This document shows positions 1 through 39,875 of a stretch of 39,875 nt of DNA, piece by piece. Both the position numbers and the translations under genes were made by a program. The DNA lies in the NCBI GenBank assembly GCA_011174815.1, contig DUFF01000071.1, positions 1-39,875 on the forward strand, given 5' to 3'. Position 1 is the first letter of the stretch. Each line of letters begins with the position of its first letter. This stretch comes from Dehalococcoidia bacterium (GTDB lineage Bacteria > Chloroflexota > Dehalococcoidia > Dehalococcoidales > RBG-16-60-22). The notes beneath the pieces were generated by a model. The model was not told the DNA's origin, ran no database searches, and saw only the letters and a program-made list of their open reading frames with translations.

Positions 1-254
1 AGGCAGTGCTGCACACAGGCGGGCTCAAGCCCCTTCCTGGTGCGCGGTGCGCAAAGGATACACTGTTCTGTAGGAAACGGCAGGTAAGTAAGGTAAGCCT
101 TATCATGCGGCAGCTTCTGGACGACTTCAATTACCCTTATGCCTCCCGTCCCCGCTGGCCAGCCGTACTCCTGAGCGCAGGCGACCTGGCAGGCGTAGCA
201 GCCGGTGCAGTATTCGTAGTCTATCAACAGCCCGTATTCACATTTCTCAGGCAT
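1..254 (-). CDS. 4Fe-4S ferredoxin-type electron-transfer subunit of a molybdopterin oxidoreductase (3' end beyond window)
   Basis: Manual minus-strand translation from ATG at 254: MPEKCEYGLLIDYEYCTGCYACQVACAQEYGWPAGTGGIRVIEVVQKLPHDKAYLTYLPFPTEQCILCAP..., with CxxCxxCxxxC and a second Cys cluster. Overlaps the molybdoenzyme stop by 8 nt. Not in the ORF track. Confidence 0.85.
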   Translation of the reverse strand, partial: MPEKCEYGLLIDYEYCTGCYACQVACAQEYGWPAGTGGIRVIEVVQKLPHDKAYLTYLPFPTEQCILCAPRTRKGLEPACVQHC

Positions 255-2718
255 CTTCCGTCTCCTCTCTGCCGTTGACCTTGTAGACCCGGCAAAGCAA
301 ATGCTTAATCGGGGCACCCAGGCCGTCTTTGCCCTGACAGCCCATAGGAATCAGCTGATTGATATTGGATTCCCATACCCCGAACAGAGAAGGCTCCTCT
401 CCCGGCTTTTCGGGGAACCACCAGCCGTGAGCGGCCATCACCATCCATTTCGGTACCTCCAAGGTGACTTTGGCCTTCAGCTGGCACCTGCCCAGCCAGT
501 TTTCCACCCAGACCCACTCGCCATTACCGATATTCAGCGACCTGGCCGTATCGGGGTGGATTTCAAGCACGGGGTCGGGATCGATTTCCCGTAGCCACGG
601 GATATTACGGTGCTCCGCGTGAAAGAACACCGGCGACCTCCTCCCCGTGGACAGGATAAGCGGGTACTTTTTATACAGCTCCGGCTGGCTGACGGGCGTG
701 AACGGCGGCTCTTCATGGTGGGGCATGGGCTCCAGCCCCCACTCTTCGCGCAGCGTTGAGTACAGCTCTACCTTGCCGGAAGGGGTCTGAAACCCGGGCT
801 TTTTATCCGGTCGCAGCAGCCCCTTCTGGAATCGGTGGTACGGTGCACTGGGGTGGCCTTCCAGGGGAATAGCCCAGCCTTTGCTCTGCAACTCCCTGAA
901 GGTCATGCCGGAAGGCTTGATTATCTCGTCATAGAGCTCATAGATGTCTTTCCAGTGAAAATCCGGGTCAAACCTCTTGGCCAGCTCGAAGTTGATTTCC
1001 ACGTCGGGCTTGCATTCCGGCACCGATATAGCCTTATTGATGCTCTGCAGGGGCACCCACCAGCTCCTGATGCCGTCTTTTTCCAGAAAAGTGGCCGACG
1101 GCAGCACCACATCGGCCAGCTGGGTGGTGGGGTTCATGAAAAGGTCAGCGACCACCACAAAGTCGAGTTTCTTCAGCGCCTCCACCCACTTCTTAGGGTC
1201 AAGCCCCAGGCCGACCACGGGACTGGCGGCCTGTATCCACATTCCCCTGATGGGGTAGGGCTTGCCGGTGAAAATCTGCTCCAGAACCAGGTCCGTCTGG
1301 GCCCGCCAGATGAATTTGTTCAGAGGGCCGTAGCGGTCGATGCCAATCCTTTTCTGGTCCGCCTCTTTGGAAGCCAGCTTGATGACTCCTTTGCTCCCGG
1401 GCAGAGCGTACGCCACCACATCAAAAGCGAAACGGGAAATCACGTTCCCGCCGGGGACATCCAGGTTCCCGGTAATGCACCATAAGCTGACGATGGCCTG
1501 GACGGTGGGCGTGATGGCCGGTGTCATATCGATGGGCACTCCCCAGTGTATGGCGGCCGGTTTGCTATTAGCGTAAAAGCGCGCTGCCTCCGCAATGTCC
1601 TCCTTAGGGACCCAGGTGATTTGCGAGACCCGCTCGAGCGGGTACTGGTTCACCTGCTGGCGGAAGGCAGACCACACCGTCTGGACGGGTATTTTGTCCC
1701 CGTTGGCAAGGCGGACTTCATACTCTCCTTCCAGGGCCGGTCTGGTGTCTGACGAGCGATACTCCACATTCCCGGAATCCCACACCACCGGCGCCTGCTT
1801 TGCCGTGTCCCACACCACAAAATTACCCGGCGAACCGTTCTCAATCAAATCGCTCTCTCGAAGCAGCTTTCCGGTATCGCCCCTGAGCAAGTGGGTCGCA
1901 TTCGTCCACTGCTCCACAAATCCTTTATCGTACAGGCCTTCATTGATTATCACGTTGAGAAAACCCATAGCCAGGGCTCCATCCGTTCCCGGGCGAAGCT
2001 GGAGCCATTTCTTTGCCCTCGAGGCAAACCACGACAGCCTGGGGTCAATAGCGATAATCTCGGTGCCTCTTTTCATAAGGTCGATAATCCAGTGTCCGAA
2101 GAGATTGTCCGGGCATGAGGCGGGGATATTGTAGCCCCAGATTACCATGCACTTCGGGACCTCGTATCTAGGACTGTCATAGCGTTCCGGGAGCCACTGC
2201 GCGGCATCGAATACGCAGTAATCGCCCTGAACGGTATCTACCGCCGACATCCTGGGGCTGTAACAGGCCAGTCCGCTCAGGGCAAACATGACGTTCGGGC
2301 TGCCGTAGGCATAAGCCAGCATACATATCCAGGGCCCGATGTCCCTGCCGGTGCCCATGGAGAAGATAACGCTCTCCGGTCCGAACTCTTCCCGGATTTG
2401 CTTCATTCTCGTTTCTATCAGGTCAAAGGCCTCATCCCAGGAAATCTCCTGCCACTTGCCTTCCCCCCGCTCTCCCACCCTTTTCAGGGGACGGGTCAGC
2501 CGGTCCGGGTGGTTCACGTATTGGGTCATGGCCAGACACCTAGAGCAGAGGCGTCCCTGGTTCCAGGGATGCTCCGGGTCACCCTCAATCTTGACCAGTT
2601 TGCCATCCTCGATATGGGCCAGCACACCGCAGCCGCCATGGCAACCGGGCCCCGCCGACCACGTTGTTGTCCGTACGATACGTCTTTCTCCCTTCATTGC
2701 CCGGTTTTCTCCCTTCAT
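247..2718 (-). CDS. Molybdopterin-dependent oxidoreductase, DMSO-reductase superfamily catalytic subunit
   Basis: GCHGGCGVLAHIEDGKLVKIEGDPEHPWNQGRLC N-terminus, MGTGRD, QAASPVVGLGLDPKKW, LADVVLPSATFLEKDG, and C-terminal molybdopterin dinucleotide-binding segment. Start placed at 2718 because AAGGGA lies 8 nt upstream; 2697 is an alternative. Confidence 0.92.
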   Translation of the reverse strand: MKGENRAMKGERRIVRTTTWSAGPGCHGGCGVLAHIEDGKLVKIEGDPEHPWNQGRLCSRCLAMTQYVNHPDRLTRPLKRVGERGEGKWQEISWDEAFDLIETRMKQIREEFGPESVIFSMGTGRDIGPWICMLAYAYGSPNVMFALSGLACYSPRMSAVDTVQGDYCVFDAAQWLPERYDSPRYEVPKCMVIWGYNIPASCPDNLFGHWIIDLMKRGTEIIAIDPRLSWFASRAKKWLQLRPGTDGALAMGFLNVIINEGLYDKGFVEQWTNATHLLRGDTGKLLRESDLIENGSPGNFVVWDTAKQAPVVWDSGNVEYRSSDTRPALEGEYEVRLANGDKIPVQTVWSAFRQQVNQYPLERVSQITWVPKEDIAEAARFYANSKPAAIHWGVPIDMTPAITPTVQAIVSLWCITGNLDVPGGNVISRFAFDVVAYALPGSKGVIKLASKEADQKRIGIDRYGPLNKFIWRAQTDLVLEQIFTGKPYPIRGMWIQAASPVVGLGLDPKKWVEALKKLDFVVVADLFMNPTTQLADVVLPSATFLEKDGIRSWWVPLQSINKAISVPECKPDVEINFELAKRFDPDFHWKDIYELYDEIIKPSGMTFRELQSKGWAIPLEGHPSAPYHRFQKGLLRPDKKPGFQTPSGKVELYSTLREEWGLEPMPHHEEPPFTPVSQPELYKKYPLILSTGRRSPVFFHAEHRNIPWLREIDPDPVLEIHPDTARSLNIGNGEWVWVENWLGRCQLKAKVTLEVPKWMVMAAHGWWFPEKPGEEPSLFGVWESNINQLIPMGCQGKDGLGAPIKHLLCRVYKVNGREETEDA

Positions 2719-2762
2719 TACTTGCGTCCCTTTATAGTTCCTCAGCCACCCGAATCTCAATC

Positions 2763-4187
<1,425 letters not shown>

Positions 4188-4309
4188 TCATGGCAGTTAT
4201 CATATTGCTGGGGCAGGTTTGTGTCTAAAACTAATGTAATTTCTCCTCTGTAAAATGGCTTTCCAAAACCCAAAACAGGCTGACATCAGCGTTACCGGTG
4301 CTGAATCTC

Positions 4310-5095
4310 TTAGTAGTGCGAAATATGCAGCCCGCAGTTTACTACCAGCGTATGACCGGTTATGGCGCTTGATTCATCAGAGGCCAGGAAAACAGCGGCC
4401 GCCGCAACCTCCGACGGCTCAATAAGTCTCTTAAGGGAAAAGTCTCTGGTCAGCCTTGTCAGTATTTCCTCACGGTCCACTCCAAGTGCCTTGGCCTTGG
4501 CACTGGCTGCATTGAGGATACGGCTGCCCCTTACTGCCGCCGGGCTGATACAGTTCACGCGAATATTGTACTCTCCTGCCTCGATGGCCATCGTCTCCGT
4601 GAAAGCAATAACACCCATCTTGGAGACGCAGTACGGGCTTCGCATCGGGAAACCGGACTGCCCGCCCACCGAGCTAATATTGATAATATTTCCGCTCTTT
4701 CGCGGCATCATGTCCTTCAAGACTTCCCGGGAACAGAGCAAGGTTCCTGTCAGATTAACCGCCAGCACTTCATTCCATTTGTCCAGTTCCATATCGACTA
4801 TCCTGGCGGTGGGTCCGGCGATGCCCGCGTTGTTAATCAGGATATCTATTCTTCCGTATTCGGCCAGCGCCTGGGCCACCATTTTCCTCACCTGGTTTTC
4901 GTTGGTGATATCAGTCGGTATTGCCCTAGCCCTTCCTCCGCCGGCATTTATAGCATCGGCCACCTCATTGAGCCGGGATGCATTGCGCGCTGCGATGACC
5001 ACAATCGCTCCCTCAGAGGCGAAGGCCTGGGTAATGGCCAGTCCGATGTCCGAGCCGCCCCCAGTAATTACAGCAACCTTATCTTTTAGCCTCAT
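4310..5095 (-). CDS. SDR family NAD(P)-dependent oxidoreductase
   Basis: Gly-rich TGGGSDIG (usual TGxxxGxG), NNAG, and S...YxxSK as YCVSK. ATG at 5095 has GAGG upstream. Confidence 0.92.
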   Translation of the reverse strand: MRLKDKVAVITGGGSDIGLAITQAFASEGAIVVIAARNASRLNEVADAINAGGGRARAIPTDITNENQVRKMVAQALAEYGRIDILINNAGIAGPTARIVDMELDKWNEVLAVNLTGTLLCSREVLKDMMPRKSGNIINISSVGGQSGFPMRSPYCVSKMGVIAFTETMAIEAGEYNIRVNCISPAAVRGSRILNAASAKAKALGVDREEILTRLTRDFSLKRLIEPSEVAAAAVFLASDESSAITGHTLVVNCGLHISHY

Positions 5096-5288
5096 GAATT
5101 GCAACCTCTATGCCTGTTTATTCTCTGGCTTTCCAATTCTGCACCGATATTAAGTGCTCGGCAATGCCCTCGCCGATAGCAGATTGTTCTTTGTTTCCAA
5201 ATTGAAAATAATAGAGATTATCAAGTTCATTTAACAAAATGAAGATGTGTCAGGTCAACCCGATATCCATGGATAGCACATATACTTT

Positions 5289-6650
5289 TCAATTTTTAAT
5301 GAGCGGCTTGGAATCGTCTTCTAGCGTTTTGCGTAACTCATAGGATAGCTGGCTTCTATCCAACTCTACATCTTGGTAAGTCAGGATGGAATCCTGCCTC
5401 ACTGGCCGCAGGAGTTTTGCGCCGCGGCTTAATCCTATCGGTAGATAGCTTCCCGCTACGCTTTCATCTGCTCTAACCAGACGGCCATATACCGTATAGC
5501 CACCTTCGCCATCCAGGATATCACCCTTTTTCAAATCTTTCTTGGCTACCGAAGGGACATCAGCGGCGAAGAAATTCGCCGAGCCAGTTGCTTCGCCGCG
5601 AAGGGCCACTTTTGCGATGCTCATGCCCAGTTCGAGCCCGATAAGGTGGTAAGGCCGGAAAGCGGCCGCATACTGGCCAGAAGTATCTTTAACAAAATCA
5701 TGCGTAGAGAGAAATCGACGCATATGATTGGTCATTACTCGGAATACAACATAAACTCCCCAGCGCAGATGGTCATTTATGGGGCTCCCATCTCTTTGTT
5801 CGCTGGCCACAACTTCCACGGTTCCGCTATGTTCCAGAATTCCGCCATCATTCATCGGCTTCAGCACATTTGCCAGATTCCTAACCCCTACTGGGGGAAA
5901 TTGCAAGCCATTTTTTTGCGGCACCAATCCAGAGGCATTAGATAGGGCACACATTTCAATGGCGGACTTGGTGCCATCTAGGAAGGAATTGTACATCTTG
6001 GCATTATACCGACCGGATGACAATTGTTCCTCGGAAAAACCGAAATAGTCCCAAACGGTCTCGGGAGTCGAATAATGGTATTTTGGTTGATAATGGGTTC
6101 CTTTGCCGGCACAGACAACCTCGACGCCTATGGTGCGCGCCCAATCAACCATTTCCTCAATTATCGCCGGTTGATCCCCGTAGGCCAAAGAGTAAACCAC
6201 CCCTTTTTCCCTGGCTCTTTTATTGAGCACCTGCCCCAACAGCGCATCCGCCTCAATATTTACCATGACTATATGTTTGCCGTATTCTATGGCGGTCCAG
6301 GCATGGTACGCTCCGGCCTCGGCAACTCCGGTGCTTTCGACAATAACATCCAGTTCCGCTTTGATTAGCGCCTCCGGGTTATCGGTCAGTACTATTTTCC
6401 TCTTATTGGCGCTGTCATTGATAGCGCCGGCGGAATTCTCGTAAGCGATGGCCTCTTCAGGGAAACCGATTTCCTGGCAGGTCTGCGTTGCTTTGGCCAA
6501 ATCAAGTTCGGCGATGCCAACCAGTCTCATCCCGGGAGTTCGTTTCGCTTGAGCCAGGAACATCGAGCCGAAGGTTCCGGCCCCAATGACGCCGATCCTT
6601 ATGGGACTGTTTGTGGCCTCTCTTTGTTGAAGAGATTGGTATAAGCTCAT
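5289..6650 (-). CDS. NAD(P)-binding oxidoreductase with C-terminal SAF-like domain (homoserine dehydrogenase-like)
   Basis: GVIGAGTFGSMFLAQ Rossmann motif, DVIVESTGVAEAGAYHAWTAIEYGKHIVMVN, and a SAF-like C-terminus. Confidence 0.8.
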   Translation of the reverse strand: MSLYQSLQQREATNSPIRIGVIGAGTFGSMFLAQAKRTPGMRLVGIAELDLAKATQTCQEIGFPEEAIAYENSAGAINDSANKRKIVLTDNPEALIKAELDVIVESTGVAEAGAYHAWTAIEYGKHIVMVNIEADALLGQVLNKRAREKGVVYSLAYGDQPAIIEEMVDWARTIGVEVVCAGKGTHYQPKYHYSTPETVWDYFGFSEEQLSSGRYNAKMYNSFLDGTKSAIEMCALSNASGLVPQKNGLQFPPVGVRNLANVLKPMNDGGILEHSGTVEVVASEQRDGSPINDHLRWGVYVVFRVMTNHMRRFLSTHDFVKDTSGQYAAAFRPYHLIGLELGMSIAKVALRGEATGSANFFAADVPSVAKKDLKKGDILDGEGGYTVYGRLVRADESVAGSYLPIGLSRGAKLLRPVRQDSILTYQDVELDRSQLSYELRKTLEDDSKPLIKN

Positions 6651-6837
6651 AATTAACTCGCTTGGCTCATTGCGACTGCCGCACGTGCTATGAGACTAGA
6701 ATAGAGGGTATGTACTCCAATATCTGCGCTTTCTCTTGCCTCACTATATCCTCAGTATCCAAACAAAGAAGCGCTACGGTCGCGTATCGGGCGCCTGGCT
6801 ATAAATGATTCAAACTAAATTACGCTTTCCAGTCGGA

Positions 6838-7713
6838 TTATTTAACCTGCAACTTCTTTAATCCCAGCAAATCACGTGCTTCATCCGGCGTAGCTATCGT
6901 CCGTCCGAGGTCCTTACCTATCCGGACTATTCTGGTAACGAGCTCGGCGTTGCTTTTAGCCAGAACCCCTCTACTGTAATATATATTATCCTCAAAACCG
7001 ACCCGGGCATGGCCGCCAAGAAGAATTGACTGTACCACGGCCGGTGTCTGGTCGGCACCGACGCCGAGAGTCATGAACATCGAATCTGGAGGAAGCTGGT
7101 CAACGAGGTGCATCATATTCCTCGGCGTATAGGGAGTGGCATTCTGTGCCGTCCTTTGCATACCTAGAGGAAAGTCAATCCAGTAAGGTTTGGGGATGGG
7201 GAAATTCTCAATAAGATATTTGACTTCCACGGCTAAACTGCCCAATCCGCCATGCAGTTCAAACTCGGGTTTTATATCTTTGTCCAGCAGCGCCTTCATC
7301 ATTCTTTCGTCAAAAGAACGCGTCCAGGGTCGAATCCGTTCCTGTCCCGCGCTCATGAAGACAGCAACCCCGACGTTAAAGGATACCATTTCCGGGCCAG
7401 CCTCAAGGACCCTGAATCCATCCTCGACGCTAGCGCCCTCTTCACGTCCCGGAGAAGTGCTGAATGCGACAACTATGTCACATTTCTTCTCCTTTATCAG
7501 GCGGGCTGTTTCGCGAAAAACCTCAGGATCAGTGGTAGCCATACCTTCTTTATTGCGGGCGTGAATATGAGCTATAGAAGCACCTTCGTTCCAAGAACGG
7601 TAGACTTCTTCGGCAATTTCCTCAGGACTAGTTGGTATGCTTGGATTCGCCTCCTTGGTCAAGAAACTGCCACAGGGAGCAACACAAACAATGAGTTTAT
7701 CGGTAGCTATCAT
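6838..7713 (-). CDS. 3-keto-5-aminohexanoate cleavage protein family (BKACE, DUF849)
   Basis: IVCVAPCGSFLTKEANPSIPTSPEEIAEEV, GASIAHIHARN, ELHGGLGSLAVEV, GGHARVGFEDNIYYSRGVLAKSNAELV. ATG at 7713 follows GGAGGG. Confidence 0.9.
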   Translation of the reverse strand: MIATDKLIVCVAPCGSFLTKEANPSIPTSPEEIAEEVYRSWNEGASIAHIHARNKEGMATTDPEVFRETARLIKEKKCDIVVAFSTSPGREEGASVEDGFRVLEAGPEMVSFNVGVAVFMSAGQERIRPWTRSFDERMMKALLDKDIKPEFELHGGLGSLAVEVKYLIENFPIPKPYWIDFPLGMQRTAQNATPYTPRNMMHLVDQLPPDSMFMTLGVGADQTPAVVQSILLGGHARVGFEDNIYYSRGVLAKSNAELVTRIVRIGKDLGRTIATPDEARDLLGLKKLQVK

Positions 7714-7785
7714 GGTTCCCTCCATAATACTTTAATTGATTCATTATATTCCATATGTCTATTGGATGCTGACAGGCGGTTACGC

Positions 7786-8292
7786 TTAAGTCTTGAGGTA
7801 AAATATGTGATCGCAGTAATCGGCGCCTTCCATAAGGGTCTTGGTTCGCTGGAAACCGATGTCAGGATTAAAGGCTGCGGCCATGGGTTCATCTCCTTCG
7901 CACAGCCATAAGCCGATATCCAGCGCGTCCAACTCGGCGAGTATTGGCACCCACATACACCCCGTGAAGCAGTAAGCCTGGCGTTTATCCGTGTCCTCGA
8001 CTTTACGCCACTCGTGGCTGCCGGCACATCCCGCTTCCAGCGCGGAGCAGAAAGCCCGCAGCGTGCTGGCGTCGGCGTCCTGTGCCATCTTCCGCCCCCT
8101 TTCCGCCGCCACCTCTTTGAATGCCTGGTGAATCGTCTCTACACCCTCATCGCCGTACTTTTTTTGAATAGCCCGGACGGCTTTCACCAGCAAGGTAGCA
8201 CTGGTAAACATCTTCGAACGTAACTTCGTCAGGAACGCCCTTTCCAGCGCCTCCGGGATGGGTTCGGACGATATCTGTTGCAGTGAACTCAT
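7786..8292 (-). CDS. L-2-amino-thiazoline-4-carboxylate hydrolase-like protein
   Basis: Small Cys-containing protein with LDIGLWLCEGDEPMAAAFNPDIGFQRTKTLMEGADYCDHIFYLK, resembling the ATC hydrolase family. Good SD (AGGAGG). Confidence 0.55.
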   Translation of the reverse strand: MSSLQQISSEPIPEALERAFLTKLRSKMFTSATLLVKAVRAIQKKYGDEGVETIHQAFKEVAAERGRKMAQDADASTLRAFCSALEAGCAGSHEWRKVEDTDKRQAYCFTGCMWVPILAELDALDIGLWLCEGDEPMAAAFNPDIGFQRTKTLMEGADYCDHIFYLKT

Positions 8293-8335
8293 GCTCTCCT
8301 CCTTTCAACAGATTTGGATGACAGGAAAAACCATC

Positions 8336-8917
8336 TCAGCTTTCCAGGATACCGGCCTTCCCGAGTATTCTCCAGAAAGCGTAGTCAGCGTAATGGACGA
8401 TTTCACATACCAGGCTCCGCTCTACATTATCCCCTTCCGGCGAATGACAGCCGACAATGTGGGCTATCTTTTCCGGGAGCCCGGCAGACAGGGCGATATA
8501 CACCCCGTAGATGGGGTGCCGAATCGAAGGCCATCCAGTTATTTTTACGTCTTCCTGCCATCTTTTTTGGTTCTGGGGGTCAAACTCAAACGGCTTGCCA
8601 AGGTCGTGGCAGAGCCCGCCGGCGATAACTTCATCCATATCCACATCGAACTGCGCAAAGCCATCTTTTAATTCCTGAGCAATCGCCAGTGACATCCGGG
8701 CTACATACCTCAGGTGGTCAGCCTGCGTTCCCATTCGCATTTGAGGGGTATTGGGGTTTCCAGAGGGTGGTATGTCTTCTATCTTCTCAAATCCGCTATT
8801 CATAAGCGCCATGGTCCAGGCATCATAGACCGACTCTCTTAATTTGCGATTTTTTATCTGTTGCGCTTCCGGGAGCGATTCGATGACTCCTTTTCTTACT
8901 AATTCTTTGTCTTTCAT
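8336..8917 (-). CDS. HD domain-containing protein
   Basis: HLRYVARMSLAIAQ...VIAGGLCHDLGKPFEF, with a later H in HIVGCHSPEGDNV. Confidence 0.75.
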   Translation of the reverse strand: MKDKELVRKGVIESLPEAQQIKNRKLRESVYDAWTMALMNSGFEKIEDIPPSGNPNTPQMRMGTQADHLRYVARMSLAIAQELKDGFAQFDVDMDEVIAGGLCHDLGKPFEFDPQNQKRWQEDVKITGWPSIRHPIYGVYIALSAGLPEKIAHIVGCHSPEGDNVERSLVCEIVHYADYAFWRILGKAGILES

Positions 8918-9064
8918 CTGTTATGTCCTCCTGAATTTATACAATAAGCGAAACCTTGAAGATGCTGCTGCTCATTTATTTTATAATCATACCATGTCAC
9001 TAAATAGGATAGCTTATTTCCACAAAGATGGCTATGCTGGTTAAAGCTAGAGAGCCGCGAGAAT

Positions 9065-9092
9065 TTGACAAATAAATTTAACCGGTTAAACT
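9065..9092 (+). promoter_or_regulatory. Candidate promoter with embedded 14-bp palindromic operator upstream of the Rid/SDR pair
   Basis: TTGACA at 9065-9070, perfect palindrome TTTAACCGGTTAAA at 9077-9090, weak -10 TAAACT at 9087-9092 (16-bp spacer). Confidence 0.5.
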
Positions 9093-9130
9093 ACTAATTA
9101 CTCATTAAAAGAAAAGGAGGACTAAGGGAA

Positions 9131-9553
9131 GTGGCAAAGAGGGAACAAATCAACTGGGGAATATTTCCGGAAGAACACAAAGACGACTTAATGAAGAAAC
9201 ATCTCTATTACGTTCCAGGAATAGTCGTCAGCAACATAAGCAAACAAATTTATGTTTCCGGACAAAATGGCCTTAGGAGAGATGCACAGGGACGGGTATT
9301 AAACGAGGGAGACCTTGAGGACCAAACCGGAGTAGCACTGGAGAAAATTAAAACCATACTGGCGAAGGCAGGGGCAACACTGAGTGATGTTGTTCAGGTT
9401 ACCGTTTTCCTCCGCGATGCCAGTGAGCGTGATAAGCACGCTGAGATACGTGCCAAATACTTTAAAGAGGGGCAGCCGGCGAGTACTCTCGTGGGTACCG
9501 ACTTTATTTTTAAGGAAATGCTGGTAGAGATTAATGCCATAGCGGTTGTTTGA
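9131..9553 (+). CDS. Rid (YjgF/YER057c/UK114) family protein
   Basis: VSGQNGLRRDAQGRV, QTGVALEKIKTILAKAGATLSDVVQVTVFLRD, EINAIAVV. GTG start after AAAGGAGG. Confidence 0.9.
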   Translation: MAKREQINWGIFPEEHKDDLMKKHLYYVPGIVVSNISKQIYVSGQNGLRRDAQGRVLNEGDLEDQTGVALEKIKTILAKAGATLSDVVQVTVFLRDASERDKHAEIRAKYFKEGQPASTLVGTDFIFKEMLVEINAIAVV

Positions 9554-9606
9554 ATCCGCAGTCGTCTCCGGAGATTAGAGTCAATAAATTAAGGAGGGGA
9601 GCAAGA

Positions 9607-10377
9607 ATGAGTATCCTGGATCAATTTAAACTGGACGGTAAGTTGGCGCTGGTTACCGGCTGTAAGCATGGCATCGGCAGAGCGATGACACTGGCGTTAG
9701 CTGAAGCCGGCGCTGATATCATTGGCGTCAGCGTCACCCTTGAAGAGTCGGGAAGCGAAATCGCCAAGGAGATAGAATCCTTGGGGAGAAAATTCAAAGG
9801 ATATCAATGCGACTTCTCAGATCGCAGGGCACTATATGAATTCATCGCCCGGGTACAGGCAGAGAACCGGATTATAGATATCCTCGTGAATAATGCCGGC
9901 ACTATCATACGCAAGCCGGCCGTTGAACACTCCGATGAATACTGGGACAACGTAATGGAGGTTAACCTCAGTTCCCACTTTGTTCTGACCCGTGAGATAG
10001 GTAAAGGTATGGTGACCAGAAAGTCTGGCAAGGTAATCTTTACGGCATCAGCGTTGACCTTCCAGGGGGGAATCCTGGTTCCCAGCTATGCTGCCAGCAA
10101 AGGCGGTATCGGGCAGCTGACCAAGGCGCTGGCCAATGAATGGGCGGCACATGGGGTTAACGTAAATGCCATTGCTCCTGGCTATATCGCAACCAGGTTG
10201 GGAGAAGCCCTGCGCAATGACCCGGTGCGCGGCAAGGCAATACTGGAAAGAATTCCCGCCGGTCGCTGGGGAGAACCGGATGACCTCAAAGGCGTGATCG
10301 TCTTTTTAGCGTCGGCGGCCAGTGATTACGTGAGTGGTGCCATTGTGAATGTTGACGGAGGCTGGCTCTCTCGATAG
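9607..10377 (+). CDS. SDR family NAD(P)-dependent oxidoreductase
   Basis: TGCKHGIGRAM, NNAGT, SYAASKGG, VNVDGGWLSR. True start likely ATG 9607 after AAGGAGGGG, not 9550. Confidence 0.92.
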   Translation: MSILDQFKLDGKLALVTGCKHGIGRAMTLALAEAGADIIGVSVTLEESGSEIAKEIESLGRKFKGYQCDFSDRRALYEFIARVQAENRIIDILVNNAGTIIRKPAVEHSDEYWDNVMEVNLSSHFVLTREIGKGMVTRKSGKVIFTASALTFQGGILVPSYAASKGGIGQLTKALANEWAAHGVNVNAIAPGYIATRLGEALRNDPVRGKAILERIPAGRWGEPDDLKGVIVFLASAASDYVSGAIVNVDGGWLSR

Positions 10378-10396
10378 TGCTGAGAAAATGACGGGA

Positions 10397-11641
10397 TTAT
10401 TCGCTTCCCCTTGCTGTTTCTTTCCCGTCTGACCTTAAATGTCTCAGGGGTAATATAAGGCCCAGTGCGGTAGCGGCGAGGGCGGTACAGGTCCAGAACG
10501 CAGGGGTATAGCTTCCGGTAATGTCAAAGATGTGCCCGGCGAAGACCGGCCCGATAGCGCCGCCGACCATGGTGCTGAAGAAGACAATGCCGAAGAGGGC
10601 ACCGTGAGAACGGACCCCGAAGTACTCGGCAACGATAGGTGAAATCACGGTGAGCAGTCCTCCGTGACCGAAACCGTAGATGACGGCAAACAGGTAGAGC
10701 ATCCAGAGCTCTCTGGCCAGTTGCAGCCACAGGAGTGCCAGGATAAGCAGGATTAAACAGATAATCATAGAACGCTTGTTGCCGATACGGTCTATAGCAA
10801 AACCGATGACAAACCGCCCCGACATGCTTATGCCACCAATAGCCGACAGGATGCCAGCCGCTGTTGTTGAGGGTATACCGATGTCCGTAGCGTGTGGGAC
10901 GATGTGCACCAGAATTATGAGAAGGCAGAACATGGTGGTGAGGAAGGCGAGGCAAATCGTCCAGAACTGCCTGGTACGTAACGCCTCATGTAGATAGAAT
11001 CCGGTTTCGACCGGTTTGGAACTCGCTGTCTGGCTTTCCCTGTCTCCATCCGGCAGGAGGCCCATGCGAGCCGGGTCACGCCGCAGCAGCTGCCCGGCGG
11101 AAATGAGCAGGACCATCACCATAGCACCGATGATGAGGTAAGAATTCCGCCAGCCGTAAGCAATGATGAGCATACTGGACATCAGGGGCATAGCGAGTTG
11201 CCCGGCACCGGTGCCTACCTTCACAATGCCTGTCATCATCCCCCTCCGCCGAACAAACCATCGCGCCGTCGTGCTGAGGGCTATAACGTCAATCGAGCTC
11301 AAGCCGATGCCGACCACGATTCCATAGAACAGGTACAATTGCCAGACATTATCGAGCTCTGACATAGCCAGGAGCCCCAAACCGAAAAAGAAGCCGGTTG
11401 CCGTCATCACGACACGCGGGCCAAACCTATCGTTTAGCCTGCCCACCAGGATGCCGAGAAATCCCGCGATGAGCAGAGCCAGGGAACTGGCGCCTGATAG
11501 AGTAGCCCGTGACCAGCCGAAGTCAGCCAGCAGCGGCTTGAAAAAGACGCCGAAAGCGATATGGGTGCCGATACCTATTGCCTGTATGCAAAAGCAAGCG
11601 GCGGCAATATTATATCCGTAAAAGAATGCAGGTCTCTTCAT
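10397..11641 (-). CDS. MFS transporter (OFA/monocarboxylate-like)
   Basis: About 12 hydrophobic segments; FGVFFKPLLADFGWSRATLSGA, GRLNDRFGPR, GFAIDRIGNKRSM. Confidence 0.88.
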   Translation of the reverse strand: MKRPAFFYGYNIAAACFCIQAIGIGTHIAFGVFFKPLLADFGWSRATLSGASSLALLIAGFLGILVGRLNDRFGPRVVMTATGFFFGLGLLAMSELDNVWQLYLFYGIVVGIGLSSIDVIALSTTARWFVRRRGMMTGIVKVGTGAGQLAMPLMSSMLIIAYGWRNSYLIIGAMVMVLLISAGQLLRRDPARMGLLPDGDRESQTASSKPVETGFYLHEALRTRQFWTICLAFLTTMFCLLIILVHIVPHATDIGIPSTTAAGILSAIGGISMSGRFVIGFAIDRIGNKRSMIICLILLILALLWLQLARELWMLYLFAVIYGFGHGGLLTVISPIVAEYFGVRSHGALFGIVFFSTMVGGAIGPVFAGHIFDITGSYTPAFWTCTALAATALGLILPLRHLRSDGKETARGSE

Positions 11642-11841
11642 GCTAGGAAACAGTATAGCGCTTTGAAACAGGTAAAAGCTATTGGGATTAGTTTACCCCC
11701 CCTGTGTTTCTGGGAATTCCAGTTTCCTGTATAGAGTGAAGAGGGAAATAACTTTCCTTCCCAAAATAATACTTGGCCGTCAAGCATCAGTAATCAGGAT
11801 TGGATTCTCACCAACAACCTTCGGGCAGCGGGCTTCCCGCT

Positions 11842-12861
11842 TCAAAACAACATTCCAAGCAGCAAGGTGCAGACATAGCCGATTATACCGCAAATCGGGA
11901 AAGTCAGTATCCAGGCGGCGACAATATTGCCGGCAATTCCCCATCTGACGGCTGAGAACCGTCGTGTTGAACCCACGCCCATAACTGAGGCGCTCACACA
12001 GTGAGTTGTGCTTACCGGTATGCCCAGATGTGACGCAGTTTCGATGACGGTGGCAGCGGCCAGGTGGGTGGAAAAGCCCTGTACAGGGCGTAGCGCGGTC
12101 ATTCTCATGCCTATGGTCCTGACAACACGCCGGCCTCCCAGGGCAACACCGAAACTAATAGCGGACGCCGATACCACGATTACCCACCAAGTTTCGGGAC
12201 TCAGAAGCGAGAGGTGCTCCCAGATACCGGTATCATTATAGTGAATCACCAGCGCCATGGTGATGACTCCAATGGGCATCTGGCCATCGTTCTTGCCGTG
12301 GCTGTAGGCCATGAAGAAAGTGCTTATCCATTGCAGCCTGCTGAAAACGCGGCGCATCTGATCCGGGGCACTTTTCTGAAATATCCAGTACAGGCAGAGC
12401 ATGATAATAAAGCCGCCGATAAAACCCAGTGTGGGGGCAATAATAACGGCGGATAAAACGCGTTGCATGACCGACCAGACTACGGCGGCGTTACCAGCTA
12501 TGGCCATTCCGGCTGCCGCAAGCCCGGCTATAAATCCATGATGGATGCTTATAGGCAGGCCCATCCACGTAGCAATCGTTCCCCAAATAATAATGGAAAT
12601 CAGGGCAGCTATGATCGTCTGGTAGGATATAACATCTTGGATGATGATTCCCTTGCCGATGGTATGGGCTACGGCGGTACCGGTGGCCGCACCGGCAAAA
12701 TTGGCTACTACCGCTATGGCTAAAGCAGTCCGTGGCGCAAGAGCTCGGGTGCCAATGGCTGCCGCGATGGCGTTGGCAGCGTCATTGAAGCCGTTGACAA
12801 TGCCAAAACCAATTGCGAGAACTATGACTACGATGAAGAGCTCAAAAGAGGCATCAGGCAT
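11842..12861 (-). CDS. pit: Inorganic phosphate transporter, PiT family
   Basis: GFNDAANAIAAAIGTRALAPR, PISIHHGFIAGLAAAG, FFMAYSHGKNDGQMPIGV, PVSTTHCVSASVMGVG. Confidence 0.93.
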   Translation of the reverse strand: MPDASFELFIVVIVLAIGFGIVNGFNDAANAIAAAIGTRALAPRTALAIAVVANFAGAATGTAVAHTIGKGIIIQDVISYQTIIAALISIIIWGTIATWMGLPISIHHGFIAGLAAAGMAIAGNAAVVWSVMQRVLSAVIIAPTLGFIGGFIIMLCLYWIFQKSAPDQMRRVFSRLQWISTFFMAYSHGKNDGQMPIGVITMALVIHYNDTGIWEHLSLLSPETWWVIVVSASAISFGVALGGRRVVRTIGMRMTALRPVQGFSTHLAAATVIETASHLGIPVSTTHCVSASVMGVGSTRRFSAVRWGIAGNIVAAWILTFPICGIIGYVCTLLLGMLF

Positions 12862-13483
12862 GCTTGAGCGCTACCCCTTCAAGGACATTGGCCACATCCT
12901 CGCACCTGTCGGTCGCGCTCTCCATGTGCTCCAGAATCTCGCGCCATTTGATTATGTCAGCGGTATTATCGCAATTTTCAAATAATTCGGCCATCGCGGC
13001 ACGGAAGACTGTATCAGCGGCATTCTCGAGCCGGTTTATTTCGATGCAATGCTCCAATACCTGCTTCAGTTTGGGGTGATTGCGTAATTGTCGCATGGCA
13101 ATGGAGACTTCCTTTGCCGCCGAGACTATGATGTGAGCGAGCTCTTTTGCGCCTTGCTTTGGCGCATCTATCTTATATATATGTATGGCCACCGCCGCAG
13201 CATGAATCAGGTCAACGATGTCGTCAAGGGAGTGGGCCAGAGTCGCCATATCCTCGCGGTCGAAAGGGGTGACAAACGTGCGGTGCAGAAGTTCGATAAT
13301 CTTGTGTGTGGTAGTGTCACCTTTATGTTCCAGTTCATCTATTTGGGTCGCTTTTTCTTCGATGTTATCCCAGTTATCAACCATCTCTTGCATTGACTGT
13401 GCCGTCTGAACCATGTTTTCCGCGCTTTCCTCATAGAGGTCGAAAAATATCCTGCCCTTGGGCATAAGCGAAAATTTAAACAT
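12854..13483 (-). CDS. DUF47 family PhoU-like protein
   Basis: MFKFSLMPKGRIFFDLYEESAENM, ELEHKGDTTTHKIIELLHRTFVTPFDREDM. Overlaps pit by 8 nt. Confidence 0.92.
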   Translation of the reverse strand: MFKFSLMPKGRIFFDLYEESAENMVQTAQSMQEMVDNWDNIEEKATQIDELEHKGDTTTHKIIELLHRTFVTPFDREDMATLAHSLDDIVDLIHAAAVAIHIYKIDAPKQGAKELAHIIVSAAKEVSIAMRQLRNHPKLKQVLEHCIEINRLENAADTVFRAAMAELFENCDNTADIIKWREILEHMESATDRCEDVANVLEGVALKHA

Positions 13484-13712
13484 ATTCTTCTCTCCTGCGG
13501 CAAATGATTGAGGAAACGGGGTATTGGCGGAAAAATGGCAAGTGCTTTAGGTAGAAAGGCTGGCTAAATCTGTGATAAGGGTCGAAGTAGCTCATAGTTG
13601 TATTTGCCGCTATGTTATATCACTGCTCTATTGATGTCAAGCGGGAAAGGCGACGTGCAAGATACAGTGTCAGGGATAGCTACATCGCGAAACGGCTTAA
13701 TTGCAGAGCAGC

Positions 13713-14200
13713 CTACGGTTCCCTGGCACGGTATTCGTTAATTATCCCCGGCTTGGGCTCAAACCCGAGCCCGGGCGTCTCTGGCACGGTCACTCACCCA
13801 TTTATCGGCTCCGGCACCTGATTGTACACGGATTTGTACATCATCCAGAAGACGTAATGGAACTCAACTCGCCACCCGTTAGACATCCCGGCCTGCAGAT
13901 GCATATTGTGAAGAGGCCACGCGCCGCCGTTTGCGATCGGCTTATTGAAGGCCTGTGCCATAGCCGCTGCTTTCATCGCTTCGGTATAACCGCCCACGTG
14001 GCCGACGTTTGGTTGGAAGATATCCACTGCCTCGTGAACCAGTAACTCCCGGTGGCGAAAACGGTGTCCTTCGTTCTGGCCAGCGGCAATGGGTATGGTC
14101 GTCTGGCTGTGGAGGTTGGTCAGGGTGCAGCGCGGGAAGATAAAAAGCTTCTCCTTCTTGAATAAGTGATATAAGTCATATATTTGTTCGCTATATCCAC
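13713..14200 (-). pseudogene. Decayed mandelate racemase/muconate lactonizing enzyme family gene (5'-truncated, in-frame TGA)
   Basis: Minus-strand reading: ...TLTNLHSQTTIPIAAGQNEGHRFRHRELLVHEAVDIFQPNVGHVGGYTEAMKAAAMAQAFNKPIANGGAWPLHNMHLQAG...NQVPEPING-[TGA]-VTVPETPGLGFEPKPGIINEYRAREP*. Homology continues past the stop in the same frame; the N-terminal half is absent and the frame begins after a TAA. Confidence 0.8.
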
Positions 14201-14224
14201 GTTAAAATAAAAAAATAGGACTAA

Positions 14225-14620
14225 ATGTGTGACTGTGGAGGAGGCTGCACTATGGACAGGAACTTGAAACTGGGTCTGATAATCGGGGGCGTAATACTGG
14301 CAGTTTTGGTCATTGTGCCCCTGGTCACCGCAATGTTTACCGGATGGGAGGTTTGTCAAGAAGAGATGTTTGAGCATGGTATGATGGGACCCTGGATGAT
14401 GACTGGATTTGGAGGTTGGTCAATGATGGGCATTGTTTGGTTAGTTATAATCGGCCTGATAGTATGGCTGGTCATTTATCTTGTACGTGGCAGCGGTCAC
14501 GGCGCGACCTCGAATCAGACTGGCGGAGACGTTAAGGCGCTGGAAATACTCAAGACCAGGTATGCGCGTGGAGAAATAGATAAGACAGAGTACGAAGAGA
14601 AGCTAAAAGATTTAAAGTAA
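14225..14620 (+). CDS. Small membrane protein with C-terminal SHOCT-like domain
   Basis: Two TM segments, then EILKTRYARGEIDKTEYEEKLKDLK. ATG 14252 is an alternative start. Confidence 0.75.
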   Translation: MCDCGGGCTMDRNLKLGLIIGGVILAVLVIVPLVTAMFTGWEVCQEEMFEHGMMGPWMMTGFGGWSMMGIVWLVIIGLIVWLVIYLVRGSGHGATSNQTGGDVKALEILKTRYARGEIDKTEYEEKLKDLK

Positions 14621-14645
14621 TAAATTCAAATATGCTGTCGGTTTA

Positions 14646-15080
14646 ATGGGGAGACAGATGAGCCTGCGGCGGTTTACTATTATATTTGCCCTGCTATTTA
14701 TAACTGCCATTACCTCCAGCTGTGTAGGTCAAGTTGAGGCATCCAGGCCGATTCTGGAGGACATAACTGCATCGGAAGCTTTTTCCCTGATCGAGCATAA
14801 CAGGGATAACCCTGATTTCATCATACTTGACATACGCACGCCAGAAGAATTTTATGAAGGCCATATTGAAAATGCAGTTAATATAGACTTTTATGCTGAT
14901 ACCTTTCGGGATGACCTTGATGCGCTTGATAAAGATAAGACTTACTTCATATACTGCCGGAGCGGCAATCGTAGCGGTAGAGCCATGTCACTAATGAAGG
15001 ACCTCGGGTTCAATGAGGTTTACAATCTGTCGGTGGGCATAAAAGAATGGGTAGCAGAGGGATTCCCCGTTGTTAAATAG
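14646..15080 (+). CDS. Rhodanese-like domain lipoprotein
   Basis: Signal peptide with Cys (TSSC), ILDIRTPEEFYEGHIENAVNIDF, active-site loop CRSGNRSGRA. Confidence 0.88.
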   Translation: MGRQMSLRRFTIIFALLFITAITSSCVGQVEASRPILEDITASEAFSLIEHNRDNPDFIILDIRTPEEFYEGHIENAVNIDFYADTFRDDLDALDKDKTYFIYCRSGNRSGRAMSLMKDLGFNEVYNLSVGIKEWVAEGFPVVK

Positions 15081-15090
15081 AAATAAGCTA

Positions 15091-15690
15091 TCAAAGGTTT
15101 GCTCTAATAAAGTTAGCCCCTTCTTTGAAAGCGGAAATGTTAGCCTCTTTATACCTTGCGGGCACATTTTCCTCTATTGTCTTCAGGAGGACTTCGGCAC
15201 CAATCGGGAATTCTTCAATCTCAGATAGAGCACCCAGCAAAACGGAAGGGCGTACAATCGCCGTCCCCGCTTTTCTGGCCAGTGTCAGGCAATCGATTTT
15301 ATAAAGTCTGGCGCACCTTTCCTGTATTTCGGCAAAAATGTCTTCAAGCTTTGGGTAGATAAATCGGGTGGGGGTAATGACTCTTATCGGGGTGGTATCA
15401 GTAATGACGATGGTAGTTTTGCTGGCCCTGGCAATATTTCTCAGCACCTCAAGCGGCTCAAACCCCAGAATAATATCGGCACGACCATCCCCAAGCAAAG
15501 GGCTGACGCTATAATCCCCGATCCGGACGGTGCCCATGACCGAGCCACCTCTTTGCGCTATGCCGTGAACCTCAGCGCTGGACACCTTTTTACCGACTTT
15601 TACCGCGGCGGTGCCGATGATATTCGAAGCAGTTATCACTCCCAATCCACCAACGCCTGCCAGCAGGATATTTGTTCCTTTTCTATCCAT
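15091..15690 (-). CDS. iorB: Indolepyruvate:ferredoxin oxidoreductase, beta subunit
   Basis: GVGGLGVITASNIIG, SSAEVHGIAQRGGSVMGTVRIG. Start 15690 overlaps the iorA stop. Confidence 0.9.
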   Translation of the reverse strand: MDRKGTNILLAGVGGLGVITASNIIGTAAVKVGKKVSSAEVHGIAQRGGSVMGTVRIGDYSVSPLLGDGRADIILGFEPLEVLRNIARASKTTIVITDTTPIRVITPTRFIYPKLEDIFAEIQERCARLYKIDCLTLARKAGTAIVRPSVLLGALSEIEEFPIGAEVLLKTIEENVPARYKEANISAFKEGANFIRANL

Positions 15691-17578
15691 TATCGGCTCC
15701 TTTTTCCTGTATTGCGCCAGCAGGGCATACTTCCTGACAGACAGCACATCCAGTGCACTGGACATCGTCTATGTAAATCTTATCGGCCACCTCATAGAAG
15801 GCCGGGCAGGCGTATATATCTATGCATATCCGGCATTGATTGCATTTTTCCTGGTCTATTTCGTAGGCGGGTATCTCCAGGCCTTGGCGTCTCTTCTCCC
15901 TGGTTTCCATTAACTTGCATAAGGCCTTGCTGACCACAACCGACACCCCCTTATGGGCTATCGCCCGTTGGAAAACCTCCTTCGTCTCCTCTATATTATT
16001 GGGATTTACAACCTCGACGAATGTTGCTCCCAGTCCTCTCACCACATCCTCAATCTTGATCGGTATCGCTTCCCGGCACATTGCATCACGGTCGGTTCCC
16101 GGATGCAGCTGAAAACCAGACATCGCGGTCGCCCCATTGTCCATGACAACCACCGTGATATCAAAGTTGTGGTGGACGGCATTGGCCAGCGGTGACATAC
16201 CGTTATGGAAGAAAGTGGAATCCCCGATAAATGCGATGGCTGGCTTGCCAGTTGCCTGTCGGAAGCCGCAGGCCAGGCCAATGCTTGCTCCCATAGAGTA
16301 TTGAGCGTGGCTCATCTTGTAAGGCTCCAGACCTCCCAATAAATAGCAGCCTTGGTCATTGGCAAATATGCCATCACCTGGAACCATCTGCTTAATCGCG
16401 TAGTAAGTGTTCCGGTGTGGGCATCCCGGGCAATTTGTCAGAGCGCGGGCGGCAAGCTGTATTTTGGGGCCTTCCTGTCTCGGTATCGGGTTATCCATCC
16501 CGAACACCCTGGCCAGTGGTTCAGACACCATCTCCAGCCGGTATTGTCCAACCTTAGGGAAGTGTCCGGTTTCCTTACCCCATATCTTGGTCTTGGCGGA
16601 TATTTCATGGGCCATTTTAAGGAACTGGGTTTCCAGGAAAGGGGAAAGTTCCTCAACGATGACCAGTTCCTCAAATTTACCGATAAAATCTTTGCACAGC
16701 GTTTCGGGAAGCGGATTGGTAAAACCGAGGGCCAGCAATTCGGTCTCGACCCCAAGTTCACGGACGATTTCCGCGGCGTAACTGATGGAAATACTGGAGG
16801 CAACGATACCGATCTTCTTTCCAGTTTTTACCCCGTTAAATGAAATAACTCTATTGAATTCTGATTTCTCGGATAGCTCCTTTGCTTTTTCCATTTTCTT
16901 CATAATGTTGGCGTGGCACCTTGTCCGGTCAAAGGAGATGGGTACACCTTTTATCTCACCCGTCCGGCGGGGCACACCAAGTTTGCCGAATACTAGGTCA
17001 CCTCGGGAAAGATTTACGGTATTGACTGTTCTTAATAAAACGGGCAAATGAACCTCTTCGGCAATATCGAAGGCCTTTTGGGTCATGTCCTTAATTTCCT
17101 GGCAATTCGATGGCTCCAGCATCGGAACATCGGCCATTATGGATACATATCGGTCATCCTGCTCATTTACTGAAGACGTGCCTCCGGGGTCATCGGCACA
17201 GACCAGTACCAAACCACCCTTGATGTCTGTTTCCACCAGACTGCACGCGGTTAAATAATCGAGGAAAGAGTCAGCAGCGACATTGAAGCCCTGGGCTTTC
17301 ATCGGGCACAACGCTCGCAGGCCGGATAGTGAAGCGGCAATACACACATCGAGAGATACCTTCTCATTTGCTGACCACTCAAAGTAAAAACTGGGCTCCT
17401 CACCCTTGTCCAGCACTATTCTGACCAGATCATGAAAGGCATCGCCGATTTCAGACATTGGCGTCCCCGGATATAACGCCGCAATATCTACACCAGCTTC
17501 CAGCGCCCCTCTGACTATGGCTTCATTTCCCAGAAGGAAATACCTCTCTCCTTCCTTTCCGGTTAATATTTCTTCCAT
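15683..17578 (-). CDS. iorA: Indolepyruvate:ferredoxin oxidoreductase, alpha subunit
   Basis: LLGNEAIVRGALEAGVDIAALYPGTPMSEI, TNCPGCPHRNTYYAIK, GDSTFFHNGMSPLANAV, and two C-terminal 4Fe-4S motifs. Confidence 0.93.
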   Translation of the reverse strand: MEEILTGKEGERYFLLGNEAIVRGALEAGVDIAALYPGTPMSEIGDAFHDLVRIVLDKGEEPSFYFEWSANEKVSLDVCIAASLSGLRALCPMKAQGFNVAADSFLDYLTACSLVETDIKGGLVLVCADDPGGTSSVNEQDDRYVSIMADVPMLEPSNCQEIKDMTQKAFDIAEEVHLPVLLRTVNTVNLSRGDLVFGKLGVPRRTGEIKGVPISFDRTRCHANIMKKMEKAKELSEKSEFNRVISFNGVKTGKKIGIVASSISISYAAEIVRELGVETELLALGFTNPLPETLCKDFIGKFEELVIVEELSPFLETQFLKMAHEISAKTKIWGKETGHFPKVGQYRLEMVSEPLARVFGMDNPIPRQEGPKIQLAARALTNCPGCPHRNTYYAIKQMVPGDGIFANDQGCYLLGGLEPYKMSHAQYSMGASIGLACGFRQATGKPAIAFIGDSTFFHNGMSPLANAVHHNFDITVVVMDNGATAMSGFQLHPGTDRDAMCREAIPIKIEDVVRGLGATFVEVVNPNNIEETKEVFQRAIAHKGVSVVVSKALCKLMETREKRRQGLEIPAYEIDQEKCNQCRICIDIYACPAFYEVADKIYIDDVQCTGCAVCQEVCPAGAIQEKGADNG

Positions 17579-17735
17579 CCGTTATCGGGCCTCCTCAGGT
17601 GAAGATATCCTTCTCAGGATTTGCAACTAACCGCGGGATTTGATTGGCGGGAAACCATCAGGCACAAGATTTAGCGCCCTTGCCAAACTCCCGTAAGCAG
17701 CGGCGTTCGTATGCCGGGTTCCCCGTCTCGGTTGG

Positions 17736-18086
17736 TTACATCATTCCCATCTCTTCCAGTACCTTGACTACCCGCCAGGATTCGGCATAACCGCTGGTAC
17801 CATGTATGGCCAGAAGCACTGAGGCGGCTTCCAGGACTTCCTCTTTGCTGGCGCCCGCTTCCACTGCCTGTCTCGTTTGAGCTATTATACAGGGCATACA
17901 GCCGATGCCAAGTGCCACTGCCATTGCTATCAGGCGCTTGACCTTGTGGCTGAGTGCCCCATCCTTGTAGACCGCATCCCTCACTGCGTCTCCTGCCGCC
18001 GCCACATCAGGCAATACCTTGGCTCGTTTATCCCGGTACTTTATCAGACTGTCATAAAGCTCCAGTTGCTTTTCCTCAGTTTCCAT
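17736..18086 (-). CDS. Carboxymuconolactone decarboxylase/AhpD-like protein
   Basis: LSHKVKRLIAMAVALGIGCMPCIIAQTRQAVEAGASKEEVLEAASV, with CMPC as the AhpD-type CxxC. Confidence 0.85.
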   Translation of the reverse strand: METEEKQLELYDSLIKYRDKRAKVLPDVAAAGDAVRDAVYKDGALSHKVKRLIAMAVALGIGCMPCIIAQTRQAVEAGASKEEVLEAASVLLAIHGTSGYAESWRVVKVLEEMGMM

Positions 18087-18146
18087 AGCAGCACCCTCCT
18101 TATATAGTTTCTTAAATATAAAATATCTGGGTTTAAATTACAAAAC

Positions 18147-18205
18147 ACCCGGTCGCAATGAGGTAATGGCCTCATATAGGAATTTGAAAGAATAAAAAAC
18201 CGGGT
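18147..18205. promoter_or_regulatory. Nested inverted repeats (possible structured RNA or terminator of an upstream transcript)
   Basis: Outer pair ACCCGGT (18147-18153) / ACCGGGT (18199-18205); inner hairpin ATGAGG-TAATGG-CCTCAT (18158-18175). Confidence 0.4.
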
Positions 18206-18250
18206 ATAAAGCCTTGACAGCAGTTATGTTATTAGCCAATAATGGTATCA

Positions 18251-18272
18251 ATTTGTACAAATATTATATAAT
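18251..18272 (+). promoter_or_regulatory. Palindrome ATTTGTACAAAT next to a perfect -10 hexamer, upstream of the TRAP operon
   Basis: 12-bp perfect palindrome at 18251-18262, then TATAAT at 18267-18272. No good -35 in register. Confidence 0.45.
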
Positions 18273-18422
18273 TAGCGGAATTAGACAAAGCGAACCGTGA
18301 GTTCTAGATATTTAAACCAATATCCCGCCGAACATCTGAGATTATCAAAAGGGGGGTGATGGCTTTCAGAGAGTAAACACTTACTAGGATGATTTCCGAA
18401 TATTTTAACGGGAGGTGAATGA

Positions 18423-19499
18423 GTGAATAAGAAAATGCTGCTGGTTACTCTGGCGCTGTTGCTAGTCATGGCCTTGATTGTTCCCAGCTGTGCCCAACCG
18501 GCACCTGCCCCCGCACCGGCTGCACCGGCAACGGCGGCACCACCGGGAACCGAGTACCAGTACCAATGGCGAAATAGCTCCAACTACCCGACCGACTCCG
18601 AAGGCGCTGACGCCATGTTCCGTTTCGGCGACCTGGTAACGGAAAGGACTGAGGGTCGTGTTACGGTTACCAGCTATGCCGATGGGGTGCTGGGAGGTTG
18701 GGACGCCATCCAGGAGATGGTTATCCGCGGTGACGTTGAAATGATGTTTGAAGCCCTGGATGACGCTTTTGACCCCAGAATCGCCGTAGGCTATTATATT
18801 CCGTACGTATTCATCGACTACGATGCGGCCCAACGCCTATGGGCTCCGGGTGGCTACGTCTATGAGACTCTGAATAAAAGAATCGTGAACCCACTGGGCT
18901 ACCGGGCTCTCGGTGCCTGGTGTGCTGGCATCGGTGGGACAAGCACCAGGGAAGTCCCTCGCGACCCGTGGAATCCTGATGTATCCAAGGATATGAAAAT
19001 CAGGGTCATGGCCCTGACCGCCTGCCAGCTCACTATGGAGTCTCTGGGCTACATGGTGGTGGGTATGCCCTTTGCCGATGTCTATTCAGCCATGCAGACC
19101 GGTATCGTGGATGGGCAGCAAGGCGGCGGCACCATGCAGGCATACATCTTTAAGGACATAAACAGTTGCTGGCTGCACTACAAGGACTACATTGAGCCCG
19201 TCTGGTTCTCCATAGGCGAAAAATACTGGCAGATGCTCACCGAAGAGGACCAGCAGATTCTGACCGAAACCGCCCAGCAGATACAGAATGAGCAGGCGGC
19301 ATACGCCGAGGAGATGGACGAGAAGTACATGCAAATGCTGAAGGACTATGGCTGGACGGTGCTGGTGCCGACTGATGCCGAGTGGGAGCACATGCAGGAA
19401 GTCGTATTCCAGGAGGTCTGGCCAGAGCTCACTCCAGTCATTGGTACATCCATCATTGATGGGCTGTATGATGCGCTGGGGATACCGCGTCCTGAATAG
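18423..19499 (+). CDS. TRAP transporter substrate-binding protein (DctP family), lipoprotein
   Basis: Lipoprotein signal (VPSCAQ) with Pro/Ala linker; PFADVYSAMQTGIVDGQQGG typical of DctP. GTG start. Confidence 0.92.
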   Translation: MNKKMLLVTLALLLVMALIVPSCAQPAPAPAPAAPATAAPPGTEYQYQWRNSSNYPTDSEGADAMFRFGDLVTERTEGRVTVTSYADGVLGGWDAIQEMVIRGDVEMMFEALDDAFDPRIAVGYYIPYVFIDYDAAQRLWAPGGYVYETLNKRIVNPLGYRALGAWCAGIGGTSTREVPRDPWNPDVSKDMKIRVMALTACQLTMESLGYMVVGMPFADVYSAMQTGIVDGQQGGGTMQAYIFKDINSCWLHYKDYIEPVWFSIGEKYWQMLTEEDQQILTETAQQIQNEQAAYAEEMDEKYMQMLKDYGWTVLVPTDAEWEHMQEVVFQEVWPELTPVIGTSIIDGLYDALGIPRPE

Positions 19500-19577
19500 T
19501 TAACTGGAATAGGCACGTTCAAGTTTACCGGTGAGGGAGCTCAAGGCGAGTTCCCTCATCGGCTGGATTGAGGAAAT

Positions 19578-20120
19578 ATGACGGACGCAATCAGTTCTTT
19601 TGCCAGTAAACTGGCCTTTCGTTGGCTACCATCGCTGATGTGGTGGGTGATACTGATATCATGCGCTCCTCTGGTGGTGCTTATCTTTGCTCAGGTGTGG
19701 CTGCGTTACGTCTTCCATATCCCTATGCTCTGGGTGGAAGAAATTGCGGTTACTCCTGCCTTCTGGGTCTACATGATGGGCGCGGCCTACGCTGTTTACG
19801 AGCGCTCTCACATTACTGTGGACATAGTAGCAGTTATGATTCATAACCCGAAGAGGCGGCTGATAGTCAGATTTATCGCAGCGCTGATTACACTTGGACT
19901 GGCTATGCTCTTTGTCTACTGGGGTTACCAATTCTTTGTTTCGGACCTGGCGTTACAAATAGAGACGGCGACTTTAAGATACCCCATGATTTACGGGCGC
20001 TGCTCTATCTTCTTCGCCGCCGGTATACTGGGGGGCTTTTACTTCTGGGTAGAAACGATAGACCTGGCACGCCAGCTATTTTGGAACAAAGCACCGCTAT
20101 TGGAGAGGAAGGAGGCGTAG
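19578..20120 (+). CDS. TRAP transporter small permease (DctQ family)
   Basis: Four TM segments, WVEEIAVTPAFWVYMMGAAYAVYERSHITVDIV. Confidence 0.9.
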   Translation: MTDAISSFASKLAFRWLPSLMWWVILISCAPLVVLIFAQVWLRYVFHIPMLWVEEIAVTPAFWVYMMGAAYAVYERSHITVDIVAVMIHNPKRRLIVRFIAALITLGLAMLFVYWGYQFFVSDLALQIETATLRYPMIYGRCSIFFAAGILGGFYFWVETIDLARQLFWNKAPLLERKEA

Positions 20121-20126
20121 CGCAAA

Positions 20127-21476
20127 TTGGAGACTGCCTTATTTGGCATACCAAATCTCGGCATATTTGTTGACCTGGCTATCCTGATTGGCCTGCTCCT
20201 GCTTGGCGTTCCTGCCCCCTTTGCCTTTATGGCAGCACTGGTATTTCTCGTTTATGTCTACGGATTTGAGCCCGAGGCGCAACTGCCCATGGCTTTCCAT
20301 AAGCTGAAAGCATTTACCCTCCTTTCCGTTCCCTTCTTTATCATGCTGGGCGGGTTCATGAGTTTGGGAGGTATGGCTGACAAGCTAGTCGCCTTGGCTG
20401 ATGCCCTGGTGGGCCGGATTAGAGGTGGTCTGGGGATGGTTGCCATTGTGGCCTGCGCTATGGTTGGTGCCATCGCCGGCACCTGCTCGGCGGCAGTGGC
20501 ATCCTTAGGTCCGCTGATGATTCCAGAAATGGAAAAGCAAGGTTACTCCAGAGGATATGCCACCGGGATGCTGGCGGTGGCATCGGTGCTGGGACAGTTA
20601 ATCCCCCCCAGCGTACCGATGATACTCTACGGCTTTGTTACGTGGATGCCAGTCACTGCCTGTTTTCTGGCCGGCGTCGGTCCCGGTATCCTCACCGTTA
20701 TCATTTACTGCATTGTCAATTACTTTATGGTACGCAATAACCCAAAAGTCAAGGTGGCACCCCCGCTGCCGGTTAAGGCACAGGTCAAGAAGGTGGGAGT
20801 GACTATTTACAAAGGATTTTTTACTCTGTTGCTGCCCATTATCCTCCTGGGTGGTATTTACGGTGGTATCTTCACCACCACCGAAGCTGCCGTGGTGGCT
20901 CTGATCTATGCCATAATCATCGGGATGTTTATCTATCGCTATCTTAGCTTGAGGATGCTCGGGAAAGTCTTCGTCTCACAGTGCGTTATCACCGGAGTGG
21001 TCATTCTGATGATTGTTTTCGTCATCATTTTAAGCCGGGTGATGACCATGCAGAATATCCCGCAGAGTTTAATTGCTATGATAAGTGGGGTTACCGAGAA
21101 CTACTACTTAACTTTGCTGCTGGTGAATGCTTTCCTCATACTCTTGGGTATGATTGTGGACGATTTTACCGGCACCCTGCTGGCCGCACCTTTACTGTTC
21201 CCCTTAATGCAACATATCGGCGTTCACCCCATTCACTTTGCCGCCATTCTGGGTACAAATCTTGGTTTGGGAAATGTCACCCCGCCCACGGCGCCTATCC
21301 TCTACCTGGCAGCGCGCATCGGCAATGTAAGCGTGGATAAGATGATAAAGCCGGCACTGGTTTTTATGGTTTGTGGTGCCCTGCCGGTGGTGCTGGTCAC
21401 CACTTATTGGCCTGACCTGTCGTTATTTCTGCCCCGGCTGATATTGCCTAAAGTGATGGCAGGCCTGGGAGGGTAA
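20127..21476 (+). CDS. TRAP transporter large permease (DctM family)
   Basis: LLSVPFFIMLGGFMSLGGMADKLV, GTCSAAVASLGPLMIPEMEKQGY, LIPPSVPMILYG, NVTPPTAPILYLAA. Confidence 0.93.
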   Translation: METALFGIPNLGIFVDLAILIGLLLLGVPAPFAFMAALVFLVYVYGFEPEAQLPMAFHKLKAFTLLSVPFFIMLGGFMSLGGMADKLVALADALVGRIRGGLGMVAIVACAMVGAIAGTCSAAVASLGPLMIPEMEKQGYSRGYATGMLAVASVLGQLIPPSVPMILYGFVTWMPVTACFLAGVGPGILTVIIYCIVNYFMVRNNPKVKVAPPLPVKAQVKKVGVTIYKGFFTLLLPIILLGGIYGGIFTTTEAAVVALIYAIIIGMFIYRYLSLRMLGKVFVSQCVITGVVILMIVFVIILSRVMTMQNIPQSLIAMISGVTENYYLTLLLVNAFLILLGMIVDDFTGTLLAAPLLFPLMQHIGVHPIHFAAILGTNLGLGNVTPPTAPILYLAARIGNVSVDKMIKPALVFMVCGALPVVLVTTYWPDLSLFLPRLILPKVMAGLGG

Positions 21477-21588
21477 AAAAGGCTGGATTTGCCATGAGGG
21501 CCTGTAATTGATAACACCTTGTTAAAACTTTTATTTAATGAGGTTTTGCAGTAAAATATCAGCACAATCATTTAAGAGGGAGATGAAG

Positions 21589-22914
21589 ATGGCGATCAAT
21601 ACAGTAAATATTATTGACGAGTACATCAAAACGCACCCCGGCTCAAAAAAATTGCATGAGCGGGCATTGAAAATTTTCTCCGCCAATGGCGCTACCCACA
21701 CCGCCAGGGTTCTTGATCCCTTCCGCCCTTACGTAGTGCGGGCGCAGGGAACTCGCAAGTGGGATATCGATGGCAACGAATACCTCGACTATGTCATGGG
21801 TCACGGTGCTTTGATTCTGGGCCATGCCCATCCCGCCGTTGTCCAGGCGGTACAGGAGCAGGTGGCCAAAGGCACCCACTACGGGGAAAACCACCCGTTT
21901 GAGGTGGAATGGGCGGAACTGATCCAGCGCAATATGCCGGCCATGAAGAGGATAGAGTTCTTCCCCTGCGGCCAGGAAGCAAATATGATGGCCATCCGTC
22001 TTTCCCGGCTCTTCACCGGTCGTAAGAAAATACTCCGCTTTGCGGAGAACTTTCACGGCTGGGGCGATGAGCTTGTCGTCACCCATACTCCGGGCGTGAG
22101 CAATGATTATGTCACTATGATACCGGGACATGATTTGAAGCTGGTGGAAAAAGAGCTGGCGACCAAGGAGTATGCTCTCGTCATGGCCGAAGGTGGCGGT
22201 GCCCATATGGCCGGGCAGGTGCCCTGGGACCCTGATTTCATCCGCGGTATACCGCCGCTGGCCAAAAAATATGGCACCATTTTCCTCATCGACGAGGTGG
22301 TCACCGGCTTTCGCGATGCCCCCGGTGGCTGGCAGTCCACCATCGGGGTTACCCCCGATCTGACCAGCCTGGGCAAGATTATCGGCGGCGGGGTCGGTGT
22401 CGGCGCGCTCGGTGGACGGGCCGACGTAATGGATATGCTCACACCCAAGGCTCCGCCACAGCCTTTCGCCCGACACTCCGGGACCTGGAATGCCAACCCG
22501 CTTACCGCAGCTGCCGGTGTGGCTGCCTGCAAGCTTTACCTTGACGGGGAACCACAGAGGCTGGCCAATGAGCTTGGCGCCTATCTCAGAGAGAAAGGCA
22601 ATCAGGCACTTAAAGAGAAAGGATACTCCTGCCGGCTCTATGGACGAACGATTGTCCATCTCTATCTTGGTTCGCTAGACTATGAACCGACTGAAGGCAG
22701 TCTGCCACCCACATCAGATGCTGCCAAATTGATGTCGAAGGTCGATGAGAAGATGAGGCTCTGCGTTCACCTGCTCCAGCGCGGCATTGCCACGATGGGC
22801 GCAAGGTTTTTTGTCTTATCCGCCTACCACACCAAGGAAGAGCTTGACCGGACGGTGGACGCCCTTATATCAAGTCTGGACGCCATGGCGCAGGAGGGAA
22901 GCTTAGGCAAGTGA
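21589..22914 (+). CDS. Class III PLP-dependent aminotransferase (glutamate-1-semialdehyde aminomutase-like)
   Basis: DGNEYLDYVMGHGALILGHAHPAVV, FFPCGQEANMMAIRLSR, IFLIDEVVTGFR, LGKIIGGGVGVGALGGR. ATG 21589 has GAGGG spaced 8 nt. Confidence 0.9.
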   Translation: MAINTVNIIDEYIKTHPGSKKLHERALKIFSANGATHTARVLDPFRPYVVRAQGTRKWDIDGNEYLDYVMGHGALILGHAHPAVVQAVQEQVAKGTHYGENHPFEVEWAELIQRNMPAMKRIEFFPCGQEANMMAIRLSRLFTGRKKILRFAENFHGWGDELVVTHTPGVSNDYVTMIPGHDLKLVEKELATKEYALVMAEGGGAHMAGQVPWDPDFIRGIPPLAKKYGTIFLIDEVVTGFRDAPGGWQSTIGVTPDLTSLGKIIGGGVGVGALGGRADVMDMLTPKAPPQPFARHSGTWNANPLTAAAGVAACKLYLDGEPQRLANELGAYLREKGNQALKEKGYSCRLYGRTIVHLYLGSLDYEPTEGSLPPTSDAAKLMSKVDEKMRLCVHLLQRGIATMGARFFVLSAYHTKEELDRTVDALISSLDAMAQEGSLGK

Positions 22915-23147
22915 GTCCAGTGCACCGGTGATATAGCTCCGCAGTTCCTCATACGGTTCAAAGACAGCCGACAGGTGTATCATACCGGGATAAGGGCATT
23001 TTCCGGTCCGAATACAGTGGGGACGTGCCTCAAAACGCTTTCCGCGTTTCCGAGCCTCGGCATGTAAGCTGGTACGTTTCGTTAGGGCTGTTATCTGGCT
23101 CGTCTAATCTCCTTAAATCGATGGTTTTTTACCCTTCACAAAGCTAA

Positions 23148-23166
23148 ACAGCGCCTAAGGCGCTGT
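23148..23166. terminator. Short perfect hairpin, possible terminator or 5' element
   Basis: ACAGCGCC-TAA-GGCGCTGT followed by CCTGTTTTG. Confidence 0.4.
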
Positions 23167-23244
23167 CCTGTTTTGAAAGTATACCGCTATTTTGACCTCA
23201 AATTGACAATCATAAGTGGTACGGATAGAATTCGACGAAAGAAA

Positions 23245-25383
23245 ATGGAAAAAATCGCTGGTCCCGATTCCCGTAGCAAATCGGTGACCACCAGTTGTTA
23301 TTATGACTGCGGTGGCCGGTGTCTCCTGAAGGTTTACGTTGCTGAAGGTAAGATCACTCGAATCGGAGTGGATGAACGGCATCCCGACTTGAAGCCCTGT
23401 CCCAGGGGGCTGGCTCAGAAGGAGGTCGTCTACGCCGAGGACCGCCTCAAACAGCCTTTAAAAAGGACGGGTGAGCGAGGCAGCGGGAAATTCGAGCCGA
23501 TATCATGGGAAGAGGCACTGGATACGGTGGCCCGGGAGCTGCAGCGGGTCAAAGCCCGGTACGGGGTCGCCTCTATCTTCCTTATGGAACACTACGGTTC
23601 CATGAGCCCTCTGTATGGCGTTCAGAAAGCTGGCCGCCGCTTTTTCTCCCTCTTCGGCGGGTGCACCACTTACTGGGGTAATACCTCTCTGGAAGCAGCC
23701 ATCTTTTCCTCTCTGGCCACTTTCGGGACCGCCTTTACCGGGTGTAGCCGGGACAATTTCCTCCATTCCAAACTGATTATCATGTGGGGGTGGAATCCGG
23801 TGGTCACTCGGTTCGGTTCGGACATGGTATATTACCTGTCCCAGGCCAAAAAAGCGGGGTCCAAAATCGTCTGCGTTGACCCCAGGTATACCATCTCCGC
23901 CCGAACCCTGGCGGAACAATGGATTCCGGTAAGGCCGGGGACAGATGCTGCCTTGCTTATCGCCATGGCCTATTTCTTGCTTGATGAGGATATCTATGAC
24001 CATAGCTTTGTGAAAACTTATACCGCGGGCTTTGCACAATTCAGGGACTACGTTCTGGGGGAAGAGGACGGGATGCCCAAGACGCCGGCGTGGGCGGGAA
24101 ATATCACCGGCGTGCCCGCTGCGACCATAAAGCAGCTGGCCCGTGATTACGCCACCAGCAAACCGGCGGCCCTCTATGCCAGCTGGGCACCGGGGCGGAC
24201 CGCCTTTGGCGAGCAGTATCATCGGGCGGCCAGCGCTCTGGCCGCCATGACCGGCAACATCGGGATAACCGGCGGATATGCGTCCGGGGGCACCGGTCGC
24301 ATCCCTCTGGGCTACCTGGGGAAAACTTTGCCTGTGCCGGAAAACCGAAGTCAGGCGGTGCACGTAACCGATATTTACGATGCCCTGCTGGAGGGGAAGT
24401 CTGGCGGCTATCCCGGCGATGTCAAGCTGCTGTACATCGTGGGCTGCAACCTGTTGAATCAATTTCTAAACACGAATAAGGGCCTGGCTGCCCTTCAGGT
24501 GCCGGAGTTCATCGTGGTACACGAGCGTTTTCTGACCCCCACCGCCCGCTTCGCCGATATCGTTCTTCCTGTTACCACCGCGCTGGAGCAAATGGATATC
24601 GGCCAGCCTTGGACAGGAGGGCCGTACTTCATCCATATGGGCCGGGCCATAGAGCCGCTGCCGGAGACGAAGTCGGATTTGGCCATCTTTACCGAACTGG
24701 CTTCCCGCCTGGGTATATCCGGCTACAATGATAAATCGGATGAAGAATGGCTCAGGGAGTTTGCCGCCGCCACTCCGGACCTGCCGGAATACGATGTTCT
24801 GCAGCGCCAGGGGGTACACCGCATCCGTCTCAGCCAGCCCTGGGTAGCCTTCCGGGAGCAGATTGAGGATCCCGCCCACCATCCCTTCCCCACACCTTCG
24901 GGCAAGATAGAGATATACAGCCAGAAAATGGCTGAGAGGCAGGACCCTCTCATGCCTCCGATACCGAAGTATATCGAGGCCTGGGAAGGACCCGGTGATC
25001 CTATCATAGCTAAATATCCCATTCAGTTAGTTAGTCCCCACTCAAGGGCCAGGGTCAACTCCTCGTTTGACAACATCCCGCGCCTGAAACCACTGGCCGA
25101 TGATGCCGTCTGGATTAACCCCGGTGACGCGCATCCTCGGGGCATTGCCAATGGTGACAAAGTGAAAATATACAACGACCGTGGGCAGCTTCTCACCACC
25201 GCCCGGGTGACCGAGCACATCCTGCCGGGAGTCGCCAGCTTAGATGAAGGTTCCTGGTTTGAACCGGATGTGCATGGGCTCGACCGTGGTGGTTGTGTCA
25301 ATGTACTTACCAAAGACGAGGCATCTCCAGGGGGTGCCTTCACTGGTAATAGCTGTCTTGTTCAAATAGAGAAAGCGTATTAA
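23245..25383 (+). CDS. Molybdopterin-dependent oxidoreductase, DMSO-reductase superfamily (second copy)
   Basis: [82 protein letters not shown], and C-terminal dinucleotide-binding domain. Confidence 0.92.
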
Positions 25384-25440
25384 TGAAAATTTAGATATTA
25401 TCGTGTAGTGTAGTATCAACACTAATAGGAGGAGAGCAAT

Positions 25441-26652
25441 ATGAAAATAACGAAGGTACGGATTCGTGAGTTAATCGGCACGGTTGCATACCCGGAGGAT
25501 TTCTGGCAGGAAAGGCTGCGCATGCCCACAGACATTTACCCCCGGTTCAAAGCTCGAACGGCCAGGGACGTCTACAGCGGCTGGAGGTTCATTTCGGAGA
25601 GTGGGGGCAAACAGAAGGTGAGGGACGTCTTCCTCGAGATAGACACCGACGAAGGCATCACCGGCATCTCCGGCCCGATAAACTGGCAGGCGCCGGCATT
25701 CTATATTGATACCCAGCTCAAGCCCATGCTCATCGGTCAGGACGCGTTTGCCACCGAGCTTGTCTGGGACCAGATGTACCGCAATGCCATCCACGGGCGC
25801 AAAGGCGATAACATGCATGCCATCAGCTATGTCGATGTTGCCTTGTGGGACATCAAGGGGAAAGCCCTGGGCCAGCCGGTCTATCGACTTCTGGGAGGCC
25901 CGGTTCAGGAAAAAATCCCGGCATACGCCAGTGCCCTCGGTTTCTCCATCGAGCCGGAGAAAGCCGGGGAAAAGGTAAAAGAGTTCCGGTCACAGGGCTA
26001 CACGGCGACGAAGTGGTTTGTCCGTGAGGGCCCGACCGATGGACCGGAGGGAGAACGCAAGAACGTGGCGCTGATGAAGGCGCTCCGGGAAGCCGCCGGC
26101 CCCGATATGAAAATAATGATCGACTGCTGGAACAGCTGGGATGTTCCCTATACCCTGAAGATGGCGGAATTAATGGCGGATTATCAGCCTTACTGGTTCG
26201 AGGAGCCGGTGCTGGCTGACCTGCCCGAGAGCTACGCCCGCCTGCGTGGCGAGTGCCCGGTGAAGATAGCCGGTGCCGAGCACGAATATACCCGCTGGGG
26301 AGCCAAGATGCTGATGGATATAGGAGCCTGTGATGTCTATCAGTTAGACCCGGTCTGGGCCGGCGGTATCAGCGAACTGATGAAAATATGTGCTCTGGCA
26401 TCAACCTATGACGTTCAGGTGATACCTCACGGCTGTATGCCGCACGTTAATGCTCAGGTCTCTTTTGCCAATAACGTGGTGCTTGTCCCTATGATGGAGT
26501 ATCTGGTGGTTTTGAACGAGATGTGGCAGCATTTCCTCAAATGGCCGCTCAAGCCGGTCAACGGCTTCTTCAGCCCACCGGACCGGCCCGGCCTCGGCAT
26601 TGAGCTGGAGGAGAGCCGCATAGAATCGGAACGGGAATTGAGCTGGACATAG
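25441..26652 (+). CDS. Enolase-superfamily (mandelate racemase/muconate lactonizing) enzyme, rhamnonate dehydratase-like subgroup
   Basis: KWFVREGPTDGPEGERKNVALMKALREAAGPDMKIMIDCWNSWDVPYT, YWFEEPVLADLPESYARLRGECPVKIAGAEHEYTRWG, VIPHGCMPHVN. SD GGAGGAG. Confidence 0.88.
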   Translation: MKITKVRIRELIGTVAYPEDFWQERLRMPTDIYPRFKARTARDVYSGWRFISESGGKQKVRDVFLEIDTDEGITGISGPINWQAPAFYIDTQLKPMLIGQDAFATELVWDQMYRNAIHGRKGDNMHAISYVDVALWDIKGKALGQPVYRLLGGPVQEKIPAYASALGFSIEPEKAGEKVKEFRSQGYTATKWFVREGPTDGPEGERKNVALMKALREAAGPDMKIMIDCWNSWDVPYTLKMAELMADYQPYWFEEPVLADLPESYARLRGECPVKIAGAEHEYTRWGAKMLMDIGACDVYQLDPVWAGGISELMKICALASTYDVQVIPHGCMPHVNAQVSFANNVVLVPMMEYLVVLNEMWQHFLKWPLKPVNGFFSPPDRPGLGIELEESRIESERELSWT

Positions 26653-26755
26653 AGGGAGCTGAAAGTCCATAATGGTCTGGATAGGCCATTGCTCTGTCTG
26701 TCTTCTCGATTAATGTCCGCAGATAATTAATGTAGCACAACAAAAGGAGGAATGA

Positions 26756-27739
26756 ATGGAAGACTTCGATATCATCGATATGCACATTCACCTGTGCCGG
26801 ACCGAAGAGGAGGAGAGGGAGTATTTCCCGCTCCCCGGCCGCAGGCAGCGTGACCGATGGGCGACGCCGGAAAAGTTCATCGAACACATGGACCGGAATA
26901 ACGTTTCCCGGGCCGCCTTTATGATTCTGGTCCCGCGACAACAGCGCGGCCCCCTGTATGAAAAAGCCAAGCTGGATGAACTTCCCGAGGGCCAGAGGCG
27001 GAAGGAGAAGGAAAGAGTCGCGGGGCAAATCGGCCCGATAATGCGGGAGATGAACGAATGGGGTTGCGGCGTGGGCCGTCGCCTGCCCAGGTTGCTGCCC
27101 TTTATCGGCATGTCTGATGACCTTGGCAGCCCTGAAGCCATCGCGGAAGAGGTGGCCCTGAGAGCCAGTCAGGGAGCGAAAGGTATTAAGATGCACCCGG
27201 GGCAGTTCTCCTATTATCCTAACGATGAAGTGTTTTGGCCTGCGTATAAAAAATGCCAGGAACTGGGCCTGCCCATACTGGCTGATTCCGGCCCCTGGCC
27301 GCATTCACATTTGGTATATATGTACCCCAATCCGCTGGGCTATAAGCTGGCCGAGTCTGAGAAGGATTACGCCGAACCCAAGAACTGGGCGAAGGTTCTC
27401 GAAGCGTTTCCAAAGTTGACCGTTATCCTGGCCCATCTGGGCTCTGCTTGGTGGGACGAGCGGGTGGAGCTGGCGCAAAAATATCCCAACGTCTATTTCG
27501 ATACGTCGCAGGGCTTTGCCGCCCCGGACCAGTTGCCCGTGGTTGCCCGACGCGGCCTGGCAGAGGAGGATGTGGTAAGGGTTTTCCGCAAAATAGGGGT
27601 GGAAAGGATAGTATTCGGTACAGATATGCCGGGGATACCGCTGCAACCACAGCTGGAACAGATACTCAGATTGCCCTTCACCGACGAGGAAAAGAGGATG
27701 ATTCTGGCGGAGAATGCCAAGCGCATTCTCAGAGTCTGA
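26756..27739 (+). CDS. Amidohydrolase family protein (TIM-barrel metal-dependent hydrolase)
   Basis: IDMHIHLC, GAKGIKMHPGQFSYYPNDEVFWPAYKKCQELGLPILADSG, VILAHLGSAWWDE, ERIVFGTDMPG. Confidence 0.87.
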   Translation: MEDFDIIDMHIHLCRTEEEEREYFPLPGRRQRDRWATPEKFIEHMDRNNVSRAAFMILVPRQQRGPLYEKAKLDELPEGQRRKEKERVAGQIGPIMREMNEWGCGVGRRLPRLLPFIGMSDDLGSPEAIAEEVALRASQGAKGIKMHPGQFSYYPNDEVFWPAYKKCQELGLPILADSGPWPHSHLVYMYPNPLGYKLAESEKDYAEPKNWAKVLEAFPKLTVILAHLGSAWWDERVELAQKYPNVYFDTSQGFAAPDQLPVVARRGLAEEDVVRVFRKIGVERIVFGTDMPGIPLQPQLEQILRLPFTDEEKRMILAENAKRILRV

Positions 27740-27842
27740 ATAGCCCGGCAGCATATTGTATCATTCAAGCTTGCTGGCGATAATAAAATAAACCTGGTTT
27801 GAACCGGCATACCGGATAGCTTCGGGTGAAAGGAGCACGGAC

Positions 27843-28574
27843 ATGGCAACGAGGCTCAAATATTATGGCATTTCATTTTTTGAGGTGGAAGCGCAGGGGC
27901 GTAAAATATTAATCGACCCCTGTGTAACGGCAAATCGACTCTGCCCCATCAGAGTTGAGGACATTGGTCAGGCGGACATCATTCTGGTCACCCATGGTGC
28001 TAAAGACCATATGGGTGATGCCATCGAGATACAGAAGAAGACCGGCGCTACCATCGTGTGCGACCCTGCGGTGAAGATACACGCCATAAGAAACGGTGTC
28101 AGTGAAACCAAGGTAATCAGTGTTCTCTGGGGTGATCAAATACGGATAGGTGAAGTTCATGTTCAGGCCGTTGAGTGCCGTCATATCTCCTTCCTGGCCT
28201 CCGGTGATACCTATCTATCGGGTCTGCCGCTCAGTTTTATATTATGCCCGGAGGAAGGCACCAGGATTTACAACGTTGGCGACTCAGCTCTTTTCAGCGA
28301 TATGAAGCTAATCGGCGAGCTGTATCAGCCCAATATCGCTCTGGTTCCGGTGGGCGGTTCTCCCGAGTTAACCGGAGGCTGGGCGCATCTGCCGCCGAGG
28401 GAAGCCTCGCTATGCGTGCAGTGGGTAAGACCGGAGGTGACCATTCCCACCCATTTCGACCCGGATTCCGCAGAGGGCGACCTGTTTGCTGATAGGGTAG
28501 GGGAGCTGGCGCCGGCTACCAGGGTCGTGCTTCTGAAACCGGGGGAGTCATTCCTGTTCCAAGCGCGGGAATAG
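27843..28574 (+). CDS. MBL-fold metallo-hydrolase-like protein
   Basis: GRKILIDPCV, DIILVTHGAKDHMGD, ECRHISF, YNVGDSALFSDM, TIPTHFDPD. UPF0173-like layout. Confidence 0.8.
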   Translation: MATRLKYYGISFFEVEAQGRKILIDPCVTANRLCPIRVEDIGQADIILVTHGAKDHMGDAIEIQKKTGATIVCDPAVKIHAIRNGVSETKVISVLWGDQIRIGEVHVQAVECRHISFLASGDTYLSGLPLSFILCPEEGTRIYNVGDSALFSDMKLIGELYQPNIALVPVGGSPELTGGWAHLPPREASLCVQWVRPEVTIPTHFDPDSAEGDLFADRVGELAPATRVVLLKPGESFLFQARE

Positions 28575-28600
28575 GCAAGGAATCCCGGGGCTCTATCGCT

Positions 28601-29776
28601 TTAATGGAAGAGGACCTTGCCTATGAACGTGTCTCTTATGGTGACGGCTCCCTCCGGGCAGAATTCCTGGCAGCAGTAGCAGCGAATGCAGCGGTCATAT
28701 TTGAATGTGGGCGGTATGGTTTCATCCCCTGTGTGCCAGTCAACAGCTTTCGGCGTGGCGGGACAGTGGCTGACGCAGGTGCCACAATTGGTGCACACTC
28801 CCGTATCGATGGTCGGCTGCGGGCAGACCCAGTTTCTGGCCAGTATTCTCCAGCGGCCGCCCCGCACCGCGACCGGAGGCCGGCGCACCACGGCAAAATC
28901 CTGGTCGATGAATGATGCAATGTCTTCACCAACCAGCTCTATGTTTTCGTCATGATACGTTCCCAGCCTGGCCTTTTCCCCGGGTGCAGATGTCGGCACA
29001 AATTCAGGGTCCAGACCGATGATTTTGCAGGCCGTGGCGTCCAGAGCAACCGGGTCTTCCGAAAACAGCAGGATATCCAGGTGTTTGGGCCAGCCGCTCC
29101 TTGGCCCGTTGCCCTCCATAGCTATAATACCGTCCATGATATACAGGCGAGGTCTGAGCAGGGTAGTCAGGTCAACCAGCATGGTGGCAAAATCATAGGG
29201 GCTGGGCATCTTAACGTGATACTGGCTTTTCCGTATGCCGGGTATACATCCAAGTTGATTCTTGACGGCGCCGGTAATCCTGGTCAGTCCGTGCGTTTTC
29301 AACTTCGGTAAACTTATCAGGCCATCGCAATCTAGGGCACCGTTGGCGATAACAAATCGTTTATTTAAGAGTGCTTCCTGGTGCGTAACGGCTCTGCCCT
29401 TATCAAAATCGGCCAGCTTTATCCCCAGCTCGTTGGCCGCTGCTTTCAGTCCCGCCCGTCTCATATTGGTTTCGCATTTCCCGAAACCGGAGGAATCTCC
29501 GTAATATACATCAACTTCAGCCTGCTGAAGCAGCCGTCCCACCGCCTTTAACACGGCCGGATGCGTACTCACACATTTATCGGGGTTTGACCCGAACAAT
29601 ACGTTCGGTTTCAATACTATCCGTTCCCCCGGCTTTACGAACCGTGTGAACCCGCCAAGAAGCTTGATGCCGGCTTCAACCGCCTGATATACCCGCTGCT
29701 CAGCATAAGTATCGCATCCTACCAGAGCGACCGTTGCTTTGCTCATCTTGTTTTTATGCTGCTGTTTGCGCTTCAT
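28601..29776 (-). CDS. DUF362 domain protein with C-terminal 4Fe-4S domain
   Basis: RIVLKPNVLFGSNPDKCVSTHPAVLKAV, VYYGDSSGFG, GLISLPKLKTHGLTRITGAVKNQLGCIPGIRKSQYH, CTNCGTCVSHCP, CIRCYCCQEFCPEGAV. Confidence 0.92.
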   Translation of the reverse strand: MKRKQQHKNKMSKATVALVGCDTYAEQRVYQAVEAGIKLLGGFTRFVKPGERIVLKPNVLFGSNPDKCVSTHPAVLKAVGRLLQQAEVDVYYGDSSGFGKCETNMRRAGLKAAANELGIKLADFDKGRAVTHQEALLNKRFVIANGALDCDGLISLPKLKTHGLTRITGAVKNQLGCIPGIRKSQYHVKMPSPYDFATMLVDLTTLLRPRLYIMDGIIAMEGNGPRSGWPKHLDILLFSEDPVALDATACKIIGLDPEFVPTSAPGEKARLGTYHDENIELVGEDIASFIDQDFAVVRRPPVAVRGGRWRILARNWVCPQPTIDTGVCTNCGTCVSHCPATPKAVDWHTGDETIPPTFKYDRCIRCYCCQEFCPEGAVTIRDTFIGKVLFH

Positions 29777-31525
29777 TTATGATTTGAAATATGATGCCTC
29801 AGGTTCTTTCTCAATAATCACATCCAGCACGGCTGGCCGGCCGCGCTTCACTATATCCAGCGCCTCTTTAATGGCCGCCAGAATTTCTGACGGTTCCTCT
29901 ACTCTCTTCCCATAAGCCTGACAGGATTGGGCAACAAGCGAGTAATCCGGCGAAGGTTCAATGTCAATGCCTACCCACTGGTTGGACCCGGCCGAGTAAC
30001 TATCCGCTCCATATGCTATCTGGAGAGCTTCCTTCGGGGCCTGATATTGCCTGTTATTCAGGATAACCGTCAGGAAAGGAGCCTGGTATGTGGAAGCCGC
30101 CCAGAGCGACGGGACGGGGCAACCGTAGATGAAAGAGCCATCAGCGACGATGGCGACCACCGTCTTTTCCGGGTTGGCCAGCTTGGCTCCCAGTGTTGCT
30201 CCGAGTCCCCAGCCGAGGCTCGTGCCGCCGCATCCGTAGAAAGTGCCCGGTTTCTCTCTGCGCATCTGACGCAGGATGGCGGGGGTGTTGCAGACCGGCT
30301 CGGTAATCAGTATGTCATCATCGTTCAATGCCTCATTAATACAATGACAGAGCCAGTCGGGTGAAATCGGCTTGCTCCGGGCGCCTTTTTCAGCGAGCTG
30401 TTGCCAGTCGGTTTTCATTTTGCGGTGAACCTCGGTGAACGCCCGGTAACGAGCTTCACAGCGAGCCTGCTGTTCGGATGTCATCATCTCGCGGACTTTC
30501 TGCTCCAGAGCAGTTATAACCTTGCTGGAATCGGCCTGGATCAGGATATCGGCGGGGAAAGTCCACATCGGTATGGCCGGTTTTACCGGGTCAATGTCGA
30601 TATTAATTATCCTGGCGTCAGCATTTGGCTTGGCCTGTGTGGGTATATACGGTACCTCGCGGTCGAGCACCAGCACAACGTCAGCATCTTGGAAGTACGG
30701 GTTGGGGTTGAAGCCGGCGAACATGGGGTTGGAACTCGGGAAATTGACCCTGAATCGCGACGTGACCACCGGTGCGCCGAGAGCCTCAGCCAGTGAGACA
30801 AGTGGCGCCACAGATTCAGGACGCCTTCCCGAGTCGCCGGTTAATATGAGGGGGTTCTTGGCCTTAAGAAGCATGTCTGATATCTGGTCCAGAACCTTGT
30901 TATCCGCCTGTGGTGTCGAGGGAGGGGAGTGCCTGGGGACATCAGGAATGGTTACGGAGTCTATTTTCTCCATAAGTATTTCCAGTGGTAGCGTGAGGTA
31001 AACAGGTCCGCATGGCTCGCTGGAGGTCACCTGGAAGGCGCGCTGCAATACCTGATGAATATTTCGGTTGGTATGAATCTCATAATACCATTTGACATAA
31101 TCATCGACGACGCTCGCCTGGTTGAGGCGTTCCTGAAGCCACATGATGTCCAGGCGTACTCCTCGCTCGGCTTCTTCAAGCAGCCATGGAGCTCGTCCGG
31201 CGCATAATATGACGCCGATATGGCCCCGCTGTGCGTTGTGGAGGGCACCGCCGATATTCTGCAAACCAACATCAACGTGAACCAGCACAACTTGCGGTCG
31301 GCCGGTAACCATGAAATAACCATGAGCCGCCGCCATGGCCATGGACTCGTGCAGACACAGAATCACCTTCGGGGTACGCCTTCCCTTTATTCTAAATTTG
31401 GCTATCGCCTCTTGAACAGGAATGGTATCGGTGCCGGGATTCATGAAAATGCAGTCAACATTATTGGCGTTTAATAGCTCGATGAAGGCCTCTGCGCCGT
31501 AATCTACTGATATCGTTTTCGCCAT
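29777..31525 (-). CDS. Thiamine pyrophosphate-requiring enzyme (acetolactate synthase/benzoylformate decarboxylase-like)
   Basis: CLHESMAMAAAHGYFMVTGRPQVVLVHVDVGLQN (cofactor Glu), ADGSFIYG...LTVILNN (ThDP/Mg motif). Confidence 0.9.
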   Translation of the reverse strand: MAKTISVDYGAEAFIELLNANNVDCIFMNPGTDTIPVQEAIAKFRIKGRRTPKVILCLHESMAMAAAHGYFMVTGRPQVVLVHVDVGLQNIGGALHNAQRGHIGVILCAGRAPWLLEEAERGVRLDIMWLQERLNQASVVDDYVKWYYEIHTNRNIHQVLQRAFQVTSSEPCGPVYLTLPLEILMEKIDSVTIPDVPRHSPPSTPQADNKVLDQISDMLLKAKNPLILTGDSGRRPESVAPLVSLAEALGAPVVTSRFRVNFPSSNPMFAGFNPNPYFQDADVVLVLDREVPYIPTQAKPNADARIINIDIDPVKPAIPMWTFPADILIQADSSKVITALEQKVREMMTSEQQARCEARYRAFTEVHRKMKTDWQQLAEKGARSKPISPDWLCHCINEALNDDDILITEPVCNTPAILRQMRREKPGTFYGCGGTSLGWGLGATLGAKLANPEKTVVAIVADGSFIYGCPVPSLWAASTYQAPFLTVILNNRQYQAPKEALQIAYGADSYSAGSNQWVGIDIEPSPDYSLVAQSCQAYGKRVEEPSEILAAIKEALDIVKRGRPAVLDVIIEKEPEASYFKS

Positions 31526-31634
31526 TATATCATCTTCCTTTCTTAACTTTCTGAATGCGTTAGCCAGATTATAACATTTAAGAGGGGTCAGCTTCAGGAT
31601 ATTCTGTATCAGGACCAGAGATTAAGAAAATACT

Positions 31635-31973
31635 TCAACCCTCTCGCTGCTGTCTGGTCATGTCGTTGAATCGCGTATTTAGCTGCTCCGGGGTTAGACC
31701 GCTGATACTTATTAACTTGCGCTTGCTGCTCAGTCCCTTTTCGATTGTCAGGTTGCTTTTAGCTATCTGAAGGACATCGCTGAGAAAGCCAATCAGTTCC
31801 TGGTTTGCCCTTCCTTTAACTGGCGGTGCGGCGATTTTTAAATACCATACGCCGTCCTTTTCGCCCTGCACCTCGTTCCGATGGGCGCCCGGATGTACGT
31901 ATATCCAAATCCTTGACTTCTCGCCAGCCATACGAGCATTTATTATTGTATCACGGGTAACCGTATAATTCAT
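31635..31973 (-). CDS. DUF167 (YggU) family protein
   Basis: IWIYVHPGAHRNEVQGEKDGVWYLKIAAPPVKGRANQELIGFLSDVL. Confidence 0.92.
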   Translation of the reverse strand: MNYTVTRDTIINARMAGEKSRIWIYVHPGAHRNEVQGEKDGVWYLKIAAPPVKGRANQELIGFLSDVLQIAKSNLTIEKGLSSKRKLISISGLTPEQLNTRFNDMTRQQREG

Positions 31974-32049
31974 GCTTTGATGCCGTTACCAATCTAGAAA
32001 TCGTGTCTGCCATTGGGCTATAATATAAATTGTACCTGTTCTGATTCTT

Positions 32050-33252
32050 GTGTGTGATGAGGTGCCTGTATTGAGTGCCAGTGAATTAAAGGCAAGGGTT
32101 ATCAATGAGGTAGATAATCACCGTGACCAACTAAGAGACCTGAGTTTGAGAATCCACAGTCATCCCGAGACCGCGTTCCAGGAAGAAAAAGCGGCCGCCT
32201 GGCTCGGTGATTACCTGCAGGAAAAGGGTTTCTCCATAGAGAAGGGTATTTGCGGACTGCCAACTGCATTCCGGGCAAGCTACGGGAAAGGAAAGCCAAC
32301 GATTGCCATTCTGGCGGAATACGACGCATTGCCCAAGCTCGGTCATGCCTGCGGGCATAATATCATCGCCACCAGTGCGGTTGGTGCTGGAATAGCGGCC
32401 AGACTGGCGGTGGATGAGTTCGGTGGCACGGTGCAGGTGCTGGGCACACCGGCGGAGGAGATGTATGGCGGCAAGGTGTATATGATAAAGAGAGGCGCCT
32501 TCAAAGGTATTGATGCCGTTATGATGGTACACCCGGCGGGACTGAACACGGCGACTACCAAATTTCTCGCCCTGCAGGCGCTGGAGGTCGAGTTTTTTGG
32601 CAAGCCGGCTCACGCTGCGGCTAGGCCAGAAGCTGGCATCAATGCTCTGGAGGCCATGCTTATGTCTTATGCGGCGATTAATTCCCTGAGGCAGCATATA
32701 AAAGACAGCGCCCGCATCCACGGCATCATCACTGATGGCGGTGAAGCACCCAATATTGTGCCGGCACATACCGCCGGGCGGTTCAACGTTCGGGCTGAGG
32801 AGGACAAATATCTGGAAGAACTCAAGGAGAGGGTGCTCAACTGTTTTATTGGCGCCGCCACCGCTACGGGAGCCAGATTGAAATATCAGTGGGGGAAGGT
32901 ACGCTACGCCCCGCTGCGCAATAATTTCACACTCGCCCGCATGTTCCGCAAGAACCTGCAGTCACTGGGCAGGAGGGTACACCTGGTTGATCCCAGAATA
33001 GGCATTGGCAGCAGTGACATCGGTAATGTCAGCCAGGTAATTCCCAGTATTCATCCGTTGATTGCCATAGCTTCGGCTAGGACGGTTACTCATTCCCCGC
33101 AATTTGCGGAAACGGCGGTCTCAGAAGCGGGTACACGTGGCCTGCTTGATGCTGCCAAGGCAATGGCGATGACCGCCGTTGATCTGATGGCGGAGCCGGC
33201 TGCACTGGACGAGGTCAAAAAAGAATTTGCACAATATAAAGAGTCAGGATAA
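32050..33252 (+). CDS. M20 family metallopeptidase / amidohydrolase
   Basis: [77 protein letters not shown]. Confidence 0.92.
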
Positions 33253-33274
33253 TAGAGAGATTTTTGAGGATGGA

Positions 33275-34291
33275 ATGATTATCGCCGTTGATGCCGCAGG
33301 TGGGGACTACGCACCTCACGAAGTCGTAAAAGGGGCGGTCAAGGCTGCCAGCGAGTATGAGGTGGAGGTGGCGCTGGTGGGAAAGAAGAAGGTGCTCCAC
33401 GTGATGGCCGGCCGGCATCTGAAGAAACAGGGGGTCAGCATTGTTCAGGCCAGCCAGATGATCGGGCCCAATGAGTCGCCGATAAAAGCCATACGCAGCA
33501 AGACAGATTCATCGATTGTTGTTGGCGTCAATCTGGTAAAAGAAGGGAAAGCGGCTGCCTTTGTCTCCGCCGGCAATACCGGGGCAGTGCTTGGTGCGGC
33601 GTTGTTTGGACTGGGAAAGATAAAGGGCATTGAGCGTCCCGCTATCGCCTGTATCATGGACATCACCCCCTCAACTCCGGTCCTGCTGATTGATGCCGGG
33701 GCCAATGTTGAATGCCGACCCAGCCATCTAGTTCAGTTTGCTGAGATGGGTGTCGCCTTCAGCCAGCATGTGCTCGGCATCAGCAGTCCGCGGGTGGGCC
33801 TGCTCAGCAATGGTGCGGAAGAGTCCAAGGGGAGCCAGCTGGTTCAGGAAAGTTACCAGCTTTTGAAAAAGGCCAAAAATCTGAATTTCATCGGCAATAT
33901 TGAAGGCCATGATATTCTGAAAGTAACGGCTGACGTGGTCGTTACCGACGGTTTTACCGGGAATATCGTGCTCAAGACAATCGAAGGCTTAAGTGACACA
34001 TTTCTCGGCTCGGTGCGGCAGATAGGGCACGTAGTTTCCAGCGCCTATCATTTCAGAGGGCGTGACCTCCTCCGCGACCTGGGGCTTGGCTCCTGGGTCA
34101 ACCGCATAGACTACCGGGAATACGGAGGGGCGTGTTTACTCGGTGTGAACGGGAATATCATTATCGCCCATGGGCGCAGTCAGGCCAAGACCATCAAGAA
34201 CGCCATCGGCATTGCCAAGCATATGGCTGAGGGAGATATAGCAAGGGTAATCAAGGAGGAAATTCATGAGCAAACCAACGGAAGTAAATGA
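33275..34291 (+). CDS. plsX: Phosphate acyltransferase PlsX
   Basis: [58 protein letters not shown]. Start moved to ATG 33275. Confidence 0.95.
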
Positions 34292-34589
34292 CAGCAACTT
34301 CGACCAGATGGTGTTGCAGTCGAAAACGCCGGTTCTGGTCGATTTCTGGGCAGCATGGTGCGGGCCCTGCCGTATGGTGGAGCCGATTGTTGAGGAGCTG
34401 GCGAATGATTACGAGGGCAAAGTCACCATAGCCAGACTGAATGTTGACGAGAACCCGAAGACGGCCAGCCAGTACGGAATAATGAGCATCCCGACGCTGC
34501 TCATATTCAAAGATGGGGCACCGGTTTCGAACATTGTTGGCTTCCGGCCGAAAGCGGAGCTCAAACGCAGCTTGGACACTATTCTATAA
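34266..34589 (+). CDS. trxA: Thioredoxin
   Basis: [48 protein letters not shown]; overlaps plsX by 26 nt. Confidence 0.96.
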
Positions 34590-34628
34590 CTGGCAAACAA
34601 ATGGTGTCGGTTATCCAGGAGGTTTAAA

Positions 34629-35555
34629 TTGGCGACAAAGCAGGGGTATGATGTGGTGATAATCGGTGGTGGTCCGGCGGGGCTCACTGCGGGTATTTAC
34701 GCGGCGAGGTCGAGGCTGAAAAACCTGCTTGTCGAGAAGGGGGCCGCGGGGGGCTGGATTATCAATGCTGGCGTGGTGGAAAACTACCCCGGTTTTCCCG
34801 AAGGCGTTAATGGGCTGGAGCTGGCCGATGCCATGCAACAGCAAGCGGCAAAGTTTGGCCTGGAAACGTTGACCGCCGAGGTAACTGGCCTTGAGCTGAA
34901 AAGCGAGCAGAAAATAGTGAAGACTAGTGAAGGGGATGTTGCCGCCAGAGCGGTCATCGTCGCCGGCGGCTCCGAACGAATCAAGCTGGGAGTCCCCGGT
35001 GAAGAGGAATTCACGGGTCGGGGTGTGGCCTATTGTGCCGTCTGCGACGGATATTTTTATAGAGATGTACCTGTAGCCGTAGTTGGTGGCGGCAACGCTG
35101 CCATGAATGAAGCTCTGGAGCTTACCAAGTTTGCTTCCAAAGTTACCGTAATACACCGACGCGATGAACTGCGCGCTACCAAGATTCTTCAGGAAAGGGC
35201 CTTTGCCGAGCCCAATATGGGATTTTTATGGAATACAGTTGTGGAAGCTATTGAAGGGGAAGATACGGTAAAAAGGCTCAGGCTTAAGAATGTTAAGAGC
35301 GGAGAAAAATCCACCCTAGACATATCCGGCATCTTTGTGGCCGTTGGCTTACGGCCGAATACAGGTTATCTGAAAAAAGTCATCGGTCTGGCTGAGGATG
35401 GCACCATAATTACCAACGAGAAAATGGAAACGGATGTGCCGGGCATTTTCGCCGCTGGCGATATAAGGTCTGGTTCGATACGGCAGGTCGCTGGGGCGGT
35501 GGGAGATGGCGCAGTGGCGGCAATCTATGCCGAGCGGTACATCGCTGGCAAATAA
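34629..35555 (+). CDS. trxB: Thioredoxin-disulfide reductase
   Basis: VVIIGGGPAGLTAGIYAARS, YCAVCDGYFYRD redox CxxC, VVGGGNAAMNEALELTKFA, GIFAAGDIRSG. TTG start after AGGAGG. Confidence 0.95.
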   Translation: MATKQGYDVVIIGGGPAGLTAGIYAARSRLKNLLVEKGAAGGWIINAGVVENYPGFPEGVNGLELADAMQQQAAKFGLETLTAEVTGLELKSEQKIVKTSEGDVAARAVIVAGGSERIKLGVPGEEEFTGRGVAYCAVCDGYFYRDVPVAVVGGGNAAMNEALELTKFASKVTVIHRRDELRATKILQERAFAEPNMGFLWNTVVEAIEGEDTVKRLRLKNVKSGEKSTLDISGIFVAVGLRPNTGYLKKVIGLAEDGTIITNEKMETDVPGIFAAGDIRSGSIRQVAGAVGDGAVAAIYAERYIAGK

Positions 35556-35622
35556 AAAAATTTTCCACTTCTTGGCAGAGCAATATTAGAGTGAAGTATA
35601 ATTAGGGCGAAGGAGTTAGCTG

Positions 35623-36237
35623 ATGAAGGTCGTCTTTATCGAGGATGTGCCCAGTGTGGCCGAGGCTGGAGAAATCAGGGAGGTAGCTGACGGCTACGGA
35701 CGTAACTACCTTATTCCGAAAAGGCTGGCGGTACTGGCTGATGCCCGGGCAACGCAGATAGTTGAGGCACAGAAGAAAAGAAAAGCCCATCTGGAGACCG
35801 AGACCGAGGAGGAGATGCGGGAGCTGGCCAAGCAGCTGGAGGGGCTGGATATAGATATAAAGGCCAAGGCGGGAGCCAAAGAGAAGCTGTATGGGTCAAT
35901 TACCAATGCCGATATTGCCGAGGAGCTAAACAGAAGCACTGGCTTGGAAGTCGACAAAAGAAAAATCGAGCTGGAGAAACCTATCCATGAGATAGGCAGC
36001 TATGAGATAGCTATCAGGCTGACCAAGGATATTGTTCCCAAGATTAAACTCAGTATCATTGAGGAGGAGGGGAAAGAGGGCAAGGAGAAGAAAGGGAGCA
36101 AAGCAGGGAAGGAAGAGAAAAAGAAGACGACGAAGGCGGAGAAGGTGGTGGAAGAGGCGAAAGCCGCGAAACAAGAGGAGGCAGTAGCAGAAGTGGCGGA
36201 AGCCGAGGTAAAAGAGGAGACGGAGCAAGGTGTATAA
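35623..36237 (+). CDS. rplI: Large ribosomal subunit protein bL9 with extended Lys/Glu-rich tail
   Basis: MKVVFIEDVPSVAEAGEIREVADGYGRNYLIPKRLAVLA, KLYGSITNADIAEEL, then a KE-rich C-terminus. Confidence 0.96.
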   Translation: MKVVFIEDVPSVAEAGEIREVADGYGRNYLIPKRLAVLADARATQIVEAQKKRKAHLETETEEEMRELAKQLEGLDIDIKAKAGAKEKLYGSITNADIAEELNRSTGLEVDKRKIELEKPIHEIGSYEIAIRLTKDIVPKIKLSIIEEEGKEGKEKKGSKAGKEEKKKTTKAEKVVEEAKAAKQEEAVAEVAEAEVKEETEQGV

Positions 36238-37618
36238 CGACAAGTTGCCCCCTCACGATATTGATGCTGAGGAAGCAATCATCGGTTCGCTGCTCATCGA
36301 TGGCACCGCGATCTACAGAATTGCCACGTTTCTAAAAAAGACTGATTTTTATCATGAGCGTAACCAGTGGCTGTATGAGGCCTGCCTTGCGCTCTATGAA
36401 CGTAATGAAGCGATAAACCAGATTACCGTGGCGCAGGAACTGTCCCGGCGCGACAGACTGGAGACAGCTGGTGGTGCCGCCTTCCTGAGCCACCTCATCT
36501 CAGTGTGTCCGACGCCGCTGGACATCGAGCACTATGCCCAGATTGTCTACCGACTGTCCATTATGCGTGGGCTTATCGGTGCCGCCGACCAGATTGCCCG
36601 TGTCGGCTACGAAGCCGGTCCGGACGTGGACACCAGTCTGAGTCGGGCGGAAGACATTCTATTTCGGCTACGCCACGGACACGGCGAGCGTGACTTTGTC
36701 CATATCCGCCAGGTTCTGGACAAGTATTTTGAGGCAGCCCCGCCGCCGGAGGAAGAAGGCCATGCTCGCGAGCAGACGCCCTACGTGCTTTCTAACTTTG
36801 TTGGCCTGGATGAATTTCTGGGAGGCTTTCAGCGCTCCGACCTGGTCATCATTGCCGGCCGTCCCAGCATGGGAAAGTCCAGCTTTGCCCTCAGCGTTGC
36901 CCGGAACGTAGCTGTGGAGCAAAAGGCGTGCGTGGCTCTGTTCAGCCTGGAGATGGCCAGGGATTCGATAGTCTTGCGCCTTCTATCGAGTGAATCCGGT
37001 GTGAATTCGCGGCGGGTCAGGTTTGGTCTTCATACCGAGGACGAGGAAAGGCGTATCATGGAGGCCACCGGTCTCCTTTCCGAATCGGCCATTTTCCTCG
37101 ATGATTCCCCGCAGCTGAGAGTGGTGGAAATGCGCAGTAAAGCTCGCCGACTCTACTTTGAGCGGGGTTTGGACCTGATTATCGTTGATTATCTGCAGCT
37201 GATGCAGGGTGACGGGCGGGGTGAAAACCGCGTTCAGGAAATCAGCTACATTTCCCGTTCCCTTAAAGCGCTTTCCCGCGAGCTGAACGTGCCGGTAATC
37301 GCGGTATCGCAGCTCAGCCGGGCGGTGGAATGGCGGGCATCACACATTCCGCAGCTGGCGGACCTCAGGGAAAGTGGCAGCATTGAGCAGGATGCTGATG
37401 TTGTTATCTTCATCTACCGTGACGAGTATTATCACAGTGAGGAAGAATGGCAACTGCAGCATCCAGACCGGGAGTACCCTCGTGAAGAAGCGGATATCAT
37501 TGTGGCCAAGAACCGGAATGGTCCTACCGGACAGATAAAGTTGCGTTTCCGGCACAATCTGGCCACGTTCTACAATTATGAATACCCAGTAAGTAGCGAA
37601 GAGCCGACGTTGCTATGA
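36230..37618 (+). CDS. dnaB: Replicative DNA helicase DnaB
   Basis: LPPHDIDAEEAIIGSLL, DLVIIAGRPSMGKSSFALSVARN, DLIIVDYLQLMQG, VIAVSQLSRAVEWR, SGSIEQDADVVIFIYRDEYY. GTG start. Confidence 0.97.
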   Translation: MYNDKLPPHDIDAEEAIIGSLLIDGTAIYRIATFLKKTDFYHERNQWLYEACLALYERNEAINQITVAQELSRRDRLETAGGAAFLSHLISVCPTPLDIEHYAQIVYRLSIMRGLIGAADQIARVGYEAGPDVDTSLSRAEDILFRLRHGHGERDFVHIRQVLDKYFEAAPPPEEEGHAREQTPYVLSNFVGLDEFLGGFQRSDLVIIAGRPSMGKSSFALSVARNVAVEQKACVALFSLEMARDSIVLRLLSSESGVNSRRVRFGLHTEDEERRIMEATGLLSESAIFLDDSPQLRVVEMRSKARRLYFERGLDLIIVDYLQLMQGDGRGENRVQEISYISRSLKALSRELNVPVIAVSQLSRAVEWRASHIPQLADLRESGSIEQDADVVIFIYRDEYYHSEEEWQLQHPDREYPREEADIIVAKNRNGPTGQIKLRFRHNLATFYNYEYPVSSEEPTLL

Positions 37619-38325
37619 GCCAGTTCCGCGGGTTTCCAGCCAGAATGGAATTCACCCCCATCCCCAATTATTTTCTCAGCGCTTTGCTGCCTCAGATAGA
37701 TGATATCTGGGAGTTGAAAACAACCCTGCACGTGCTGGCGACGCTCTATCGTAAAAAAGGCTATCCGCGCTTTGTTACCGGCAATGAGCTGCTGGGGAAT
37801 GACGGGCTGATGAAAAGCCTGAAAAAGGAAGGCGAAGCGGCAGAAGAGGTGCTGCGCCAGTCGTTGCAGATGGCCAGCCAGCGGGGAACCTTCATTCACA
37901 TTGCTCTGGAAAGGGACGGCATAGCCGAAGACGTCTATCTTCTAAACACTGAATCGGATCGAAAAGCCGCCGCCAGAATTGAAAGCGGTGAATTGAAGTT
38001 GAGCGGGCTCAAGGCCGTTGAGAAAGGCCGCGTTGCGCTTGAGGAACCGCCGGATATCTTCACCATGTATGAGCAGAATATCGGGATGCTGACCCCGATA
38101 ATCGCCGATGAGCTGCGCGAGGCGGAAAAGCTGTACCCGGAAAGCTGGCTCAGGGACGCCATCAAGGAAGCGGCGGCTCTGAACAAGCGCAACATCCGGT
38201 ATATCACTCGCATTCTGGAACGCTGGTCATCCGAAGGGAAGACTGATGGAACATATCAGCGAGTTTCTAAAAAGGGTCCAGATAAATACCTCAAACAGAG
38301 GTACGGACACATGGTCCGACGTTGA
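37615..38325 (+). CDS. DnaD domain protein
   Basis: MYEQNIGMLTPIIADELREAEKLYPESWLRDAIKEAAALNKRNIRYITRILERWSSEG. ATGA overlap with dnaB. Confidence 0.92.
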   Translation: MSQFRGFPARMEFTPIPNYFLSALLPQIDDIWELKTTLHVLATLYRKKGYPRFVTGNELLGNDGLMKSLKKEGEAAEEVLRQSLQMASQRGTFIHIALERDGIAEDVYLLNTESDRKAAARIESGELKLSGLKAVEKGRVALEEPPDIFTMYEQNIGMLTPIIADELREAEKLYPESWLRDAIKEAAALNKRNIRYITRILERWSSEGKTDGTYQRVSKKGPDKYLKQRYGHMVRR

Positions 38326-39640
38326 GGAAGCTCAATCCCCGAGCGCCAACTGCCCTGTCTGCAAGGGAGCCGGGGTGGTCCATCCGCTACTGCCTTCCGG
38401 GAAGCCGGATTTCAGTCGGGTGGTGCCCTGCCGTTGCGTAAAGGGAGGGCTCGATGATGATAGGCTGGCCCGCCTGAAGCGGTACAGCAACCTGGGAACA
38501 CTCGATCGGTTCAACTTTCAAAACTTGGAGCCCCAGGGCAGGAGCGGGAACCCGAAGAACCAGGAGCAGTTCAGGAAGGTCTACGAAGCGGCGAAAACAT
38601 TTGCCGCTGAACCTGAGGGATGGCTGTTGCTCATCGGTCCCAGCGGGAGCGGCAAAACGCACCTAGCCGCGGCCATTGCCAACGAGCGCATCAGTCGCGG
38701 TCTGCCTGCCTTCTACATCACCGCACCCGACCTTCTCGACCATTTGCGTGCCGCCTTCAATCCCGGCAGCGAAATTCCCTATGACGAGTTTTTTGACCAG
38801 GTACGGAACGCCCCGCTGTTAGTTCTTGACGATTTCGGCGTTCAGAGCAGTACGCCATGGGCGAGGGAGAAACTGGACCAGTTGCTGACCTATCGCTTTA
38901 ACAGCAAACTGCCGACGGTGATTGTGCCCATCGTTCCGTTGGAACAGATGGAGGAAAGGTTGCAGACCCGCCTGACTGACCCGGAACTGAGCAAAGTCTG
39001 TGTCATTGAAAAGAAGCAGCCCGTGTCCCTGGAATATACCTGGGGCCCGGAATTCGAGCTCCAGAAAAGCATGACCTTCAAAAATTTTGATCTGCAACGG
39101 CCTAATCTCTCGCCAGAACAACTTGAGAATCTTGAAATGGCATATCGTGCAGCTTTAAACTTTGCTCAATTACCCGATGGTTGGCTTGTGTTGCAGGGAG
39201 AGAACGGGTGCGGTAAAACCCATCTTGCGGCTGCTATTGTGAATTACCAATTTCAGGCCGAAAAACCAGCATTATTCATCGTAGTTCCAGAGTTTCTCGA
39301 CCATTTACGTTCTGCATTCAACCCAGATAGAAAAGTGTCCTATGACGATTTATTTGAGATAGTGAAGACGGCGCCTATGCTTGTCTTGGATGACTTTGGC
39401 GAGCAGACTGCTACACCGTGGGCACGAGAGAAACTTTATCAGATAATGAACTATCGCTACAATGCAAGGCTGCCAACTGTAATTACCACCGTTTATACCC
39501 TGGATGAGGACGAGATTGAGGGCCGTATTGCATCTAGATTGATAGACGGTAGGCGAAGCAATTTTTTACATATTATTGCACCTGACTATCGCAGTGATGC
39601 ATTGAGCCAGAAGAGGGCTTCCCGCCGCAGGAGCCGTTAG
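38246..39640 (+). CDS. DnaC/IstB-like helicase-loader ATPase with two tandem AAA+ domains
   Basis: CPVCKGAG...CRCVKGG zinc-like motif, Walker A GPSGSGKTHLAAAIAN and again GENGCGKTHLAAAIVN, Walker B LLVLDDFG and MLVLDDFG. Confidence 0.92.
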   Translation: MEHISEFLKRVQINTSNRGTDTWSDVEEAQSPSANCPVCKGAGVVHPLLPSGKPDFSRVVPCRCVKGGLDDDRLARLKRYSNLGTLDRFNFQNLEPQGRSGNPKNQEQFRKVYEAAKTFAAEPEGWLLLIGPSGSGKTHLAAAIANERISRGLPAFYITAPDLLDHLRAAFNPGSEIPYDEFFDQVRNAPLLVLDDFGVQSSTPWAREKLDQLLTYRFNSKLPTVIVPIVPLEQMEERLQTRLTDPELSKVCVIEKKQPVSLEYTWGPEFELQKSMTFKNFDLQRPNLSPEQLENLEMAYRAALNFAQLPDGWLVLQGENGCGKTHLAAAIVNYQFQAEKPALFIVVPEFLDHLRSAFNPDRKVSYDDLFEIVKTAPMLVLDDFGEQTATPWAREKLYQIMNYRYNARLPTVITTVYTLDEDEIEGRIASRLIDGRRSNFLHIIAPDYRSDALSQKRASRRRSR

Positions 39641-39767
39641 GCCTTTTCGCCGTCTCACGGGTTTCATTTTACAATTAAGCAGTCGATATGCCATATTATT
39701 CGAGGTCTGGGAAGAGAAATCTTGAGAATTTCATGAAATACCCCACACCATAAATTCGGAGAGAGCC

Positions 39768-39875
39768 GTGTCAATAAGGGAAATCGGATGCTGCGGCGCG
39801 TATTGTAAGACCTGTCGTGAATCGAGTACAGGAAGCATTTGCCGTGGTTGCAAACTGGGATATGAAAACGGAGAA
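39768..39875 (+). CDS. DUF3795-like Cys-rich protein (partial, runs off window)
   Basis: Manual translation from GTG 39768: VSIREIGCCGAYCKTCRESSTGSICRGCKLGYENGE. Preceded by GGAGAG. Confidence 0.65.
   Translation, partial: MSIREIGCCGAYCKTCRESSTGSICRGCKLGYENGE

Follow-up and report, generated by a model that had tools for sequence, protein, structure and literature searches.

The window, by which we mean the whole stretch of DNA analysed here (39,875 nucleotides), is one entire contig from a Dehalococcoidia genome of 1.57 Mb in 103 contigs (84.6% complete, 4.1% contamination). Towards its right end it encodes a replicative helicase DnaB, a DnaD-domain protein and, downstream of both, a protein of 464 aa whose reading frame starts with ATG and contains no internal stop (Table 1). 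A preliminary description of this DNA had placed the last gene directly after dnaB and dnaD, and both upstream identities were confirmed by Pfam and NCBIfam profiles. The same arrangement prevailed at the 112 loci that encode a two-module protein of this kind: dnaB lay just upstream on the same strand at 105 of them, a DnaD-like ORF adjoined the loader gene at 101, and the order dnaB-dnaD-loader was found at about 100, the flanks being truncated in most of the remainder.

Table 1. Features of the loader locus. Positions refer to the window; residue numbers refer to the 464-aa protein.
Feature	Position	Strand	Evidence
Replicative helicase DnaB	36230..37618	+	TIGR00665, E 4.7e-149
DnaD-domain protein, between dnaB and loader	37615..38325	+	PF07261/TIGR01446
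Tandem-AAA+ protein of Dna[CI] type, predicted replicative helicase loader, 464 aa	38246..39640	+	ORF, PRK08116, orthologues in >100 Chloroflexota genomes
Cys-rich N-terminal motif C36-x2-C39...C62-x-C64, putative zinc site in DnaI-like position	38351..38437	+	Conservation
AAA+ module D1, residues 84-262	38495..39031	+	Pfam, BLASTP of halves, domain HMM, DnaC/DnaI folds in PDB
D1 Walker A GPSGSGKT (K137)	38636..38659	+	K in 33/33 of order
D1 Walker B LVLDDF (D195, D196)	38819..38836	+	Motif alignment
D1 Sensor I position, Ile229 for Asn (DnaC N203)	38930..38932	+	Alignment to E. coli DnaC 6QEL
D1 Arg-coupler R238 and Arg-finger R242 (R-x3-R, DnaC R216/R220)	38957..38971	+	Conservation in order (counts in text)
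AAA+ module D2, residues 263-464	39032..39637	+	Pfam, BLASTP of halves, domain HMM
D2 Walker A GENGCGKT (K324)	39197..39220	+	K in 111/111 tandem loaders
D2 Walker B LVLDDF (D382, D383)	39380..39397	+	Motif alignment
D2 Sensor I position, Val416 for Asn	39491..39493	+	Asn count in order (in text)
D2 R427 (coupler position) and Arg-finger R431	39524..39538	+	Counts in order (in text)
D2 Sensor II R449 (DYR)	39590..39592	+	Counts in order, D2 and D1 (in text)

Two AAA+ modules in one chain

That the 464-aa chain contains two AAA+ modules, as had been claimed before, was borne out by the positions of its motifs, by BLASTP of the two halves and by Pfam. The segments GKTHLAAAI, LVLDDFG and TPWAREKL start at residues 136 and 323, 192 and 379, and 203 and 390, respectively, with a spacing of 187 residues in each case. 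Modules D1 and D2 were 48-50% identical (BLASTP of the halves: 48% over 166 aa, E = 3e-56), and an earlier hand count of 44 identities in a 73-residue block (residues 154-226 against 341-413) was reproduced exactly by computation. Pfam domains IstB_IS21 and Bac_DnaA each matched two separate stretches of the protein. The full protein scored 209.9 bits with NCBIfam model PRK08116 (NF005992; cut-off 189, best E 3.8e-62), and this model, which covers one module in 269 positions, matched each half separately. A Foldseek search with the predicted structure retrieved 3ecc (TM 0.74) and 2w58 (TM 0.73), and both modules fall into the DnaC/DnaI family in sequence as well as in fold.

A local assembly duplication, raised in the preliminary description as an objection, was excluded, as no long stretch of DNA is repeated between the two copies. 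A DNA-level search found no direct repeats of more than 14 nt, the 73-residue block was identical between the copies at 143 of 219 nucleotides, and the same architecture occurred in more than 100 independent genomes.

The Cys-rich motif was present once and before the first module only, in agreement with what had been described. It was found ahead of D1 in 108 of 112 tandem loaders, was present in all 39 single-module loaders and was found between the modules in none, and its four Cys residues were invariant across 14 close relatives. A comparison of the N-terminal domain with the PDB gave no match, and similarity to the N-terminal domains of DnaI or DnaC was not detected.

Distribution of the tandem architecture

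We examined the spread of the trait in Chloroflexota genomes as well as in phages, plasmids and viral contigs. Some match was present in 371 of 400 Chloroflexota genomes, and within the window's class a loader gene was found in 271 of 294 genomes (175 of the 180 good ones). The named records encoding the closest relatives were MAGs of Dehalococcoidia/Dehalococcoidales. A set of 151 loader ORFs taken from the fetched loci, the window's own gene included, comprised 111 with two clean AAA+ modules, one with two modules and an insert in D1, and 39 with a single module, the latter including the Chloroflexus records L051-L055. Tandem proteins occurred both within and beyond the window's class. The type of loader had been recognised correctly from the window alone, but the architecture is not a peculiarity of one genome; with at least 111 Chloroflexota loci, the tandem loader turns out to be an old and widespread trait of much of this phylum. 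The preliminary description had also allowed for relatives already described as two-domain loaders. Two-domain they are, but the open papers searched contained no account of a bacterial helicase loader with two modules; subscription papers and UniProt/InterPro architectures lay outside this search, and an unpublished record or one in annotation alone may exist.

Among phages and plasmids no tandem form was found, none of the matches listed exceeding about 770 bp, the length of one module. A first scan of viral sequences for relatives gave no match, and the best 80 viral relatives in a profile scan were all single-module. That the tandem form came from a phage or plasmid was rejected because all phage, plasmid and viral relatives listed had one module. 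One viral single-module loader (L202, on an IMG/VR contig) was 46% identical to Chloroflexota proteins; it has the Cys motif and lacks the Asn of Sensor I, and perhaps it belongs to a Chloroflexota phage carrying a D2-like module.

Several individual loaders departed from the common pattern. In the tandem loader L112 an insert of about 30 residues within D1 splits the domain match. The Walker A of D1 departs from the pattern in the tandem loaders L108 and L109, and D1 is probably inactive in these two. L153 has modules that are 78% identical to each other (family median 49%) with identical Walker A segments, which might reflect recent homogenisation or renewed duplication of the modules. Eleven single-module loaders (L116, L120, L121, L125, L130, L135, L141, L143, L144, L148 and L149) carry about 240 extra N-terminal residues; they come from large Chloroflexota genomes in which a separate dnaD is still nearby. 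A fusion with DnaD as the source of this extension was not supported, given the retained dnaD and a Pfam scan of the extension in four of these loaders that gave no match.

Probable role as resident helicase loader

DciA (PF05258), the ancestral loader, was detected in 131 of the 400 Chloroflexota genomes, and no genome among the 149 listed with a strong Dna[CI]-type match also had DciA. This is the pattern of replacement reported for domesticated dna[CI] genes, one event of the kind having been described in Chloroflexi (PMC5109545). The mutual exclusion of Dna[CI] and DciA indicates that the tandem protein very likely serves as the resident replicative helicase loader and a functional replacement of DciA, and we infer that it loads DnaB. 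With Dna[CI] loaders it shares the AAA+ group in both modules, a chromosomal position in genomes without DciA and the linkage to replication genes (dnaB and dnaD) that resident loaders commonly show, and it differs from them in having more than one module per chain and an incomplete catalytic set. One AAA+ module per chain is usual for DnaC/DnaI loaders but does not strictly define them.

The Pfam domain name IstB_IS21 and the single-module relatives on phages and plasmids could also suggest an IS21-type IstB helper of transposition, or a prophage DnaC, as the identity of the 464-aa protein instead of a chromosomal loader. We consider this highly improbable, as the dnaB-dnaD context is conserved and no istA adjoins the gene in the window, as the gene is near-universal in the class and exclusive with DciA, and as no tandem form was among the best 80 viral relatives.

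Catalytic and sensor residues of the two modules

Residues K112, N203, R216, R220 and R237 of E. coli DnaC (PMC8213410) served as references and were mapped onto the alignment. Counts were made for 36 single-module loaders, 48 tandem loaders outside the window's class and 33 loci that belong to the window's order or are its closest relatives. Arg-coupler and Arg-finger were mapped through the R-x3-R motif that is common to phage and plasmid loaders; this is a judgement call, and an ungapped phmmer alignment would instead match R242 of the window's protein to DnaC R216.

Single-module Chloroflexota loaders had the Sensor I Asn, the coupler, the finger and Sensor II in all 36 cases. Among the tandem loaders outside the class, D1 kept Sensor I in 46 of 48 proteins, coupler and finger in all 48 and Sensor II in 44, whereas D2 kept Sensor I in 13, the coupler in 34, the finger Arg in 38 (with Lys there in 7 more) and Sensor II in 28. 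Outside the class D1 is the canonical module and D2 the degenerate one, in cis and trans residues alike.

A different picture was obtained for the window's order. In each module Walker A kept its Lys and Walker B its two Asp residues, and the Sensor I Asn was absent from both (0/33 in D1, 0/33 in D2). D1 had the coupler (32/33) and the finger (33/33) and no Sensor II (0/33), whereas D2 had the finger (32/33) and Sensor II (31/33) and the coupler in only 9 of 33 proteins. The two modules are specialised in opposite ways. The DnaC substitutions N203A, R220D and R237D each abolish ATPase activity, with loading that is partial to normal (PMC8213410). Weak ATP hydrolysis by the tandem loaders of this order is accordingly put forward as a prediction.

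Origin of the modules and loss of D1

In module trees the D1 copies grouped together and the D2 copies grouped together with few exceptions (3-4 changes on the tree), and the support of deep branches was low. Trees constrained to have all D2 copies in one clade, or all D1 copies against all D2 copies, reached a likelihood above that of the free search, and the AU test did not reject them (p 0.96 and 0.97). A tree of the two halves, as had been proposed for checking the initial observation, placed D1 and D2 in separate groups and is compatible with one old duplication. The simplest reading would be a single duplication before the window's class diverged from the other tandem-bearing lineages.

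Several Dehalococcoidia genomes encoded a loader of only about 290 aa in one ORF, in which residues 1 to about 83 were followed directly by residues from about 270 to 462. The module left in these proteins (L182-L192, L110 and L134) was of the D2 type, D1 having been cleanly lost. On the D2 tree this loss corresponded to four events on the best tree, at least two of them on well-supported branches. The Sensor I Asn was absent in all 13 D1-less loaders examined, which suggests that this residue is dispensable for the role of the loader in these lineages.

A composition step within the window's gene

The preliminary description had noted that the second copy is more AT-rich. This holds for the window's gene (GC 0.567 in the first copy against 0.460 in the second) but not for the family: the GC3 difference between the modules averaged 0.007 over 111 tandem genes and was positive in 50% of them, the window's gene being the most extreme, and an AT-rich second half was rejected as a family trait. 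In the window's gene GC3 fell from 0.71 in the first half to about 0.41-0.45 in the second. The step coincides with the module boundary at window position 39030 (codon ~262), 0.85 kb before the end of the contig.

The nearest relative switches at the same boundary. On the trees D1 grouped with L033-L036 (99/98) and D2 with L046 (94/90), and the DNA identity to L033-L036 dropped from about 80% to about 67%. Taken with the GC3 step and with a contig end only 235 nt past the gene, this makes it a serious possibility, if one somewhat short of even odds, that the window's gene is a chimera whose N-terminus and D1 stem from one lineage and whose D2 stems from a second, both parents being tandem. Natural recombination between tandem genes at the boundary and misassembly are both possible sources. 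Against a chimera it counts that frame and conserved junction are intact, that GC3 dips similarly in the D2 of the relative L033, and that the D2 of L001 is not especially close to L046 (75% DNA identity). Whichever applies, the two-module architecture itself is not in doubt, since tandem genes are the parents of both parts.

Proposed mechanism and stoichiometry

With a probability of roughly 55%, we propose that the tandem protein is a covalent and asymmetric DnaI-type pseudo-dimer of which three chains act on one DnaB hexamer. B. subtilis DnaI is bound to its DnaB hexamer as three dimers whose monomers make differing contacts (PMC3791466), and two modules with one N-terminal domain per chain fit three chains per helicase in the manner of these dimers. 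Three chains would cap one DnaB hexamer with six AAA+ modules and three N-terminal domains, D1 and D2 alternating in one ring or spiral. Both modules would bind ATP. The Arg-fingers are kept in both modules, which argues for a place of both in AAA+ interfaces, and they would hold the ring together. With the Sensor I Asn lost from both modules, hydrolysis in the window's order would be slow or conditional, so that DnaB would be opened and released in step with ATP binding and contact with ssDNA, not with rapid turnover. In an alternating ring, the cis contribution of D2 (Sensor II) would meet the trans contribution of D1 (coupler and finger) in one class of sites, and the losses would fall in the other. 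The loss of D1, which leaves the N-terminal domain and D2 at the same locus, is easily reconciled with modules in equivalent ring positions. The 3:6 stoichiometry, the placement in the same ring and the weakened hydrolysis are all parts of this mechanism that we infer, and the change in loader stoichiometry suggested in the preliminary description is plausible.

An AlphaFold2 model of the loader contained two folded modules (pLDDT 76, pTM 0.46) with a linker at residues 257-267 of pLDDT <50, and the relative placement of the modules was not confident. A covariation analysis of cis against trans residues, comparing an alternating ring with two tiers, had too few independent pairs.

In a two-tier loader, six chains per DnaB hexamer would form a D1 ring stacked with a D2 ring, as in NSF or p97-like proteins, one tier doing the catalysis and the other having a structural part. 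The tandem loaders outside the class, in which D1 keeps the catalytic set and D2 is eroded, look as expected for an active tier and a structural one, and an alternating ring accounts for them no better than two homotypic tiers do. Tandem AAA+ chains of the p97 type were also among the Foldseek matches over 450-500 columns, but these alignments had an rmsd of about 20 Å and a TM of about 0.2, i.e. no global match, and the domain placement in the model is unreliable. In the window's order, moreover, the losses are divided between the modules and not confined to one, and lineages have repeatedly dropped D1, whose tier would be the one in contact with the N-terminal domain. We regard two tiers as unlikely.

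It is more improbable still that the second module is an accessory for regulation or DNA binding, with one module per chain in the ring (6:6 with DnaB) and the other outside it in contact with DnaA, DnaD or DNA. The short inter-module linker of low confidence in the AlphaFold2 model, the dispensability of D1 in several lineages and the loss of different residues from each module would suit such an arrangement. The Walker residues and the finger, which count in contacts between neighbouring AAA+ modules, are nevertheless kept in both modules (Arg or Lys at the finger in 105/111 D1 and 107/111 D2), which speaks against it.

The pseudo-dimer reading can be taken further, to a version that we hold tentatively and think somewhat unlikely to be right in full. 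The loader of Dehalococcoidales would then be a hydrolysis-weak, ATP-binding pseudo-dimer forming a hetero-ring of three D1-D2 chains on DnaB, in which the sites divide the work, and a homo-hexamer of D2 would take its place after D1 loss. If this were true, the chain itself would fix an asymmetry that other loaders attain only on assembly, and the division of work would consist in D1 supplying coupler and finger and D2 keeping Sensor II.

Comparison with known systems

The tandem loader bears on the number of loader protomers and ATP sites that act at DnaB opening in DnaC/DnaI loaders, and on the equivalence of these protomers. Natural one-module and two-module variants of one loader occur in one class, and with them both stoichiometry and the sharing of work between ATP sites can be put to a direct test. 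It also offers a natural history in which two loader modules would have been fused, different catalytic residues lost from each, and one module removed again in several lineages.

Among known systems IstB, the helper of IS21, is encoded beside istA, whereas the neighbours of the tandem loader are dnaB and dnaD. Type II AAA+ proteins such as NSF and p97 likewise have two AAA+ modules per chain, often one of them degenerate, but belong to another AAA+ clade and did not match the predicted model over its whole structure. The single-module Chloroflexota loaders, e.g. those of Chloroflexus, share with the tandem form the Cys motif, the AAA+ subfamily, mostly a DnaD-type neighbour and the exclusivity with DciA; they differ in having one AAA+ module, whose four catalytic and sensor residues are invariant. 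E. coli DnaC (6QEL/6QEM) resembles the tandem loader in its Walker A and B motifs, R-x3-R coupler and finger and Sensor II, and in replacing DciA, but it has one module and another N-terminal helicase-binding domain, and it needs the Sensor I residue Asn203 for ATPase activity, an Asn absent from both tandem modules. Bacillus DnaI (4M4W, 2W58) has the AAA+ fold, a DnaD-domain partner and a DnaB-type helicase in common with the tandem loader, and possibly also an N-terminal domain of the Cys/zinc type. It differs in its single AAA+ module, its intact Sensor I Asn and an N-terminal domain without detected similarity; it docks on the helicase hexamer as three dimers, and the three-chain model proposed here mirrors that arrangement.
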